Of a stretch of DNA of 64,000 bases, positions 1 through 64,000 are shown in pieces. Positions within the stretch are counted from its first letter, which is position 1; every line of letters starts with the position of its first letter. Source of the stretch: Halopiger aswanensis (GTDB lineage: Archaea; Halobacteriota; Halobacteria; Halobacteriales; Natrialbaceae); contig NZ_RAPO01000001.1 in NCBI RefSeq assembly GCF_003610195.1, positions 620,001-684,000 of the forward strand, read 5' to 3'. Below the pieces are notes generated by a model. It saw only the letters and a list, made by a program, of their open reading frames with translations. It searched no databases and had not been told where the DNA came from. The translations under genes and the position numbers were made by a program.

Positions 1-521
1 ATACCGTCTCCCGCGTGCGTGCGGACGCCGACTCCCACACCGGCATCTACGATCTGTTCGCCCAGTCTCGGGCCGAACCCGAGGTCATCAAGTCCGTCCT
101 CGAGGTGGCGATCGAACTCGGACAGAAGGGCCAGAAGGGCAAACCCGTCGGCGCCTTGTTCGTCGTCGGCGACGCCGGCAAGGTGATGAACAAGTCCCGG
201 CCCCTTTCTTACAACCCCTTCGAGAAGTCCCACGTCCACGTCGGCGACCCGATCGTGAACGTGATGCTCAAAGAGTTCTCGCGGCTGGACGGCGCGTTCG
301 TCATCTCCGACGCCGGCAAGATCGTCTCGGCCTACCGCTACCTCGAGCCGTCCGCCGAGGGGATCGACATTCCGAAGGGTCTGGGCGCGCGGCACATGTC
401 CGGCGCGGCGATTACGCGGGATACGAACGCGGTCTCGATCGTGCTCTCCGAGAGCGACGGGCTCGTCCGGGCGTTCAAGGCCGGCGAGCTTATTCTGGAG
501 GTCGATCCGGAGGCGTACTGA
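1..521 (+). CDS. dacZ: Diadenylate cyclase DacZ (5' truncated by window edge)
   Basis: C-terminal about 170 residues of a DisA_N-type diadenylate cyclase, which condenses two ATP into cyclic di-AMP. The family's two signature regions are visible: DGAFVISDAGKIVSA (nt ~288-332) and GARHMSGA (nt ~385-408), the DGA and RH motifs that line the active site. The reading frame is open to the first base (in-frame codons begin at nt 3), so the true start lies upstream and the GTG at 15 is internal. The stop is one base before the ATG of the next gene, an MscS-like channel, so the two are surely co-transcribed. In archaea c-di-AMP is linked to osmotic control, which fits the neighbour. Confidence 0.9.
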   Translation, partial: TVSRVRADADSHTGIYDLFAQSRAEPEVIKSVLEVAIELGQKGQKGKPVGALFVVGDAGKVMNKSRPLSYNPFEKSHVHVGDPIVNVMLKEFSRLDGAFVISDAGKIVSAYRYLEPSAEGIDIPKGLGARHMSGAAITRDTNAVSIVLSESDGLVRAFKAGELILEVDPEAY

Positions 522-522
522 T

Positions 523-1287
523 ATGAACTGGCAGACGTTTCTCGACGAGCCGGCGGTGATCGCAGCCGCGGTGTTGGCGCTCGGATTCGTCGTCGGCTAC
601 CTCGTCGGGCGGCTCAACAAGGAACTGTTGGCGGCGTCGGGCGTGCCCGATGCCGTCGAGGGGACGCCCTTCGAGCGGACGGCCCAGTCGCTGGGCACGT
701 CGACGGTCGAGATCGTCGCCCGCCTCAGTTCGTGGTTCATCTACGGGATCGCGGTCCTGACGGCGATCCACATCGCCCAGCTGCTGGACACGGAGGCCTT
801 CTGGTTTCAGGTCACGCAGTACATCCCACAGGTCTTCATCGCGGTGCTCGTCCTGATCCTCGGGTTCATCGTCGCGGACAAGGCGGAACTCGTCGTCAGC
901 GAGTACCTCCGGAGCGTCAAACTGCCGGAGGTCTCGATCATCCCGCGGCTGGTCAAGTACTCCGTCCTCTACGTGGCCTTTCTCATCGCGCTGGGCCAGA
1001 TCGGCGTCTACATCTACCCGCTGTTGATCCTGCTCGCCGTCTACGCGGCCGGGATCGTCGTCGTCGGTGCGGTCACCTTCAAGGACTTCCTCGTCTCGAG
1101 TGCGGCGGGGATCTACCTGCTGTTGAACCAGCCCTACGGTATCGGCGACGAGATCCGGATCGGCGACCAGGCCGGAATCGTCCAGGAGGTCGATCTGTTC
1201 GTGACGAAGATCGAGGACGACTCGGAGGAGTACATCGTGCCGAACCGCAAGGTGTTCGAGGAAGAAATCGTCCGCGTTCGCGACTAG
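523..1287 (+). CDS. MscS-family small-conductance mechanosensitive channel
   Basis: 254-residue membrane protein with hydrophobic segments near residues 12-31, 67-88, 100-118 and a long pair at 143-185, followed by the MscS beta domain: IGDEIRIGDQAGIVQEVD, then T-K-I and the VPNRKVFEE signature near the end. It is a short, core-only MscS homolog without a large C-terminal cytoplasmic domain. It starts one base after the dacZ stop, so the cell makes the c-di-AMP synthase and this channel from one message. Likely role: release of solutes or ions on hypo-osmotic shock, possibly gated or tuned by c-di-AMP (inference). Pore identity and selectivity cannot be read from sequence. Confidence 0.87.
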   Translation: MNWQTFLDEPAVIAAAVLALGFVVGYLVGRLNKELLAASGVPDAVEGTPFERTAQSLGTSTVEIVARLSSWFIYGIAVLTAIHIAQLLDTEAFWFQVTQYIPQVFIAVLVLILGFIVADKAELVVSEYLRSVKLPEVSIIPRLVKYSVLYVAFLIALGQIGVYIYPLLILLAVYAAGIVVVGAVTFKDFLVSSAAGIYLLLNQPYGIGDEIRIGDQAGIVQEVDLFVTKIEDDSEEYIVPNRKVFEEEIVRVRD

Positions 1288-1359
1288 CGATTCACCGCGT
1301 GCCGTCGGCGGTCTGCAGGCCGCTGCTCTCAGTCCTACGCCGTCCGCAGCCCTCAGTCC

Positions 1360-2190
1360 TCACTCCTCGAGATCGAGCGAGAGGCCCGGATGCCAGCGGT
1401 CCGCGCCGGCCTCGCGCTTGGCTGCGTCCATCTTCGCGAGCAGGTGCGTCGCGAGGGTGGCGGTTTCGGCGGCGCGAGATTCGCCCTCCGTGCGGAACTC
1501 GCCGGTCTCGCGGTTGGCGTAGACGGTACAGACGGCGCCGGCGCGCAGCCCGTAGATGTTCGCCAGCGTCATGATCGCGCTGGCCTCCATCTCGATGTTC
1601 TTGACGTTCGCTTCTTTGAGTTGCGCGACCAGGTCGTCGGCGCCGGCCGCCTCGAACCCCTCGAAGCCGGGCCGGCCCTGGCCCGCGTAGAAGGAGTCCG
1701 CGCTCATCGTGACCCCGGTGTGGTAGTCGTAGCCCAGCCGTTCGGCCGCGGCGACGAGCGCGCTGACGACCTCGTAATCCGCAGCAGCGGGGTAATCCTC
1801 CCGGACGTACTCGGCGCTGGTCCCCTCCTGGCGCACGCCGCCGGTGGTGATCACCAGATCGCCGACGTCCATCTCGGGCTGGATCGCACCGCAGGAACCG
1901 ACGCGAATGAACGTCTCGACGCCGACCCGGGCGAGTTCCTCGACGGCGATCGCGGCCGAGGGGCTGCCGATCCCCGTCGACGTGACCGAGATCGGCGTCC
2001 CCTCGTAGCTCCCCGTCGCCGTCCGGTACTCCCGGTGGTGGGCGCGCATCTCGTGGTCGTCCCAGAAGGCGACGATCTTCTCGAGGCGCTCGGGGTTGCC
2101 CGGCAAGAGTACGGTGTCGGCGACGTCGTCCGGGCTGACCTCGAGGTGGTACTGTACGTCCGCGTTCGGGTCTTCGCTGTCCCCTGGCAT
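1360..2190 (-). CDS. Nucleoside phosphorylase (uridine phosphorylase type)
   Basis: 276-residue PNP/UDP phosphorylase-family enzyme that splits a nucleoside with phosphate into base and ribose-1-phosphate. Seen: N-terminal LLPGNPERLEKI, the phosphate/ribose-binding RVGSCGAIQ, and NIEMEASAIMTLANIYG, where the EMEA glutamate contacts the ribose. The ATG at 2190 is chosen because the upstream extension has poor codon use and overlaps the divergent promoter. Uridine-type substrate is inferred from motif form and from the cytidine deaminase and nucleoside ABC transporter just downstream; purine nucleosides are not excluded. Confidence 0.88.
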   Translation of the reverse strand: MPGDSEDPNADVQYHLEVSPDDVADTVLLPGNPERLEKIVAFWDDHEMRAHHREYRTATGSYEGTPISVTSTGIGSPSAAIAVEELARVGVETFIRVGSCGAIQPEMDVGDLVITTGGVRQEGTSAEYVREDYPAAADYEVVSALVAAAERLGYDYHTGVTMSADSFYAGQGRPGFEGFEAAGADDLVAQLKEANVKNIEMEASAIMTLANIYGLRAGAVCTVYANRETGEFRTEGESRAAETATLATHLLAKMDAAKREAGADRWHPGLSLDLEE

Positions 2191-2225
2191 CGCTGTTGAA
2201 CGGGGAGCGATTCGGGCCGGCGCCG

Positions 2226-2234
2226 TATATAAAT
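2226..2234 (+). promoter_or_regulatory. TATA box for the DUF488 gene
   Basis: TATATAAAT centred 27 bp upstream of the ATG at 2257, the spacing expected for a leaderless haloarchaeal transcript. It supports 2257 rather than an upstream start. Confidence 0.65.
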
Positions 2235-2256
2235 GCGGGGCCCGCGTAGACCGAAT

Positions 2257-2748
2257 ATGGCAATCGAGTCTCGTGGTACCGAGACGCAAGGGGAGAGCGA
2301 GTGGGAACTCGCGGATACCTACGTCGCCGCCATTCAGCACGACTTAGCGGATGTCCCCGAGGACGTAACCTACGTCGGCGTCGTCCGACAGCCGGCCCCG
2401 TGGTTTCACGCGGCCGTCGACGAGAACCACCCCGAACTCGGGCCCCCCGCCGACCTGCTCGAGTCGATGCGCGAGATCGAGGAGGACATGAAGATGCAGG
2501 GGCTGTGCGAGGAAGGCGCCCACAACGCGGCCTGGGATCAGGTCGGGTTCGAGGAGGCCTATTGCGACCACCTCGAGACGTCAACGGACGCGCAGGCGGC
2601 GCTCGAGGAACTCGTAGACCGACTCGAGTCGGGCGAGTCGATCGCCCTCGTCTGTTTCGAGAACACTGAGAAGAAGCGGTGTCACCGGACGGTTCTGCGG
2701 GAGCGCCTCGAGCGGCGGCTCGCCGGACGCCCCGAATCGGAGTCCTAG
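2257..2748 (+). CDS. DUF488 family protein
   Basis: 163-residue protein of the DUF488 family, recognised by the C-terminal core LVCFENTEKKRCHRTVL with its Cys-x2-Glu...Cys-His-Arg pattern. Family function is not established. The ATG at 2257 follows a TATA box by 27 bp. The gene lies between, and transcribed opposite to, a nucleoside phosphorylase and a cytidine deaminase; its last four bases overlap the deaminase stop (convergent). No membrane segment or signal peptide is seen. Confidence 0.82.
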   Translation: MAIESRGTETQGESEWELADTYVAAIQHDLADVPEDVTYVGVVRQPAPWFHAAVDENHPELGPPADLLESMREIEEDMKMQGLCEEGAHNAAWDQVGFEEAYCDHLETSTDAQAALEELVDRLESGESIALVCFENTEKKRCHRTVLRERLERRLAGRPESES

Positions 2749-3161
2749 TCGTCCTCGAGCGTCTCCTGAGAGATCGTATTCGGCAGCAGGTCGCCGAGCG
2801 TGTACTCGGTCGGCGCCTCGCCTTCGCCTTCGTCGCAGATGACGACGAGATCGTCGTCGCAAAACTCCGCGAGCGTCTGGCGACACATCCCGCAGGGAGT
2901 GACGCCGTCCCGGCGGCCGGAACTGACGGCGATCCGCGCGAAGTCGTCGTGGCCTCGCTTGACCGCCTCGGCGACCGCCACCTCCTCCGCGTGGAGGCTG
3001 TTACTGAAGTTCGCGTTCTCGAGGTTACAGCCGACGAAGACCGCGCCGTCGGCCGTCTCGAGGGCGGCGCCGACGCGGTATTCGGAGTAGGGAACGTGGG
3101 CCCGGGACTGGATTTCGCGTGCGCGCTCGAGCAAGTCGTCGGAGTCGTCGGAATCAGCCAT
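2745..3161 (-). CDS. cdd: Cytidine deaminase
   Basis: 138-residue zinc hydrolase converting (deoxy)cytidine to (deoxy)uridine in pyrimidine salvage. The zinc/catalytic motifs are both present: HAEEVAVAEA (His ligand plus catalytic Glu) and PCGMCRQ (two Cys ligands); the substrate-binding NLENANFSNSLHAEE region is intact. The start at 3161 avoids a short upstream extension. It is the last gene downstream of the BMP-type nucleoside transporter on the same strand (88-bp gap), so imported cytidine could be deaminated and then split by the phosphorylase at 1360-2190. Confidence 0.92.
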   Translation of the reverse strand: MADSDDSDDLLERAREIQSRAHVPYSEYRVGAALETADGAVFVGCNLENANFSNSLHAEEVAVAEAVKRGHDDFARIAVSSGRRDGVTPCGMCRQTLAEFCDDDLVVICDEGEGEAPTEYTLGDLLPNTISQETLEDD

Positions 3162-3248
3162 GCACCCTACTGTGCGGGGCGGAGACAAGAAGGCACTGCT
3201 GTCGGCGATTCGTCGGGTGAAAATCGACGGCGAGACGCGACCCGGTGC

Positions 3249-4376
3249 TCAGTCCTCGCCGGACTCGTAGTGATCGCCGGCGGCGTCGGGCAGCCGCGTG
3301 CGGCCGACGAGCACGAGGACGACGATGACCGTCATGTGCGGGATGACGCGGATGAGCTCCGTCGGAATGGCGTACCCCGCCGCCTGCATCCCGTTTTGCA
3401 CCGCGTTGAGCCCGGCGAAGAGGAACGAGCCCAGCAGGGCGCCGATCGGGTGGTAGTTCGCGAGCAGGTAGGTCGCGATCGCGATGAATCCGCGGCCGTT
3501 GATCGCCGTGTCGCCGCCGCCGGCGAACGTTCCGAGGTCGCCCAGCGCGAAGCCGGCACCGCCGAGGCCGGCGAACACGCCCGAGAGGAGGACGGCGGCG
3601 TACCGGACCTTGCGGACGTCGACGCCGGCCGTGTCGAGCGCCTTGGGGTTCTCCCCGCTGGCGACGACCCAGCGCCCGAAGTTCGTCCGGGCGAGCAGGT
3701 ACCAGCCGATGGCTGCGCCCGCGAGCATGATGTAGACCTGCGGTTCGGTGTCGAACAGCAGGTAGCCGACGAGCGGCAGGTCCGACAGGACCGGGATCGT
3801 CACGCTCGAGAAGCGGCCGACGCTGGCGGTGTTCGGGCTCCCGAAGACGATCTGGGACGCGAACGGCGCCAGCCCGAGCGAGATGAGCCAGACGGCGAGT
3901 CCCGCGATGATCTGGTCGGCCTTGAACTCGATACAGACGACCGCGAACAGCAGCGCGAACAGCACGCTGATGATCGTTCCGACGAGCAGGCCCCACCAGT
4001 GATTCGACAGGCCGGCCGTCGCCTCGCCGACGCCGAGCCAGTGGACGGCGACGATCGAGCTAAACGCCGAGACGATGAGCAGCCCCTCGATGCCGATGTT
4101 GATGACGCCGCTTTTCTCGGCGAAGATGCCGCCGATCGCCGCCAGCGCGATCGGCACGGCCAGCCGGAGCATCGCCGTGTGCGTGCTCGGACTGGCTGCG
4201 ATCGAGAGCAACACGCCGGCCCACGAGTCGGGGGCGAGCAGGCCGACGACGATCCAGACGGCCAGCACGGCGCCGGCGCCGAGCAGTCCGATGGTGGTTC
4301 GCCGCGAGAACGGCAGTGTCGGTTCGTCAGCGTCCGCGTCGTTCGTGTCGGTCGGGGTTCCGGTGGGCTTACTCAT
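3249..4376 (-). CDS. BMP-type nucleoside ABC transporter, permease 2
   Basis: 375-residue inner-membrane permease of the BPD_transp_2/NupQ-like type. A charged N-terminal tail (~30 residues) is followed by about 9-10 hydrophobic segments; the family hallmark AEKSGVINIGIEGLLI lies near residue 110. Its ATG overlaps the stop of the preceding permease by 8 bp, showing tight translational coupling. It should form the translocation pore together with the 4369-5634 product. Substrate class (nucleosides) follows from the BMP binding protein and the adjacent salvage enzymes. Confidence 0.9.
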   Translation of the reverse strand: MSKPTGTPTDTNDADADEPTLPFSRRTTIGLLGAGAVLAVWIVVGLLAPDSWAGVLLSIAASPSTHTAMLRLAVPIALAAIGGIFAEKSGVINIGIEGLLIVSAFSSIVAVHWLGVGEATAGLSNHWWGLLVGTIISVLFALLFAVVCIEFKADQIIAGLAVWLISLGLAPFASQIVFGSPNTASVGRFSSVTIPVLSDLPLVGYLLFDTEPQVYIMLAGAAIGWYLLARTNFGRWVVASGENPKALDTAGVDVRKVRYAAVLLSGVFAGLGGAGFALGDLGTFAGGGDTAINGRGFIAIATYLLANYHPIGALLGSFLFAGLNAVQNGMQAAGYAIPTELIRVIPHMTVIVVLVLVGRTRLPDAAGDHYESGED

Positions 4377-5634
4377 CGGTGTCACCTCCAGTCTCAGCAG
4401 CGGCATCGGCGTCGCCGCCGTCCGCACGGGCCGGCCGCGTCGTCTCGAGGTCGACGAACCGTCGCCCGAACATCCGGAAGAACTCCGGCATCGCGACGAA
4501 CAGGATGATCAGGCCGGTGAGGATGCCGACCAGTTCCGGCGGGACGTCCGTCGACGTCCCGATCGAGTTTCCGCCGCTGTCTAACACCCCGAACAGGAAC
4601 GCCGCGGCGCCGACGCCGATCGGGTTGTTGCCGGCCAGCACCGACACTGCGATCCCGTCGAAGCCGATCGACGGCACGTTCTCGAGCCAGCTACCGTGAA
4701 CCATCAGCACCCAGAACGCGCCGGCGACGCCGCCCAGCGCGCCCGAGAGGGTCATGCTGGCGACGGTCATGCGCTTCTCGTCGACGCCGCCGTAGGCGGC
4801 CGCCGCGGGCTGGGTGCCGCTCGTCCGCAGTTCGTAGCCGAACGAGGTGCGGGCGAACAGCCAGGCGATGCCGACCATGAGCGCGACGGCAAAGCCGAGC
4901 GCGAGCAGCGAGAAGTTCGCCGACCCGCCGAACCCGACGTACGGAACGGTCGGAATCTCGGCGTACTCGGGGATTCGCTCGGTCCGCGGGTTCGTGCTGT
5001 TGGGGTCCTGGAACCACTGCGAGAGCATCGTCGACGTGACCCCGGTCGCGACGAAGTTGAGCATGATCGTCGTGATGACCTCGTTGGCGTCCGCGTAGGC
5101 TTTGAGGACGCCGGGCAGCGCCCCGTAGAGGCCGCCGACGACCGCGCCGGCGAGCACGCCCAGCGGAATCAGGACGATCGTCCCGATGAAGCCACCGGGA
5201 ACGATCGTCGCCGCGTAGACGACCGTCACGGCCGTCGCGAGGCCGCCGAAGACGAGTTGACCTTGCGTCCCGATGTTGAGCAGGCCGGCGCGGAACGCGA
5301 CCGCAACTGACAGTCCCGCAAAGACCAGCAGCGTCGTCTGCTGGAGCGTCCGCGCGAGGCTGTAGTTCGTGGGGCTCCAGCCGCCCTCGAGCGGGTGGCC
5401 GATGGCCCCGAGGAACAGCTCGTAGTAGACCTGCATCGGGTTGTAACAGAACGTCGTGCCGGCCAGCTCGAGGCCGGTCCGACAGGAGGCGATGCCCCCG
5501 GAGACGAACACCAGCACGCCGCCGACGAGGACGGCGGCCAGCAGCGCGGCGACGCTGATGACGACCCGCTCGAGCACCGACGCCTGAACCAATCGTTCGA
5601 GGAGGCGCTCGAGGCGCTCCTTCGAGGCGCTCAT
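4369..5634 (-). CDS. BMP-type nucleoside ABC transporter, permease 1
   Basis: 421-residue permease, NupP/YufP-like. After an N-terminal amphipathic stretch and a first membrane helix (VVISVAALLAAVLVGGVLVF) there is a periplasm-side loop with two Cys (ASCRTG...TTFCYN), then the multi-helix core with FRAGLLNIGTQGQLVFGG, the equivalent of the INIG motif in its partner. Start overlaps the ATPase stop by 4 bp (ATGA). C-terminal tail is acidic and low complexity. The two loop cysteines in the first loop may form a disulfide outside the membrane (inference). Confidence 0.9.
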   Translation of the reverse strand: MSASKERLERLLERLVQASVLERVVISVAALLAAVLVGGVLVFVSGGIASCRTGLELAGTTFCYNPMQVYYELFLGAIGHPLEGGWSPTNYSLARTLQQTTLLVFAGLSVAVAFRAGLLNIGTQGQLVFGGLATAVTVVYAATIVPGGFIGTIVLIPLGVLAGAVVGGLYGALPGVLKAYADANEVITTIMLNFVATGVTSTMLSQWFQDPNSTNPRTERIPEYAEIPTVPYVGFGGSANFSLLALGFAVALMVGIAWLFARTSFGYELRTSGTQPAAAAYGGVDEKRMTVASMTLSGALGGVAGAFWVLMVHGSWLENVPSIGFDGIAVSVLAGNNPIGVGAAAFLFGVLDSGGNSIGTSTDVPPELVGILTGLIILFVAMPEFFRMFGRRFVDLETTRPARADGGDADAAAETGGDTDE

Positions 5635-7334
5635 CGGGGGTCACCCCCGGTGCCGGCGGCGCCGTCGGCACCGTTGGCGCTGGTACCGGCACGGCCGCCG
5701 TCGGCCTCGAGTTCCTGTCCGGCCATCAGCAGGCCGAGTTCCTCTTCGGTGACGGCGTCCGGATCGGTGACGTCGATGAACTCGCCCTCGTAGATGACCG
5801 CCAGCCGATCCGAGAGCGAGCGAACCTCGTCGAGTTTCGAGGAGACGAGCAAGATTGCCACCCCCTCGCGGCGGAGGTCGAGCAGGCGGTCGTGGATGAA
5901 CTCCGTCGAGCCGATGTCGACCCCGCGAGTCGGATGCGTCGCGATGACCAGCGACGGATCGCGCTCGAACTCGCGGCCGACGATGAACTTCTGCTGGTTT
6001 CCGCCGGAGAACGAGCGGGCGTCCGCGTCGGCGTTCGGCGGGCGAACGTCGTAGGTCTCGATGATTTCCTCGGCGTGGTCGCGGACTTCGGCCCAGTCGA
6101 TGCGGCCGCCGTTGGCGAACGCCGGCGACCGCTGGCTGCCGAGCACGCCGTTCTCCACGAGGTCGAAGGGCATGACGAGCCCGCGCTCGTGGCGGTCCTC
6201 CGGAATGTAGGCCATCCCGGCCTCGATTCGCTCGCGGCGGGACCAGTCGGTGATGTCGGTCCCTTCGTAGGTGATCGTCCCCTCGTCGGGCGTCCGCAGC
6301 CCGGTGATCGCTTCGATCAGTTCGGCCTGCCCGTTGCCGTCGACGCCTGCAATACCGACGATTTCGCCGGCGCGGACGTCCAGATCGATTCCCGAGACGA
6401 CGTCGACGCCGCGCTCGTCCTCGACGGCGACGTCCCCCGTCGAGAGGACGACATCGCCCGTCTCGACCGGTTCAGATTCGGCCTCGAGCAGGACCTCGCG
6501 GCCGACCATGCGCTCGGCCAGGTCCTCCCGGGTCGTGCGCTCGGGGTCGACCGTGCCGACGGACTCCCCGTCCCGGAGGACGGTGATCGCGTCGGCGGCG
6601 TGGGTCGCCTCCTCGAGTTTGTGCGTGATGAAAATGATCGTCTTCCCCTGTGCGGTGAGTTCGTCCAGGACGTCGTAGAGGCCCTCGACCTCCTGTGGCG
6701 TGAGGACGGCGGTCGGCTCGTCGAGAATGAGCACGTCGGCGCCGCGGAACAGCGCCTTGAGGATCTCGACGCGCTGCTGGACGCCGACGCTCAAGTCTTC
6801 GACCGTCGCCTGCGGATCGACGTCGAAGCCGTAGCGATCGCAGAGGTCCCGTACTTCGCGCTCGACCTGCTCGCGGTCGACGGCCATCCCGAACCACTTC
6901 GTCGGCTCGTTGCCCAGCGCGATGTTCTCGGCGACGGTCATCGTGTCGACCAGCATGAAGTGCTGGTGGATCATCCCGACGCCGGCGTCGATGGCGTCTC
7001 GCGGGGAGTCGAACGCTCGTTCCCGGCCGTCGACGACGACGCGCCCCTCTTCGGGCTCGTAGAGTCCGTAAAGGACGTTCATCAGCGTCGTCTTCCCGGC
7101 CCCGTTCTCGCCGAGCAGGGCGTGGACGGTCCCGCGCTCGACCTGCAGGTCGACGTCGTCGTTGGCGACGACGCCGGGGAACCGCTTCGTGATGCCGTCC
7201 AAGTGGACGGCGAGGTCGCTGCCGGTGCTCTCCCGGTCTCGATCCAGGTCGGCGGAACGGCGGCCGCCCCGCGCGTCCGACCCCGAATCGGTCGGTGCTG
7301 CCCCGTCAGTCGTTCCCGTTCCCGACTCGGTCAT
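5631..7334 (-). CDS. BMP-type nucleoside ABC transporter, double ATP-binding subunit
   Basis: 567-residue ABC ATPase with two nucleotide-binding halves. First half: Walker A GENGAGKTT, signature LSVGVQQRVEILKAL, Walker B LILDEPT. Second half: the Walker A is degenerate (GVDGNGQAE, no Lys), signature SFSGGNQQKFIVGRE, and the Walker B region reads VIATHPTRGVDIG. That asymmetric arrangement is normal for the sugar/nucleoside (YufO/RbsA) subfamily, so it is not a defect. The first ~40 residues are a hydrophilic extension. Stop/start overlap of 4 bp with permease 1; 3-bp gap from the binding protein gene. Confidence 0.92.
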   Translation of the reverse strand: MTESGTGTTDGAAPTDSGSDARGGRRSADLDRDRESTGSDLAVHLDGITKRFPGVVANDDVDLQVERGTVHALLGENGAGKTTLMNVLYGLYEPEEGRVVVDGRERAFDSPRDAIDAGVGMIHQHFMLVDTMTVAENIALGNEPTKWFGMAVDREQVEREVRDLCDRYGFDVDPQATVEDLSVGVQQRVEILKALFRGADVLILDEPTAVLTPQEVEGLYDVLDELTAQGKTIIFITHKLEEATHAADAITVLRDGESVGTVDPERTTREDLAERMVGREVLLEAESEPVETGDVVLSTGDVAVEDERGVDVVSGIDLDVRAGEIVGIAGVDGNGQAELIEAITGLRTPDEGTITYEGTDITDWSRRERIEAGMAYIPEDRHERGLVMPFDLVENGVLGSQRSPAFANGGRIDWAEVRDHAEEIIETYDVRPPNADADARSFSGGNQQKFIVGREFERDPSLVIATHPTRGVDIGSTEFIHDRLLDLRREGVAILLVSSKLDEVRSLSDRLAVIYEGEFIDVTDPDAVTEEELGLLMAGQELEADGGRAGTSANGADGAAGTGGDPR

Positions 7335-7337
7335 CGG

Positions 7338-8393
7338 TTACAGTTCGCTTGGAACGTCGATCTCGCCGTCGATGATCTGCTGTCTGGACTCGTCGACCTG
7401 ATCCTTGATCTCCTGGGGGATCTCGTCGCCGATCTGGTCGCCGTAGACGGCGCCGACGCCCTCCTGCTCGAGGCCGAGCGTCTCGGTCTCGCCGCCGGCG
7501 AACTCGTCGTTGACGACGGACTCGATCGCGGTGTAGACCGCGGTGTCGACGCGCTTGACCATGCTCGCGATGATGACGTCGGCGAAGTCCGCGTTGGACA
7601 GCGACTGGTCGCTGTCGACGCCGATCGCGAACCGGCCCTCGTCCTGAGCGGCCTGGAAGACGCCGATCCCGGTGCGGCCGGCCGCGTGGAAGATGATGTC
7701 CGCGTCCTGGTCCTGGTACATCGTTCGGGCGGCCTGCTGGCCGCCGGCGGTGTCGTTGAATCCGCCGACGTACGTCGAGACGACCTCGGCGTTTTCGTTG
7801 GCGTGCTCGACGCCGGCCTGGAAGCCGGCGTGGAACGACTCGATCAGCGGCGATTCCGTGCCGCCGACGAAGCCGACGACGTCGGCGTCGGGGTTCGTCT
7901 CGCCGGCACCGGCCGAGAACTCCTCCTGGGTCAACAGCCCGGCCAGCTGGCCGACCTGGAACGACCCCTGGGGTTCGCCGAAGACGTAGCTCCGGACGTT
8001 GTCCTCCTCGACGACGTCGTCGACGATGATGAAGTTCTGGTCCGGGTACTCCGGCGCGTTCTCCGAGAGCGCGTCCTTCTGGGCGTAGCCGATGCAGTTG
8101 ACCAGATCGTAGTCGCCGCTCTCGGCGAAGTCGCGCTGTGCGCCCTCGAATTCACCCTCCGAACCGGGCTCCGTCTCGTCGTACGTGATGTCGAACTCCT
8201 CGCGCGCGTCTTCGACACCCTGCTTGGCCATGTCGTTGAACGAGTCGTCGCCGAGGCCGCCGGTCGCGTAGACCATCCCGACCTGCGCGCTCGCGTCGCC
8301 CGATTCCTCGCCGAACCCGCCGACGCAGCCCGCCATCGCCGTGAGTCCAGCAACACCCATCCCCTTCAGAACAGCTCGTCTGTTACGTGGCAT
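7338..8393 (-). CDS. BMP family nucleoside-binding lipoprotein
   Basis: 351-residue substrate-binding protein. N-terminus RNRRAVLKGMGVAGLTAMAGC is a Tat signal with a lipobox ending in Cys, so the mature protein is predicted to be a lipid-anchored, cell-surface receptor. The BMP-family core follows: GMVYATGGLGDDSFNDMA at its N-terminus, and later GFVGGTESPLIESFHAG. Start at 8393 is fixed by the Tat motif and a TATA box 28 bp upstream. First gene of the operon binding protein - ATPase - permease - permease, with cytidine deaminase behind it. Confidence 0.93.
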   Translation of the reverse strand: MPRNRRAVLKGMGVAGLTAMAGCVGGFGEESGDASAQVGMVYATGGLGDDSFNDMAKQGVEDAREEFDITYDETEPGSEGEFEGAQRDFAESGDYDLVNCIGYAQKDALSENAPEYPDQNFIIVDDVVEEDNVRSYVFGEPQGSFQVGQLAGLLTQEEFSAGAGETNPDADVVGFVGGTESPLIESFHAGFQAGVEHANENAEVVSTYVGGFNDTAGGQQAARTMYQDQDADIIFHAAGRTGIGVFQAAQDEGRFAIGVDSDQSLSNADFADVIIASMVKRVDTAVYTAIESVVNDEFAGGETETLGLEQEGVGAVYGDQIGDEIPQEIKDQVDESRQQIIDGEIDVPSEL

Positions 8394-8417
8394 AGGAGCG
8401 ACTAGCGCAAACAATTG

Positions 8418-8425
8418 GTTTATAC
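8418..8425 (-). promoter_or_regulatory. TATA box of the nucleoside transporter operon
   Basis: On the minus strand GTATAAAC, centred about 28 bp from the ATG at 8393. Supports a leaderless message for the binding protein. Confidence 0.6.
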
Positions 8426-8522
8426 TCGTCGGAATCTGCGGCACGGAATAAACGAGTGCATGGGAATCACTCGTACGCGGGTGAGAACCACCACCAACCC
8501 GAACAGTTCACTTGTGTTTCAT

Positions 8523-8537
8523 CCGATGATTCATCGG
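8523..8537. repeat. 15-bp perfect palindrome between phosphomutase and transporter operon
   Basis: CCGATGA-T-TCATCGG, 7-bp arms around one base. It lies 18 bp downstream of the phosphomutase stop and about 100 bp upstream of the transporter TATA box. No T-run follows it on the minus strand, so a protein-binding site is as likely as a terminator. Confidence 0.5.
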
Positions 8538-8555
8538 GAAAATCGACGCGGGCGG

Positions 8556-9980
8556 TCAGTTCGCGTCGTCGACCGCCGACTCGACGACCGTCCGCGCGTC
8601 CGCGATCAGGTCGTCGACCGTCTCGCTCTCGGCGTAGATCCGCACGTAGGGCTCGGTCCCGCTCGGGCGCACGAGCACCCAGGAGGCGTCGTCGAACTCG
8701 AGGCGCACGCCGTAGTCGGTGTCGACGGCCGCGTCGGGGAAGGCGTCCGGAAGCTCGGTCTCGAGGGCCGTCATGACCGCGGGTTTAGCGTCGTCGGGGC
8801 AGTCGACGCTGACCTTCCGGTAGGGGCGTTCGGTGACCGGCTCGCGAAGCGCGTCGGTGCTACCGGCGTCGGCGACGAGTGCAGCGACGACGGCGGCGCT
8901 CGCGACGCCGTCGATCCAGCCGCCGAAGGCGGTGTGGATGTGCTTCCAGGGTTCGGCGGCGAAGACGACCGCGGTGTCCGCGTCGCCCTGCCGTCGCTCG
9001 CGCGCGATGCCCTCGTGTAACGCGCCGAGGCGAACGCGTTCGACGCGCCCGCCGGCCTCGCGGACCCGCTCGTCGATCCGGGCGGAGGCGTTCGGCGTCG
9101 TCACGACGACGGGGTCGGCGGCGTCGCTCGCGGCGACGTAGTGTTCCGCGACGACCGCGAGGACGGTGTCCTCGTGGATCACGTCGCCGTCGGGGCCGAG
9201 GACGACGAGTCGGTCGGCATCGCCGTCGTGAGCGAGGCCGAGGTCGAACTGTCCGCCGCTCGCGCCGGCGCCGCTCGAGTCGGTCGCCATGAACTCGATG
9301 AAGTCGGTCAGCGTCTCCGGCGTCGGCTTGCTCTCGCGCGCGGAGAAGTGGCCGTCGACGTTCGCGTTCACCGCGGTAACTTCGGCGCCGAGGCGCTCGA
9401 GGACGTGCGGCGTCGCAACCGACCCCATACCGTTGCCGCAGTCGACCGCGATCGAGAGGCCGGCGAGGGGACGGGCGGTCGGCGTTTCGGCGTCCGTGTC
9501 GTCGCTCGAGGCGAACTGCTCGCGGACGTAGTCCCCGACTGCATCGCGGTACTGTTCGAGAATCTCGAGACCGGCCGACTCGCCCCACTGGTCCCACGCC
9601 GCGAGGCCGTCGTCGGCGGCGGCGACGGCGTCCTCGATCGCGCGTTCGGCGTCGCGGTCGTACTCGACGCCGTCGGCGAAGAGTTTGATGCCGTTGTCCG
9701 TCGGCGGGTTGTGACTCGCGGTGATCATCACGCCGCGTCGGCCCTGCGAGGCGTACGCCAGCGCCGGCGTCGGCACCTGCCCGAGCCGGTAGACGTCCGC
9801 GCCCGCGCTCTCGAGGCCGGCTTCCATCGCTGCGGCGAGCGCCGGCCCCGTTTCCCGGCCGTCGCGCCCGACGACGAACGTTGCGCCTGGTTCGCCGGCG
9901 GCCCGACCGACCTCGAGGGCCAGCGCCGGCGTCACGTCGGTTACCGGACCGCGAATCCCGGCGGTCCCGAACAGTGTCAT
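8556..9980 (-). CDS. Phosphohexomutase (phosphoglucomutase/phosphomannomutase family)
   Basis: 474-residue alpha-D-phosphohexomutase interconverting hexose-1-P and hexose-6-P (glucose, mannose or glucosamine). All four family sites are present: N-terminal FGTAGIRG, catalytic phosphoserine loop TASHNPPTDNGIK, metal site HDGDADRL, and C-terminal phosphate-binding RPSGTEPYVRI. Which sugar it prefers cannot be decided from motifs; several paralogs are usual in haloarchaea. It is a single-gene unit: the next gene upstream (phaJ) ends 82 bp away, and a palindrome follows its stop. Confidence 0.9.
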   Translation of the reverse strand: MTLFGTAGIRGPVTDVTPALALEVGRAAGEPGATFVVGRDGRETGPALAAAMEAGLESAGADVYRLGQVPTPALAYASQGRRGVMITASHNPPTDNGIKLFADGVEYDRDAERAIEDAVAAADDGLAAWDQWGESAGLEILEQYRDAVGDYVREQFASSDDTDAETPTARPLAGLSIAVDCGNGMGSVATPHVLERLGAEVTAVNANVDGHFSARESKPTPETLTDFIEFMATDSSGAGASGGQFDLGLAHDGDADRLVVLGPDGDVIHEDTVLAVVAEHYVAASDAADPVVVTTPNASARIDERVREAGGRVERVRLGALHEGIARERRQGDADTAVVFAAEPWKHIHTAFGGWIDGVASAAVVAALVADAGSTDALREPVTERPYRKVSVDCPDDAKPAVMTALETELPDAFPDAAVDTDYGVRLEFDDASWVLVRPSGTEPYVRIYAESETVDDLIADARTVVESAVDDAN

Positions 9981-10062
9981 GTACGGCCGTTCCGCGAGGA
10001 ACTACTTATACTGTGGAGAAGCGGTACGAGGACGTGACGACGCTGCGGTGGCGCCGTGTCGT

Positions 10063-10659
10063 CTACTCGTCGGGTAGTTCGTCGACCAATACGACGGCCT
10101 CGCCGTCGATGACCGTCTCGTCGTCGGACTCGTCGCGGATCTGGGTCTCGAGGCGGAACTGGTCGTTGCCGAGGTCCTCGACGACCTCGACGCGGGCCGA
10201 GACGCGGTCGCCGATTTTGACGGGGCCGCGGAACTCCAGATCCTGCGAGAGGTAGATCGTCAAGCCGGGCAGGCGCGCCAGCGCGGCGCTGATGAGCCCG
10301 GCGACGAGCGTGCCGTGGACGATCCGCTCGCCGAACCGCGTCTGGGCGGCGAACTCGTCGTCCAGGTGGAGGCGGTTCGTGTCGCCGCTGATCTGGGCGA
10401 ACGCGCGAACGTCCTCGTCGGAGAGGGTCTTTTCGAACGTGACGGCGTCGCCGACGCCGATGGCCTCGCGGCTGTCGACGGTACGCTCGAACGTCCAGTC
10501 GAGATTCGAGTGATCGACGGAGGGAATCGATGCGGGAACGATCCCGTCATCGGCCGTCGCGTCGTGACCGTCGGGGACCATCGCGGAGAGGGCTGCCCGG
10601 TTGGCGGCAGTGGCACTGCGGAGGAAACTCTGAGTCATCGCTGTCCACGCGTTCGTCAT
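10063..10659 (-). CDS. phaJ: MaoC-family (R)-specific enoyl-CoA hydratase PhaJ
   Basis: 198 residues. The hot-dog-fold hydratase core carries FAQISGDTNRLHLDDEFA, with the catalytic Asp and His of R-specific hydratases, then RIVHGTLVAGL. It would supply (R)-3-hydroxyacyl-CoA from enoyl-CoA for polyhydroxyalkanoate synthesis, in line with the divergent phaRPEC genes. The ATG at 10659 is preferred because a TATA-like GATATAGA sits ~40 bp upstream; an ATG at 10695 lies right at that box and would be less likely. About 60 N-terminal residues precede the hydratase domain, starting with an amphipathic Ala-rich helix not needed for catalysis. Confidence 0.87.
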   Translation of the reverse strand: MTNAWTAMTQSFLRSATAANRAALSAMVPDGHDATADDGIVPASIPSVDHSNLDWTFERTVDSREAIGVGDAVTFEKTLSDEDVRAFAQISGDTNRLHLDDEFAAQTRFGERIVHGTLVAGLISAALARLPGLTIYLSQDLEFRGPVKIGDRVSARVEVVEDLGNDQFRLETQIRDESDDETVIDGEAVVLVDELPDE

Positions 10660-10800
10660 GGCAGCGAGGTTATTCCGCCCGGAATTCTGTGACATCTATA
10701 TCTATCGTTGTTTGGGATGGCGTGGTAATGATTCTTTGGCTGAACAAGTAGGCCAGTATCCTCCGCCACGGACCGCGACGGACGACCTTCACCGGCGGCG

Positions 10801-10827
10801 CGGTCGGCGCGGTCGGCGCGGTCGCCG
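10801..10827. repeat. Three tandem 9-bp repeats in the phaJ-phaR intergenic region
   Basis: CGGTCGGCG twice and CGGTCGCCG once, head to tail. No gene is assigned here: a short minus-strand open frame across it (10670-10915) has an Ala-Pro-Thr run but no family features. Confidence 0.6.
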
Positions 10828-10902
10828 TTGCCGCCGCTGCTGACTCGAGCGACAAGCGGCCCGTCCCTCGAGTGACCCGACCCCTTCCGAACCTACTCGG
10901 CC

Positions 10903-10927
10903 CATCTGATGTCATTAGATGGCATCT
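10903..10927. promoter_or_regulatory. Operator-like repeats upstream of phaR
   Basis: Half-sites CATCT (10903-10907), AGATG (10917-10921) and CATCT (10923-10927); the last two form the perfect palindrome AGATG-G-CATCT. They end about 11 bp upstream of the phaR TATA box. PhaR, an AbrB-like protein, is known to control its own promoter in Haloferax mediterranei, so this is a good candidate for its binding site (inference). Confidence 0.5.
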
Positions 10928-10937
10928 AGTGGTAACG

Positions 10938-10945
10938 CTTATTAG
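10938..10945 (+). promoter_or_regulatory. TATA box of the phaRPEC operon
   Basis: CTTATTAG, 27 bp upstream of the ATG at 10969, supporting a leaderless phaR start. Confidence 0.6.
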
Positions 10946-10968
10946 CGCGGCGCTCGTTGGTTTAGTTG

Positions 10969-11280
10969 ATGACGGACGACTCCGACCGATCGCTCTGGTT
11001 CCCGCCGGCGATGTTCGACGAGATGCAGGAGGCGGGCGAGCAAGTCGCGCAATCCCAGCAGGAGATGATGAAACAGTTGTTCCAGGCGAATTCGGCCAAC
11101 CCGCTCGAGAACATGTCGGCCTTCGGGCCGATGAACATGGGCACGGCGACGTTCAAAGCCCGGGTCCAGAGCGGCGGTCGGATCAGCATTCCCGAACCCG
11201 AACGGGAGGCCCTCGACATCGAAGAGGGCGATATCGTCCAGACCATCGTCGTCCCCGTCAAACGCGATCGCGACGAGTAG
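10969..11280 (+). CDS. phaR: AbrB-like PHA regulator PhaR
   Basis: 103 residues. N-terminal half: WFPPAMFDEMQEAGEQVAQ, a helical Gln/Met-rich stretch resembling phasins; C-terminal half (residues ~60-100): ARVQSGGRISIPEPEREAL...GDIVQ, an AbrB/SpoVT swapped-hairpin DNA-binding domain. The known haloarchaeal PhaR has the same two-part layout, binds PHA granules and represses phaRP; here the role is taken from family and position, just before phaP. ATG at 10969 chosen over TTG at 10966 by TATA spacing. Confidence 0.85.
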   Translation: MTDDSDRSLWFPPAMFDEMQEAGEQVAQSQQEMMKQLFQANSANPLENMSAFGPMNMGTATFKARVQSGGRISIPEPEREALDIEEGDIVQTIVVPVKRDRDE

Positions 11281-11355
11281 TCGTCCCCGCAGACCAGGCT
11301 CGAACCCGAAACCGAACCCGGATCAAACCACACTCACACCCACACCGAATCCACC

Positions 11356-11841
11356 ATGACTCAGAACCCCATCACCGCGTTCTTCGACGCCCAGCGTACC
11401 GCCGTCAAACAGTCCCAGACGCTCACCCACGACGCCCTCGAGGCACAGCAGGCCTCGATCGGCGCGTTCGCCGACGCTATGGAAAACTCCAGCAGTCTCG
11501 TGGAGTCCAATGCCGAACTGACGAAAGGCGCCGTCCACGCCTACTTCGACGCGCTCGAGGCGTCGATGCCCGAGGGCAGCGCCGACTTCGCTGAACTGCG
11601 CGACCTCGTCGACGACGGCGTCGACTCCGCGACCGAGGCCCAGCTCCAGTCGCTCGAGGCCGCCGTCGACGCCCTCGAGGAATCCGAGGAAGCCTACGAC
11701 GAGTTCGTCGCGAACTACGCCGAGGCCGTCGACACGTCGTTCGACGCCGCCCTCGAAGCTCACGAGCAGGTCGAGGAGAACGTCACCGCAGTCGCCGAGA
11801 ACGTCGAGCAGGCCGCCGACGAGTTCGACGCTTCGGCGTAA
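11356..11841 (+). CDS. phaP: PHA granule-associated phasin PhaP
   Basis: 161-residue acidic, almost wholly helical protein with no transmembrane segment; N-terminus NPITAFFDAQRTAVKQSQ and repeated heptad-like Ala/Glu/Leu patterns match a phasin, the amphipathic coat protein of polyhydroxyalkanoate granules. Located between phaR and phaE, as in other haloarchaeal PHA loci. A six-T run lies 17 bp after its stop and could reduce read-through into phaE, giving excess phasin. Confidence 0.83.
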   Translation: MTQNPITAFFDAQRTAVKQSQTLTHDALEAQQASIGAFADAMENSSSLVESNAELTKGAVHAYFDALEASMPEGSADFAELRDLVDDGVDSATEAQLQSLEAAVDALEESEEAYDEFVANYAEAVDTSFDAALEAHEQVEENVTAVAENVEQAADEFDASA

Positions 11842-11857
11842 CGCCGTCCAGCCCCGA

Positions 11858-11863
11858 TTTTTT
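11858..11863 (+). terminator. T6 run between phaP and phaE
   Basis: CCCCGATTTTTTC follows the phaP stop. Archaeal RNA polymerase terminates at U-rich tracts; this may be a partial terminator separating phaRP from phaEC. No clear stem precedes it. Confidence 0.4.
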
Positions 11864-11912
11864 CACGCACGGTCCCGAACCACCACTACGTTACCTTCCC
11901 CCACACTACACT

Positions 11913-12473
11913 ATGGCAGACTCACAGCAACCCCCGCAGGCCCAGAACTGGAACGCGTTCGTCGAACAGTGGAACGAGCAGTTCCTCGAGGCGCTCGAGG
12001 AGAACGTCGAAGCGCAGGCGCAGTTCGTCGAGAGCTGGTCCGAAACCGTCGGTCAGGCGACCGAAGACAACGAGATGTCCGAGGGCGTCGAAGGCTACGC
12101 GAAGGCCTACGAAACCTGGATGAACGCCTCCCAGCAGATGGTCGAGCGCGTCAACGACCAGCTCGAGGGCGAGGACGTCGACATCGAGGAGTTCCGCGAC
12201 ATCTGGCTCAACACGGCCAACGAGGCGTTCAAGGACGTCATGTCGACGACGGCCTTCGCCCGGATGACCGGCGAAACCGTCGGCGACGTCCTCGAACTCC
12301 AGCAGCAGGCCGACGAGGCCGCCCAGGAGACGCTGCGAACGCTCGGCTTCGCGACCGAGGAGGACGTCGTCGAAGTCGGCGACCGCCTCGTCGAACTCGA
12401 GCGCCGCCAGCACGACGTCGAGCGGAAGCTCGACCGGATCCTCGAGCACCTCGAGGACGAGGACCAGGAGTGA
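11913..12473 (+). CDS. phaE: PHA synthase subunit PhaE
   Basis: 186-residue accessory subunit of the haloarchaeal class III PHA synthase. N-terminus has the [19 protein letters not shown] region, and the middle [17 protein letters not shown] is typical of PhaE; the C-terminus (residues ~150-186) is a heptad coiled coil rich in Glu/Arg. It ends 4 bp before phaC and must be co-translated with it. PhaE has no catalytic residues of its own; it is required by PhaC for activity and granule placement in related species. Confidence 0.9.
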
Positions 12474-12477
12474 AACC

Positions 12478-14076
12478 ATGAAAAATCCCTACGCAACCGT
12501 CCTGGACATCCAGCGCCAGGCCTGGGAGGCGACGGCCGATCTGGCCGAGAAGAGCCGAGTCGCGCCCGATCGAACCGAAACCATCGAGAACATCGAGGTC
12601 GGCCAGACGCCCAGCGAGGTCGTCTACGAGGAGAACAAGCTCGAGCTGCTCCACTACGAATCGCAGACGGAGGAGCAACACGACGTCCCGATCCTCATCG
12701 TCTACGCGCTGATCAACAAGCCCTACATCCTCGACTTGCAGCCGAACCGCTCGGTCGTCCGCCGGCTGCTCGAGGCCGGCTTCGACGTCTACCTGATCGA
12801 CTGGGGCGAGCCCTCCAAGCTGGACCGCTCGCTGGGACTGGACGACTACGTCAACCGGTACATCGACAACTGCGTCGACGTCGTCCGCGACCGCTCCGGC
12901 CAGGACGCGATCAACGTGCTCGGCTACTGCATGGGCGGCACGATGTCGGCCATGTACGCCGCGCTCTACCCCGAGAAGGTCCGCAACCTCGGACTGATGG
13001 CTGCCGGCCTCTGTTTCGCCGGCGAGGGCGGCGTCCTCGAGCTGTGGGGCGCCGAGGACTACTACGATCCCGAGACGGTTACCGAGACGTTCGACAACGT
13101 CCCCGCGGACTTCCTCGATACCGGCTTCGCGCTGATGGACCCCGTCGCGAACAACGTGACGAAGTACGTCCGCTTCTACGACAACGTGGAGGACGAGGAC
13201 TTCGTCGAGAACTTCGCCCGCATGGAGCGGTGGCTCGACGAGGGTATCGACGTCGCCGGCAAGGCCTACGAGGAGTTCATCCGCGACATCTACCAGGAGA
13301 ACAAGCTCTACGCGAACGAGCTCGAGCTCGGCGGCGAGCGCGTCGACCTCGCGAACATCGACATGCCGGTGCTGCAGATCGTCGCGGAGTACGACCACCT
13401 CATCCCGCCGGGGGCGTCCAAGCCGTTCAACGAGGCGATCCCGGCCGAAGACACCGAGATCATGGAGTTCGCGACGGGCCACATCGGGATGTCGGTCTCC
13501 TCGCGGAGCCACGACGAACTCTGGCCGGACGTCTGCGAGTGGTTCGAGGAGCGCTCGAACGGTACCGAGGTCGAATCCGAGCCCGAGACGCCCGAACCCG
13601 AGGAGAAAGACGCCGCGCTCGCCGAGGACGTCGAAGGCGACGAGAGCGGTCCCGACGACCTCTCTGACGGCGGCGTGGACGTCGAGTCAGGTACCGACGC
13701 GGACGCTACCGAGATCGACATCGACGACGAGACGAGCGAGTTCCACGGCGAGGATCGGTCGGACGAGGAAATCGCCGCGCGCAGCGAAGACGACGTGCAG
13801 GACGAACCCGCGGCGCCGGGCGAGATGACCGTCGACGAAGACGTCGCCGAGGACATCACCGACGAGGAGTTGGACTCCGAGTCCGCTATCGAGGACGAGA
13901 CCGACGACCTGACCGAACTGAGCGGCGTCGGGCAGGCCTACGCCGACCAACTCGCCGCGGCCGGCATCGAGACGTTCGACCAGCTCGCCGACGCTGACGC
14001 CGCCGAACTCGCCGCGGAGACCGGCCTCTCGCCGAGTCGCGTCGAGGACTGGATCGAACAGGCCGCCGAGCGGTAA
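12478..14076 (+). CDS. phaC: Class III PHA synthase PhaC with C-terminal HhH extension
   Basis: 532-residue polymerase of 3-hydroxyacyl-CoA. The alpha/beta-hydrolase core ends near residue 360 and has the lipase-like box GYCMGG (Cys ~150), Asp in AEYDHLIPP (~306) and His in ATGHIGM (~335), the expected catalytic triad. Then comes a ~115-residue Glu/Asp-rich linker and a helix-hairpin-helix domain at residues ~479-530 ([17 protein letters not shown]...). Bacterial class III synthases are ~355 residues, so the last ~170 residues are extra. The HhH unit normally binds DNA or proteins; its purpose here is unknown. Confidence 0.92.
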
Positions 14077-14241
14077 CGGCCGCTAACCCGTCGCGGCGGC
14101 CCCCGAGACCGGCTCGCTCGAGTCGGTCCCGATCTCGGACCGTCACGTTCGTTTTCGAGTCTGCGTGAACAGTCGCGTCGCGCGGAACGTATCACCTTGC
14201 ATGCTATTATTTACCACCGGAGGTCGAACGTGCGAGCAGCC

Positions 14242-14985
14242 ATGTCCATGGACGGACGAACCTGCGTCATCACCGGGTCGGCGCGCGGCATCGGCCGGGG
14301 GATCGCCGAGTACCTTGGAGAGGAAGGCGCGAACGTCGTCATCAACTACCGTTCCTCGGAGGGAGCGGCGAAGGAAGCCGTCGACGTGATCGAAACCGCC
14401 GGCGGTTCGGCCGTCGCGGCCCAGGCGGATGTCACCCACCGCGATCAGGTCGCACACATGCGCGAGGTCTGCCACGAGGCGTTCGGCCCGGCCGACGTGC
14501 TGGTCAACAACGCCGGCATCACCGCCGACAAGCAGTTCACGGAGATGACCCGCGAGGACTGGGACCGCGTTATGGACGTCAATCTCGGCGGGATGTTCAA
14601 CTGTACCCAGGAGTTCTACGACGACATCTGGGAAGCCGAGGAAGGGCGACTGATCAACATCTCGAGCGTCGTCGGCAAACAGGGGAACTTCGGCCAGGCG
14701 AACTACGCCGCCGCCAAAAGCGGGATGTTCGGCTTCACGCGGACGATCGCCCTCGAACTCGCCCAGGGCGGTTCGACGGCCAACTGCGTCGCGCCCGGCT
14801 TCACGCGCACCGATATGGTCGAGAGCGTCCCCGACGAGGTGCTCGATCGGATCATCGCGGGGATTCCGCTCGAGCGCCTCGCGGAAGTCGAGGACATCGC
14901 CGCCCTCGTCCGGTTCCTGGCGAGCGAGGAATCGTCCTATATCACCGGCGAAGTGATCGATATCAACGGCGGGATGGACCTCTGA
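14242..14985 (+). CDS. phaB: Acetoacetyl-CoA reductase (SDR/FabG family), PhaB
   Basis: 247-residue short-chain dehydrogenase. Seen: Rossmann loop TGSARGIGRG, NNAG, Ser in NISSVVG and YAAAKSG (Tyr-Lys catalytic pair). Reduces 3-oxoacyl-CoA to the (R)-3-hydroxyacyl-CoA used by PhaC; a FabG role in other pathways is possible, but the position 165 bp after phaC favours PhaB. Start is uncertain: GTG at 14230 has a Shine-Dalgarno GGAGGT (14219-14224) at good spacing and would add MRAA; a TATA-like CTATTATT at ~14202-14209 also suits it. ATG 14242 is given as the conservative call. Confidence 0.87.
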   Translation: MSMDGRTCVITGSARGIGRGIAEYLGEEGANVVINYRSSEGAAKEAVDVIETAGGSAVAAQADVTHRDQVAHMREVCHEAFGPADVLVNNAGITADKQFTEMTREDWDRVMDVNLGGMFNCTQEFYDDIWEAEEGRLINISSVVGKQGNFGQANYAAAKSGMFGFTRTIALELAQGGSTANCVAPGFTRTDMVESVPDEVLDRIIAGIPLERLAEVEDIAALVRFLASEESSYITGEVIDINGGMDL

Positions 14986-15002
14986 GCGGAACCGCCCACG
15001 GC

Positions 15003-15401
15003 TCACGCGACCAGCGCGCGCCACCCCGGCTCGTAACAGCAGACGAACGCCAGGGGAACGAAGAGGACGATCAACGGCCCGGCGTAGAGAATCAGGCTGT
15101 ACGGATCCGGCGGCGAGACGATCCCGCCGACGATAACCGCGGTGGCGACGCCGACGCCGATCGAGCCGGCGATCCGCTCGAGGCGACCTGGCGAGTCGGT
15201 CCGCCGCGGCAACTCCCGCCGGTGGAGCAGATACACGGGAACGGCGATCGGCGAGAATACGAAGGCGAAAAGGCCCCAGATGCTGCCGTTTGCGCCGCGT
15301 GCGTTCGCGTCCGCCGCGATCGCGTAGGAGAGACAGAGCCCGGCGATGAGGAACGTCCCGAGGACCGTTATCGCCAGAATCGCTAACAGACCCATCGCCA
15401 T
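15003..15401 (-). CDS. Small four-helix membrane protein
   Basis: 132 residues with four hydrophobic segments (~4-27, 43-60, 77-93, 102-123). The first half pattern A-x-DANARGANGSIWGLFAFVFSPIAVPVYLLHRRE closely parallels the 96-residue protein at 46419-46709 (KDAETRGIENSVLWAV...FPVIGLGAYLIRRR), so the two are members of one family. No catalytic motif. The start could also be the ATG at 15395. Function unknown; convergent with phaB. Confidence 0.75.
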   Translation of the reverse strand: MAMGLLAILAITVLGTFLIAGLCLSYAIAADANARGANGSIWGLFAFVFSPIAVPVYLLHRRELPRRTDSPGRLERIAGSIGVGVATAVIVGGIVSPPDPYSLILYAGPLIVLFVPLAFVCCYEPGWRALVA

Positions 15402-15510
15402 TGATTACGCAGTTTTCGTGTGTGATACCATGAAACTTCGCCCGGAGTTGCACGATTCGGCGACGGTGAGTTCACGGTCCGCACCCAGCTGACGTTCGTA
15501 CGCACCCGCC

Positions 15511-15528
15511 GCTAAAATATATTTTAGC
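15511..15528. promoter_or_regulatory. 18-bp perfect palindrome upstream of the proteasome gene pair
   Basis: GCTAAAATATATTTTAGC reads identically on both strands. It ends 3 bp before a TATA-like CATATATT (15532-15539), itself 29 bp from the psmB-like ATG. Could be a repressor/activator operator, or a symmetric TATA serving both this operon and the divergent gene at 15003-15401. Confidence 0.65.
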
Positions 15529-15531
15529 TAA

Positions 15532-15539
15532 CATATATT
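15532..15539 (+). promoter_or_regulatory. TATA box of the proteasome beta/alpha operon
   Basis: CATATATT centred 29 bp before the ATG at 15565; consistent with a leaderless transcript. Confidence 0.6.
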
Positions 15540-15564
15540 CGCTCGAGGCCCCTCGGTTTCGGTG

Positions 15565-16329
15565 ATGCACTCGAGACCACCAACGCGATTCGAACCCGAC
15601 GACCGCATCGGAGCGATCGGTGCACCGACTCGCGACGCACGGCCGTCCGCAGGCGACGGCGGAGCCGATTCGACGCCGAGCGACGCCATCATCAAGACGG
15701 GCACGACGACGGTCGGCCTCGCCGGCGCGGACGGGGCCGTTCTCGCGGCCGACGCGCGAGCGAGCCTCGGCGGCCAGTTCGTGACCAACAAAACGGCCCG
15801 GAAGATCGAGCCCGTCGCTGATCGGACGGCCGTCGCCTTTTCGGGCAGCGTCAGCGACGCGCAGTCGTTCGTGCGCCACCTGCGGGCCGAACTCAGCCAG
15901 TACGACCTCGAGCGCGACGGTCCCGCGTCCGTCGAGACGGCGGCGACCGTCGCCGGGGACCTCGTCCGCCGCGGCCCCTACCGCATCCTCGATCTGGTCT
16001 TAGCCGGCGTCGACGACGAACCGGCGGTCTACCAGATCGGCGGCGGTGGCGGCGTCATGGAAGCGCCCTACGCGGCCAGCGGCAGCGGGATGCAACTCGC
16101 CTACGGGGCGCTCGAGGCCGCCTACCAGCCCGATCGATCGGTCGCGGAACTGCGACCGATCGCGGCCCGTGCGGTCCGGAGCGCCGCCGAGCGGGACACC
16201 GCCAGCGGCGACGGAATGACGATCGCGACGATCACCGACGACGACCTCGCGATCGAGCGGTACGACGATCTCGAGCGCGCGGTTTCGGCGGTCGACAGCG
16301 ACGAGAACGAGAGCGAGGGGGCGATCTAA
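15565..16329 (+). CDS. 20S proteasome beta-type subunit
   Basis: 254 residues. A 46-residue propeptide ends in KTG, and cleavage would expose Thr1 of TTTVGL. Asp17 (LAADAR) and the Lys at about position 34 (TNKTARK; position 33 in Thermoplasma plus one inserted residue) complete the catalytic set, and SGDGM carries the conserved Ser/Asp. The subunit therefore looks active. The adjacent alpha gene starts one base after its stop. Because psmA and psmB are usually unlinked in haloarchaea, this is probably an additional, paired set (inference). The ATG at 15565 is supported by the TATA box. Confidence 0.9.
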   Translation: MHSRPPTRFEPDDRIGAIGAPTRDARPSAGDGGADSTPSDAIIKTGTTTVGLAGADGAVLAADARASLGGQFVTNKTARKIEPVADRTAVAFSGSVSDAQSFVRHLRAELSQYDLERDGPASVETAATVAGDLVRRGPYRILDLVLAGVDDEPAVYQIGGGGGVMEAPYAASGSGMQLAYGALEAAYQPDRSVAELRPIAARAVRSAAERDTASGDGMTIATITDDDLAIERYDDLERAVSAVDSDENESEGAI

Positions 16330-16330
16330 G

Positions 16331-17101
16331 ATGGACTCGAGCGCCAACCAGCAGGCCTACGACCGCGGCCACACCATCTTCTCGCCCGACGGCCGGCTCT
16401 ACCAGGTCGAGTACGCGCGGGAAGCCGTCGAACGCGGCTCGCCGAGCGTCGGCGTCGTCGCCGACGACGGCGTCGTCCTGGCGGCCCGAAAACGGGTCCG
16501 GTCGCCGCTACTCGAGGCTGGAACGGTCGAGAAGATCCACCGGATCGACGACCACCTGGCGATCGCCTCGGCGGGCCACGCCGCCGACGCCCGCCAACTA
16601 GTCGACGTCGCGCGCCGCGAGGCACAGCGACACCGGCTGCGCTACGGCGAGCCGATCGACGCTGAACTGCTCGCGAAGCGTCTCGCCGACCACATCCAGG
16701 AGCACACCCAGACCGGCGGCTCGCGACCGTACGGGGTCGCACTGTTGGTCGCCGGCGTCGATCCGGACGGCACGGAGGGGACGCAACTCTACGAGGTCGA
16801 TCCCAGCGGCACGCCGTACGGCTGGCGAGCCGTCGCCGTCGGCAACGGCGGCCGGGACGTGCGGCAGTTCCTCGAGGACCGGCTCGGTGACGGCGAGTCC
16901 GCTTCCGGCGACCTGCAGCAGGGCACTGCGACCGCGCTCGAGGCGCTGGCGGCGACGACCGACGAACCAGAACTAACGCCGGAAACGGTCGACGTCTGGA
17001 CGCTCGAGGCCGGAGAATCGGAGACAGCGGCCTCGAGCCCGATCACGCAGCGGACCGGCGACGACCTCGCGTCGCTGCTCGCTGAACTCGAACTCGACTA
17101 A
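16331..17101 (+). CDS. 20S proteasome alpha-type subunit
   Basis: 256 residues. The alpha-specific N-terminal signature YDRGHTIFSPDGRLYQVEY plus AREAVERG is intact, followed by the conserved core RPYGVALLVAGVD. Alpha subunits form the outer rings that gate the chamber and dock AAA ATPases. C-terminal ~50 residues are acidic and less conserved. Starts one base after the beta stop (TAA-G-ATG), so alpha and beta are probably made in equal amounts; its last 4 bp overlap the stop of the convergent regulator gene. Confidence 0.92.
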   Translation: MDSSANQQAYDRGHTIFSPDGRLYQVEYAREAVERGSPSVGVVADDGVVLAARKRVRSPLLEAGTVEKIHRIDDHLAIASAGHAADARQLVDVARREAQRHRLRYGEPIDAELLAKRLADHIQEHTQTGGSRPYGVALLVAGVDPDGTEGTQLYEVDPSGTPYGWRAVAVGNGGRDVRQFLEDRLGDGESASGDLQQGTATALEALAATTDEPELTPETVDVWTLEAGESETAASSPITQRTGDDLASLLAELELD

Positions 17102-18264
17102 GAGCCGGTACTGGCGGTCGAGTCGGCCGGCTGCCCGGCGTCGACGTCAGGCTCCGGCTGCGGCGACACCGTTTCGGCGGACGCGTCGGCTCGCGTCTCT
17201 GTCTCGGGCTCGGAACCCGCATCCGAGGCCGCTTCGTCGGTCGGATCGGTCGTCGATCGCTGGACGTCGACCACGGAGAGCGTCTCGTCGACGTACAGCG
17301 CGAGGACGTCAGCCTCGAATTCGACGACGATGCGGACGGCGAACGGGTCCTCGGAGAGGACCGCTTCGGCCCACTCGGCGCCGACGTTCCAGATGGGACG
17401 GTCGTCGACCTCGCGACCGTGATCGCGGTAGAAGGCGACGACCGCGGAGTGATCCAGCAGCGTGAGGGAGACGGGACAGCGCGTCGTCGTACCGCAGGAC
17501 TCGCACTCGAGTTCGGCCTGCACGTGGTCGGCGTGTTCGGCTGGAAGTTCGTCCTGAACGTCCTCCGAGGGTTCAACGAGTCGTGCAGCGACAGTTCCGC
17601 CGCAGTCCGGACAGAGTCCGCCCCGCATGCGTCCGAGTCGGTGACGGTGGTACCGGTCGAGCGCGTCCGGAAACTCGTCGCCGTGGCTCTCGAGGCCCGA
17701 CGGCGGGAAGCCCAGATCGAGCACGGTGCGGTCGCAGCCGGCGCAGGACACCGTCACGACGTTGTCCCGCGAGCGCGCCTCGAGCGTCTCGCGGTCGCAG
17801 AACGGGCAGGGGTCCTCGAGGGCGACCGATGGGTGGTCGACGCGACGGGTGTAGGTTCCGGCCGCGATCGCTTGCGCGATGCGACGGCCGGCGTAGGTGA
17901 GTTCGTAGCCCTCGCCGTCCTCGGTTTCGCCGGCCTCGCTACCATCCCCGACCTTCCGCACGTACGACCCCTCGAGTTGCCGGAGGTGATAGGCAAATCC
18001 CGCGGTGGTGTCGACGTCGGACGCCTCGAACAGTTCGGAGAACGACGCGCTCGAGGCGCCCTCGCCCGTGGTCCGGTCGGCGAGCGTCTCGAGGATGCCC
18101 GTTCGGACGTCGTTGCCCAGCGCCTGGAAGGCGTCGCTGGGGAGCGACACCTGTTCAGTCTCACCGGTCGCGCCGCTTTCATCGGCCGTCGCGTCCGATA
18201 TCCCCGGCTCCGTCCCGTCGTCGCGGGTCTCAGTCGAGGACGCGCGCCCGTCCTGCGAAGACAT
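17098..18264 (-). CDS. ArsR-like winged-helix regulator with two zinc ribbons
   Basis: 388 residues. Residues ~45-130: winged HTH of ArsR/HTH_20 type (ALGNDVRTGILETLAD ... AYHLRQLEGSYVRK). Residues ~165-200: first Cys cluster CPFCDRETLEARS...CAGC. Residues ~220-265: second cluster CPDCGG...CESCGTTT. The C-terminal ~65 residues are Glu/Asp/Ser/Thr rich and probably disordered. The zinc ribbons may be structural or sense metal or redox state. DNA target unknown; convergent with the proteasome alpha gene. Confidence 0.83.
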   Translation of the reverse strand: MSSQDGRASSTETRDDGTEPGISDATADESGATGETEQVSLPSDAFQALGNDVRTGILETLADRTTGEGASSASFSELFEASDVDTTAGFAYHLRQLEGSYVRKVGDGSEAGETEDGEGYELTYAGRRIAQAIAAGTYTRRVDHPSVALEDPCPFCDRETLEARSRDNVVTVSCAGCDRTVLDLGFPPSGLESHGDEFPDALDRYHRHRLGRMRGGLCPDCGGTVAARLVEPSEDVQDELPAEHADHVQAELECESCGTTTRCPVSLTLLDHSAVVAFYRDHGREVDDRPIWNVGAEWAEAVLSEDPFAVRIVVEFEADVLALYVDETLSVVDVQRSTTDPTDEAASDAGSEPETETRADASAETVSPQPEPDVDAGQPADSTASTGS

Positions 18265-18342
18265 AGCACGCCCTAGGCGTCGGAGCGAAAAGTAGGTTCC
18301 GCGAGCGGCAAGGTCGTCGTTCGCCGCCGGTAGGGACGCCGA

Positions 18343-19362
18343 TCACCCGTCACAGCCGGGGAGACTCGAGATCGCTGCGGTCGTTTCCGCGACGAGATCC
18401 TCGAGCACCGCTGCTGCCGGACGAACGTCGTCGACTCCACCGACGCTCTGACCGGCGTACAGCGCCATCGCTTCGATATCGCCCTCGACGTCGGGCGTCG
18501 CGAGCGCCTCGTCGTAGCGTTCGATCGGCTCGCCGTCGCCGGTTCGAGCGACCACGTCGTCTTCGCCGGGCCGTTCCCCGGCTGGCGGTCGGCCTGCGTC
18601 CGCCCAGCGCTCGAGCGTCTCGTTCTCGAGCACGCGGTGGGGCGTGCCCGGCCAGCCCTTGTCGAACAGCGTCGTGTACTCGGTCCCGGTCTCGTTGCTC
18701 TCCGCTAGTCGGCGGCGGTACTCCTCGTGAACGGTCGCTTCCTCGGTCGCGACGAACCGGGTGCCGAGCCACGCGCCGTCGGCGCCCAGCGCGAACGCCG
18801 CCGCGATTCCCCGGCCGTCGGCGATGCCGCCCGCGGCGACGATCGGAACCGCGTCGCCGACGGCGTCCGCGACCCGCGGGACGAGCGCCGTCGTCGCGAC
18901 TTCACTCTGAACGTGGCCCCCCGCCTCGAGGCCCTGCGTCACGACGACGTCGATCCCGGCGTCGACCGCCTCGCGTGCAGCGGCCGCACTGCCGACCGTT
19001 TGCATCGCGACTGCGCCGGCGTCGTGTACCCGATCGACGTACGGCGCGGCGTCGCCGAACGAGAAGGAGACGATCGGCGCGCCCGCCTCGAGGACGGCCT
19101 CGAGATGGTCTTCAGTGTCAACTACCGTCGTCGCGTCGTCGAGCGCGAGGTTGACCGCGAACGGCGCGTCGGTCCGCTCGCGGGTGTCGTGGATTACGTC
19201 CCGCGTTTCCTCGAGGTCGCGCCAGGTCACCGCGAGGTGGCCCAGACCGCCGGCGTTCGAGACGGCCGCCGCGAGGTCGGGGTTCGTCGCGCTGCCGATC
19301 GGCGCCTGCACGATCGGGGACTCGATCTCGAGGGCGTCGCAGAGGTGCGTTCGAAGCGTCAT
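18343..19362 (-). CDS. Nitronate monooxygenase family protein
   Basis: 339-residue FMN-binding TIM barrel of the NMO/2-nitropropane dioxygenase family. Seen: IVQAPIGSATNPDLAAAVS at the N-terminus, VTQGLEAGGHV with the active-site His, and PIVAAGGIADGRG plus GADGAWLGTRF for the FMN phosphate. Oxidises propionate-3-nitronate or alkyl nitronates in characterised members; the physiological substrate here is unknown. Stand-alone gene. Confidence 0.87.
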   Translation of the reverse strand: MTLRTHLCDALEIESPIVQAPIGSATNPDLAAAVSNAGGLGHLAVTWRDLEETRDVIHDTRERTDAPFAVNLALDDATTVVDTEDHLEAVLEAGAPIVSFSFGDAAPYVDRVHDAGAVAMQTVGSAAAAREAVDAGIDVVVTQGLEAGGHVQSEVATTALVPRVADAVGDAVPIVAAGGIADGRGIAAAFALGADGAWLGTRFVATEEATVHEEYRRRLAESNETGTEYTTLFDKGWPGTPHRVLENETLERWADAGRPPAGERPGEDDVVARTGDGEPIERYDEALATPDVEGDIEAMALYAGQSVGGVDDVRPAAAVLEDLVAETTAAISSLPGCDG

Positions 19363-19451
19363 CGGAGAATCCTATCGGTTCACATTGGCCGAGTAACACG
19401 TATTCGTTGGGGTCGCCATCGCTATCCTGCTAATAAAAGTCAACCGAGTAT

Positions 19452-19462
19452 CATATTTTTAA
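19452..19462 (+). promoter_or_regulatory. TATA box of the creatininase-family gene
   Basis: CATATTTTTAA, ~28 bp upstream of ATG 19485; decides that start over the GTG at 19479. Confidence 0.55.
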
Positions 19463-19484
19463 CCGCGTCTCACCGAGTGTGCGT

Positions 19485-20243
19485 ATGTCTTCTCAGCGGT
19501 CGCTTCGCCTCGAGGAGTTGACGTGGCCGGAAGTCGAAACGGCGCTCGAGAACGGAACGCGGACGGCGATCGTCGCCGTCGGATCGATCGAACAGCACGG
19601 TCCGCACCTCCCGTTAGGGATGGACACGCTCGACGGCGACGAACTCGCCGGCCGTATCGCGCGGGAGCTCGGCGACGCGCTCGCGGCGCCGACGATACGC
19701 CCCGGTTGTTCGGGCCACCACATGGAGTTTCCCGGAACGATCACGGTCCCGCCGGAGACGCTGATGGACGTGATTCGCTCGTACTGTCGCTCGCTAGACG
19801 AACACGGCTTCGAGTACGTCGCGCTCGTTCCCACGCACGGCGGGAACTTCGCCCCCGTTAACACCGTCACGCCGGATATCGGGCGGGAGATCGACGCGAC
19901 CGTGATCTCGCTGGCCGACCTCGACGAGCACATGCGGCTCCTGAACGAGGGGCTGTCCGAGGCAGGGATCGAGTACGATCAGGACGTCATTCACGCGGGA
20001 GCCGCCGAAACGTCGATCGTGTTGGCGATCGACGAGGGGCTCGTCCGAACCGACGCCCTCGAGCCTGGCCACGAGGGTGACGTCTCTCCCGCACGGTTGC
20101 TCAGCGAGGGGTTCAAGTCGATCACCGAAAACGGCGTGCTCGGCGACCCCCGCGAGGCGACCGCCGAAGCCGGCGAACGGATCGTCGAGAAAGTCGCGGC
20201 CGCGTACGTCGACCGGATCGAAGCCGAGCGCGAGGCGGCCTGA
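19485..20243 (+). CDS. Creatininase family amidohydrolase
   Basis: 252-residue metal-dependent hydrolase. Metal/active-site motifs: GSIEQHGPHLPLGMDT (Glu, His, Asp), PGCSGHHMEFPGTI, PTHGGNF and a Glu in HAGAAETS. Archaeal members include creatininase-like enzymes and the ArfB-type formamide hydrolase of F420/riboflavin synthesis, so assignment to creatinine itself would be unsafe. Single gene with its own TATA box. Confidence 0.88.
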   Translation: MSSQRSLRLEELTWPEVETALENGTRTAIVAVGSIEQHGPHLPLGMDTLDGDELAGRIARELGDALAAPTIRPGCSGHHMEFPGTITVPPETLMDVIRSYCRSLDEHGFEYVALVPTHGGNFAPVNTVTPDIGREIDATVISLADLDEHMRLLNEGLSEAGIEYDQDVIHAGAAETSIVLAIDEGLVRTDALEPGHEGDVSPARLLSEGFKSITENGVLGDPREATAEAGERIVEKVAAAYVDRIEAEREAA

Positions 20244-20276
20244 ACGCTCGAGGGCAACGGTAACGACCGCCGTCCC

Positions 20277-20822
20277 CTACTCGAGCGTCCGCTTGTCCTT
20301 CTGCAGCACCCGCACGTTCTCGATGCCCGTCTCGGGATACTGCCCGTCCGCGTCCTTCTCGACGGCCTTGACCATGTCCCAGACGACGTTCAGGCCCGTC
20401 GTGACGCCCTCGAGGGCCTCCATCTCGCAGCCCGTCTTGCCGGTCGTCTCGACGGCGACCTCGAGTTCGACCCGGTCGTCGCCGAGTTCGAAGTCGGTCT
20501 CGACGTTCGTGATCGGGATCTGGTGGCACATCGGGATCGTCTCCCAGGTGTGTTTGACGGCCTGGACGGCGCCGACGCGGGCGGTCGCGAGCACGTCGCC
20601 CTTGCCGATCTCGTCGTCGCGGATGGCGTCGACGGTCGACGGCTGCAGGCGGATCTCGCCGGCGGCGACGGCCCGGCGCTCGCTGTCGGGTTTGTCCCCG
20701 ACGTCGACCATCTGGACGTCGCCCTCGTCGGTGGTGTGGGTGAGGTCCTTCGAGTCGGTCTCGGACGCGTCGGCCCGCGGATCCGGATTCGAACCCTCGG
20801 CCGGCGTCGGGTCATCAGACAT
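20277..20822 (-). CDS. moaC: Cyclic pyranopterin monophosphate synthase MoaC
   Basis: 181 residues. Forms cyclic pyranopterin monophosphate in molybdenum cofactor synthesis. Family motifs: MVDVGDKP near residue 38, PMCHQIPITNVE, and GCEMEALEGVTTG then MVKAVEKD. The first ~30 residues are an acidic extension common in haloarchaea. ATG at 20822 overlaps the Nnr stop by 8 bp, so the two are translationally coupled. The molybdopterin guanylyltransferase lies elsewhere in the window (48602). Confidence 0.94.
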   Translation of the reverse strand: MSDDPTPAEGSNPDPRADASETDSKDLTHTTDEGDVQMVDVGDKPDSERRAVAAGEIRLQPSTVDAIRDDEIGKGDVLATARVGAVQAVKHTWETIPMCHQIPITNVETDFELGDDRVELEVAVETTGKTGCEMEALEGVTTGLNVVWDMVKAVEKDADGQYPETGIENVRVLQKDKRTLE

Positions 20823-22248
20823 CGTCCTCACCTCCGTCCCACAGAACCGTGGGAATTTCCGCGAGCAGTTCGGAGGCGAGGAACCCGTGCTCGTCGCACT
20901 CGGCGAGTCGCTCGCCGGCCAGCCCGTTGACGTGGGCCGCTGCAGCAGCGGCGTCGAGGGGCTCGGCGTGCTCGAGTAAGGCTGCGACGATCCCGGCGAG
21001 CGTGTCGCCGGTGCCGCCGACTTTCATGCCGACTGTGCCCGACCGGCTGATCCGGGTTCGCTCGCCGTCCGTAATCACGTCGTTCGCGCCCTTCGCGAGG
21101 ACGACGTGCCCGAGGTCGGCCGCGAAGGCCTCGATCTCGTCCGCGACCGCGGCGAGGTCGTCGGTGTCGGGGCCACCCATCCTCGCGAGTTCGCCGCGGT
21201 TGGGCGTACAGACCAGCGTCGCGTCCGTTTCGACCTCGGGGACGACCTGCAGGGCGTCCGCGTCGACTACTGCGGTTCCCGTATAGGACTCGAGGAACCG
21301 CCGGACGGCCGCGAGCGTCTCGTCGGCGGTGCCGAGGCCGGGCCCGAGGACGACGGGCGTATCGTAGCCCTCGACGCGCTCGAGGAGCGCCTCGGCCCGC
21401 TCGGGCGTGAGAACGTCCTCCTCGTAGGGCTGGACGATGAGGTCCTCGCTGTACCCCTGAATCTCGCCCGCGACGGTGTCGGGTGCGGCGACGAAGGAAA
21501 GTTCGGCTCCGGCCCGGAGCGCGGCCTGAGCGGCCAGCGCGGGCGCGCCGGTGTAGGGCCCGCCGCCGATGACGTTGGGCCGCCCCTCGCGGCCGTCGGG
21601 ACGCGCGAGGTCGACGTCGCCGGGGCCGACGAACCGCTCCGCCGCGTCGGGGATGCCGATGTCGGCGACCGTCACGTCGGCCTCGAGTTCCTCGAGACCG
21701 GGCTTCGTGTCGTGGAAGGTGACGACGCGATCCGCCTCGACGCCGTTATCGGCGTGGTCGCCCGCGTCGGCGTCGAAGCCGGAGGGAACGTCGACCGAGA
21801 CGACGGTCGCGTCGGCGTCGTTGATCGCCGCGGCGGCTGTCGCGGCGGGCTCGCGGAGGTCGCCGCTGATCCCCGTCCCCAACATGGCGTCGACGACGGC
21901 GTCGCAGTCCGGTAGGTCGAACGCGCTCGAGTCCGTGACTTCGCGAGTGTCGTAGTCGGCCCGCTGGAGCGCGTCCCAGTTCTCGCAGGCGATTTCGGTG
22001 CCGATGGTTTCGGCGCGGCCGAGCAGCAGGGTGGTGACGTCGTATTCGTCGAGGAACCGGGCGGCGACGAACGCGTCCCCGCCGTTGTTCCCGCGGCCGG
22101 CGACGATCGCCACGCTCGTACCCGGCTCCGCGACCTCGCGGACCGCGCGGGCGACGGCGTGTCCGCTCGACTCCATCAACTGCTTTCGCGGCACGCCCAG
22201 CGCCGCGGCGTTCTCGTCGACGGCGGCCATCCGCTCTCCCGTGATCAT
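20815..22248 (-). CDS. nnr: Bifunctional NAD(P)H-hydrate repair enzyme Nnr
   Basis: 477 residues from ATG 22248. N-terminal half is the YjeF_N epimerase (VAGRGNNGGDAFVAAR, DAMLGTGISG, VDVPSGFD), C-terminal half the ADP/ATP-dependent NAD(P)HX dehydratase (VVLGPGLGT, NRGELARM, GTGDTLAGIVAAL). Repairs hydrated NAD(P)H. The upstream TTG at 22278 is possible but less likely. Coupled to moaC by an 8-bp overlap. Confidence 0.93.
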   Translation of the reverse strand: MITGERMAAVDENAAALGVPRKQLMESSGHAVARAVREVAEPGTSVAIVAGRGNNGGDAFVAARFLDEYDVTTLLLGRAETIGTEIACENWDALQRADYDTREVTDSSAFDLPDCDAVVDAMLGTGISGDLREPAATAAAAINDADATVVSVDVPSGFDADAGDHADNGVEADRVVTFHDTKPGLEELEADVTVADIGIPDAAERFVGPGDVDLARPDGREGRPNVIGGGPYTGAPALAAQAALRAGAELSFVAAPDTVAGEIQGYSEDLIVQPYEEDVLTPERAEALLERVEGYDTPVVLGPGLGTADETLAAVRRFLESYTGTAVVDADALQVVPEVETDATLVCTPNRGELARMGGPDTDDLAAVADEIEAFAADLGHVVLAKGANDVITDGERTRISRSGTVGMKVGGTGDTLAGIVAALLEHAEPLDAAAAAAHVNGLAGERLAECDEHGFLASELLAEIPTVLWDGGEDDV

Positions 22249-22370
22249 GTCCGAGGCTTCGACGGGCCGACCGTTCAACGTTGCGGACCGCCCGAATACC
22301 GCCGATGTGCGACCGACGACCCAAACAGATTAGGTGTCGCACCCATTGTCCTCGAGTCTCTAGTACCGGT

Positions 22371-22871
22371 GTGAACGTCTTCTGGCTCGACGAGGATCCG
22401 CGGCTCGCCGCCCGGTATCACTGCGATCAGCACGTCAACAAGCTGCTCGTCGAGGCCGCACAGGTACTGTCTACGGCGGCCCGCGAGAACGGCTACGAGC
22501 GGGAGTTTCTCTATCGGCCGACCCACGTCGACCACCCCGTCACGAAGTGGGCGACCGAGTCGCGGGCCAACTGGCTGCGCCTGCGCGACCACGCCGAGGC
22601 GCTCAACGCGGAGTTCGTCGAGCGCTACGAGAAAGACGACGACCACGCAAGCTGGCGGGTGATCCAACTGATCGAGCCCGACGAGATCTCGTTCCCGAGC
22701 GCGGAGCCGACGCCGCGCCCGCAGGCGATGCCCGACGAGTACAAGGAGCCCGGCGATCCCGTCGCCGCCTACCGCGCCTACTACGCCGGCGAAAAGGTTG
22801 ACTGGGCCGAGTGGCGCTACACCGAGGAGCCGCCGTGGCTCGAGGAGTACCGCGATCGCGTCGAGGCCTGA
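22371..22871 (+). CDS. Uncharacterised protein of a phage/bacteria-like family
   Basis: 166 residues from GTG 22371. The N-terminus NVFWLDEDPRLAARYHCDQH followed by VNKLLVEAAQVLSTAAR resembles a small family found in phages and diverse bacteria (pattern 'D-x-DP-x2-AA-x-YHCD-x-HV'), whose function I do not know. His, Cys and Asp in YHCDQH could bind metal. The later part has HPVTKWATESRANWLRL and a Trp-rich C-terminus. The GTG is chosen because the motif begins there and the upstream extension is Arg/Cys rich and unconserved-looking. Confidence 0.75.
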   Translation: MNVFWLDEDPRLAARYHCDQHVNKLLVEAAQVLSTAARENGYEREFLYRPTHVDHPVTKWATESRANWLRLRDHAEALNAEFVERYEKDDDHASWRVIQLIEPDEISFPSAEPTPRPQAMPDEYKEPGDPVAAYRAYYAGEKVDWAEWRYTEEPPWLEEYRDRVEA

Positions 22872-22991
22872 ACTCGACTAAATCGGGCCAGTAAAACGCG
22901 ATTACTTCCGAATGAAACGCGTTTCCGGCTCATTCGACGCTGCGTCGCGCTTCAGGGCGGCTCGTGCGGGGAAACCGCTCCGACGCGACGC

Positions 22992-23270
22992 TCAGTACCG
23001 AATCTCGAACCCGTCTTCGCCCTGCGGGTCTTCGTACTCGACTTCGACGTCCTCGACCTCGGCCGCGGGGCTGCCCTCGTGACAGAACTCGAGCATCGCG
23101 TCGACGGCGTCCTCCGGGCCCTCGAAGACCGCTTCGACGCGGCCGTCCTCGAGGTTCTTCACCCAGCCGTCGACGCCCTCGTCGCGGGCCGTATCGCGGG
23201 TGGTCGCGCGGTAATAGACGCCCTGTACCGTCCCAGAAACGAAGACGTGTGCGCGGGTTCGATCCGTCAT
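22992..23270 (-). CDS. acyP: Acylphosphatase
   Basis: 92 residues. Hydrolyses acyl-phosphates. Signature SGTVQGVYYRATTRDTAR carries the catalytic Arg (usual form V-Q-G-V-x-F/Y-R), and GWVKNLEDGRVE carries the catalytic Asn. ATG 23270 chosen; upstream ATG adds nine residues outside the family domain. Monocistronic. Confidence 0.9.
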   Translation of the reverse strand: MTDRTRAHVFVSGTVQGVYYRATTRDTARDEGVDGWVKNLEDGRVEAVFEGPEDAVDAMLEFCHEGSPAAEVEDVEVEYEDPQGEDGFEIRY

Positions 23271-23275
23271 ACGTG

Positions 23276-23527
23276 ATGGCTCGAGTGCGAGCGGCAAAAA
23301 TCCCGTTCGTCGGCGCCGGCCCGCGGAGCAGTCCCGAACTCGCTCGAGCGACAGCGAACGGGAGCGCCGGTCCCTCCACGGAGGCAGTGGCCCTCCGCCA
23401 CCGAGACGGAAATCACCTCGACCGGGGCGACACCGCCCTCATCGTCGCGGACGCACTCGCAACCGAGTACGGCTACCGGGAACAGCCGCTGAACCCCGAC
23501 CAGCGAACGCTCGGGGAGTTCTGCTAA
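23276..23527 (+). CDS. Possible small protein, uncertain
   Basis: 83-codon frame whose C-terminal half (RGDTALIVADALATEYGY, then EQPLNPDQRTLGEFC) has the acidic composition and codon use of real haloarchaeal genes. The N-terminal half is basic and unconvincing. An ATG at 23276 would leave only 5 bp to the divergent acylphosphatase, so the true start may be the GTG at 23387. It ends 11 bp before the next gene. Function unknown. Confidence 0.35.
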   Translation: MARVRAAKIPFVGAGPRSSPELARATANGSAGPSTEAVALRHRDGNHLDRGDTALIVADALATEYGYREQPLNPDQRTLGEFC

Positions 23528-23538
23528 TCACTATCACC

Positions 23539-23811
23539 ATGGGCATCATCGATCGCTTCGAGGAGGAATACGTGGACGTCTCGAGCAGCCGCGCATCCCT
23601 GCGAGACCTGCTCGAGTTGATCGCCGGTTCGATCCTGTTCGTCATCGGCGCGAGCGGCTTCACGTTCTATCTGCTGGGCCGAACCGCCGCAATCGCGCTC
23701 GCGGGCGTGCTCGTCGTCGTCTTCGCCGTTACGATCGTCTCGCAGGCGTACTGGGGGCTGACCGGACGGGCTGACTACGACGAAGGCGAGCGCGACAACG
23801 GCGCTCGCTGA
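23539..23811 (+). CDS. Small two-helix membrane protein
   Basis: 90 residues. Cytoplasm-like acidic start (DRFEEEYVDVSSSRASL), two hydrophobic helices (~29-48 and 51-69), and a short charged tail. No known motif. Convergent with the DNA glycosylase gene, whose stop lies 2 bp beyond its own. Confidence 0.72.
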   Translation: MGIIDRFEEEYVDVSSSRASLRDLLELIAGSILFVIGASGFTFYLLGRTAAIALAGVLVVVFAVTIVSQAYWGLTGRADYDEGERDNGAR

Positions 23812-23812
23812 G

Positions 23813-24694
23813 CTACTCGCCGGTCCGGAGGTGGTGGAAGATGTACGTCTGGGCGTAGCCTGCGTACTCCCCGCCGAGTTGCTCGCGGATCGCCCGCGAA
23901 GTTGCAGCGTAGGAGCCCTGATCGCAGTCCGGATAGTAGTCCTCGATCGCCGACTTGATCCAGGTATCCAGGGGCACGGCCTCGTCGAATCCCAGCGAGA
24001 ACAGGAGGACGCAGTCGGCGACCTTGTCTCCGACGCCGACGAACTGACAGAGGTAGTCGCGAGCGGCCTCGTACTCGAGGTCGCGCGCCTCGGCCGGGTG
24101 GGCTTCGCCGTCGGCGACCATCTCGGCCGTCCGGACGACGTAGGGTGCGCGATACCCGAGTCCCAGTTCGCGGAGTTCGGTTTCGGTCGCCGTCGCGAGC
24201 TGCTCGGGCGTCGGAAACGCGTGGTAGGTCTGGCCGTCGAAGTCGACCGGAGTGCCGTATTCCCGCGCCAGCGTCGAGACCATCCCGTGGATGCGGCTGA
24301 CGCGCATCTGCGCCGAGCAGATGAACGAGATCAGACAGCCGAAGGCCGGATCCTCGACGAGTCGCATCCCGCGGTGAGTCTCGTAGGCCTCCGCAAGCAG
24401 CGGGTCGTCCGGTGCAGCAGCGACGATCGCCTCGAGGTCGTCCTCGAGGCGCAGCAGCCGGCGCACGGTCGGTTCGGCGTCGGTCGTCGACTCCCACTCG
24501 AGGTGGCCATCGACGGTGCGGACGCGGATCACGTCGCCGTCGACGACCGTGGAGTACCACGTCCCAGCCGGGGGTTCCGTGCGGTACATTTCGCCGTCCT
24601 CGCGGCGCCAGAGGTAGGTCTGGCCGCTCTCGAGGGTTCGGTACAGGTCCAGGCCGCCGGCGAGGTCCGCGAGCGGGATCGTTCCCGTTTCCAT
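23813..24694 (-). CDS. ogg: 8-oxoguanine DNA glycosylase (OGG1/AlkA superfamily)
   Basis: 293 residues. Base-excision repair glycosylase/AP lyase. The helix-hairpin-helix-GPD region reads FVGVGDKVADCVLLF, with the catalytic Lys of bifunctional OGG enzymes, and VPLDTWIKSA with the catalytic Asp. ELGLGYRAPYV and SFICSAQMRVSRIHGM are OGG1-type. Start at 24694 because upstream codons run into a repeat-containing regulatory region. The ~190 bp upstream are shared with the divergent UPF0212 gene. Confidence 0.88.
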   Translation of the reverse strand: METGTIPLADLAGGLDLYRTLESGQTYLWRREDGEMYRTEPPAGTWYSTVVDGDVIRVRTVDGHLEWESTTDAEPTVRRLLRLEDDLEAIVAAAPDDPLLAEAYETHRGMRLVEDPAFGCLISFICSAQMRVSRIHGMVSTLAREYGTPVDFDGQTYHAFPTPEQLATATETELRELGLGYRAPYVVRTAEMVADGEAHPAEARDLEYEAARDYLCQFVGVGDKVADCVLLFSLGFDEAVPLDTWIKSAIEDYYPDCDQGSYAATSRAIREQLGGEYAGYAQTYIFHHLRTGE

Positions 24695-24779
24695 TCGTGC
24701 GTGGCTTCGGGGGCGACGGCTTGGGCCTTTCGAACCGGGGCGAAGTCGGATGAACCGTTTTCGAGGCAGACAGCCGGGT

Positions 24780-24835
24780 TCAACCACTCGTGGTATCGGC
24801 TCAACCACTCGTGGTCGGTCAGGCAGTGAGTGGTT
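24780..24835. promoter_or_regulatory. Tandem operator-like repeats between ogg and the UPF0212 gene
   Basis: TCAACCACTCGTGGT occurs at 24780-24794 and again at 24801-24815, exactly 21 bp apart (two helical turns). Each contains the inverted repeat ACCAC-TC-GTGGT. A third, partial site in reverse orientation, TGAGTGGTT, is at 24827-24835. They lie ~55 bp upstream of the ATG at 24888 and ~90 bp upstream of ogg. Confidence 0.7.
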
Positions 24836-24887
24836 TCGAACGGTCCGGAGGCGAACCTTGATACTGTAGGCGACACAATGTCTAGGT

Positions 24888-25400
24888 ATGAACTGCAGGG
24901 TTGTCGTCGAAGCTGCAGTGCCGGTGTTCGACGTTGAGACGGAAGACGAGGCGATTCGTATCGCCATCTCGAAGACGGGAGAGATGTTGAACCCTGACTT
25001 AAACTACGTCGAGATAAACATGGGCGAGCGCACCTCCCCATCCGGGGAGGAACTGCCGCCCGCGTTCATCGCGGCGGACGAGGCGCTCGTCGCCCTCGAG
25101 TTGGAGATGACCGTCTTCAACGTCGAGCGCGAGGAACACGCCTCGCGCATCGCGCGCAAGGAAATCGGTCAGCGACTCGAGAACATTCCGCTCGAGGTAA
25201 CGGAAGTCGAAGTGTTAGAAGAGGACGAGCTCGACGAGGAGAGCGAAGACGACGCAGACGCCGACGCTGGCGAACTCGACGACCTCGATCTCGAGTCGGA
25301 CGCCGATTCCGATTCGAACGAGGCGAACGCGGCGTCAGACGAGGACTCGGACGACGAAGACGACGAAGTGTTGCCCGAGTTCGAAGACCTGGTCGAATAA
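24888..25400 (+). CDS. UPF0212/DUF555 family protein with acidic tail
   Basis: 170 residues. The first ~108 residues are the archaeal DUF555 domain: VVVEAAVPVFDVETEDEA, SKTGEMLNPDLNYVEI and EMTVFNVEREEHASRIARKE. The last ~60 residues are almost only Asp/Glu/Ser/Ala, an expansion beyond the family core. Function is not known; the family is restricted to Euryarchaeota. Intrinsic terminator 22 bp downstream, tandem operator-like repeats upstream. Confidence 0.88.
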   Translation: MNCRVVVEAAVPVFDVETEDEAIRIAISKTGEMLNPDLNYVEINMGERTSPSGEELPPAFIAADEALVALELEMTVFNVEREEHASRIARKEIGQRLENIPLEVTEVEVLEEDELDEESEDDADADAGELDDLDLESDADSDSNEANAASDEDSDDEDDEVLPEFEDLVE

Positions 25401-25422
25401 GCAGCACTTACGAGCGTATTCG

Positions 25423-25444
25423 GTTCCGGTAGGAACTTTTTATT
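25423..25444 (+). terminator. Stem-loop plus T-run terminator of the UPF0212 gene
   Basis: GTTCC-GGTA-GGAAC followed directly by TTTTTATT, 22 bp past the stop at 25400. The best-formed terminator in the window. Confidence 0.75.
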
Positions 25445-25513
25445 ACGCGTTGGCGGCGGACAGTCTCGCCAGTCAGTAGTAGCTGAGATCGATCGGAGGA
25501 TGCTCCCGAAGAT

Positions 25514-25750
25514 TCAGTCGGCAGTAGCCGCGACTGCTTCCTGTTCGTCTTCACGCATGTTCGCCGTGATGCCGCCGGCGAGCGCAAAAACAGCAGCTTT
25601 GTGATCAGTCTTCGATTTGTGGATCGATGTGGGCCGAATACCGAGCGATTCGTACTCCTCGAGGTCGATCTCGCAGTTGTCCCATTCCGCACACTGGTTC
25701 GATACCTCCGCGAGAAGACCGTGAAGGTGGATGAGCTCCTGCTTCTTCAT
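25514..25750 (-). CDS. UPF0058 family protein
   Basis: 78 residues from ATG 25750 (an in-frame ATG at 25756 adds Met-Val). MKKQELIHLHGLLAEVSNQC and SIHKSKTDHKAAVFALAGGI are typical of the archaeal UPF0058 family; function unknown. Conserved His/Lys/Cys residues could suggest nucleic-acid or metal contact. A TATA-like TTATATTATT at ~25777-25786 on the opposite side gives a leaderless start near either ATG. Confidence 0.87.
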   Translation of the reverse strand: MKKQELIHLHGLLAEVSNQCAEWDNCEIDLEEYESLGIRPTSIHKSKTDHKAAVFALAGGITANMREDEQEAVAATAD

Positions 25751-25756
25751 AACCAT

Positions 25757-26090
25757 GCTGTCCTATCCACTGCAGGGTTATATTATTATCTTGAGTCGCG
25801 TTACCATGCGACCTATACAGGTTTTTCTGACCATAACGGTTTCTAACGATTTGAAGACGGCCGCTAGCCGACCGGAATTCGGGTCAGACGGCGGTCGATC
25901 CGGCTAAATGGTCCGGATAATTATCTGTTTGTTCGATATGTTGTGGCCCGCCTCCAGAAACGATTGCCTACCCTCGTCCCGTAGCCGTGCCGTGGTCGCG
26001 AGCTATCAGTAGGCGGCTCTTACGCGGTGGTTACAGCGGATTCGGCGGTGAACGATCGCTCGAGTCGGACCTCGAACTGGAAAAGTGTGC
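25757..26090. other. Gene-poor AT-richer interval
   Basis: No credible coding frame on either strand. Holds the UPF0058 promoter (TTATATTATT), an imperfect 16-bp palindrome GACCGGAATTCGGGTC at 25870-25885, and a second AT-rich patch near 25915-25940 that could be a promoter. No repeat or RNA gene recognised. Confidence 0.5.
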
Positions 26091-26270
26091 CTACCCGAGT
26101 TGCTTCAGCGTCTGCAGATCGCGGTCAGTTCGCATGAACTCGGCCATCCGCCGGGAAGCGTGACAGTTCGGACAGTGGAACATATCCGCCGATTCGGGGA
26201 GTTCGCCGGGCGCAGTCTGCCAGTCTTTCGTACATTCTGGACATAATAGTTGCACCGTCGTTTTGTCCAT
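26091..26270 (-). CDS. Small zinc-ribbon protein
   Basis: 59 residues from ATG 26270. Two CxxC knuckles, LLCPECTKDW and FHCPNCHASRR, make a single treble-clef/zinc ribbon; the C-terminus FMRTDRDLQTLKQLG is helical. Resembles small haloarchaeal zinc proteins of unknown function. It lies downstream of tfb on the same strand but past a T-run, so it is probably separately transcribed. Confidence 0.8.
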   Translation of the reverse strand: MDKTTVQLLCPECTKDWQTAPGELPESADMFHCPNCHASRRMAEFMRTDRDLQTLKQLG

Positions 26271-26328
26271 GTTATTCAATTGCACACCAAGTGCCAAAAG
26301 TGTTGTCGCGTCACACGCCACCACGTCG

Positions 26329-26334
26329 AAAAAA
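26329..26334 (-). terminator. T6 run downstream of tfb
   Basis: Six A on the plus strand, read as TTTTTT on the minus strand, 44 bp after the tfb stop. Confidence 0.45.
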
Positions 26335-26377
26335 GCAACCCGTCGTTACCCGCCCGATGACGGCCGTTGAAGCCGTT

Positions 26378-27355
26378 TTAGGCCGGTGCCGCCGTGTCCG
26401 AGGCCTCGAGCAGTTCCTTGTACCGGTTGCGGATGGTAACCTCGGAGATGCTCGCGACTTCGCTGACCTCGTTCTGGGTGACCTTCTCGTTGGTCAGCAG
26501 CGCCGCGGCGTAGACGCCGGCGGCCGCGAGGCCGACCGGCGACTTGCCGCTGTGGACGCCCGCCTTGCGGGCCGACTCGAGCAGTTCGCGGGCCATCCGC
26601 TCGGTCTCGTCGGAGAGATCGAGGTCGCTGACGAACCGCGGCACGTAGCTCTCGGGATCGGCCGGCTGTACCTCGAGGCCGAGTTCCCGGATGATGTACC
26701 GGTACGTGCGGGTGAGTTCCATCTTGTCGACGCGGCTGACCGCCGAGATTTCGTCGAGGCTGCGCGGGGTGCCGGCCTGTCGGGCCGCGGCGTACAGCGA
26801 CGCCGTCGCGACGCCTTCGATCGAGCGACCCGGCAGCAGGTCCTCCTCGAGTGCGCGGCGGTAGATGACGCTGGCGGTCTCGCGGACGTTCTCGGGGAGC
26901 CCGAGCGCGGAGGCCATCCGGTCGATTTCGCCCAGCGCCTGCTTCAGGTTTCGCTCCTTGGAGTCGCGGGTGCGGAACCGCTCGTTCCAGGTGCGCAGGC
27001 GCTGCATCTTCTGGCGCTGGCGACTCGAGAGCGCCTTGCCGTAGGCGTCCTTGTCCTGCCAGCCGATGTTGGTCGAGAGCCCCTGGTCGTGCATCATGTT
27101 GGTCGTCGGGGCGCCGACGCGGGACTTCTCGTCCTTCTCGGCGGCGTCGAAGGCGCGCCACTCGGGACCGCGGTCGATCTCGTCTTCCTCGACGACGAGG
27201 CCACAGTCCTCACAGACCGTCTCGGCGTGCTCGGTGTCCGAAACGAGCCGGCCGCCACACTCCGGACACTGCTCTTGCTCCTCCGAACGCGTTGCTGTCT
27301 CTTCCTCCTCAGCCTCTCGCTCGCGCGTATAGGTACGAATGTTTGAATCGGACAT
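26378..27355 (-). CDS. tfb: Transcription initiation factor B (TFB)
   Basis: 325 residues. Recruits RNA polymerase to TBP-bound promoters. Zinc ribbon CPECGG...CEDCG (residues ~30-55), B-finger/linker with RVGAPTTNMMHDQGLSTNIG, then two cyclin folds (YAAARQAGTPRSLDEIS; AAAGVYAAALL...NEVSEVASISEVTIRNRY). Haloarchaea carry several TFB paralogs, so a number is not assigned. Full length and intact. The first ~25 residues are Glu rich. Likely promoter CATTTATATG (minus strand, ~27446-27455), giving a leader of ~65 nt. Confidence 0.95.
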   Translation of the reverse strand: MSDSNIRTYTREREAEEEETATRSEEQEQCPECGGRLVSDTEHAETVCEDCGLVVEEDEIDRGPEWRAFDAAEKDEKSRVGAPTTNMMHDQGLSTNIGWQDKDAYGKALSSRQRQKMQRLRTWNERFRTRDSKERNLKQALGEIDRMASALGLPENVRETASVIYRRALEEDLLPGRSIEGVATASLYAAARQAGTPRSLDEISAVSRVDKMELTRTYRYIIRELGLEVQPADPESYVPRFVSDLDLSDETERMARELLESARKAGVHSGKSPVGLAAAGVYAAALLTNEKVTQNEVSEVASISEVTIRNRYKELLEASDTAAPA

Positions 27356-27487
27356 GGTGTATGGGGTTGGTTACTCGGGGCTCCCGGGTGGGGAAACCAG
27401 AAGAAACCCGGTCGCCTCGGCTAACGTATAGTAATACCGTAACGCATATAAATGTTTTGCCTTACTTATAAACTAAGCGGTTATGCT

Positions 27488-27605
27488 CAATATATATCTT
27501 CTGGTTATATGGTGATTGATCGTATTCGTCGCTAGCCCCTAGTCCCGACGGACGGGTAGGGGTTGCCCGTTGGTCTGCAAGCGGGGGGACCGAACTCGCG
27601 AGACC
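27488..27605 (+). ncRNA. Candidate structured RNA or long leader between tfb and the MBL-fold gene
   Basis: AATATATATC (27488-27497) is a strong TATA candidate; about 25-50 bp later come two GC-rich hairpins: CCCCTA-gt-CCCG / CGGG-TAGGGG (27536-27562, loop ACGGA) and CCCGTTG / CAA-g-CGGG (27566-27585, loop GTCTG). The MBL gene has its own TATA (CTTATCG, 27632-27638), so the hairpins need not be its leader. No tRNA or known RNA consensus was recognised. The rest of 27356-27662 is AT-rich promoter sequence for tfb. Confidence 0.35.
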
Positions 27606-27662
27606 GATCGCCGGCGCGGGGGAGCCGAACGCTTATCGAACTGGTTGGGAAACTCGAGAGTA

Positions 27663-28391
27663 ATGACCGTCCGATTCGGCGCGGTAACCGTCGACTGGCT
27701 CGGCCTCGCGACCATCCGTCTCGAAGGGGAGACCGGCGCGGTCGTCTACATCGATCCCGGTCCGGAGCGGTACGGCGTCCTCGAGGGACGGGAGCCGCGA
27801 GATGGCGACCTCGTTCTCGTCTCCAACGGCGACCACTACGACCCGGCGTCGATTCGTCGGGTTGCCCGTGAGGACGCGATGGTCCTCGTCCACGAATCGA
27901 TCGATGCCGATGCGATCGATGGAATCGACGACCGACCCGAGACGCTCCCCTACGACATCGAGCGCGTCGGGGCCGACGAATCGTTCGTCCTCGGGCCGCT
28001 CGATCTGTTCACGACGCCGGCGCACAACGAGCCCGACGGCCCGCACACCGACGCGGACGGCCAGCCCTACCACCGCGAGGGCGAGGGCTGCGGCTTCGGG
28101 GTCACCATCGACGGTGTCACGGCCTACTGGCCCGGCGACACCGACGCACACTCGTTTCACGAGGACCTCGCCGTCGACCTCTTTCTGCCGCCGATCGGCG
28201 GGACGTACACGATGGACCGCCGCGAGGCCGCGGTCCTGGCCGCAGCAATGCGACCGGGGCTCGTGCTCCCGGTTCACTACGAGACGTTCGATGCGATCGA
28301 GACGGACGCCGATGCGTTCGTCGTCGACGTCGCGAACCGCGGGGTCCCCGTCGTGCTCGACAGTGCTACCGGCGAGGGCGAAACGGAGTGA
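27663..28391 (+). CDS. UlaG-like MBL-fold protein with degenerate first metal motif
   Basis: 242 residues, metallo-beta-lactamase fold. The usual T-H-x-H-x-D-H motif reads LVSNGDHYDP (residues ~51-60): the Asp-His survives, but the two preceding His are replaced. Other expected ligands exist: PAHN (~His 120), YWPGDTDAH and LPVHYETF. It may therefore bind one metal or none at site 1. ATG 27663 follows a TATA-like CTTATCG by 28 bp. Substrate unknown. Confidence 0.82.
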   Translation: MTVRFGAVTVDWLGLATIRLEGETGAVVYIDPGPERYGVLEGREPRDGDLVLVSNGDHYDPASIRRVAREDAMVLVHESIDADAIDGIDDRPETLPYDIERVGADESFVLGPLDLFTTPAHNEPDGPHTDADGQPYHREGEGCGFGVTIDGVTAYWPGDTDAHSFHEDLAVDLFLPPIGGTYTMDRREAAVLAAAMRPGLVLPVHYETFDAIETDADAFVVDVANRGVPVVLDSATGEGETE

Positions 28392-28478
28392 CGTCCTCGA
28401 GAACCGCATTCGGCACCGATATGTCCGGTTCGGTAACCGGTCCCAAGAGTTAGTGGCGCGCTCCGCGTGGAGTCACGT

Positions 28479-29579
28479 ATGGCCGACGACCGCCGGGGAC
28501 GGTCCGAGACGCGGTACTGCTCGCACTGCGGGCACTCCCTCGAGCCGCCGATGAACTACTGTCCGAACTGCGGGACGGCGATCGAGCGACGCGAGCGCTC
28601 GTCGGACACCCGCTCGCAGCCGCGACGTCGGACCGAGAACCGCCACCCGTCCGTCGGCGAGTTCTCGCAGACCCGCTCGCACGCCGGCGACCGCTCGAGC
28701 GGACCCACATCCGCGACCCGGCGAGACGCCCGCGACGCTCCATCGTCACCCACTGAATCTTCGGGTCCGAGTCGAGACGTGGACCCGACGGCTCGCAAGC
28801 AACTCGAGGCCCGCATCGCGAGGGCGACCCGGGACGGCTGGGAGCTCGAGCACGACTTCGGCGACCACGCGGTGATGGTCCGGCACACGTTCGGCGATAC
28901 GGACGAACACCTGGTGGTCGCCATGCTGACCGTCTGGTGGACGATGGGACTCGGGAACGTCCTCTACGGTGTCTACCGGTACGTCGAGGACGCCGAGCGG
29001 ATGGTGCTGCGCGCCGGCCCGCCCGAAAACCCGGAGACGAAAGAACAGTCCTCACACCTGCTCGAGCGCGCGACCGCTGCGGTCTGCTGGACCGCCGGTG
29101 TGATCCTCGCGCTGATCGGACTCCAACTATCAGTAACGTCGGCGCTCGGACTCGGACTCCTCGCGCTCGCGTTCGGCTTCATCGCCATGGGGGCAAGCGT
29201 CCTCCCGTCGGTCCGCAGCCGACTCGAGCGCCGCCACTCGCTCGCGACGAACGGCCGTACCCGATCGGTCGAGGAGCGGTCCGTCGTCGCGTACGACCGG
29301 CCCTGCTCGGCGTGTGCCGAGCCGGTCGGCCGCGGTCTCGAGCGGACCTACCGCTCGGAGTTCTGTCTGCTCGGCGTCCCGCTGACGGGATCGGCGGGCC
29401 GGAACTACTACTGCCAGCGGTGTGCGAACGCCGAATTCTCGTCGCACAGCACCGAGACGGGGCACACCGGACGGGGGACTGTCGATGGCGCCTCGAGCGG
29501 CGATGCCTCGAGAGCGGGGCGAAAATCGGAGCCCGAGAGCGGCACCGGGCCGGAGCCGGAACCGGAGCACCTCGACTAA
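28479..29579 (+). CDS. Zinc-ribbon membrane protein
   Basis: 366 residues. N-terminal zinc ribbon RYCSHCGHSLEPPMNYCPNC (residues ~12-31), a long Arg/Ser-rich linker (~35-100), a globular segment around DGWELEHDFGDHAVMVRH, two adjacent membrane helices (~205-240), then a second Cys cluster (CSACAEPVG ... CLLG ... YYCQRCANAEF) and a disordered tail with Pro-Glu repeats. Both ribbons are probably cytoplasmic. Role unknown. Confidence 0.75.
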   Translation: MADDRRGRSETRYCSHCGHSLEPPMNYCPNCGTAIERRERSSDTRSQPRRRTENRHPSVGEFSQTRSHAGDRSSGPTSATRRDARDAPSSPTESSGPSRDVDPTARKQLEARIARATRDGWELEHDFGDHAVMVRHTFGDTDEHLVVAMLTVWWTMGLGNVLYGVYRYVEDAERMVLRAGPPENPETKEQSSHLLERATAAVCWTAGVILALIGLQLSVTSALGLGLLALAFGFIAMGASVLPSVRSRLERRHSLATNGRTRSVEERSVVAYDRPCSACAEPVGRGLERTYRSEFCLLGVPLTGSAGRNYYCQRCANAEFSSHSTETGHTGRGTVDGASSGDASRAGRKSEPESGTGPEPEPEHLD

Positions 29580-29707
29580 TCTAACTATTCGCTCCCCTCG
29601 CAGCCGAATCGATAGCCGAGACTCACGTGCTACAGCCGTGGTATCGGCGCTGTTACTACACCTGTGCTCACAAGCACGTTTAATACCGTGAGCGGGTAGG
29701 AACGCCG

Positions 29708-29824
29708 ATGACGTGTGATGCGTGTGGCGGGATGATCAGCGGCGAACGGATATACAAAGCAACTGAGAGCGACACCAGCGGTCTCGGCGTCTATCATCCG
29801 GACTGCGTTACGGGAACCAGATAG
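29708..29824 (+). CDS. 38-residue zinc-ligand microprotein
   Basis: ATG at 29708, TAG at 29822-29824. Sequence begins MTCDACGGMISGERIYKA and ends GLGVYHPDCVTGTR: a Cys-x2-Cys and a His-x2-Cys pair 20 residues apart, the spacing of a one-zinc LIM/treble-clef-like finger. GTTTAATAC (29678-29686) sits 26 bp upstream as a TATA box, so a leaderless transcript is expected. Codon use matches neighbours. Too short for most automatic callers. Function unknown. Confidence 0.7.
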   Translation: MTCDACGGMISGERIYKATESDTSGLGVYHPDCVTGTR

Positions 29825-29837
29825 AAGCTGTTTTCTC

Positions 29838-29851
29838 GAGGCGATCGCCTC
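29838..29851. repeat. 14-bp perfect palindrome between the microprotein and topVIA
   Basis: GAGGCGATCGCCTC, preceded on the plus strand by GTTTTC just after the microprotein stop. Lies in the convergent space between two gene ends, so possibly part of a bidirectional terminator. Confidence 0.4.
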
Positions 29852-29896
29852 TCCGAATCTCGGACTCGAAGCGTATCTGAAGCGCCGGATCGAGCG

Positions 29897-30988
29897 TTAG
29901 AGGACCCCCATCGCGTCGAGTCGCTCCGGAAGGTACGTCTCGGTCACGAAGTCCAGGCCGTGCGAGGCCAGCGACTGCTGTTCGGACTTCTTCTCGATCT
30001 CGAGTTGCAGTTCGATCTGTTCCTCCCAGTAGTCGGTCTGGAAGCGCGGGTCCTCGAGTTCGCTCTCGAGGGCGTTGATGTCCGAGTCCGAGAGCGGGTC
30101 CGTGGGAAGCTCGTACTCGACGATGTCGGCGGGCTGGATGCCGATGAACTGCGCCTCGGGCGTCGCGAGGTACTCCGAGAGGTGGGCCGACTTGATCGAC
30201 CCGTAGGCGACGGAGCCGTAGATTCGGTACGACCACGGGTCGCCGTCCGTAAAGACGGTGACCGGCAGGTCGAGTTCGTCGTGGAGCCGCTTCGTAATGC
30301 GGCGGGTCGCCCGGGCGGGCTGGCCCTTGAGGTGGACGATCAGCGCGTTGTACTCGTCGTCGAAGCCGTTCTCGACGAGCCGGTCGCGCATACCGCCGGT
30401 CTCCACCGCGAGGATGAAGTCGGCGTCGCAGTCCAGGAAGTCGATCGTGTCCGGGTTGTTCGGGATCTGGTAGCCGCCCTCGCCGACGTCCTTCTGACAG
30501 TGGATCTCCCGTTCGCCGCGGCGGGTCTGCTCGCGCAGGTGCAGCGGGCCCATGATCGTCGCACCCGATTCCTCGGGGCGCATGTGGAAGTCCTCGCGGG
30601 TGACGCCCGAGACGATCTCTAAGTCCTCGACCAGGCTGTTCGATTCGTCCTGACTGCTGAACTGGGCCTCCTCGTTGTCCCAGCTCTCGGAGAGGTAGTA
30701 GAGTTCACGCAGGGTCGACGAGCGGTCCTCCTCGAGCTGTTCGGCGAGGAACTCGATGGTGTAGACGGCCTTCAGGAGCTTTCGGGCGCCCCGGACCGAG
30801 TTAGCCGAGCGGGTCGACTCCCGGTCGCCGTAGACCCAAACCTTCTCGTCTTCGTCGTACTCGATGTTGTTCTTCGTCCGCGTCGGGACGGACATGTGGG
30901 GAATCTCGCCCAGTTCGAACTGGTCGTAGAACTGCGCTGCGAGATCGATCAACTGCTCTCGTGCTTGTTGGTCGTCGTCTGCGCTCAT
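29897..30988 (-). CDS. top6A: DNA topoisomerase VI subunit A
   Basis: 363 residues. DNA-cleaving subunit of the type IIB topoisomerase, Spo11 homolog. [10 protein letters not shown] contains the active-site Tyr in the CAP domain; the Toprim domain has [12 protein letters not shown] (Glu) and [14 protein letters not shown] (DxD). Full length, closely following subunit B (1-bp gap), matching the conserved B-A order. Confidence 0.96.
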
Positions 30989-30989
30989 G

Positions 30990-33455
30990 TTACTGGTTCA
31001 CCGTGAGTTTCTCGCTTTCGACACCCTTCACGTCCAGATCGAACGACGCGCCGTCGGGCACTTCGTACTCGAGTGCCGCCTCGTCGTCGCTCGACACCTC
31101 GGGTTCCCACTTGACGAACCACTCGCCGTCCATCTCGATGACGGTGGCGTCGTCGGGCAGGTTGGTGGGTTCGGCCGAGACGATGTCCGTGATCTCGAGG
31201 CTCTCGTTCGTGCTCGAGTTGTTCTCGACGACGACCGAAATCTCCTGGCCGTCGCCGTTCTCTTTGACTTGGCGCTCGACGAGGACGTTGTTCATGATCC
31301 GGGCGATCGCGTCGTCGATGTCGGGTTCCTCCCGTCCGGTCACCTCGGCGACCTTCTCGGCCATCTCGGGGAGGATCTTCCCGAGGACGTTCTGCTTCTT
31401 CCGGCGCTGCTGCATCGACTGGCGCTTGTTGATGTAGCTCTTGAGATCGCGAGCCGCCTCGCGGATCGCGAGTTCGATCTCGTCCTCGATTTCGGGGACG
31501 TTCGCGACGGCGTCCTTGGACTCGCTGGTGAAGGGCACGTTCGTCGAGGCGACGTGGACCATGATCACCGCGGGGCCGTTGGGCAGGCCGGAGCCGCCGG
31601 GCTGGTCGAGCCCGTAGTTGCGCCAGCCGATCGACTTGACGACGTCGGTCGTCGCACAGGCGCCGCGCTGGTAGACGAGCGGTACGCGGTTCGCAAAGCG
31701 CATCACCTGGGCGCTGCCCTCGCTCTCGATCTCGCCGCCGTAGGCGATGCCGGCCTCGACGACGAACGGGTCGCCGCCCGACACTTCGGCGTCGCGGCTC
31801 GCCGAGGCGTAGAAGTCGGCGTCGAACTCCTTCTCGAGGCCGGCCTCGATCAGGTCGGCCGTGATCGGCGAGAGACACCGCGTCGGCGGCGCCATGATGT
31901 CGGTCTCGCGCATCGCGTCGACGAGGTCGCTCGTGGCGTCGCGGTCGCCGTTCAGTTCGCGCACGAGCGGCGGATCGTCCGGCACCGTCGCCATGACGTC
32001 CCAGATGGCTTCGACGACGTTTTCGCGGGCGGTGTCGCCGAAGGAGACCTCGTCGTACTCCTCGGTGAGGTCCGCGGCCCGGTCGACGAACTCCCGAACG
32101 CTCGAGCGGGTGTGTCGGTGGCGAATGTCCTCCTCGGCGGCGTCGGCGAACTTGCCGGCGAGTCGCTGGGCGAAGGCTTGGATGATCTCGTCGTCCTTGC
32201 GGGTGCTCGTGGCCTCGTCGGCGAGTTCGTAGAGGTCGGCGACGAGACGAGATTCGTCGGTCGGGGTCTGCTCGGCGGCGTCCTCGTCAGCGTCGTCGGG
32301 CAGTTCGTCGACGAGCGTGCGCCAGACGACATCGACGGCGTTCTCGCGAACGGTGTCGCCGAACGTCGTTCCGTGCTCGGCTTCGACCTGCTCGGCGGCG
32401 TCCTCGACGACCGCGAGCAGTTCGTGGTGGGCGATCCGGTCGCGATCGTCGACGGCGTCGGCGATCGCTTCCGCGAAGGCGGCCGTCGCGTCGGCGCCCT
32501 TGTTCGCCGTGGCGTCCGAGACTGCGGCCTCGAGGTCGATCTCCTCGTGGACGGCGGGCGGGCGCCAGCGCATCTCGCGGCCGTAGTGGCGGTCGCGGAA
32601 GGCGTCGATGATCGAGTCGGCGGTCTTCTTCCCGACGCGGGTAAACTCCTCCTGGAGGAAGCCGGAGACGGTCTGGGAGTCGGTCGCCGTCAGCATCTTC
32701 ATGACGGTCCCGAGTTCGACCCCGTGGGGGTGGGGCCGGATCTCCTCGGTCTCCTCGGGGAGCTGGTCGGTCGCGCGCTCGAACTTGAAGTGGGCCTTGG
32801 GCTCGCGCAGCTCGAGGCGGGCGTGGGGGTTGACGACCGCCGTGTGCTTGATGTAGTCGTGAAGCTGCTGGCGGGCGCGCATGTTGGCCTCCATCTCGAG
32901 TTCGATGCGCGTCCCGTGGGGGCGGTCCCACGTCGTGGTCTCCTCGACGCTGATCTCGGGTTCGTTCTCGTCGGTGTCGACGATGAGTTCGAAGTACTGG
33001 GCCTCGCTCGCGCCCTCCGTTCGACTCGTGATCTTGGCCGGCTTCCCGCTGGTCAGTTGTGCGTAGAGGACGGCTGCGGAGATCCCGATCCCCTGCTGGC
33101 CGCGGGACTGTTCGCGGGCGTGGAAGCGAGAACCGTAGAGCAGTTTCCCGAAGACCTTCGGCAGCGATTCCTTGGTCAGCCCGGGGCCGTTGTCTTCGAC
33201 GATTAGCCGGTAGTAGTCGCCCTCCTCCTGAATTTCGACGTAGATATCGGGGAGAATACCGGCTTCCTCGGCGGCGTCGAGTGCGTTGTCAACGGCCTCC
33301 TTGACGGCCGTGACGAGGCCTCGAGCGCCGCTGTCGAAGCCGAGCATGTGCTTGTTCTTCTCGAAGAACTCGGCGATCGAGATCGCTTGCTGGCTTTCGG
33401 CCAGCTCCTCGGCGATCCCGGCTTCCTCACCGAGTGTCGACTGGAACGACGTCAT
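30990..33455 (-). CDS. top6B: DNA topoisomerase VI subunit B with duplicated insert
   Basis: 821 residues. ATPase subunit: GHKL motifs [22 protein letters not shown] and [17 protein letters not shown], then the transducer domain with its Lys-containing switch ([14 protein letters not shown] region). Methanogen homologs are ~650 residues; the excess is an acidic insert between residues ~320 and 490 holding two ~55-residue repeats, each ending FGDT-x-REN-x-V-x3-W. Start: GTG at 33458 and ATG at 33455 are adjacent, ATG preferred; GGAGGT lies directly in front. Confidence 0.94.
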
Positions 33456-33702
33456 CACCTCCCTGTACTAGCGGGGGGGCTAAAAGGTGTACGCTACCGC
33501 GGTGAAAGTGAAGGTAGAGTAACGGGGCCGGCCCGCGAGGGGGTCGGGTGCGCCGATCACCACCGGGTCGACGCGCCGACTCGAGTCGCCCGACGCGACG
33601 GCGATGAACGACGAACCGTCGCTGAGACGGCCGAAAATCCGCTCGTTCGACCCCCGCAAAGGTTTAACCCCGCACGAAACTTTGTCCCGGGTAAGAGGAC
33701 AC

Positions 33703-34341
33703 ATGGAACCGAACGATACCGACGACCACCGGGACGAGGGGAGCGAGGAGCACCGGTCGCTCGAGGACGATATCGTCGCCGAGACGGGTGAGCGAGGGCG
33801 AAACCCGACGGTCGAGGAGGTCGACCAGCGGATCGTCGACCTGCTGTCGTGGATCCTCGACACCGAGACGCGGGCGAAGATCTACGTCTACCTGCTCGCG
33901 AATCCGGGCAGCACCTCCGAGGAGGTCGCGAAGGGGACCGGTCTCTACCCGAGCACGGTTCGCGAGGCCCTCGCGGAACTCCACGAGGAGGATCGGGTCA
34001 CGCGCGAGAAGCGCGCGAGCGAGGGCGCCGGCAACAACCCCTACGAGTACACGGCGATCCAGCCGAGCGAACTGGTCGGCGGCGTCGTCGATCAGGTCCA
34101 GCAGGAACTGAACACGATCTTTACGCTGGATCGCGTCCTCGACCGCGACGAGGAAGAGCCGGAACCGGCCTTCGAGGAGGACGTCGAGCCGGTTACGATC
34201 ACCGTCGACGAGACGGCGCCGTTCGACGAGGACGAGACCGAACCGGCGGAGGACTCGGAGACGAGCGCCGACCTCGAGTTCGACGACGACGAGACGGACA
34301 TCGAAATCTCGGAGCCGGACGAAGACGACGACGAGTTGTAG
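33703..34341 (+). CDS. Winged-helix transcriptional regulator
   Basis: 212 residues. Residues ~40-120 form a winged HTH: DLLSWILDTETRAKIYVYLL, SEEVAKGTGLYPSTVREAL, then a basic wing (REKRASEGAGNNPYEY). The last ~70 residues are nearly all acidic and likely disordered. Looks like the MarR/TrmB-type haloarchaeal regulators; target unknown. ATG 33703 starts the acidic N-terminus; a TATA-like GGTTTAAC is 38 bp upstream. Divergent from topoisomerase VI. Confidence 0.8.
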   Translation: MEPNDTDDHRDEGSEEHRSLEDDIVAETGERGRNPTVEEVDQRIVDLLSWILDTETRAKIYVYLLANPGSTSEEVAKGTGLYPSTVREALAELHEEDRVTREKRASEGAGNNPYEYTAIQPSELVGGVVDQVQQELNTIFTLDRVLDRDEEEPEPAFEEDVEPVTITVDETAPFDEDETEPAEDSETSADLEFDDDETDIEISEPDEDDDEL

Positions 34342-34442
34342 AGCACAGCTCCGGTCGGAACCGGCCGCTCGCCCGCGTCAATCCGCGGCTTCTCACGTTC
34401 TCCACGTCCGCAGCCGCCGTACTCGCCGTGCAATTTTCGCGG

Positions 34443-35555
34443 TTACTCGTCCTCGAGCGTCAGGATGGCGGGCCGCTCGAGTTCGACGTCGCGGTCGACG
34501 GCGTCGGCGGTGATCGTCGGCCAGTTATCGGTCGTCGTCAGCGGCTCGATCTCGTCGTCGGTGACGAGCGCGGTGCCCTCGCTTTTCGCGCCCTGCACCG
34601 TCGGGTTCCAGGCGTAGGCCATCGGGACCTCGACGGACGCCTCGTGGTCCGGCGTCGCGATCCACTCTCGGCCGGCGAAGCCGGCGGCGCCGCCCTGGTG
34701 GTGGTACTCCCACTCGCCCTCGAAGCCGACGGCGGCGTAGGCGTCCTGAACCGCACCGAAGACGTCGCCGGCGGTGCCGCCGTTCTCCGCGACCTCCTGG
34801 GTCGCCGCCAGCGCCGTCGTCTCGACCCGCGCGGCTGCCTCGTGGCGGTCCTCGAGCCAGTCGGGCGCGTCGAAGGCGACCGTGCGGGTGCAACTCGCGT
34901 GCAGCCCGTGGCGCTCGGCGGTCACCGACAGCAGCGCGTAGTCGCCGAGCTTGGCCTGCGTCGGGGTGTAGTGGCGGTACTGCTGGGCGCGCTCGCTGCC
35001 GCCGACGAGACAGACCGGCGCCTCGATATCTCGCGCCGACAGGGCGACCCGCAGCGCCGAGGCGACCTCGTGTTCGGTGTCCTCGGCGCGAAGCTCCCGG
35101 CAGACAGATTCGACGGCTGCGGCCGTCTCCCGGCCCAGTTCGCGGTATCGTTCGCGGTCGCGCTCGGTCAGCGGCTGTCGCAGCGCGCTCGGATCGATCC
35201 GCTCGAGGCCCGGTACGTCGACGTCCGCGGCTGCGCGCTCGTCGTCGCCGACGCGAGCGGAAATCGCCTCGCCGAGCGAGGAAGCGTGCCAGGAGAACTG
35301 CTCGATCGAGACGGCGTCGGCCTCGAGATCCGGGAGCTCTTCGGCCTTGATCCGCTCCGCTTCGATGTTGTTCGTCACGATCCGCACGTCGCCGTCGTAG
35401 CCGACGGCGGCGACCCCCGTGTCGCTCTCGCGGTCGATGACGCTGTTGCCGCCCGTCAGCCAGGCGAAGGAGTTCGGCCGTGCGAACCACACCGCATCCA
35501 GATCGCGGGACTCGAGAACGGCCTCGAGTCGCTCGCGCTTGTCGTCACTGCCCAT
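34443..35555 (-). CDS. M24-fold (aminopeptidase P/creatinase-like) protein lacking metal ligands
   Basis: 370 residues, creatinase N-terminal domain plus pita-bread fold. Near residues 203-225, where metallopeptidases have L-I-D...G-D-x-T-R-T, the sequence is GDYALLSV...HASCTRT: both Asp ligands are Ser. A later ligand Glu also appears lost, while a His (YHHQGG) and the last Glu (KSEGTA) remain. Creatinase itself works without metal, so a metal-free C-N hydrolase or a non-catalytic role are both possible. Confidence 0.8.
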   Translation of the reverse strand: MGSDDKRERLEAVLESRDLDAVWFARPNSFAWLTGGNSVIDRESDTGVAAVGYDGDVRIVTNNIEAERIKAEELPDLEADAVSIEQFSWHASSLGEAISARVGDDERAAADVDVPGLERIDPSALRQPLTERDRERYRELGRETAAAVESVCRELRAEDTEHEVASALRVALSARDIEAPVCLVGGSERAQQYRHYTPTQAKLGDYALLSVTAERHGLHASCTRTVAFDAPDWLEDRHEAAARVETTALAATQEVAENGGTAGDVFGAVQDAYAAVGFEGEWEYHHQGGAAGFAGREWIATPDHEASVEVPMAYAWNPTVQGAKSEGTALVTDDEIEPLTTTDNWPTITADAVDRDVELERPAILTLEDE

Positions 35556-35719
35556 GTCAGGTGCTGTCGGGGACGGGTCTTGAATCCGACGGACCCCGGG
35601 CGCCGGCCGGGTGCTGACTGCTCGCTCGAGGAATCCGGCGACCGAGACCACCGGCAATCGCGCAGACCCCTGACACGGGAAATCTAAATACGGGTGGTCC
35701 TAACCCCCGACGAACGACC

Positions 35720-36604
35720 GTGTCGTCCACCAGTCACGCTACCCGTCCGAGATTTCGCTCGTTGATCGATCGGTTCGGCTTCCGACACCTGCTCGGGACG
35801 ACGCTCGTCCTCGTCTCCGCGACGATCCTGCTCGGTATCGCCGCGAAGGCGACCGGTTCGGGGCTCGCGTGTGAAGCGAACTGGCCCCAGTGTGACGCCG
35901 GTCCGTACAACCTCCTCCCGGCGTCGCTGCCGAGTTTCTACGAGTGGATCCACCGCTTCGTCGCGATGTTCGCCGGCTTCGGGATCATCGGCTCCGCGAT
36001 CGCCGCCTGGCGACTGCCGAGCGTCGACCGACGCGTCACCGCGCTGGTCGTTCTCGGGATGGTCCTGACGCCCGTGCAGGTCGCTCTCGGCCGCGAAACG
36101 GTCACCCAGTACACGCTCGACATCCTCTCGTTGCACTTCTGGACGGCGATCCTCATCTTCTCGATGTTCGCCGTCGCGACCGTTCTCGTCTGGGAGTCGA
36201 CGCTGACCGCCGGGACCGCTACCGGCGCGCTCGGCCTCGGCCTCCTCGCGGTGCCGGCCCACGTCGCGCTCAGCCCGACCGATCTCGGGCTGGTGACAGA
36301 CTACTCGCCGACCGTGCAACTGCTCCAGTACGCCGCGACGCTCGTCCTGCTGGCCTCGATTATCGTCGCCACGCGAGTCAGTCAACGACGGTTCGACGAT
36401 CGCCCCCTCCGATGGCTGCTCTCGGGATCGGCCGTGCTCGTTCTCGCCGTCGCCTATCTCGGTCGCCGGACCGTCATGACGTACAGTCCCGCCCTCGACA
36501 GCCTCTACGTCGCCCTCGCCGTGGCTCTCGCGATTGCGTTCTGCGCCGGCCTCTACCGAACCCGGACGGCCACAGCGCGGTCCCAGCCCTCGTTCTCGAC
36601 GTAG
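35720..36604 (+). CDS. ctaA: Heme A synthase (CtaA/COX15 family)
   Basis: 294 residues, eight hydrophobic helices. Converts heme O to heme A for terminal oxidases. The first four-helix half has GSGLACEANWPQCD (the paired-Cys loop), His ~78 in WIHRF and His ~139 in SLHFWTA. In the second half the matching positions read LLQYAA and SLYVAL, i.e. Tyr instead of His. GTG start at 35720 with a TATA-like CTAAATAC ~30 bp upstream. Confidence 0.87.
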   Translation: MSSTSHATRPRFRSLIDRFGFRHLLGTTLVLVSATILLGIAAKATGSGLACEANWPQCDAGPYNLLPASLPSFYEWIHRFVAMFAGFGIIGSAIAAWRLPSVDRRVTALVVLGMVLTPVQVALGRETVTQYTLDILSLHFWTAILIFSMFAVATVLVWESTLTAGTATGALGLGLLAVPAHVALSPTDLGLVTDYSPTVQLLQYAATLVLLASIIVATRVSQRRFDDRPLRWLLSGSAVLVLAVAYLGRRTVMTYSPALDSLYVALAVALAIAFCAGLYRTRTATARSQPSFST

Positions 36605-36633
36605 CGCGTTCGACGTCCAGTTCAGCCCCCGTC

Positions 36634-37146
36634 TCAACCAACGACCGTCGTAACGGCAACCGCGGCGAAGACGGCGCCGACGCCGATCGCGAACAGAACG
36701 TAGTTTGCGATCGTATTCGCCGCACGCGTCACCCTAAGCGTGTAGTGCCGACTCGAGACGGGCCAGAACGGCCGAATTCCCATCGGCGTCAGGGCGTCGG
36801 CGAGGAGGTGCGAGACGATCGAGAGCGCGCCGACGACGAACGCGAAGCCGACGAGGAGCGCGTCGTCGACCCTACCGACAGGGGCCGGTAGCGAGGCCGA
36901 GGCGTCGCCGAGAACCGCCACGGTCCCGGCCAGCGCCCCGCCGACGAGTCCGGCGAACAGCAGGGTGTGGGTCGGCCCCCGGTGGTCGATCAGCGGCAGC
37001 CGGTGATCGCAGTCCGGCAGCGTCGAGAGCCCGACGCAGACGAGGCCGCCGAGAAGGGCGGCCGGTTCGTACCCCGCGAGCGAGACGGCCGCGCCGAGCG
37101 GCGCGTACAGCAACAGCGCCGCGCCGTAGTGTCCAACCTGATACAT
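36634..37146 (-). CDS. Membrane-bound metal-dependent hydrolase (YdjM/DUF457 family)
   Basis: 170 residues, four to five hydrophobic helices. Family motifs GxxLPDCDHRLPLIDHRGPTHT (Asp/His cluster, residues ~42-60) and VSHLLADALTPMGIRPFWP are intact, so metal binding at the membrane face is expected. Biochemical function of the family in archaea is not settled. Convergent with ctaA. Confidence 0.87.
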   Translation of the reverse strand: MYQVGHYGAALLLYAPLGAAVSLAGYEPAALLGGLVCVGLSTLPDCDHRLPLIDHRGPTHTLLFAGLVGGALAGTVAVLGDASASLPAPVGRVDDALLVGFAFVVGALSIVSHLLADALTPMGIRPFWPVSSRHYTLRVTRAANTIANYVLFAIGVGAVFAAVAVTTVVG

Positions 37147-37208
37147 TCGTCTTCGTCAGGGGAGAGCCGGAACGGCGGCATAAAATCACCGCGTTCCGCC
37201 GCGAGCGC

Positions 37209-37426
37209 TATTTAAACGACTTCGATATCTAACCGGCCGATTCTTGTAACGACCTGTGAATGTATTACCGAACGAACCGTATGTACAGTCGTGTTCGACG
37301 TTCGGAGCGTACCGTTCGGTGTTGGAACGCAAAGCGACGCAAATCGAGACGAACGGCGACAGCAACCGGGTCGGAACCGGAGCGCCCCCTGCCCCGTTCG
37401 ACCGCGCTCGAGAGTCGGAGCCACAG
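37209..37426 (+). promoter_or_regulatory. Promoter and long leader of the HTH-10 regulator
   Basis: TATTTAAA (37209-37216) predicts transcription from ~37238, leaving a ~190-nt leader before ATG 37427. The leader holds the inverted repeat ACCGAACG (37267-37274) / CGTTCGGT (37313-37320). The open frame upstream of 37427 (GTG at 37256) uses codons rare in this genome such as TTA and GTA and shows no conserved features. Confidence 0.45.
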
Positions 37427-38212
37427 ATGAGCGTCATCGCGACGGTCTCGATTCCCGCGAGCGAGTTCCCGCTCGGCTCGGTGCTCGAGTCGGAGCGCGA
37501 CCGCGACGCGACCGTCACCGTCGAGACGACGGTCCCGGCTGACGAGGGAAGCCTCCCGTACCTCTGGGTGCCGGCCGACGTCGCCGACGCCGTTGTCGAC
37601 GACCTCGAGGACAACGGGAACGTCACCGACGCCGCCGTCGTCGACGAACTCGAGGACAGCGTCCTCGTCAAAATCGACTGGGACGATCGGGTCGACGGCG
37701 TGCTCGAGGCGATCCGAGGGAGCGACGCGATCGTCACGAGCGCCGCGGGCACCGCCTCGCAGTGGACGTTCCGCCTTCGGTTTCCGTCCTACGAGGACCT
37801 CTCGGAGTTCTACACGGCCTGTGTGGAAGACGACGTCTCGATCGAACTCGCTCAGCTTCACGAAGCGGTCGGGTCGGATCACCGCCGGCGGTTCGGGCTG
37901 ACGAACGCCCAGCGGGACCTGGTCGTCGCCGCCTACGAGGCGGGCTACTTCGACGTCCCGCGCAAGACGACGCTCGTCGAACTCGGAGAGCGGCTCGGAA
38001 TCTCCGACTCGGCGGTCTCCCAGCGGCTCCGGCGCGGACTCGCGGAACTGATCAACGCGACGCTCGTCGTGGAGCCCCAGTCCCGTTCTCGCTCGCGGCC
38101 TCTCTCGAGCGACGGCGGCCCCGACCGTTTCAGAACGGGAGCGGGCGCGGGATCCGGGTCGGGCCCGGACACCGGCACCGGTCCCGGTCCCGAAGAGTCG
38201 CCCGAGCCCTAG
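37427..38212 (+). CDS. HTH-10 (bacterio-opsin activator-like) transcriptional regulator
   Basis: 261 residues. N-terminal ~155 residues are the sensor-like BAT domain typical of haloarchaea (SVIATVSIPASEFPLG start); the HTH-10 domain at residues ~155-215 reads LTNAQRDLVVAAYEAGYFDV, then LGERLGISDSAVSQRLRRG. The tail is Gly/Pro/Ser rich. Ligand and target genes unknown. ATG 37427 chosen because the BAT domain begins there. Confidence 0.87.
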   Translation: MSVIATVSIPASEFPLGSVLESERDRDATVTVETTVPADEGSLPYLWVPADVADAVVDDLEDNGNVTDAAVVDELEDSVLVKIDWDDRVDGVLEAIRGSDAIVTSAAGTASQWTFRLRFPSYEDLSEFYTACVEDDVSIELAQLHEAVGSDHRRRFGLTNAQRDLVVAAYEAGYFDVPRKTTLVELGERLGISDSAVSQRLRRGLAELINATLVVEPQSRSRSRPLSSDGGPDRFRTGAGAGSGSGPDTGTGPGPEESPEP

Positions 38213-38321
38213 TCCTACCCCCACCCAAACATCGCACCCTCTCGAGCGCATCCCGACGCGTCCCGACGCGATTCCGACCGCAATCGCGACCGTTATTGGG
38301 GAGTCACCCGTTCGTATAGCC

Positions 38322-38954
38322 GTGCAAAACGTCACCGATAGAACGAGCAACCCGTTCGGACTCCGACCGCCGTTCGACCGGACGCCGCCCGACGAGCGGA
38401 CGGCCGTCTTCGGCTACGGTGACGCCAACGCCGACTTCCACCTGATCGGCGACCATCCCGGGGTCCACGGCGGGAAGCGAACCGGTGTTCCCTTCACCGA
38501 GCTCGATTCGGGGCTCGCGATTCAGGACGTCTTCCGCGAAACCGGCTTCGTCTCCGGGCCGGCGGCGGAGCCCGACCTCGAGAACCTCTTTTGCAGCTAC
38601 ATTCACATGTGCTGTCTGCCGAACGGTCACCAGCCGACCGCCCGGGACTACGACGACCTAGAGCGGTTCTTCGACGCCGAACTGCGGGCGATCAACGCCC
38701 ACATCCTCCTGCCGGTCGGCGCGCAGGCGACCGACCACGTCCTGCAGCAGTACACGACCCAGCGGCGCCATCTCGAACTCGACATGGCTGCGTTGCACGC
38801 CCGACAGATCCGCGGCCGCGGCTTCATGGTCGTCCCCATCCGCGACCCGTCGGAGTGGGAGGACGGCGACCGCGAGACGCTCGTGGAGACGCTCGAGGAG
38901 ATTCTGGCGAGCGATTACCGCCAGACGAAGGGTGTGGCGACGTTGGTGGGTTGA
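38322..38954 (+). CDS. Uracil-DNA glycosylase superfamily protein
   Basis: 210 residues. IGDHPGVHGGKRTGVPF corresponds to the GExPG water-activating loop of UDG families 4/5, with Asp-His in place of the usual Glu-Ala; C-terminal PIRDPSEW may be the recognition loop. Cys pairs (NLFCSYIHMCC) could be part of an iron-sulfur site, but a full four-Cys set is not seen. Glycosylase activity is therefore unproven. GTG start at 38322. Confidence 0.75.
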   Translation: MQNVTDRTSNPFGLRPPFDRTPPDERTAVFGYGDANADFHLIGDHPGVHGGKRTGVPFTELDSGLAIQDVFRETGFVSGPAAEPDLENLFCSYIHMCCLPNGHQPTARDYDDLERFFDAELRAINAHILLPVGAQATDHVLQQYTTQRRHLELDMAALHARQIRGRGFMVVPIRDPSEWEDGDRETLVETLEEILASDYRQTKGVATLVG

Positions 38955-39020
38955 GAACGGGACTCGAGACGAGAGTAGACGGGCGAACGAACGGAGGACA
39001 GAGAAGGTGAATCGCGGCGG

Positions 39021-40445
39021 TCAGCGATTGAAGTGCTTCCTGATCGTCGCCCGCAGCGGGAGTCCGAACGCGCCCGCGAACGGGAGGACGACGAACGCGA
39101 GGAGATCACCCGGGAGCGACGCGTACCCGGCGAGTCCAGCGCCGAGGGCGACGGCCGGGGCGAGCACCGGCACGACGTACAGGTAGGACGGCTTCCAGCC
39201 GGGGCCGAGCCTCGTTCGGTGAACGATCACCGCGAACAGGAACGGCATGAGTGCCGCTCCCGCGAGGAGGGGCCCGCCGAACAGCGTCGCTGCGACCGTC
39301 ACCGCGAGCGCGAGGAAGATCGTCTCGTCGATCGTGATCGTCCCCCAGGTATCCTCGCGCCGGACGAGTCGGGCACCGAGGACGATCGCAATCGCGGCGA
39401 CGACGATCCCCGCTAACGCGGCGTTCCACTCGAGCGGGGCCAACGGCGGCTCGAGGAGTTCGAGTTGGACGACGAAGGCGGCCGGGGCCGGGATGCCGTG
39501 GCGACTCTCTAGAAGCGTCGCCCAGAGGACCGCCGGATCGGCGCCGATGGCGGTCAGATCGGTCGCGAGCGCCAGTAGCGCGGATTCGTTCTCGCGGGCG
39601 AAGTGGCCGAGACCGATCGCGTAGACGAGCACCGACAGCCAGATCAGCGGTAGGGCAAAGTTCTGTCGGCGCCACCACTGGACGAACACGTTGGCGTCCG
39701 CGTCGTCCGAGCGAGTGCGGTTGCGAGTCCGAGTGCCCGAAGCCGTCGCGCTCGAGCCGCCGGTTCGAGCGCTCCCGGTTCCGCTTCCGGATGCGGATGT
39801 GGTTCGGGTGCCGGCGCTCGAGGTTGTACCGGTCGTCCCGCTCGCAGTTGAGGCGGAGGCGCTCGCGCCGCTGGCGGATCCGGTCGCGGTTCCGGTTCCA
39901 GTCCCGGTCCCCGTTCCGGTGTTTCGATTCGTCGATCGGCTTCGCGACGTTGACGAACCGCCGGTGCTCGACCCAGACGTCGAGGTCGAGCGCGAACGGC
40001 TTCGAGAAGTCGATCCGGACCCGCCGGTCGACGAACTGGTCGATTTTGACCGTGACGAACGCGAGCGTGAACTCGAGGTTGAACTCGTACTCGAGGTCGA
40101 TGTCGAACGTGTTCCTGCACTCGAACTCGAGCTAGACGTCGTGCTCGTCGACGTCGACCGACTCGAGTCGCCGTCGGAATCCGAACTCCACACGTCCGGC
40201 GAGGGGATCCCGCTGGTCCGCTTCGAGACGTAGTCCCTGTGGCCCATGCGGTCGTAGGCCCGGCGTTCGACGGGGTCGCCGAGAATCTCGTGGGCTTTCT
40301 TAACTGCCGTAAACTGCGCCCGCGCGCGGTCGTCGTCGTTGACGTCCGGATGATAGACGCGGACCTTCTCGCGGTAGGCGTCCTTGATCTCGTCCTGGGA
40401 GGCGTCGGGAGGGATATCGAGAAGGTCGTAGAAGTCCTCTGTCAT
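39021..40445 (-). CDS. J-domain membrane protein with long Ser/Thr linker
   Basis: 474 residues. Residues 1-70: J domain with the HPD tripeptide (REKVRVYHPDVND). Residues ~82-250: Ser/Thr/Gly/Arg low-complexity linker including a GTGTGTGTGT run. Residues ~260-470: five or six hydrophobic helices. The J domain would stimulate a DnaK ATPase at the membrane. Such a neutral-to-basic, Ser-rich linker is unusual in a proteome this acidic. Confidence 0.83.
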   Translation of the reverse strand: MTEDFYDLLDIPPDASQDEIKDAYREKVRVYHPDVNDDDRARAQFTAVKKAHEILGDPVERRAYDRMGHRDYVSKRTSGIPSPDVWSSDSDGDSSRSTSTSTTSSSSSSAGTRSTSTSSTSSTSSSRSRSSRSKSTSSSTGGSGSTSRSRSRSTSTSGSSTGGSSTSRSRSTNRNTGTGTGTGTGTATGSASGASASASTASGTTGTTSSAGTRTTSASGSGTGSARTGGSSATASGTRTRNRTRSDDADANVFVQWWRRQNFALPLIWLSVLVYAIGLGHFARENESALLALATDLTAIGADPAVLWATLLESRHGIPAPAAFVVQLELLEPPLAPLEWNAALAGIVVAAIAIVLGARLVRREDTWGTITIDETIFLALAVTVAATLFGGPLLAGAALMPFLFAVIVHRTRLGPGWKPSYLYVVPVLAPAVALGAGLAGYASLPGDLLAFVVLPFAGAFGLPLRATIRKHFNR

Positions 40446-40594
40446 GGGCGATCGAGACGATATAGTTCGTTACTCGAGTGTCAACGAAGGGGGATCGTTT
40501 CAGTGTTCCGGCTGACGGTCGCGTTCGTCGGCCCGGAGTCCGGGACGGCACCGTGGCCGGGACTCGCCGAGCAGCCGTCGTCGTCCCGTGAGTA

Positions 40595-41935
40595 TCAGGA
40601 GAAATCGGTCAACGATGCCTGTCCATCCGACGGCTCCTCGAGCCCGCTCGCTGACGCAGCGTCATCGTCCGCCGCATCCCCTCGGGTCTCACTCTGCTCG
40701 AGCGACGGGTCGGTATCGGCGTCGGTGTCGGTCTCGCTTCCGGTCTCCGCCGCGCTCTCAGTGCCGTCCCAGCCGTCCAGACTCGCCTGATCGGCCGCCG
40801 AGAACTCGAGGTTCGCCACGCGAACGCCGACCTTGCGGACGGGTTCGTCCTCGAACTCCGCGAAGAGTTCGGTGGCGATCCGATCGACGAGGTCCGGATC
40901 GTCGACCGGGCCGGGCAGCGAGCGCTCGCGGGTATTGACGTCGTACGGCGGCGTGACGGCCTTGACGCCGACGGTCCGGTAGAGCGCGCCTTCACGCTGG
41001 GCGCGGTCGGCGACTGCGGCCGCGAGCGTTTCGATCTGCTCGTACTTCGGCTCGGAGTCGGACACCGGCTCGGCGAACGCGGATTCCCGCGAGAAGCTCT
41101 TGGGATCGCCCTTGGGCTCGACGCGGCGGTCGTCCTCGCCGCGGGCGCGCTCGTAGAGTTCCCGGCCGCGCTCGCCGAACCGCTCGACCAGCGGTTCGGG
41201 GTCGGTTTCGGCCACTTCGCCCGCGGTCTCGAGACCCATCTCCCGCAACTCGCGGGCCGTGACGGGACCGACGCCGTGGAGCAGGTCGACCTCGAGCGGC
41301 GCGAGGAACTCGCGGACCTCGCCGGGTTTGACGACCGTCAGTCCGTCCGGCTTGTCGAAGTCGCTGGCGATCTTGGCCGCGCTCATCGTCGGTGCGGCGC
41401 CGACGCTGACGGTGACGCCGACCTCGCGCCGGATGCGGTCCTTGATATGGCGGGCGAAGCCGTCGGCGACCTCCCAGGCGGTGCGCTCGGTGACGTCCAG
41501 GTAGGCCTCGTCGATGCTCACCTCGCGGACGACGTCGGCGCAGTCGTGCAGAATGTCGCGGACCTCGCTCGCGACCGACTCGTAGAAGTCCATATCGACC
41601 GGCCGGTAGAAGCCGGTCTCCTCGCGGGTCAGGTCCGGATCGTAGTCGTCGGCCTCCGGCTCGAGCGCGGCGCGACGGGGGAGCCGCTCGAGGGCCGTTG
41701 AGATGGCCTGGGCGCTCTCGACGCCGAACTCGCGGGCCTCGTAGCTGGCGGTGGCGACGGCGCCGATCGTCTCCCCGGGTTCGTAGCCCATGCCGACGAC
41801 GACCGGTTCGCCCTCGAGTTCGGGCTCGCGCAGTCGCTCGCAGGAGGCGTAGAAGCAGTCGGCGTCGACGTGAAGGACGATGCGGTCCTCCTCGTCCTCC
41901 CGTTCGACGCCCGGCAGCCGCGGGCCGTCTGACAT
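40595..41935 (-). CDS. dinB: DNA polymerase IV (Y-family, DinB)
   Basis: 446 residues. Translesion polymerase. Catalytic carboxylates in HVDADCFYASCE and SIDEAYLDVT, steric-gate region intact, HhH in LLHGVGPVTARELREMG, and little-finger domain. The last residues DGQASLTDFS form a PIP-box-like motif for the PCNA clamp; a second look-alike, DQASLDGW, is at ~381-388 at the end of the little finger. Between them is a ~55-residue acidic linker. ATG at 41935. Confidence 0.94.
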   Translation of the reverse strand: MSDGPRLPGVEREDEEDRIVLHVDADCFYASCERLREPELEGEPVVVGMGYEPGETIGAVATASYEAREFGVESAQAISTALERLPRRAALEPEADDYDPDLTREETGFYRPVDMDFYESVASEVRDILHDCADVVREVSIDEAYLDVTERTAWEVADGFARHIKDRIRREVGVTVSVGAAPTMSAAKIASDFDKPDGLTVVKPGEVREFLAPLEVDLLHGVGPVTARELREMGLETAGEVAETDPEPLVERFGERGRELYERARGEDDRRVEPKGDPKSFSRESAFAEPVSDSEPKYEQIETLAAAVADRAQREGALYRTVGVKAVTPPYDVNTRERSLPGPVDDPDLVDRIATELFAEFEDEPVRKVGVRVANLEFSAADQASLDGWDGTESAAETGSETDTDADTDPSLEQSETRGDAADDDAASASGLEEPSDGQASLTDFS

Positions 41936-42017
41936 TCGTCTACTCGTCGGTTCGTCTGCTGGGTTGTGAACGTTGCGGGCCGCTCGTCGCTCCGTGAAAC
42001 CTATCACGAACGAACAC

Positions 42018-42025
42018 TTTTTATC
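42018..42025 (+). promoter_or_regulatory. TATA box of the DUF5518 gene
   Basis: TTTTTATC, 26 bp upstream of ATG 42047. Confidence 0.5.
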
Positions 42026-42046
42026 GTGCTGTCGCTATCGAAGGGT

Positions 42047-42451
42047 ATGTCCTCCGACACCGCGGGAACGCCCCCAGCGATCGAGACGTATCCCGACGAA
42101 GACGACTCGAGTCGCGGCTGGAACACGTCAGTCAACGCGCTCGTCGGCGGCGTCGTCGGCATCGTGCTCTCGTTTATCCCCGGATCCGCGTTCGTCGGCG
42201 GCGCGCTCGCCGGCTACCTCGAGGGCGGGGACAGCGGGGACGGATTGCGGGTCGGCGCGCTCGCCGGGCTCGTCATGCTCGTCCCGATGACGCTGTTCTG
42301 GCTGTTCGCGATGACGATGGTGCTCGGCACCGGTATGCCGGGCACGATGGGCGGGTTCGTCTTCGTCGTCCTGGCGTTTCTCGTCCTGTACACGCTCGGG
42401 CTCAGTACCGTCGGTGCGATCATCGGCGTCGTTCTCGCCGACGAACTGTAA
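42047..42451 (+). CDS. DUF5518 family membrane protein
   Basis: 134 residues. Acidic N-terminus, then four hydrophobic segments including NALVGGVVGIVLSFIPGSAF and GGALAGYLEGGDSGDGLRVG, which mark the haloarchaeal DUF5518 family. Function unknown. Leaderless start supported by the TATA box; divergent from dinB and convergent with the cupredoxin gene. Confidence 0.82.
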   Translation: MSSDTAGTPPAIETYPDEDDSSRGWNTSVNALVGGVVGIVLSFIPGSAFVGGALAGYLEGGDSGDGLRVGALAGLVMLVPMTLFWLFAMTMVLGTGMPGTMGGFVFVVLAFLVLYTLGLSTVGAIIGVVLADEL

Positions 42452-42476
42452 GCGACTACCGCGCGATCGACGCTAC

Positions 42477-43259
42477 TTACTCGCCCTCGGCCGGCGGCTC
42501 CGGAAACTCGACGAGCACCCGCTTACTCTCGGGTTGGAGGGCGTCCCAGCTAACCCGACCCTGCTCGGCGATCGTCGCCGGCTCGAGCGCCGGATCGGCA
42601 TACACCAGTTCCGCGGTGAGTTCGGGCGGGCGGAGGTCGACCGTCTCGCCGTTGACGTCAACCTCACCCGCCGGCCCGAAGTTCGGCTCCGCGGGCGGGT
42701 CGCCGACGACGATCCGCCCCACCATCCCGAAGATCTCGTGGGGCGCACACAGCACGTCGTAGACGCCCGGCTGATCGAACCGGTACAGCCAGAACGTGCC
42801 CTGTCCGAGCACCGGCGACGAAAACGCCGGGACACCCTCCGGTACGCGGCGCTGGCGTCCGAGAGAGGGGTGGTACGCAGTGACGGTGTGATCGGGCGCC
42901 ACCAGATCGAATCGGACTACGTCGCCCGGCTCGACGTGGAGCCCGGTCGGTTCGAAGATGAACTCCGGGAGCGGCCGTTCCCCCGAGGGCGGTCTGGTCT
43001 CGAGTTCGACCGCGTGATCGGGCTGGAGCGGCTGGGGCAACTGCTCGTCGGCGGTCAGCCCGGAGTACCCCAGCACCGGGTGGATGCAGTTCGATTGCGA
43101 ACACGCTCGCTGGTCCTGCCCCTGTCCGCGGTCGTCGCCTGTACGGCCGTTGCCGCGTCCTCGCCCGTGTCCTTCGTCGTCGCTCGCAGCGCCGAGTCCG
43201 GCCGCGAGCGACACCGTCGACGTTACGCCGGCCGCTTTCAGAACCTGCCGTCGGTCCAT
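42477..43259 (-). CDS. Tat-exported blue copper (cupredoxin) protein
   Basis: 260 residues. Tat signal MDRRQVLKAAGVTSTVSLAAG without a lipobox, so predicted to be released or held by other means. Type-1 copper ligands: His in APDHTVTAYHP, then Cys, His and Met in VLCAPHEIFGMVG. Before the domain there is a Gly/Arg/Asp-rich spacer and a CSQSNC pair that may form a disulfide. The ~60 C-terminal residues are an extra region. Likely an extracellular electron carrier; partner unknown. Confidence 0.88.
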   Translation of the reverse strand: MDRRQVLKAAGVTSTVSLAAGLGAASDDEGHGRGRGNGRTGDDRGQGQDQRACSQSNCIHPVLGYSGLTADEQLPQPLQPDHAVELETRPPSGERPLPEFIFEPTGLHVEPGDVVRFDLVAPDHTVTAYHPSLGRQRRVPEGVPAFSSPVLGQGTFWLYRFDQPGVYDVLCAPHEIFGMVGRIVVGDPPAEPNFGPAGEVDVNGETVDLRPPELTAELVYADPALEPATIAEQGRVSWDALQPESKRVLVEFPEPPAEGE

Positions 43260-43482
43260 GGCGGCTTCTGTCCGCACCGCCGATTAGTTGTCCGGGGTCG
43301 TTGCTCGCGCAACGCGTTCTTGTGAGCGGACTGCTACGTGCAGCTGTATATTACCCGCTCGTCGCTGTCGACCGTCACGGCGCAGAAATCGGCCGTTGGA
43401 ACCCGAAACGGAGTGCAACTGGGAGCGGCTATCGACTCGAGAAACGGTTCACTCTGGCGCGCGTCGGCGTGGTGGGGACGAC

Positions 43483-43806
43483 TCAGTTGTAGCCGCGCCA
43501 GCGGTGGCCGCACTCGGTGCACTTGAAGAATCGGGTCGGCGGTTCGTCGGCTGACGCGGTCTGTTTGAGCGTGTACCAGGCTTCCTGGGTCCCGCACTCG
43601 TCGCAGACGACGTCGGTCGCCTTCGGCTTCCCCTCGAAGTTCGCGTCCTCGCTCGACTCGATCACGTCGTCGTCCGTCTGGGACTCCGTCGTGACGAACG
43701 CGTCCTCCTGCTCGCGGTCCCGTTCCGTCTCGGCGCCGCAGCTCGTACAGACCATGCGGTCGCCGTCGGCTTTCATCATCGAACCGCAGTCGTCGCAAAA
43801 CTGCAT
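43483..43806 (-). CDS. tfs: Transcription factor S (TFIIS/RpoM-like)
   Basis: 107 residues. N-terminal zinc ribbon FCDDCGSMM...CTSCG, acidic linker, C-terminal TFIIS ribbon CDECGTQEAW...KCTECGHRWR with the Asp-Glu pair (SADEPP) that is inserted into the polymerase active site to stimulate transcript cleavage. Both ribbons and the acidic pair are intact. ATG at 43806. Confidence 0.94.
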   Translation of the reverse strand: MQFCDDCGSMMKADGDRMVCTSCGAETERDREQEDAFVTTESQTDDDVIESSEDANFEGKPKATDVVCDECGTQEAWYTLKQTASADEPPTRFFKCTECGHRWRGYN

Positions 43807-43891
43807 ACCCACCGGTAGGATATCGAGCGCAAAAACACCTCGTATTCCCGTCCCTGCGGCGGGGCTCGAGGCCGCTGTGGCCGTCCCACGC

Positions 43892-44542
43892 CTAGTATCG
43901 GCGCTCGAGTTCTTCGTTCTCGAGGACGACCGGACAGCCCGCGACCCGGAACGTATCGAGGCTCGGCAGCTCGAGAATGTCGGTTCCGTCGCGGGTGCAG
44001 CCGACCCCCGGCGGGTCGGCGAAGTGCTCGCACTGGTGACAGTACTCGTGCTTGTCGATCTCGCGGATTTCGCGGTCGTCGCCAAGCTGGTCGGCGAGCG
44101 GGTCGTCGTTCTCGAGGCGCTCCCAGAGTCGGTCGGGATCGAGCGCGGTGACGTCCTCGCGTTCGAACAAGTCGTCGAACGCGTCATCCCCGCTGTCGCG
44201 CTCCGTCGCTCGCTCGTCGACGGCAGCGGCGAGGTCGCCCAGCGGTCCGGCTCGATCGGCGGCCGAATCGTTACGCGAGCGACTCGAGTCACTCGAGGGG
44301 GATTCGGAGGCTCGAGCGTCCGAATCCGCGCGAAGCGCCGTCGGTTCCGCGCCCGCTTCCCCGCTCGCTTCTTCGTCACCGGCGAGTCCCCGCTGCGATC
44401 CGGTCGTACCGGGATCGGGGAGCGCGTCGAATTCGTCGTAGTCGACGGCCACCTCGCGCTCGCGCTCGCGATCGGGGTCGAGTTCGCCGTCGTCGCTCGA
44501 GTTCGAATTCGAGCCCGAACTCGAGTCGGATCCGTCGCTCAT
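43892..44542 (-). CDS. Hyperacidic protein with C-terminal four-Cys motif
   Basis: 216 residues. The first ~150 residues are Ser/Asp/Glu-rich and probably disordered. The last ~60 hold EYCHQCEHFADPPGVGC and VAGCPVVLEN, i.e. Cys-x2-Cys-x9-Cys plus a Cys ~20 residues later, a possible zinc or Fe-S site. ATG overlaps the stop of the preceding coiled-coil gene by 4 bp, so they are coupled. Function unknown. Confidence 0.8.
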   Translation of the reverse strand: MSDGSDSSSGSNSNSSDDGELDPDREREREVAVDYDEFDALPDPGTTGSQRGLAGDEEASGEAGAEPTALRADSDARASESPSSDSSRSRNDSAADRAGPLGDLAAAVDERATERDSGDDAFDDLFEREDVTALDPDRLWERLENDDPLADQLGDDREIREIDKHEYCHQCEHFADPPGVGCTRDGTDILELPSLDTFRVAGCPVVLENEELERRY

Positions 44543-45387
44543 GAGTCTGTGTCGAACGGCAGCGTGCGGTCTCGCTCCGTTTCGGCGGCGGTTTCGGCGT
44601 TCGATTCGATCTGCGCGAAGACGTCCTCGGCCGTCGACTCCGTCGCGCGCTCTGCTCTGCCCTCGAGCGCCGGCGGTTCGCCGGTTTCGAGCGTGGGCGA
44701 GCCGAAAAACGACTGCTTTGCGGCGACGTCGGCGATCGGGCTCGCGCAGTGGGGGCACTCGGGCGCGGTCAACAGCGCGACGTCGACGCTCGAGCCGCAG
44801 TCCTCGCAGGTCGCGGTCCGAATGCCTAGGCGGTTGGCCGCCGTCTTGAGCCGGTCGGCCGCGGCCCGACGGCGCTCGCGTTCGGCGAAGGCGTCCCAGT
44901 GATCGCGGAGGTCGACGGCCGCCTTCGCGAGCACCGTCGAGCGCTCCTCGAGGCGGTCCGTCCGCTCTAAGAGGTACTCGAGCACCTCCTCGAAGTTCTC
45001 GAAGCCCGCGTCGACGGTCGCCTCGAGGTCCTCGAGGTCCGCGCGGAGCGACGACAGGTCGGCCTCGTACTCGTCGTGGTCGTGCTCGGCGGGCGCCTTC
45101 GCGTCGGTCTCGCGTTTGACCTGAATCACCCGCGAACGAACGTCCTCGAGCAGGTCGCGAAACTCCTCGCGTTGGGCCTCGAGTTCTCCCCGGAGCTCCT
45201 CGAGGTCCTCGCGGTCGGCCGGCTCGGCGCCCTCCCCCTCGGTCGCGACGGCGTGGGCCGCCGCGACGACGCGCCGACAGACGTCGGCGGGCGATTCGTC
45301 GCGGTCCGCGGCCGCGTCGGTCACCCAGTCGTCGACGTCGGCCGGGAGCGCGAACGAAACGTCCCCCTCGTCGTCCTCGCTCTCCAT
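44539..45387 (-). CDS. Coiled-coil protein with zinc ribbon
   Basis: 282 residues. An N-terminal ~45-residue segment (VSFALPADVDDWVTDAAADR) looks like a small ribbon-helix-helix or similar fold; residues ~60-175 are coiled coil; a zinc ribbon follows (TCEDCGSSVDV...ECPHCASP, ~193-220); the tail is acidic. Translationally coupled to the four-Cys protein. No enzyme motif. Confidence 0.8.
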   Translation of the reverse strand: MESEDDEGDVSFALPADVDDWVTDAAADRDESPADVCRRVVAAAHAVATEGEGAEPADREDLEELRGELEAQREEFRDLLEDVRSRVIQVKRETDAKAPAEHDHDEYEADLSSLRADLEDLEATVDAGFENFEEVLEYLLERTDRLEERSTVLAKAAVDLRDHWDAFAERERRRAAADRLKTAANRLGIRTATCEDCGSSVDVALLTAPECPHCASPIADVAAKQSFFGSPTLETGEPPALEGRAERATESTAEDVFAQIESNAETAAETERDRTLPFDTDS

Positions 45388-45472
45388 CTATCGTAGCTAG
45401 CGAGGGTCGGTGCATAAGGGTTGTTGCCGACGACGACCGCCCGCAGGTGCGGTCTCGGCGCCGAACGACGGC

Positions 45473-46309
45473 TCAACGGATCTTCCGGACGTTGCTGATG
45501 TCGAAGCCCGCGTCGCCGATCTCGGTCTCGAACCGGACGATGTTCTCGTCCTCGAGCCGCGAGAGGACGCCCCGGAACTGCTCGACGACCATCGTTCGGG
45601 CGCGCTCGGAGCCGCCGCTCTCCCACTCGAACAGCAGCGTGCCGTCGGTGGCCTCCTTGAGGCCGCCGAGTTGGGTCGGCTCGAGGAGTTCGGAGTTGAC
45701 CAGCAACAAGATGACGCCGCCCCAGCGGTGGGAGGCGCGGGCGAGCCCCTTGAGGAGGACGGTCAGATCGGACCAGCCGAGCCGGTCCTCGGCCGCCGCG
45801 ATCAGGTCGGTTACGGAGTCGACGATCACGAGGTTGCCCGCAGCGTGTTCGGTCATGTAGCCGCCGAAGGCGTCGAGGACGTCCTCGCGCTCGGTCTGCG
45901 ACCCGAGCTGGGTGATGTCGGCCGTCCGTTCGGCGTACCACTCCGTCGGCACCGGTGTCAACTGGAAGTACTCCTCGGCCAGTTCGACGAACTCGACGGC
46001 GTCCATTCCCGTTTCGACGAGGTCCGATTCCATGACGAACGACATCTCGTTGGCGACCGCGGTCCGCTCGTCGGTAAACGAAATGTAGTGAATGCCGTCG
46101 GGCAGCGTTGCACCGTTCTCGAGGTCGCCGTAGTGGAGGTCGAACTGCTCGGCGCCCCGCTCGGCGAGCCCGTTCATGACGGCGCTCGTGTAGGCGAACT
46201 CTCGCGCGCCGGCGCCGGATTCGCCGGCGAGCAGTACGACGCTGCCGGCCGGCGCGCCGCCGCCGATCATCCGGTCGAGGCGTGCGACGCCCAGCGGCAT
46301 CCGTTCCAT
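45473..46309 (-). CDS. RecA/KaiC-like (HTR-like) protein without Walker A lysine
   Basis: 278 residues, RAD55/KaiC-type fold. The P-loop at residues ~25-33 is GESGAGARE: the Lys-Thr/Ser of a working Walker A is Ala-Arg. Walker B (NLVIVDSVTDL) is present. ATP hydrolysis is therefore doubtful; a regulatory or scaffold role is more likely. ATG 46309 chosen because MERMPLG directly precedes the conserved fold. Upstream, on the same strand, of the coiled-coil/four-Cys pair. Confidence 0.82.
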   Translation of the reverse strand: MERMPLGVARLDRMIGGGAPAGSVVLLAGESGAGAREFAYTSAVMNGLAERGAEQFDLHYGDLENGATLPDGIHYISFTDERTAVANEMSFVMESDLVETGMDAVEFVELAEEYFQLTPVPTEWYAERTADITQLGSQTEREDVLDAFGGYMTEHAAGNLVIVDSVTDLIAAAEDRLGWSDLTVLLKGLARASHRWGGVILLLVNSELLEPTQLGGLKEATDGTLLFEWESGGSERARTMVVEQFRGVLSRLEDENIVRFETEIGDAGFDISNVRKIR

Positions 46310-46418
46310 ATCGACCACTACGAGGGGAGATGCATACCGTTTGTGGGACCCGACTGTCGGCATCGTTCAGAAACGGCCGGGACCGCGGGGCGGATCCGAA
46401 CGCGACGCATCCGCCGCT

Positions 46419-46709
46419 TCAGCGGCGCGTCTCCGATTCGTCCGCCCGTGCCGAGTCGTTCGAACGCTCCGCTCCGGGACGCGGAAATGTCGTCCCTCCG
46501 ACCCCGGAATCCTCACTGTCGCTTTCGGGCATGCGTCGCCTGATGAGGTAGGCGCCGAGTCCGATCACGGGGAAGACGACGACGATCACGGCCCACAGGA
46601 CCGAGTTTTCGATCCCGCGGGTCTCAGCGTCCTTCAGTACGAGAGCCGACAGCAAGACGTACACCGAGACGAACACGACCGTCAGCCCGAGAATCGCTAC
46701 GGGACCCAT
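46419..46709 (-). CDS. Small two-helix membrane protein
   Basis: 96 residues. Two hydrophobic helices (~4-24, 38-56) separated by KDAETRGIENS, then RRR and an acidic Ser-rich tail. Shares this pattern with the N-terminal half of the 15003-15401 protein. Similar short segments begin some phospholipase-D-like proteins, but no catalytic domain exists here. Confidence 0.75.
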   Translation of the reverse strand: MGPVAILGLTVVFVSVYVLLSALVLKDAETRGIENSVLWAVIVVVFPVIGLGAYLIRRRMPESDSEDSGVGGTTFPRPGAERSNDSARADESETRR

Positions 46710-46880
46710 TACGCAATAAGTTTTGTCGAGTTGTCAAATAATTTTCTCAGCCCGGAGACTGTGAGGGATGGGATACGAATCGGCGTCCCCGCGCAGACGG
46801 CTGCTGTAAGCCACGGACCCGAGCGCGGTGAGTCGAGGGAACGTCGCCCGCGGTAGTCCTCGAGTCCCGGTGGCCGACGA

Positions 46881-47894
46881 TTACCGAACGCGTGCTCCAT
46901 CGGTCGCCGCCGACGTAACGATAACCTGCCCTTCGAGCCCGCGCTCCTCGAGTGCATCCTCAGCCGCCGCTGCGGCTTCGTCGGCGTGCCGGCTGTCGGT
47001 CACGCCGTAGACGACCGGTCCCCACGACGACTGGCCGATCCCCGAGAGGACGGGGCAGTCCTCGAGCGCCTCGACGAGTTCGCCGGCCGGCGGACGGAAG
47101 ACCCCGCCCTGCGCGTCGGCGTACCACGCGCCGTTCTTGCGGCCGATTTCGGCGATCGCCTCGCCGAAGGCCTCGAGGCGGCCCTCGGCGGCCGCCGGCA
47201 GTAACTTGCGGGTGACGACGCCGGCGATCTCGTCGGCGACGGCCGGATCCGCGCGCTCGACCACCGCGCGCATGCTCTCGTCCTCCGACTCGCCGCAGCG
47301 GCCGGGCTCGGCGTCGGGGACGACGACGAGGAAGCGCCAATCTTCGGGCAGATCGTGGCGGGCGACGACCGGCGGCACCGTCCAGTCGCCCTCGGCGGGC
47401 GGTTCCGTGGTGAAGCGGTTCGTCGGGTGGCCTGCGTCGACGACGAAGCCCCCGCCTTCGAAGGTCGCGACGCCGACGGCGCTGCGACCGCCCCGGCCCA
47501 TCGCCGGCGCGTGGTCTCGAGCCCCGGGCTCGAGACCGTGGGCTCGCGCCGTCGCCGCGAGTACGGCCAGCGCGAGTTGGGTGCCGCTGCCGAGGCCGAC
47601 GTGGCGCGGGAGTCGCTCCTCGACCGCGAGGGCGACGCCGGGCACGTCGAGAATTTCGGCGGCGCGTGCGGCGTACTCCCGGCCGAGCGGGTCGTCGCTC
47701 GAGACGCCCTCGGCGGGTTCGGCGGTGACGGTGACGCGGGGCTCCTCGAGGCCGACGCCGATCCCGCCGTAGAGTCGCTCCCGGGCCAGCGAGAGGTTCT
47801 GGAAGCCGACGTGGAGCCGAGCGCCCGCGCTGACGGTGGCGACCTCGGTCTCGTATTCGGGGTCGGACGGGGCGCCGGAAGTCGGATTCGGCAT
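46881..47894 (-). CDS. Beta-ribofuranosylaminobenzene 5'-phosphate synthase
   Basis: 337 residues, GHMP-kinase fold. Joins p-aminobenzoate (or hydroxybenzoate) with PRPP, the first committed step of tetrahydromethanopterin-type C1 carrier synthesis. LHVGFQNLSLARERLYGGIG and PRHVGLGSGTQLALAV are typical; the C-terminal GIGQSSWGPVVYGV is intact. ATG 47894. Its presence beside F420 genes elsewhere in the window suggests methanopterin-like chemistry in this species. Confidence 0.9.
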   Translation of the reverse strand: MPNPTSGAPSDPEYETEVATVSAGARLHVGFQNLSLARERLYGGIGVGLEEPRVTVTAEPAEGVSSDDPLGREYAARAAEILDVPGVALAVEERLPRHVGLGSGTQLALAVLAATARAHGLEPGARDHAPAMGRGGRSAVGVATFEGGGFVVDAGHPTNRFTTEPPAEGDWTVPPVVARHDLPEDWRFLVVVPDAEPGRCGESEDESMRAVVERADPAVADEIAGVVTRKLLPAAAEGRLEAFGEAIAEIGRKNGAWYADAQGGVFRPPAGELVEALEDCPVLSGIGQSSWGPVVYGVTDSRHADEAAAAAEDALEERGLEGQVIVTSAATDGARVR

Positions 47895-48091
47895 CGATAT
47901 CGTCGGGATAGGATCGCCCCCCGCAAGGGGGTTTCGACGGTGGCAACGCCTGACGGTCCGGTGGCTGTCGGGCTAACAGCGCGTTCAGCAACCGCTGGGG
48001 ATGCGAAGAATCACGATTCGAGACTCGAGAAAACGGACGAACGTCTGGAGTACCGCGAGAAACCGAGACCCCTACCCGGAGAATAGCGACG

Positions 48092-48418
48092 TTATCGCTG
48101 GGAAACGTTGTAGTCGACGTGGACGTTCGGCGTACTCGAGGACTCGGGTGCGGGAACGCCGTTCCAGTCGACGACGTGGACGTTGGCCATCTCGCCGGAG
48201 AAGCGGAACCGTTGGACGCCGACGTCGATCGCACCCTCCGCGACGTTCTCGGAGACGATCGTCGCTTCCGCGACCGGATCGTCCGCGACCATCTCGATCT
48301 CGCCGTCGACGGCGATTTCGAACTTGGAGGGGACGCCGCGACCGACGATGGTCACGAGGTTCGGGAGTGCTGAGTCGTTCGCTGCTGTCTGGCTGCGTAC
48401 CGGATCATCGCGTGCCAT
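48092..48418 (-). CDS. Conserved haloarchaeal hypothetical protein
   Basis: 108 residues with alternating hydrophobic pattern of an all-beta fold (LVTIVGRGVPSKFEIAVDG, then VGVQRFRFSGEMANVHVVDW). No signal peptide, Cys or catalytic motif. A TATA-like GGTATAAGC at 48442-48450 (minus strand), ~28 bp upstream, supports ATG 48418. Function unknown. Confidence 0.75.
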   Translation of the reverse strand: MARDDPVRSQTAANDSALPNLVTIVGRGVPSKFEIAVDGEIEMVADDPVAEATIVSENVAEGAIDVGVQRFRFSGEMANVHVVDWNGVPAPESSSTPNVHVDYNVSQR

Positions 48419-48570
48419 GCTTCGATGAGTCGAACGGTGCGGTATAAGCTTTCTTCCTCGCAAAACGGTAGGATCGTACGAATTAGACCTTCGAGCGTAT
48501 AAAATTACCTGATATTCAGATTCGAATTGGCCGGCACTCTTCTCGACGACCGCCGTCGCGTCAACACCAG

Positions 48571-48578
48571 TATTATAG
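48571..48578 (+). promoter_or_regulatory. TATA box of mobA
   Basis: TATTATAG, 28 bp upstream of the GTG at 48602; it decides this start. Confidence 0.55.
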
Positions 48579-48601
48579 CCGCCTCGGTGCTACCTCGAGC
48601 C

Positions 48602-49345
48602 GTGTCACCTTCCGACCGCTCCCGATCGGACTCGAGTTCGAACTCGAACGCGAGTGCGGACGCCGACGCGGACACGGATCGCGAGTCGAAGCCGGAGTCA
48701 GCGCCGGCGCCGGACCTCGCGGGCCTCGTCATCGCCGGCGGCTACTCGACGCGCTTCGGCGACGAGGACAAGGCGGTCGCGGACCTCGCCGGGACGCCGA
48801 TGATTCGTCGCGTCGTCGACCGACTCGCCGCCGTCACCGACGCGGTCGTCGTCAACTGCCGCGAGGACCAGCGCGGCGCCATCGCGGCCGCCCTCGAGGG
48901 CTGTGCCCCGACGATCGAGTTCGCGCTCGATCCAGTCGAGGATCGGGGCCCGGTCGCCGGCATCGGGACCGGTCTCGAGGCGGTCGACGAGACCTACGGC
49001 CGCGAGTTCGCGACCGTCGTCGCCTGCGACATGCCGTTCGTCGATCCCGACCTGCTCGAGTTGCTCTTCGAGCGCGCTCGCGACGCGGACGCTGACGGAG
49101 CCGTCGTCCAACTCGAGGACGGCTGGTACCAGACGACCCAGGCGGTCTACCGGACCGAGCCGATGGCGCGAGCATGTGCGGAAACCCTCGAGTCCGACGA
49201 CAAGCGGATCGTCGCCGCCCTCGAGCGCGTCGACTACGTGACCGTCGCGGAGAAAGTCCTCGAGGACGCTGACGTCGACGACGCGACGTTCGAGAGCCTC
49301 GACACGAAGGAGGCGCTCGAGGCGGCCGCGACCCGACTCGAGTAG
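48602..49345 (+). CDS. mobA: Molybdenum cofactor guanylyltransferase MobA
   Basis: 247 residues from GTG 48602. Adds GMP to molybdopterin. After a ~35-residue Ser/Asp leader comes the nucleotidyltransferase core: GLVIAGGYSTRFGDEDKAV (G-G-x-S-x-R-x-G-x-D-K), ALDPVEDRGPVAGI and VVACDMPFVDPDLL. Complements MoaC at 20277. Stand-alone. Confidence 0.9.
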   Translation: MSPSDRSRSDSSSNSNASADADADTDRESKPESAPAPDLAGLVIAGGYSTRFGDEDKAVADLAGTPMIRRVVDRLAAVTDAVVVNCREDQRGAIAAALEGCAPTIEFALDPVEDRGPVAGIGTGLEAVDETYGREFATVVACDMPFVDPDLLELLFERARDADADGAVVQLEDGWYQTTQAVYRTEPMARACAETLESDDKRIVAALERVDYVTVAEKVLEDADVDDATFESLDTKEALEAAATRLE

Positions 49346-49404
49346 GCGGCGGGTCGCGAACTGACTCGAGTACTCGTCGCGAACGACTATCCCCCGGTTT
49401 CGTG

Positions 49405-49438
49405 CGAACATGTTCGGACGAATGATTCCGTGCGGAAT
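49405..49438. promoter_or_regulatory. Two palindromes upstream of ilvD
   Basis: CGAACATGTTCG (49405-49416, perfect 12 bp) and ATTCCG-TG-CGGAAT (49425-49438). They end 20 bp before the ilvD TATA box and look like two separate operators. Confidence 0.6.
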
Positions 49439-49457
49439 AATCGGCCGAGAACTGGGT

Positions 49458-49467
49458 GTTTATAATT
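49458..49467 (+). promoter_or_regulatory. TATA box of ilvD
   Basis: GTTTATAATT, 26 bp from ATG 49488. Confidence 0.65.
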
Positions 49468-49487
49468 GCGCGACGCAAGAACCGACC

Positions 49488-51215
49488 ATGAGCAGCGACG
49501 ACGAGTTCGACTACGGAAAGGACGAGAATCTCCGGAGTCGCGAGGTGACGGAGGGCCCGGACAAGGCTCCCCACCGCGCGATGTTCCGGGCGATGGGGTT
49601 CGACGACGAGGACTTCGGCGCGCCGATGATCGGCGTTCCCAACCCCGCCGCGGACATCACGCCGTGTAACGTCCACTTGGACGACGTCGCCGACGCGGCC
49701 CTCGAGGGCGTCGACGAGGCCGGCGGCATGCCCATCGAGTTCGGGACGATCACCATCTCCGACGCCATTTCGATGGGAACCGAGGGGATGAAGGCCTCCC
49801 TCATTTCCCGCGAACTGATCGCCGACTCCGTCGAACTCGTCTCCTTCGGCGAGCGCATGGACGGGCTGGTCACGATCGGCGGCTGCGACAAGAACATGCC
49901 GGGGATGATGATGGCCGCGATCCGGACGGACCTGCCCAGCGTCTTCCTCTACGGCGGCTCGATCATGCCCGGCGAGCACGAGGGCCGGGAGGTCACGATC
50001 CAGAACGTCTTCGAGGGCGTCGGCGCCGTCGCCGACGGCGAGATGTCCCCGGACGAACTCGACGAGATGGAGCGCAACGCCTGTCCCGGCGCGGGCTCCT
50101 GCGGCGGGATGTTCACCGCCAACACGATGGCCTCGATCTCCGAGACGATCGGTTTCGCGCCGCTCGGATCCTCGTCGCCGCCCGCCGAGGACGAAGAACG
50201 CTACGAAGTCGCGAAGGAGAGCGGCGAACTCGCCGTCGAAGCCGTCCGAGAACAGCGCAAACCCTCCGATTTCCTCTCGAAGGAGTCCTTCGAGAACGCC
50301 ATCGCGCTGCAGGTCGCCGTCGGCGGCTCGACCAACGCCGTGCTCCACCTGCTGGCGATGGCCGCCGAGGCCGGCGTCGACTTGGACATCGAGGACTTCA
50401 ACGAGATCAGCGCCCGCACGCCCAAGATCGCCGACCTCCAGCCCGGCGGCGAGAAGGTGATGAACGACATCCACGAGGTCGGCGGCATCCCGGTCGTCCT
50501 CCGCGAGTTGCTCGAGGCGGACCTGCTCCACGGCGACGCGCTGACCGTCACCGGCGAGACGCTCGCCGAGGGCATAGAGCGCGTCGACCCACCGGCGATC
50601 GAAGATCTGGACGCCGACTTCCTGCACACCGTCGACGATCCGATCCACGAGCGGGGCGCCATCCGCATCCTCACCGGCAACCTCGCGCCCGACGGCGCCG
50701 TCATCAAGATCACCGGCGAGGACCACCTCGAGCACGAGGGCCCGGTCCGCATCTTCGAGAACGAAGAAAACGCCATGCGGTACGTCCAGGAGGGCCGCGT
50801 CGAGAGCGGCGACGTCATCGGCATCCGCAACGAGGGGCCCCGCGGCGGCCCCGGCATGCGCGAGATGCTCGGGGTCACGAGCGCGGTGGCGGGCCAGGGC
50901 CACGCCGAGGACGTCGCGCTCTTCACCGACGGGCGGTTCTCCGGCGCGACCCGCGGCTTCTCCATCGGCCACGTCGCCCCCGAGGCCGCCGTCGGCGGCC
51001 CCATCGCCGCCCTCGAGGACGGCGACACCGTCAGGATCGACATCGACGAACTCGAACTCTCGGTCGACCTCACCGACGAGGAGATCGAGGAACGGCTCGC
51101 AGAGCGCGACCTCCCCGAACCCCAGTACACGACCGGCGTGCTGGCGAAGTACGGCCGCGACTTCGGCTCGGCGGCCAACGGCGCAGTGACGAACCCCGGC
51201 GTTAAGCGGGAGTAG
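49488..51215 (+). CDS. ilvD: Dihydroxy-acid dehydratase IlvD
   Basis: 575 residues. Converts 2,3-dihydroxy-3-isovalerate/methylvalerate to the keto acids of valine and isoleucine. Fe-S cluster Cys in [18 protein letters not shown] and [19 protein letters not shown]-terminal [16 protein letters not shown] holds the catalytic Ser region. Full length. Leaderless ATG at 49488 with palindromic sites upstream, pointing to amino-acid or metal-responsive control (inference). Confidence 0.96.
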
Positions 51216-51339
51216 TTACGCCCGACCGCGGTCGTCCGCCGCGGCGGTCTCTCTCGAATCGCAGTACAGACGCCGTACAACGGTTCTCCGGGGAAGATAC
51301 GGTGGCTCGAAGGCGGGGGCGGTCCCTTCGATTTCCTGC

Positions 51340-51543
51340 ATGACCCTTTCCACGTCTTACCACGGAGAGCCAGTAGAGAATCGAATGTGCAAGTACTGTC
51401 TCGAGTGCGAGTGGCAAATCAGTACGTCGGAGGGGTACAGTGAGAAAGAGGTGTCCGAGAAGGCGATCGAACACTTCGTCGAGACAGGGCACACGGTCGA
51501 CTCGCTGCGCTTGCCGCCGCCGGCCGCGATCATCGAGAACTGA
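51340..51543 (+). CDS. Small Cys/His zinc-finger-like protein
   Basis: 67 residues. RMCKYCLECEWQIS followed by AIEHFVETGHTVDSL gives Cys-x2-Cys(-x2-Cys) and two His, resembling a C2H2-type haloarchaeal small zinc protein. The start may instead be the ATG at 51385, which would begin with MCKYC. Function unknown. Confidence 0.75.
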   Translation: MTLSTSYHGEPVENRMCKYCLECEWQISTSEGYSEKEVSEKAIEHFVETGHTVDSLRLPPPAAIIEN

Positions 51544-51630
51544 GCGCGCCGTCGGCACCGGTGGGTGGACCGTGATCGGCGACGCGAACGGCTGACCGAG
51601 AACGAGACAGCGGCGACGCCGCCTGAACGG

Positions 51631-52113
51631 CTACCCTCGTCGCTCGAGAATCCGATCGATGATGTGCCGCGTCGAGAGCAGTTCCTCCGCGCCGGGTTCG
51701 CGGCCGCTCGCGCGCTCGACCGTACAGTCGACCCCGCGGCGCTCGAGTTCGGCCTCGATGGCGGCCTCGTCGTGGTGCTGGTCGTGGCCCAGCGCGATCA
51801 CGTCGGGATCGATCTCCTCGATCGGGACGAAGATATCTTCCTCGTGACCTAAGATCGCTTCGTCGACGGCCTCGAGCGCGTCGACGACGTCCCGGCGCTG
51901 CGTAGCGGGACAGATCGGTTTCTCCTTGTGATCGACGTTCGCCTTCCGGGCGACGATGACGATCAGTTCGTCGCCCATCGCCGCGGCCTCCTCGAGGTAG
52001 TGGACGTGACCGGGGTGGAGGATATCGAAGGTGCCCTGGGCGATGACGGTTCGGACGGCGTCCTCGCTGCCGTCGCTGTGGCCGCCGTCGTCCGCTGTGT
52101 CGCCTGCCGTCAT
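51631..52113 (-). CDS. ribL: FAD synthase RibL (cytidylyltransferase family)
   Basis: 160 residues. Archaeal FAD synthetase: transfers AMP from ATP to FMN. Signature [18 protein letters not shown] (HxGH nucleotidyl-transfer motif) and [14 protein letters not shown] are RibL-type; the C-terminus [14 protein letters not shown] has the family's last motif. First 20 residues are an acidic leader. Start overlaps the JAMM gene stop by 4 bp. Confidence 0.88.
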
Positions 52114-52607
52114 CCTCGTAACTCCTCGTCGATGTCGGCCTGCGTGAAATCGAAGAATTCCTCGGTTTCGGGGAGTTCGACGTCGATCACCTGCAGGTTC
52201 GTCGGCCGGCCCTGGGAGTCGAAGGCCTTCCAATCGGTCCGGCGGTACGGCGCGCCGATGATGATGTGGACGCTACCGCGGCCGAAGGTCCCCAGGTCCG
52301 CGTCGCTCGGTCGGAGAACGCCGTTCGGGTGCGAGTGGACGCTGCCCAACGCCTTCACGTCGTTTGGAATCTGGTTCGTCTTGACGGTCGCGCTGACGCT
52401 GTTGGACTCGGTGCCCGGAATGACCAGGATGTCCGTGATAACGAGTCCGTCGCGGTCCAACCCCAACTGATCGGCTTCGGTCCCGCGCAGAAAGCCCATG
52501 TACTCGTCGGGGTGAGCCGCCTCCGAGGACTCGATGGCGAACTCGAGGGTCTCCTCGGCGATACCGAGGATCTCGTTCGAGCGAAACAGCGCGTCGAGCA
52601 GCCCCAT
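52110..52607 (-). CDS. JAMM/MPN+ metalloprotease (desampylase-like)
   Basis: 165 residues. Zinc isopeptidase fold: Glu near residue 23, then [17 protein letters not shown] with the His-x-His-x7-Ser-x2-Asp signature. Haloferax HvJAMM1 of this type removes ubiquitin-like SAMP modifiers; the same role is likely here. Coupled to ribL through an ATGA overlap. ATG at 52607 because [10 protein letters not shown] begins the fold. Confidence 0.88.
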
Positions 52608-52837
52608 GTCACCACGTCCGGGCTTGCGGTTGCTAAACGTTCCGATGCGCCGACTCCGCGCAGGTGTCCGACCTACGGATCGAGGAACGGTCGACTCCAG
52701 TCGCTCGAGTCGAACGAGTTGTGCGAGTCGAGCGAACGGGTAAACGGCGAGAAACGGGTTCGGAACGAAACTGCAGTCGAAAACGACGATACTCGAGAGC
52801 GGTACCGGATATCGGGTATCCGGGTATCGTCCCCGAA

Positions 52838-54253
52838 TTACCCGAACGGATACGGGATGATCGACGACACGACGAGCGTCGTAATCAGTCCCGAGACGGA
52901 GATGATCGTCGTCAGGACGGTCCAGGTCTTCAGCGTCTCCTCCTGCGTGAGGCCGCCGATTTCCTTGACCAGCCAGAAGCCGGAGTCGTTGTACCACGAG
53001 CAGATGTTCCCGCCGGCACCGATGACCATGACGAGGTACGCGGTGCTGACCGACAGCTGGCCGGTCAGCGGCGCCATGATCCCGGCCGCGGTGAGCATCG
53101 CGGCGGTTGCCGACCCCTGTGCGATGCGGACGATCGCGGCGATGAGCCAGGCGGTGATCAGCAGTCCGATACCGAACTCCTGGAGGATGCCCGCCAGGTA
53201 ATCGCCGATGCCGGAGGCGGCGAGCATCGCACCGAAGGCCCCACCGGCAGCCGTAATCGCGGCGATGTTACCACCGCTTTTCAGGGCCTCGGTCAGTTCC
53301 TCGCTCCACTCGCTCGAGGTCATCTCGTTGTGACTGTAGAGGACGTAGGCGGCGACGACGGCCGCGAGCATCAGCGCGACGTTCTTCTCGCCGATGAAGA
53401 CGACGATCGGCTCGATCGAACTGAGCGCCGGGATAACGTCCTGGAACGAGTCGACGACGGTGTAGGAACCGATGAGACCGACCGCGACCAGAATCGGCGA
53501 GAGCGACGCGAGCAGGCCGGGTAGGGAACTGGTCGGTCGGTCGGCGACCTCCTGCAGTTCCTCGGTGGTCGTCGCCATGGTGTCGCGCAGCGGAATGTCG
53601 AGTCGGGCGTTGATCCAGCGGCCGTAAACGAGGCCGGCGAGGACCACGGCCGGAATCGCCGTTATGAGGCCGATGAAGATCGTCACACCGAGGTCGCTGC
53701 CCACCTGGGCGGCGACGGCCAGCGGGCCGGGCGTCGGCGGCACGAAGACGTGTGCGGTCGCCGCACCGGCCCCGACGACGACGAGGAACAGCGTGTAGTC
53801 ACGTCCCACTCGAGCGCGCATCGACCGCGCGAGCGGCGCCATGAGGTAGAACACGCTGTCGAAGAAGACGGGAATCGCGAGCACGGAACTGCTGCCCAGC
53901 AGCGCGATGTCGGAGTTGTCCTTCCCGAGCAGGTTCTGGAACCCGCGGACGATGCGTTGGGCGGCGCCGCTTTCCAGCATCGATTTGCCGATGACGGCGG
54001 CGGCGAGGATCGGAATACCGATCCCGGTCATGTTGTCGCCGAACGCCCCCGCGACTTCCGTCGCGGCGTCGGCCGGTGCGAAGTCCGGTACGAACACGGC
54101 GTTGACGACACCGACGGTGAAGCCGGCGAGGATCAACCCGATAAATGCCGGAAAGTCGAGCCAGACGAGCAGTGCCACGACAACTAACAGTCCGATGAAG
54201 AACGTTAGCAGTGGGCTGTGTGAAAACTCAACACCCTGTAGTGGTATGAACAT
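52838..54253 (-). CDS. GntP-family gluconate:H+ symporter
   Basis: 471 residues with ~12-14 hydrophobic segments. GntP hallmarks: AFGDNMTGIGIPILAAAVIGKSMLE region near residue 85-110 (split into short helices), PPTPGPLAVAAQVG, and GAGGNICSWYNDSGFW near the C-terminus. Imports gluconate or related sugar acids. TATA-like AAAATATACC ~38 bp upstream on the minus strand. No sugar-acid enzyme lies beside it. Confidence 0.9.
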   Translation of the reverse strand: MFIPLQGVEFSHSPLLTFFIGLLVVVALLVWLDFPAFIGLILAGFTVGVVNAVFVPDFAPADAATEVAGAFGDNMTGIGIPILAAAVIGKSMLESGAAQRIVRGFQNLLGKDNSDIALLGSSSVLAIPVFFDSVFYLMAPLARSMRARVGRDYTLFLVVVGAGAATAHVFVPPTPGPLAVAAQVGSDLGVTIFIGLITAIPAVVLAGLVYGRWINARLDIPLRDTMATTTEELQEVADRPTSSLPGLLASLSPILVAVGLIGSYTVVDSFQDVIPALSSIEPIVVFIGEKNVALMLAAVVAAYVLYSHNEMTSSEWSEELTEALKSGGNIAAITAAGGAFGAMLAASGIGDYLAGILQEFGIGLLITAWLIAAIVRIAQGSATAAMLTAAGIMAPLTGQLSVSTAYLVMVIGAGGNICSWYNDSGFWLVKEIGGLTQEETLKTWTVLTTIISVSGLITTLVVSSIIPYPFG

Positions 54254-54360
54254 CGTTCACCAGATACGTTCTCAAAGAATAATTGGTATATTTTATGGAA
54301 TAGGTGCAACGATTTACGAATTTTCGTTATGTTTTTCGAATATCACTAACTAATACCCTC

Positions 54361-54369
54361 ATATATTTA
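54361..54369 (+). promoter_or_regulatory. TATA box of the universal stress protein gene
   Basis: ATATATTTA, ~30 bp upstream of ATG 54395. Confidence 0.55.
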
Positions 54370-54394
54370 CGTATTTACACTCACAGGGCCGGAC

Positions 54395-54841
54395 ATGGAC
54401 CGAGCACTTGTCGTCGCTGAACCGACGGAAGCGGCTACGGAACTCGCACAGATGGCCGGATCCCTCGCCGAAGCCGGCGATGCAACCGTCGTCCTGATTC
54501 ACGCGACGACGGACGAGGAGTACGCCGCGCGCAAGCAAGCGATGTCGTCGATCGCCAGTTCGGGCGGAACGTACACCACCGACGACGCACGCGAAGGCGC
54601 ACGGCAGTTCGCGCAGGATCTCGCAGAAGCGGAGCTGTCCGAGTTCGACATCGAGTACGAAACGGCCGGCTACGTCGGCGAGAAAGCCGACGCCATCCTC
54701 GAGGCCGCCGACGACCACGACTGCGACCACGTCTACCTCCCGGGTCGCGAGCGCTCGCCGACCGGCAAGGCGCTGTTCGGCGACGCGACCCAGCGGGTCC
54801 TGCTCGAGTTCGACGGTCCCGTCACGGTGCTGACGGAGTAA
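54395..54841 (+). CDS. Universal stress protein (UspA family)
   Basis: 148 residues. UspA fold with C-terminal DHVYLPGRERSPTGKALFGD, a variant of the G-x2-G-x9-G-S/T ATP-binding loop (here ending Gly-Asp), followed by VLLEFDGPVTVLTE. Divergent from the GntP gene; universal stress proteins often lie beside transporters and may regulate them. Single-domain and soluble. Confidence 0.87.
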   Translation: MDRALVVAEPTEAATELAQMAGSLAEAGDATVVLIHATTDEEYAARKQAMSSIASSGGTYTTDDAREGARQFAQDLAEAELSEFDIEYETAGYVGEKADAILEAADDHDCDHVYLPGRERSPTGKALFGDATQRVLLEFDGPVTVLTE

Positions 54842-54993
54842 TCGATCACGACGCCGGATCCCGGGCCCGGGCTCGGACTTGGATCCGGGACAGACACCGT
54901 TGGTATTCGCAGTCGATTGCACCGCCCCCTCGCGCCGTACCCTGCCCTTCTTGACAAGGGTTATACGCGGCCACCCCCAAACGACGTACCAAG

Positions 54994-56898
54994 ATGACAC
55001 GAGCGTCCGCCGGAGAACCCGGCGCGGACGACGGGGATTCCGTCGTCTACGATCTCGATGCAGATTGCACCGCAGACGATCTCGAGCAGGACCGAGCCTA
55101 TCTCGCCGAAATTAACGGTATCGTCGACTACGGCGTCTTCGTCGATCTCTCCGAATCCGTCTCCGGTCTCGTCCACGAATCCGTCCTCGAGGGCACGTTC
55201 GCCGTCGGCGACGAACTCGTCGTCGAACTCGAGAGCGTCCGCGACAACGGCGACATGGCCTTCGAGCCGGTCGACGTCGACGATTACACGGTCCGCGAGG
55301 TCTCCCACGACTACGCGCTGACCGGCACCGACCGGCTCGAGGCCAACGTCGGCGAACAGATCCACCTCGAAGGCGAGGTCGTCCAGGTCAAACAGACCGG
55401 CGGCCCGACCATCTTCCACGTCGCCGACGAGTACGGCGTCGTCCCCTGTGCCGCCTTCGAGGAGGCCGGCGTCCGCGCCTACCCCTCGGTCGAGGTCGGC
55501 GACGTCGTCCGCGTCACCGGCACCCCCGAACACCGCGAGGGCTCGGTACAGATCGAAGTCGACGGCCTCTCGAGACTCGAGGGCGACGACGCCGATGAGG
55601 CTCGCGAGCGCATCGAAACCGCGCTCGAGGGACGCGCCCAGCCCCACGAGGTCGAGCCCCTGATCGACTGGCCCGCCTTCGAGAAGCTCCGGCCCGACCT
55701 CGAGGAGGTCGCCAAGCGACTCCGCCGGACCGTTCTCGAGGGCCGCCCCATCCGCGTCCGCCACCACGCCGACGGCGACGGGATGTGTGCCGCGGTACCG
55801 GTCCAGATCGCCCTCGAGCGCTTTATCGCCGAGGTCCACGAGGACGAGGACGCGCCGCGCCACCTCATCAAGCGCCTACCCGCCAAGGCGCCGTTCTACG
55901 AGATGGAAGACGCCACGCGGGACCTCAACTTCGCGCTGGAAGACCGCGAGAAACACGGCCAGCAGCTCCCCCTCCTGCTGATGCTGGACAACGGCTCGAC
56001 GGCCGAGGACGTCCCGGCCTACGAGACGCTGGCCCACTACGACATCCCGATCGTCGCGATCGATCACCACCACCCCGACCCCGATGCGGTGGGCAACCTG
56101 CTCGACGCCCACGTCAACCCCTACCTCCACGACGAGGACTACCGAATCACGACGGGGATGCTCTGCGTCGAACTCGCGCGGATGATCTACCCCGACCTCA
56201 CGGAGGAACTGCGCCACGTCCCCGCCGTCGCCGGCCTCTCGGACCGCTCGAAGGCCGACGCGATGGAGGACTACCTCGCGCTGGCCGCCGAGGAAGGCTA
56301 CGACGAGGAGCGTCTACAGGACGTCAGCGAGGCGCTTGACTACGCCGCCTTCTGGCTGCGCTACAACTCCGGCGATCAGCTGATTCAGGACCTGCTCCAG
56401 ATCGATTCGGACGACGAGGACCGCCACCGCAAACTCGTGGACTTCTTCGCCGACCGCGCTCGCGAGGAGGTCGACGAACAGCTCGCGGCCGCGATGCCCC
56501 ACCTCGAGCACGAGGAACTGGACAACGGCGCCCACCTCTACCGAATCGACGTCGAGAACCACGCCCACCGCTTTACCTACCCCGCGCCGGGCAAGACGAC
56601 CGGCGAGATCCACGACCGCAAGATCGAGGAGACCGGCGACCCCGTGATCACCGTGGGCTACGGACCGGACTTCGCCGTCCTGCGCTCCGACGGCGTCCGC
56701 CTGGACATCCCGCAGATGGTCTCGGAACTCGAGGAGGAAGTCCCCGGCGGCGGCGTCTCCGGCGGCGGCCACCTCGTCGTCGGCTCGATCAAGTTCGTCA
56801 AGGGCAAGCGCGAGGAAGTCATCGAGGCGTTAGTCGAGAAGATGGAAGACGCCGAACTCGACGAGGCGCTCTCGAGCGCCGCGCCGATCGACGACTAA
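54994..56898 (+). CDS. S1/OB plus DHH-family phosphoesterase (RecJ-like)
   Basis: 634 residues. Residues ~35-95: S1 domain (INGIVDYGVFVDLSESVSGL); ~115-200: OB fold (GEQIHLEGEVVQVKQTGG); ~245 on: DHH nuclease domain with RHHADGDGMCAA and AIDHHHPD; C-terminal DHHA1-like glycine motif GGGVSGGGHLVVG. Acts on single-stranded nucleic acid or small nucleotides; archaeal relatives work in replication/repair (RecJ/GAN class). Exact substrate not deducible. Confidence 0.9.
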   Translation: MTRASAGEPGADDGDSVVYDLDADCTADDLEQDRAYLAEINGIVDYGVFVDLSESVSGLVHESVLEGTFAVGDELVVELESVRDNGDMAFEPVDVDDYTVREVSHDYALTGTDRLEANVGEQIHLEGEVVQVKQTGGPTIFHVADEYGVVPCAAFEEAGVRAYPSVEVGDVVRVTGTPEHREGSVQIEVDGLSRLEGDDADEARERIETALEGRAQPHEVEPLIDWPAFEKLRPDLEEVAKRLRRTVLEGRPIRVRHHADGDGMCAAVPVQIALERFIAEVHEDEDAPRHLIKRLPAKAPFYEMEDATRDLNFALEDREKHGQQLPLLLMLDNGSTAEDVPAYETLAHYDIPIVAIDHHHPDPDAVGNLLDAHVNPYLHDEDYRITTGMLCVELARMIYPDLTEELRHVPAVAGLSDRSKADAMEDYLALAAEEGYDEERLQDVSEALDYAAFWLRYNSGDQLIQDLLQIDSDDEDRHRKLVDFFADRAREEVDEQLAAAMPHLEHEELDNGAHLYRIDVENHAHRFTYPAPGKTTGEIHDRKIEETGDPVITVGYGPDFAVLRSDGVRLDIPQMVSELEEEVPGGGVSGGGHLVVGSIKFVKGKREEVIEALVEKMEDAELDEALSSAAPIDD

Positions 56899-57194
56899 GT
56901 GACGCACAGGTTTCGGTCGAGACTGTCCCCCGCCTTCGGCTCCGGATCCGTCTCGAGTCCCTCGAGTACGCCGACCGCGTCGTCTGCAGCCCGAAGGGTT
57001 ACGCGGCCCGACGATCAAGTCGCATCCCGAGTGCCACACTGTTCGGCCTCGAAGCGTGCACCTGACTGCGGCGGCGGCGACGACTACGACTGTGACCGAG
57101 GCCCCCCTTCCGACACCGGAGCCCCGCCGACAGCGCCGGCCCGTCCTGAAACCAACTCGCCGACACCGACTGCACTGCAGCATAGACGATTTCG
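56899..57194. other. Intergenic interval of 296 bp
   Basis: No supported gene. A 99-codon plus-strand frame covers it but has low-quality composition (Pro/Arg/Ser) and no family match. No obvious TATA box for the gene at 57195; only weak CATAGACG at 57181. Confidence 0.4.
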
Positions 57195-57671
57195 ATGATC
57201 GATCGCGACGACCCCACTGACCCGCCGGACGTGCTCCTCGTCGATCCCTCGAGCGACCGGATCGAGCGAACGAAACGCGCCTTCCGGACCGAACGGGACG
57301 ACCTCGCGCTGCACGTCGTTGACGACGACGCCGCATGTCTCGACTTCCTTCAACAGCGAGGCGAATACGAGGACGCCCCCACTCCGGGGCTCGTCGTCTA
57401 CCGAACCGAACCGTCGACCCTGCTAGACGGCGACTCGGTTCTCGAGACGATCGCCGCCGACGCGGATCTCGCGCGGATTCCGCTCGTCGTCTGTCTCCCA
57501 ACGGATTCGCCCGCGACCGCGGTCCGGCACGCCTACGACCAGCGGGCGAACGCGGTCGTCGAACAGCCGGCGGGCGAGGACGAAGCGGAATTCGTCGAGA
57601 CGATGCGGCTGCTCGTCCGGTTCTGGATCGCGGCCGCCCGCTTACCGCCCCAGTCGGGGCCGACCGAGTAA
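57195..57671 (+). CDS. Rcp1-like receiver domain without the phospho-acceptor Asp
   Basis: 158 residues, a lone receiver-like fold of the Rcp1/FrzS type (CLDFLQQRGEYEDAPTPGL ... RIPLVVCLPTD ... RANAVVEQP ... LVRFWIAAARLP). Where active receivers have Asp (I-L-L-D-L-x-x-P), it has Tyr ~69 in VVYRTEP; the conserved Lys before Pro is Gln ~123. It should not be phosphorylated in the normal way. Confidence 0.8.
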   Translation: MIDRDDPTDPPDVLLVDPSSDRIERTKRAFRTERDDLALHVVDDDAACLDFLQQRGEYEDAPTPGLVVYRTEPSTLLDGDSVLETIAADADLARIPLVVCLPTDSPATAVRHAYDQRANAVVEQPAGEDEAEFVETMRLLVRFWIAAARLPPQSGPTE

Positions 57672-57700
57672 GACACCGATTCTACTGCAGCGGAAGCCAG

Positions 57701-58024
57701 TTAGAACTGGTACCGCCGCTCGTCGTCCATCGTCGGATACTGATCGGCGCCGGTCATCTGGTCGAAGGTCATTCCTGAGAGGTACTCGTCGTACGTCACG
57801 TCGTAGGCCGACCGCAGGTGGAAATCGAGGTTCCCCGTCTCGACGGTCGACTGAAAGAGCATGTGGATCGCCCGGCGGACGAGTTCGTCCGTTTCCTCCG
57901 GATCGAGGGCGGTCTCGAGCAGCGCGAGTTCGTTTCGCGTCTCGCGGTCGAGGTCGATCGATAGTTCGTCGCCGAACTCCGAGTACGATGCCTGCACGTC
58001 CTCGTTGAGGTCGTCGAGGCTCAT
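57701..58024 (-). CDS. Conserved haloarchaeal hypothetical protein
   Basis: 107 residues, helical, acidic. Begins SLDDLNEDVQASYSEFGDEL and contains RAIHMLFQSTVETGNLDFHL. No Cys, membrane segment or catalytic motif. Looks like a broadly kept haloarchaeal protein, function unknown. Ends convergently 30 bp from the receiver-like gene. Confidence 0.75.
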   Translation of the reverse strand: MSLDDLNEDVQASYSEFGDELSIDLDRETRNELALLETALDPEETDELVRRAIHMLFQSTVETGNLDFHLRSAYDVTYDEYLSGMTFDQMTGADQYPTMDDERRYQF

Positions 58025-58111
58025 GCTCGGATGGAAGCGAGCGCACTGGTTAGGCCTTTCTTCTTTCGCGATCGCTCGAATCGATCGCTCGAGGGACGCG
58101 GTGCGCGCGGC

Positions 58112-58519
58112 TTACTGCGCCGCCAGCCACTCGAGGGCGTCGGCGTCCGACCCGAAGGTGCGGTACTCGAAGTCGGGATCGATCGCGTTCAACTGGTCTT
58201 CGATCTCCTCCATGTCCATGCTCGCGATCGCCGAATCGGCGTAGACGCCGGCCCCGTGGCGGACGCCCTGCTCGATCAGCGTCGGGATCCACGTTTCGGC
58301 GAGCCACCGCTTGTCCGCATCGTCGTGCGCGGAGATCGATTCGGTGTTGACGACGTACTGGTCGGCGCCTTCGGATGCGATGAAATCCGCCCACGTGCGG
58401 GCGATATCCCGGAGTTCCTCTCCCGAGACGAAGGTGTTGTACGTGAAAATCGGGACGTTCTGCTGCTCGTCCAGTTCGATCGTGTACTCGTCGGTGCGTT
58501 CGATGAGTTCCGTCGACAT
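58112..58519 (-). CDS. STAS/SpoIIAA-like small protein
   Basis: 135 residues with the alternating alpha/beta pattern of a SpoIIAA-like/STAS fold: YVVNTESISAHDDADKRWLA, a second helix (TLIEQGVRHGAGVYADS), and a C-terminal helix ending ADALEWLAAQ. Residue-level match to an anti-sigma antagonist Ser is not visible, so the name reflects fold only. Same strand as the 57701 gene, 87 bp upstream. Confidence 0.6.
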   Translation of the reverse strand: MSTELIERTDEYTIELDEQQNVPIFTYNTFVSGEELRDIARTWADFIASEGADQYVVNTESISAHDDADKRWLAETWIPTLIEQGVRHGAGVYADSAIASMDMEEIEDQLNAIDPDFEYRTFGSDADALEWLAAQ

Positions 58520-58632
58520 CCCTTGGACAGAGCGACGCAGTCCCTAAAACAGTTGTTGCCGATTTGATATCATTCGAAGTGGTTACTGACTGTACTGACT
58601 GCCTCCGAGACTGAACGGAAATCGGAGCGAAC

Positions 58633-59409
58633 TCAGGGACGCGCTTCGACGCCGAGCCGTCGATCCACCGCCGAACGGACGCGCTCGAGCACCGCCGGGT
58701 TGTCGCTGGGCCGGCCGACGCTGACGGCGTCGGCGCCGTAGTCGACGTACTCCCGGACGGTCTCGTCGTCGCGGACGCCGTTGTTAGCGATCACGAACAG
58801 GTCGGTCGCGTCGGCGACCTCGGCGATTACGGGTTCGGAGTCCATCGCGTCGACGTGAACGAACGCCGCACCGGCATCCTCGAGTTGCCCTGAGAGCGCC
58901 GCCAGGTCGACGTCCGGCACCTCGGCGCGGACCTTGACGCCGACGGTCGCGCCGGTGTCGGCTGCTGTTTCGACGTACCCGACGAGTCGGTCGGCGTCCT
59001 GCAGGAGGGTCTCGCCGCAGCCGACCGCGCACAGTTCGTCCTGCCGGCAGTGGGCGTTGATCTCGAGGACGGCGTCCCGGTCGCGACAGACCCGCGCCGC
59101 GTCGGCGATCGGCTCCCGGGTCGCGCTCCGGACGTTGAACCCGGGCTGGATCGGCACGCCCTCGAGGGCGGCGAGTTGACGGTCGATGAACTCGAGCGGA
59201 TCGGCGGGCAGGAACTCGTTCCGGTCGCGGGCGACGAGCTCGCGTGCGGCGGCTCTCGAGTCCTCGTCGAGGGCGATGCCGCCCAGGAAGGCGGCACCCG
59301 CGTAGTCGGCGCCGGCGCGAGCCCACTCGGCGTCGGCCTCGCCGCTCAGGCTGGCGAGCGCGAGCGGCGGGTCGAAGGTGAGTTCGGGTTCCGAGGGGAG
59401 TGTGGGCAT
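58633..59409 (-). CDS. TIM-barrel dihydrouridine synthase-like protein
   Basis: 258 residues. Flavin-type TIM barrel: INAHCRQDELCAVGCGE (equivalent of the N-x-N-x-GCP region of Dus enzymes), VGVKVRAEV, DLFVIANNGVRDDET, GADAVSVGRPS for FMN phosphate. Archaeal relatives are annotated as DHO dehydrogenase or Dus-like without proof. Lies 7 bp downstream of cofD on the same strand, so it shares an operon with the F420 gene. Confidence 0.78.
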   Translation of the reverse strand: MPTLPSEPELTFDPPLALASLSGEADAEWARAGADYAGAAFLGGIALDEDSRAAARELVARDRNEFLPADPLEFIDRQLAALEGVPIQPGFNVRSATREPIADAARVCRDRDAVLEINAHCRQDELCAVGCGETLLQDADRLVGYVETAADTGATVGVKVRAEVPDVDLAALSGQLEDAGAAFVHVDAMDSEPVIAEVADATDLFVIANNGVRDDETVREYVDYGADAVSVGRPSDNPAVLERVRSAVDRRLGVEARP

Positions 59410-59416
59410 ACTGGTG

Positions 59417-60409
59417 CTAGCTAACGATTTCGATCGCCTGTTCGATCGCTCGGGTGACGCGCTTCGCGTCCGCGGGCGAGTCGATCTCGATATCCGTCTG
59501 GATCGTCGGCCGGTCGAACTCGACGTCGTCACCCTCGTCGACGATGTAGGCGTCGGCGAACGGATACGCGGTCGCCAGCCCGTCGGTGCTCGGTTCGGCG
59601 TTGACCGCCTCCATGAGGTCTTCGGCTGGCCCGGAGAAGGCCTCGTCGCCGAGGAACGGCGACACCGCGACGACCGTCGTCTGAGCGAGCGTGTCCGCGA
59701 CGCCCGGCAGCGCGAGCATCGGCCCGATGCTCGTCACCGGATTCGACGGCCCGATGACGACCGTGTCCTGGAGCGCCTCGAGGACGCCGGGCGCGGGTTC
59801 GGCGGTCGAGGAGCCGCGGAACTCGACGTTCTCGACGTCGGGCTCGCCGCGGTGGCCGACCCAGTACTCCTGGAAGTGCATCATCCCCTCGTCGGTGTGG
59901 ACGAGGCTGGCGACGGGGTCGTCGCTCATCGGGAGGAGATCGACCGAGAGATCGAAGGCGTCGGCGAGGCGCTGGGTGGCCTCGCTCAGCGTGTAGCCCT
60001 GATCGAGAAGACTCGTGCGCGTGATGTGGACGGCCCGGTCGCGGTCGCCGATCGTCATGAACTCGGCGACGCCGGAAAAGCGCCGCCAGTTGGCGAGGTC
60101 CCGCCCCGTCGTCTGTTGCTCCTCGGAGAGGTACTGCGGCCCCTCGGGGAGGTCCGCGGCGTCGGCGATATCCATCAGCGCCGCGTTCGTCCGGTGCGTG
60201 TCGCCCTCGATCCCCCACCACGTCTCCCGATCGAGGACGCCCCCGCCCTGAAAGAGCAGCGTGTCGACGTCCGGCGACACGAACAGCCCGCCGATCTCGA
60301 TGTCGTCGCCCGTATTGGCGACGATCGTCGTCTCCTCCGGCGAAAATACGGCCCCAGCGCCGTCTAACAACTTCGGCGTCCCGGTGCCCCCGGAGAGGAA
60401 GGTTACCAT
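59417..60409 (-). CDS. cofD: 2-phospho-L-lactate (or PEP) transferase CofD
   Basis: 330 residues. Attaches the phospholactyl/enolpyruvyl group to Fo in coenzyme F420 synthesis. [14 protein letters not shown] and [20 protein letters not shown] are the family signatures; [16 protein letters not shown] is the substrate loop. ATG 60409 chosen over TTG 60415. A TATA-like sequence (ATTAAGTA, minus strand ~60434-60441) lies ~28 bp upstream. Confidence 0.94.
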
Positions 60410-60511
60410 ACGCAATACTCTCGAGCGTGGCTACTTAATCGCTTTTGGCTGTTCGGCGGCGAACGGTCGTGGGGCGTGAGTTCCCGCACGGGCCCGAGCC
60501 GGCGGCCCGCT

Positions 60512-62065
60512 TCAGTCGCCGATCCAGTCCGCGAAACTCCCCTCGAGCAGGGTCTCGCGCTGGCGGTCGACGTACCGCCGCTGCATCGTCGTGATGGCGT
60601 CGGCGAGGCTCGCGCCGTCCTCGAGTTCGGCGCGAACTTGCTCGCGTTTCCAACTCGCGGGCGTGACGCCCTGTCGAACCCGCCGCCGGAGCGGATAGAG
60701 GTACTTCGCGGCCTCTTCCTCGTTCAGGCCGCGGTTCGTCAGCCCGTCCTCGGCGTGGGCCAGCAGGTCCTCGTAGAGTTCGAGGGTATCGGTCGTCTCC
60801 TTGCCGTCGTTGGTGATCCAGGTCAGGTCGGCCTCGAGACCGTCGACCATCGCGGCGTAGAAGTTCTCGCGTGCGACCGGCCAGTCGAGTTCCCGGACGG
60901 GGTGCTCGAGGCGGGTGAGACTCTGGAGCAGGCCGGCGAAGGCGGCGAGGAAGGCGGTGCCGTCGCGGACGGTCGGCTGGGCGGGGATCGGCCGGAACTC
61001 GATGCGAGCGTTGGCCGCCGAACGGGTCGGGCCGCCGAAGACCGGGCGAACCCACCGCCAGTAGGTACCGTGCTTGCGCCGGAAGTGGGGGAACTGGTCG
61101 TCGAACCGCTCGCCCTTCTCGACGGGCATCGGAACGATCGTGTCGTCGGTCGCGACGCGGTCGATCGCTTCGTCGACGGTCTCCAGATCGCGGGGGAACC
61201 GGACCTTCCCCTCGCCGGTGGTGGGATCGTTCAGGACGGTCTCGAAGACGCTGATCCGGTGTTCCATCCAGCCGTCTGCGAGGATCTCCTCGGGTGTCGC
61301 GTCCTCGTCGTACAGATCCGGCGGGAAGAAGGGTGAGTTAACGCCGAGCGCGAGGAGAGGGCCCGCGATCCGCAGCGCGTAGTTGAAGTAGTCCGGGAGG
61401 TCGGGCGCGTGGGGCACCTGATAGTGGGGCTGGATCGACGTGATGAGGCTCTCGGGCATGACGGTGTCGGCCTGCAGGGAAACGTGAGGTGCCTCGATGC
61501 GCATCCCCGCAGCCTGGGCCTGGTCGGTGTTGGCCATCGCGTGGTAGCGCGCCGAGTCGCTCATGTTCGTCGCGACGCGGATCGCGCGCTCGCTGCCGTC
61601 CTCGGCGGTCGCCGTTCGCTCGACGCTGTCCGTCAGGTACGTCGCCGCGTCCTCGCCCTCCGGCGGGATCGTCCAGAGCCCGTCGCTGACCAGTCGCATC
61701 CCCTCCGACTCGGAGACGGTCAGCGCCGTTCGCAGCCGAGATTTGACCTCCGACTCCTGGGCGAGGATCCCGTCGGCGTTCAGCGGCTGCGGGCTGGTCG
61801 TCATCTCCGCGTTGTGCAACCCGAGTTCCTTCTCGAACCCGATGAGCTCGAGCAGCCGCCGGGGCACCCGCCGGAGCGCGCAGTCGTCGTCCTTGACCGC
61901 GTAGAACTCGTACTCGAGGCCGACGATCGCCTGCGGGTTGTCGAAGACGCCGTTCTCGACCCCCTCTTTGATGACCTCGGCGTCTGCCGCGGCCTGCGTT
62001 TGATACGTCTCGGCGTCGACCGACAGGACGTCGGCGACCCGCGACGCGAGTTCCTCCTCGGGCAT
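60512..62065 (-). CDS. Glutamate-cysteine ligase-like protein
   Basis: 517 residues. VGLEYEFYAV (E-x-E-F) near residue 48 and FEKELGLHNAEMTTSP resemble the glutamine-synthetase-like fold of GCS2 ligases; R-I-E-F-R-P-I-P lies at ~365. Haloarchaea make gamma-glutamylcysteine as their thiol, but the proven GshA is shorter, so this may be a paralog with another amine or thiol substrate. TATA-like CTTTAAAG ~33 bp upstream (minus strand). Confidence 0.6.
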   Translation of the reverse strand: MPEEELASRVADVLSVDAETYQTQAAADAEVIKEGVENGVFDNPQAIVGLEYEFYAVKDDDCALRRVPRRLLELIGFEKELGLHNAEMTTSPQPLNADGILAQESEVKSRLRTALTVSESEGMRLVSDGLWTIPPEGEDAATYLTDSVERTATAEDGSERAIRVATNMSDSARYHAMANTDQAQAAGMRIEAPHVSLQADTVMPESLITSIQPHYQVPHAPDLPDYFNYALRIAGPLLALGVNSPFFPPDLYDEDATPEEILADGWMEHRISVFETVLNDPTTGEGKVRFPRDLETVDEAIDRVATDDTIVPMPVEKGERFDDQFPHFRRKHGTYWRWVRPVFGGPTRSAANARIEFRPIPAQPTVRDGTAFLAAFAGLLQSLTRLEHPVRELDWPVARENFYAAMVDGLEADLTWITNDGKETTDTLELYEDLLAHAEDGLTNRGLNEEEAAKYLYPLRRRVRQGVTPASWKREQVRAELEDGASLADAITTMQRRYVDRQRETLLEGSFADWIGD

Positions 62066-62315
62066 TGTTCTACTCGAGAGTGCGGACGCAACGGTCTTTA
62101 AAGCCGCCCTCGACGAACCGATACGGCTGCGATCCGAACCGGACTGGCGACGTTCGAGCGATTCACCGATCAGATAGAATCGGAACGTTCACGTCGGAAT
62201 ACGGTCCGGCGTGAGGGGGAGAGAGCCCGCACACCGCGTTCGTTACAGTCGAAAAATCGGCTCGGAAGACCGATCGTCTGGAACCGAACGATCTCTCGAG
62301 TAGCGATTCGCACTC

Positions 62316-63026
62316 CTAGAGTTGAACGGCTTTTTGCTCTATGAGAGTATGTGGCGGCCGCAACACTTCGATCGTTTGAGCCCCCGAACCGGTCGTAATC
62401 GTCAACTCCGCTTCTCCATCGTCGGATATCGGAGTCGGTTGTTCGAGATCGTCGTCGTAGACGAAATCGCTCGATTTCGTAACCGTTCCTAAGAGAATGA
62501 CGATCTCGATTTCGTCTCCCCGTTCGTCGAGCACCGTATTATCGTCGCCTTTGATCGATCGTGTGAAGAAAACGTTGTCCGAACCGTTTGTTGCGTTCAC
62601 TTCAGTCGGCAATCCGTTTGCATCGAACCCGTTCGTGTCATAATGAGTTAATATACTGTGATCACTATCGGCATACTCTATTATCGTACTATTGAGGTCG
62701 ATATTTCCAGCCCCGGGGCTTTTCTTGACTCGTAACCCGACTCGATAAATTTCGTCCGCATCGCTATCAGCTATGGATTCGATGTAGTCGTTCCTCCCAG
62801 TCTCACCGGCGGCCGACACTACTTGTAGATGGTCGGATACCTGCGCCGTACTCTCTTCACCAGTAGCTTCCGCCTGAGTCTGGAGAGAACCGGCTGTATC
62901 GATCAACACACCCGCAGCGATCGCCGAAACTAGTACCATCGCGATAAACACGATAAGCGTCCCAATACCCACCTGGCCTCGTTGATCCGACACGTCGTCC
63001 GTCTTCACAGAGAGTGATGCATCCAT
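62316..63026 (-). CDS. Orphan archaellin
   Basis: 236 residues. Class III signal: SDQRG/QVGIGTLIVFIAMVLVSAIAAGVLI, cut after Gly by PibD, with the hydrophobic assembly helix next. C-terminal domain has several N-x-S/T sites (NSTI, NATN, NGSD) for glycosylation and ends SGAQTIEVLRPP. No fla/arl genes flank it. Base composition is clearly more AT-rich than neighbours, so it may have been acquired separately. Confidence 0.9.
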   Translation of the reverse strand: MDASLSVKTDDVSDQRGQVGIGTLIVFIAMVLVSAIAAGVLIDTAGSLQTQAEATGEESTAQVSDHLQVVSAAGETGRNDYIESIADSDADEIYRVGLRVKKSPGAGNIDLNSTIIEYADSDHSILTHYDTNGFDANGLPTEVNATNGSDNVFFTRSIKGDDNTVLDERGDEIEIVILLGTVTKSSDFVYDDDLEQPTPISDDGEAELTITTGSGAQTIEVLRPPHTLIEQKAVQL

Positions 63027-63382
63027 TTAGACACGGAAACTCTCCCGCATTCGAGTATGAAATCTTCGGCCAAGTGATGATTGAGCTGACTTATACGGGT
63101 GGCGCTACCCGATGAATACCTGTCATATATCGTAGCTACTACTCTCTCGAACGTCGTCGATCGTCGCTTCCCCGTCCACACGCTTCCCGACTCCAATTCG
63201 TACTCGTCCCGCATCCGGGCGCTTGCGACCACACTGGAAGCGCGGTTATCGGAAGACACCACGGCATCCGGCGGACAATGATCGAGGGTAACCGAACGAA
63301 CACACCGCCAGACCCGCGATTCAGTTACATTATCGATAGCGTCTCAGAACCGTTTTACTCCCGCCGACGATAGACTCCGCCG
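63027..63382. other. 356-bp interval between archaellin and DNA ligase genes
   Basis: Two overlapping short frames exist: 63099-63281 (+, 60 codons) and 63005-63262 (-, 85 codons, overlapping the archaellin start). Neither has a family motif; the minus frame (RRSTTFERVVATIYDRY) could be a remnant. The archaellin promoter should be near 63055 (minus TTTCATAC). AT-richer than surroundings. Confidence 0.4.
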
Positions 63383-64000
63383 ATGCAGTTCGCCACGTTC
63401 GCCGACCGCGCCGCCGCGATCGAAGCCGAGCCCGCGGACCTCGAGATCGTCGCCCACGTCACCGACCTGCTCGAGGACGCGGAAGCCGACCTCGAGATCG
63501 TCGCCCGATTCGTGCAGGGCCGGGTCTTCCCCGCGTGGGACTCGACGACGCTCGATATCGGCCCGAGCGCGTGTTACGAGGCGATCGCCCGCGCAGCCGG
63601 GACGAACGTCGACGCCGACGACGTCGAGGACCGGCTCGCCGAAATGGGCGAGATCGGCGACGTGGCGGCAAGTTACGACTTCGGCGGCCAGCAGGGACTG
63701 GGCGCGTTCACCGGCGGTGACGACGGGAGCGGGGACGACCTCACCGTCCGCGAGGTCTACGACACTCTCGCCGACCTCGCGGCCGCCGAAGGGTCGGGCA
63801 GCCAGGATCGCAAGGTCGACCTCCTCTTCGGTCTCTTTAACCGCTGCTCGAGCGAGGAGGCCCGCTACCTCGCGCGGCTCGTCCTCTCGGAGATGCGCAT
63901 CGGCGTCGGCGAGGGGACCGTCCGCGACGCCGTTGCTGAAGCCTTCGACGTCCCCGAAGACAGCGTCGAGCGCGCGCTACAGGTCTCGAACGACTACGGC
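63383..64000 (+). CDS. lig: ATP-dependent DNA ligase (3' truncated by window edge)
   Basis: First 206 codons. N-terminal DNA-binding domain of archaeal/eukaryotic ATP-dependent ligases: MQFATFADRAAAIEAEPADL, VFPAWDSTTLDIG, DLLFGLFNRCSSEEARYLAR and LVLSEMRIGVGEGTVRDAVAEAF. The adenylated Lys motif lies beyond the window. Start ATG 63383. Seals nicks in replication and repair. Confidence 0.93.
   Translation, partial: MQFATFADRAAAIEAEPADLEIVAHVTDLLEDAEADLEIVARFVQGRVFPAWDSTTLDIGPSACYEAIARAAGTNVDADDVEDRLAEMGEIGDVAASYDFGGQQGLGAFTGGDDGSGDDLTVREVYDTLADLAAAEGSGSQDRKVDLLFGLFNRCSSEEARYLARLVLSEMRIGVGEGTVRDAVAEAFDVPEDSVERALQVSNDYG

Follow-up and report, generated by a model that had tools for sequence, protein, structure and literature searches.

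The window analysed here, a 64,000-nucleotide stretch of the Halopiger aswanensis genome, contains a 38-codon open reading frame that stands alone in a 317-bp gap between two larger genes. On one side lies a zinc-ribbon membrane-type gene (28467-29579, plus strand), and on the other the 3' end of top6A (29897-30988, minus strand), which presumably encodes topoisomerase VI subunit A, a name given from its position beside top6B and from general knowledge. The identity of top6B itself was confirmed by NCBIfam. The product of the ORF at 29708-29824 (plus strand) is the 38-aa protein MTCDACGGMISGERIYKATESDTSGLGVYHPDCVTGTR, whose putative zinc ligands are C3, C6, H30 and C33, arranged as C3-x2-C6 and H30-x2-C33. 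The features of the microgene are as follows:

29708..29824, plus strand: coding sequence of the microprotein, ATG to TAG, 38 codons, assigned from homologues and codon-level selection
29647..29687, plus strand: conserved upstream block (-61 to -21) with an operator-like element and the TATA box, delimited by column information
29679..29685, plus strand: TATA box TTTAATA, its centre 26 nt 5' of the ATG, at leaderless spacing and conserved in the alignment
29652..29671, strand not applicable: imperfect palindrome with the family consensus GTTACTAC-N4-GTAGTCAC, assigned from symmetry and a genome scan

The product of the zinc-ribbon gene is a membrane-type protein of 370 aa; its zinc ribbon is N-terminal, a CxxC...CxxC module lies at the C-terminus, and the gene adjoins top6A in several relatives, as judged by DNA similarity. 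We considered descent of the microprotein from this neighbour and rejected it, as a profile comparison gave a probability of 12 over 12 columns and showed no relation. In two relatives (L072 and L080) a short stretch resembling the top6A 3' end is repeated in tandem in the intergenic DNA about 200 bp past that end, with about two extra copies each. A second small zinc protein is encoded in the window at 26091-26270 (minus strand); it has 59 residues with the motifs CPEC...CPNC and matches Pfam DUF7836 with 104 bits against a cut-off of 26.7.

Homologues and coding evidence

The microprotein and the 59-aa protein are the only two small ORFs with zinc-type motifs in the window. Markov shuffles contained none in each of 20 replicates, which excludes chance as the source of the microprotein ORF. 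An earlier note on this DNA had proposed a homologue search with the peptide as a check, and such a search yielded clear homologues in other haloarchaeal genomes. A profile built on 12 homologues after a tblastn-style search of 125 Natrialbaceae genomes detected the microprotein at 16 places in 14 of them (E 0.01 or better). In an order-wide sample of 392 genomes, the confident homologues all fell within Natrialbaceae. Three marginal matches outside this family (E 0.0015-0.0097) were without the full C-C-H-C pattern and were not accepted as homologues; one of them resembles, we presume, an AN1-type finger. Weak matches with E values of 0.06-1 for which loci had been extracted (L015-L030) were dropped as chance or as portions of larger proteins.

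The ATG is found at the same position in 14 of the 16 copies, and the Cys-x2-Cys and His-x2-Cys pairs that the earlier note had pointed out (C3/C6 and H30/C33) are kept with all four ligands in 13 of them. The exceptions are L042, in which Cys3 is lost, L043, in which His is changed to Arg, and L045, which is frameshifted after about 19 residues; judging from their sequences, these three copies look decayed. One plasmid copy (L035) has all ligands present and is without both the operator element and the ATG. We also considered a viral or phage origin of the microgene and rejected it, as none of the searches gave a useful match. Exact-pattern scans of IMG/VR gave no match to the microprotein, tblastn against phages, with a Haloterrigena homologue rather than the window protein as the query, gave chance-level matches only, PHROGs contained no match better than E 0.017, and the fold matches for the microprotein in BFVD all had E > 0.7.

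Codon-position diversity and dN/dS were calculated for 14 full-frame rows, with L042 and L045 excluded. Diversity at codon positions 1, 2 and 3 was 0.26, 0.27 and 0.45, respectively, and the third-position excess was matched by none of 10,000 permutations. The median dN/dS (NG86) was 0.26 for the 77 of 91 pairs that were computable, with values below 0.5 in 74 of these 77. The coding frame is open in 14 of 14 rows, whereas the other two sense frames are interrupted by stops in 14 and 13 of the 14 rows, and intact copies differ in length by whole codons. The pair within the window's genus is an exception that runs counter to the purifying-selection reading, with a dN/dS of 0.96 arising from nine replacement and two silent codon changes.

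This pair, together with the very short length of the ORF and the missing annotation of the plasmid copies, could be taken to mean that the ORF is spurious or part of a non-coding conserved element. The codon-phase signal and the openness of the sense frame rule out a spurious ORF, the in-frame length changes of intact copies speak in the same direction, and we give this explanation almost no weight. An antisense ORF (29630-29797) was likewise rejected; its frame r0 is open over the CDS in 11 of 14 rows, and both the codon phase and the protein conservation are those of the sense frame. The microprotein gene is real and under purifying selection. The earlier suggestion that a genuine small gene of zinc type, with a promoter of its own, lies here is thereby upheld by the homologues, the selection, the codon periodicity, the kept ATG and the kept promoter block.

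Genomic locations of the copies

Neighbouring genes were compared around all 16 copies, and the copies were assigned to 11 locations. Two copies of the window's genus share one locus, five copies of genus g9 share another, and the other nine are separate. Three copies are carried by named plasmids, of Natrinema sp. SYSU A 869, Haloterrigena sp. KLK7 and Natrinema salinisoli, and no annotated feature lies beneath them in the PLSDB gene table, which is incomplete. Empty sites were also found. At the top6A locus, L073 and L074 have the same zinc-ribbon neighbour with no microgene between it and top6A; at the g9 locus, genome G022 has repeats 146 bp apart without the microgene, and G023 has repeats 462 bp apart. 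The gene occurs at unrelated loci, usually with its own upstream element. From these location patterns the promoter and the ORF, about 175 bp together, appear to move between loci as one unit; no transfer mechanism for the microgene was found.

The composition of the gene was compared with that of its surroundings. The GC3 of the microgene is 0.63, whereas 395 windows of 38 codons taken from five neighbouring genes average 0.89, and only 2 of the 395 are as low. The earlier note had described the codon use as normal, which does not hold for this atypical GC3, and the atypical GC3 suggests a lateral origin of the microgene.

Two further observations were made around the copies. In the Haloterrigena group, the gap that contains the microgene also has two to four repeats TTTAAGTRCYTCTGGTYACAAGGTGAAGMTACGA (L038:9654-10384; also L034, L041, L109 and L113). 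These repeats are 112-146 bp apart where there is no insertion, and they are located upstream of a gene whose 271-aa product matched neither Pfam nor NCBIfam. They resemble tandem promoters or small-RNA units; a search of Rfam gave no family in the window and none at these repeats. Two of the plasmid copies, one operator-less and one frameshifted, are located within about 6 kb of trehalase/GH15-type genes and of a gene for a copper-binding protein (L107:8001-16099 and L108:1-8001), on opposite sides in L107 and L108. This copper-binding protein is a four-helix-bundle protein.

Upstream element and predicted fold

Across unrelated loci, conservation upstream of the gene sets in abruptly near -61 and continues through about -21, over about 40 bp. 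In an alignment of 10 representative copies (one L034 base was set aside, and L035 and L042 were left out), each column of the stretch -57..-31 carried about 1 bit of information, compared with 0.22 bit in -150..-76. As judged from the aligned sequences, the microgene appears to have a real promoter of its own with a conserved block. The promoter that the earlier note had claimed stood up to this comparison: the TATA box TTTAATA (29679-29685) is conserved between copies at its leaderless spacing, and so is the block from -61 to -21 between loci that are unrelated.

The window copy of the palindrome is GTTACTACACCTGTGCTCAC, with 5 of 8 arm positions symmetric. This placement is the most symmetric one in the block, and its symmetry was equalled by 5 of 500 column shuffles; arm symmetry is 4 of 8 in L040 and L044, two rows judged by eye. 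A 23-bp pattern of the element, allowing up to three mismatches, was found at 8 sites in 7 of the 125 genomes, all of them 57 bp before a microgene copy, and the reversed-pattern control gave one match. Since the pattern was derived from these copies, its matches to them are partly circular, and the informative part of the scan is the absence of the site elsewhere. More degenerate sites would escape the three-mismatch pattern, and before the remaining microgene copies the element has diverged past this limit. A looser palindrome pattern indicated no wider regulon in the window's genome, with 5 places at two mismatches against 3 for the reversed control; the sole place with one mismatch is the site before the microgene.

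The AlphaFold2 model, built from 14 aligned members, has a mean pLDDT of 78.7 and a pTM of 0.47. It contains a beta-hairpin (residues 15-18 and 26-29) and a helix (residues 31-34) beside both ligand pairs. The succession of a CxxC turn, a hairpin and H30/C33 at the helix is what we take to be the treble-clef order, and the predicted fold would be a minimal treble clef with a single putative zinc site. Excerpts of PMC11241148 state that AlphaFold2 can give zinc-finger folds whether or not the ligands are present. Structural alignment of the model gave weak matches (Z 3.8 at most) to archaeal ribosomal proteins including L24e, PARP1 fingers, p62 ZZ and LIM, all of them zinc modules whose binding partner is RNA, DNA or protein. 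A profile search of PDB sequences returned no significant match (E 0.14 or more), with a LIM module among the best at E 0.35. When 14 members were scanned, no match had an E better than 0.018 in Pfam or better than 0.03 in NCBIfam; the sole Pfam match of the window microprotein scored 13 bits against a cut-off of 24.

The net charge is -2 for the window microprotein and ranges from -4 to +3 in the other four-ligand copies. The family is near-neutral, and the acidic halophilic composition that had been claimed for it was not confirmed. Among five neighbouring proteins, the charge per 100 aa is -10 to -12 in three and -5.2 and -0.5 in the others. A near-neutral charge beside mostly strongly acidic neighbours fits nucleic-acid binding.

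Possible functions and known zinc finger proteins

By analogy with Brz of Halobacterium salinarum, our preferred reading, to which we assign a probability of about 0.45, is that the microprotein is a regulator with a single finger, similar to Brz, that governs its own promoter and travels with its own control site. According to this model, an accessory stand-alone gene would encode a 35-38 residue single-zinc C2HC treble-clef protein and would be transcribed as a leaderless message from its own TATA promoter, with the imperfect palindrome just upstream. At unrelated chromosome and megaplasmid sites, Natrialbaceae would have gained the promoter and ORF (about 175 bp), which in some of them would have been lost or have decayed. 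As a regulator of the Brz type, the protein would bind nucleic acid, namely the palindrome before its own gene, probably as a dimer or together with a partner. It would set its own level by this binding and would also act on host or plasmid promoters. We infer zinc binding, DNA binding, autoregulation and further targets. Autoregulation is suggested by the combination of an operator-like element private to the gene and neighbours that are not conserved: since the neighbours change, the microprotein is the one factor certain to travel with the site. Against autoregulation stand the imperfection of the palindrome and the L035 copy, which keeps the ligands without the operator, and a host activator could be what binds the palindrome.

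The main rival to the Brz-like reading takes up this last point. The single-zinc microprotein may be an adaptor that binds protein or RNA, for instance in stress or in plasmid-host interaction, and the upstream element the site of a host-encoded activator; we regard this as a serious possibility, at somewhat under even odds. The element lies directly upstream of the TATA box, which is a usual position for archaeal activators, and the right half of the palindrome is apparently better conserved than the left. Treble clefs bind proteins and RNA too, and the weak fold matches include LIM, ZZ and ribosomal proteins. Mutants in Haloferax zinc-finger u-proteins show diverse phenotypes, according to excerpts of PMC6562870. 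The scan of the 125 genomes speaks against a host activator, however, because with the site absent elsewhere at up to three mismatches, a host regulator would serve only this accessory gene or use more degenerate sites. A different possibility is that recombinases or insertion elements move the promoter-plus-ORF unit of about 175 bp as a minimal selfish or passenger cassette, with a protein that matters mainly to the element, e.g. in copy control or addiction. Such a cassette would be consistent with the patchy occurrence (14 of 125 genomes), the 11 locations for 16 copies, three of them on named plasmids, the decayed copies, the atypical GC3, the empty sites and the annotation of a recombinase-family gene some 0.3 kb upstream of the L035 copy. 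Nevertheless, neither terminal repeats of a mobile element nor target duplications were recognised by eye around the copies, conservation ends near the stop codon, and the divergence among the copies is too great for recent transposition. Moreover, five g9 species retain the microgene at the same locus, an argument that it is useful to the cell, and we consider a selfish cassette improbable.

In a stronger form of the Brz-like reading, the cassette would plug a new regulator into any locus where it is inserted. A mobile cassette of about 175 bp, in which a 35-38 residue single-zinc factor binds its own private palindrome, would be the smallest regulatory cassette known to us that is complete in itself, although we hold this stronger form to be unlikely. 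Whether one zinc module and a private operator can regulate transcription could be asked with this very small candidate. As the promoter and the ORF go together and nothing else around them is constant, autoregulation can be tested with a short DNA fragment and a synthetic peptide. The comparison also provides evidence that haloarchaeal proteins of fewer than 40 residues can be conserved and selected, though unannotated where checked.

Compared with known treble-clef C2HC modules (PARP-type, the first LIM module and L24e/TRASH-like), the predicted model may share the zinc knuckle, beta-hairpin and short helix; the scores reach no further than a common arrangement would, and no membership is claimed. 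The ligand order of PARP and LIM-1 modules is Cys-Cys-His-Cys, as in the microprotein. Excerpts of Tarasov 2008 (PMC2253796) define small CPxCG-related zinc finger proteins as having fewer than 100 residues, a CPxCG, CPxCx or CxxCG motif and, 7-40 residues away, a further Cys/His pattern with a spacing of two to three residues. The microprotein has 38 residues, the CPxCG-like motif C3-D-A-C6-G7 (CxxCG is present in 15 of 16 copies, L042 being without it) and H30-P-D-C33, 23 residues after C6. Because all three elements of this written definition are present, it is, on sequence grounds, a predicted small CPxCG-related zinc finger protein. The view that small archaeal zinc fingers are unexplored holds in part: no published description of this microprotein family was found in the excerpts of the literature searched, but the class is already defined and studied (PMC2253796, PMC6562870, PMC10716476, PMC11241148).

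The one-domain zinc-finger u-proteins of Haloferax volcanii, such as HVO_0758 and HVO_2142, have fewer than 70 aa and two C(P)XCG motifs, and several proteins of this kind are reported not to bind zinc (PMC6562870 and PMC11241148 for the former, PMC11241148 for the latter). They and the microprotein are alike as stand-alone haloarchaeal proteins of fewer than 70 aa with one predicted zinc site. The stricter Haloferax definition, with its two C(P)XCG motifs, leaves the microprotein outside, as it has one CxxCG motif and an HxxC without Gly. Brz is a small zinc-finger protein required for high bop transcription; two Cys lie close to its N-terminus and a His/Cys pair close to its C-terminus, and the substitutions C11S and H52F strongly impair bop transcription. 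The brz promoter is leaderless, with a TATA box 25 bp upstream, and an imperfect inverted repeat overlaps this promoter (PMC2253796). Brz has at least 52 residues (from H52F), in contrast to the 38 of the microprotein, and the microgene is without a bop neighbour or a fixed adjoining target, its locations varying and including plasmids. By analogy, the two systems would be alike in the order of the ligand pairs, the leaderless start, the TATA box about 25 bp upstream and the imperfect inverted repeat at the promoter.
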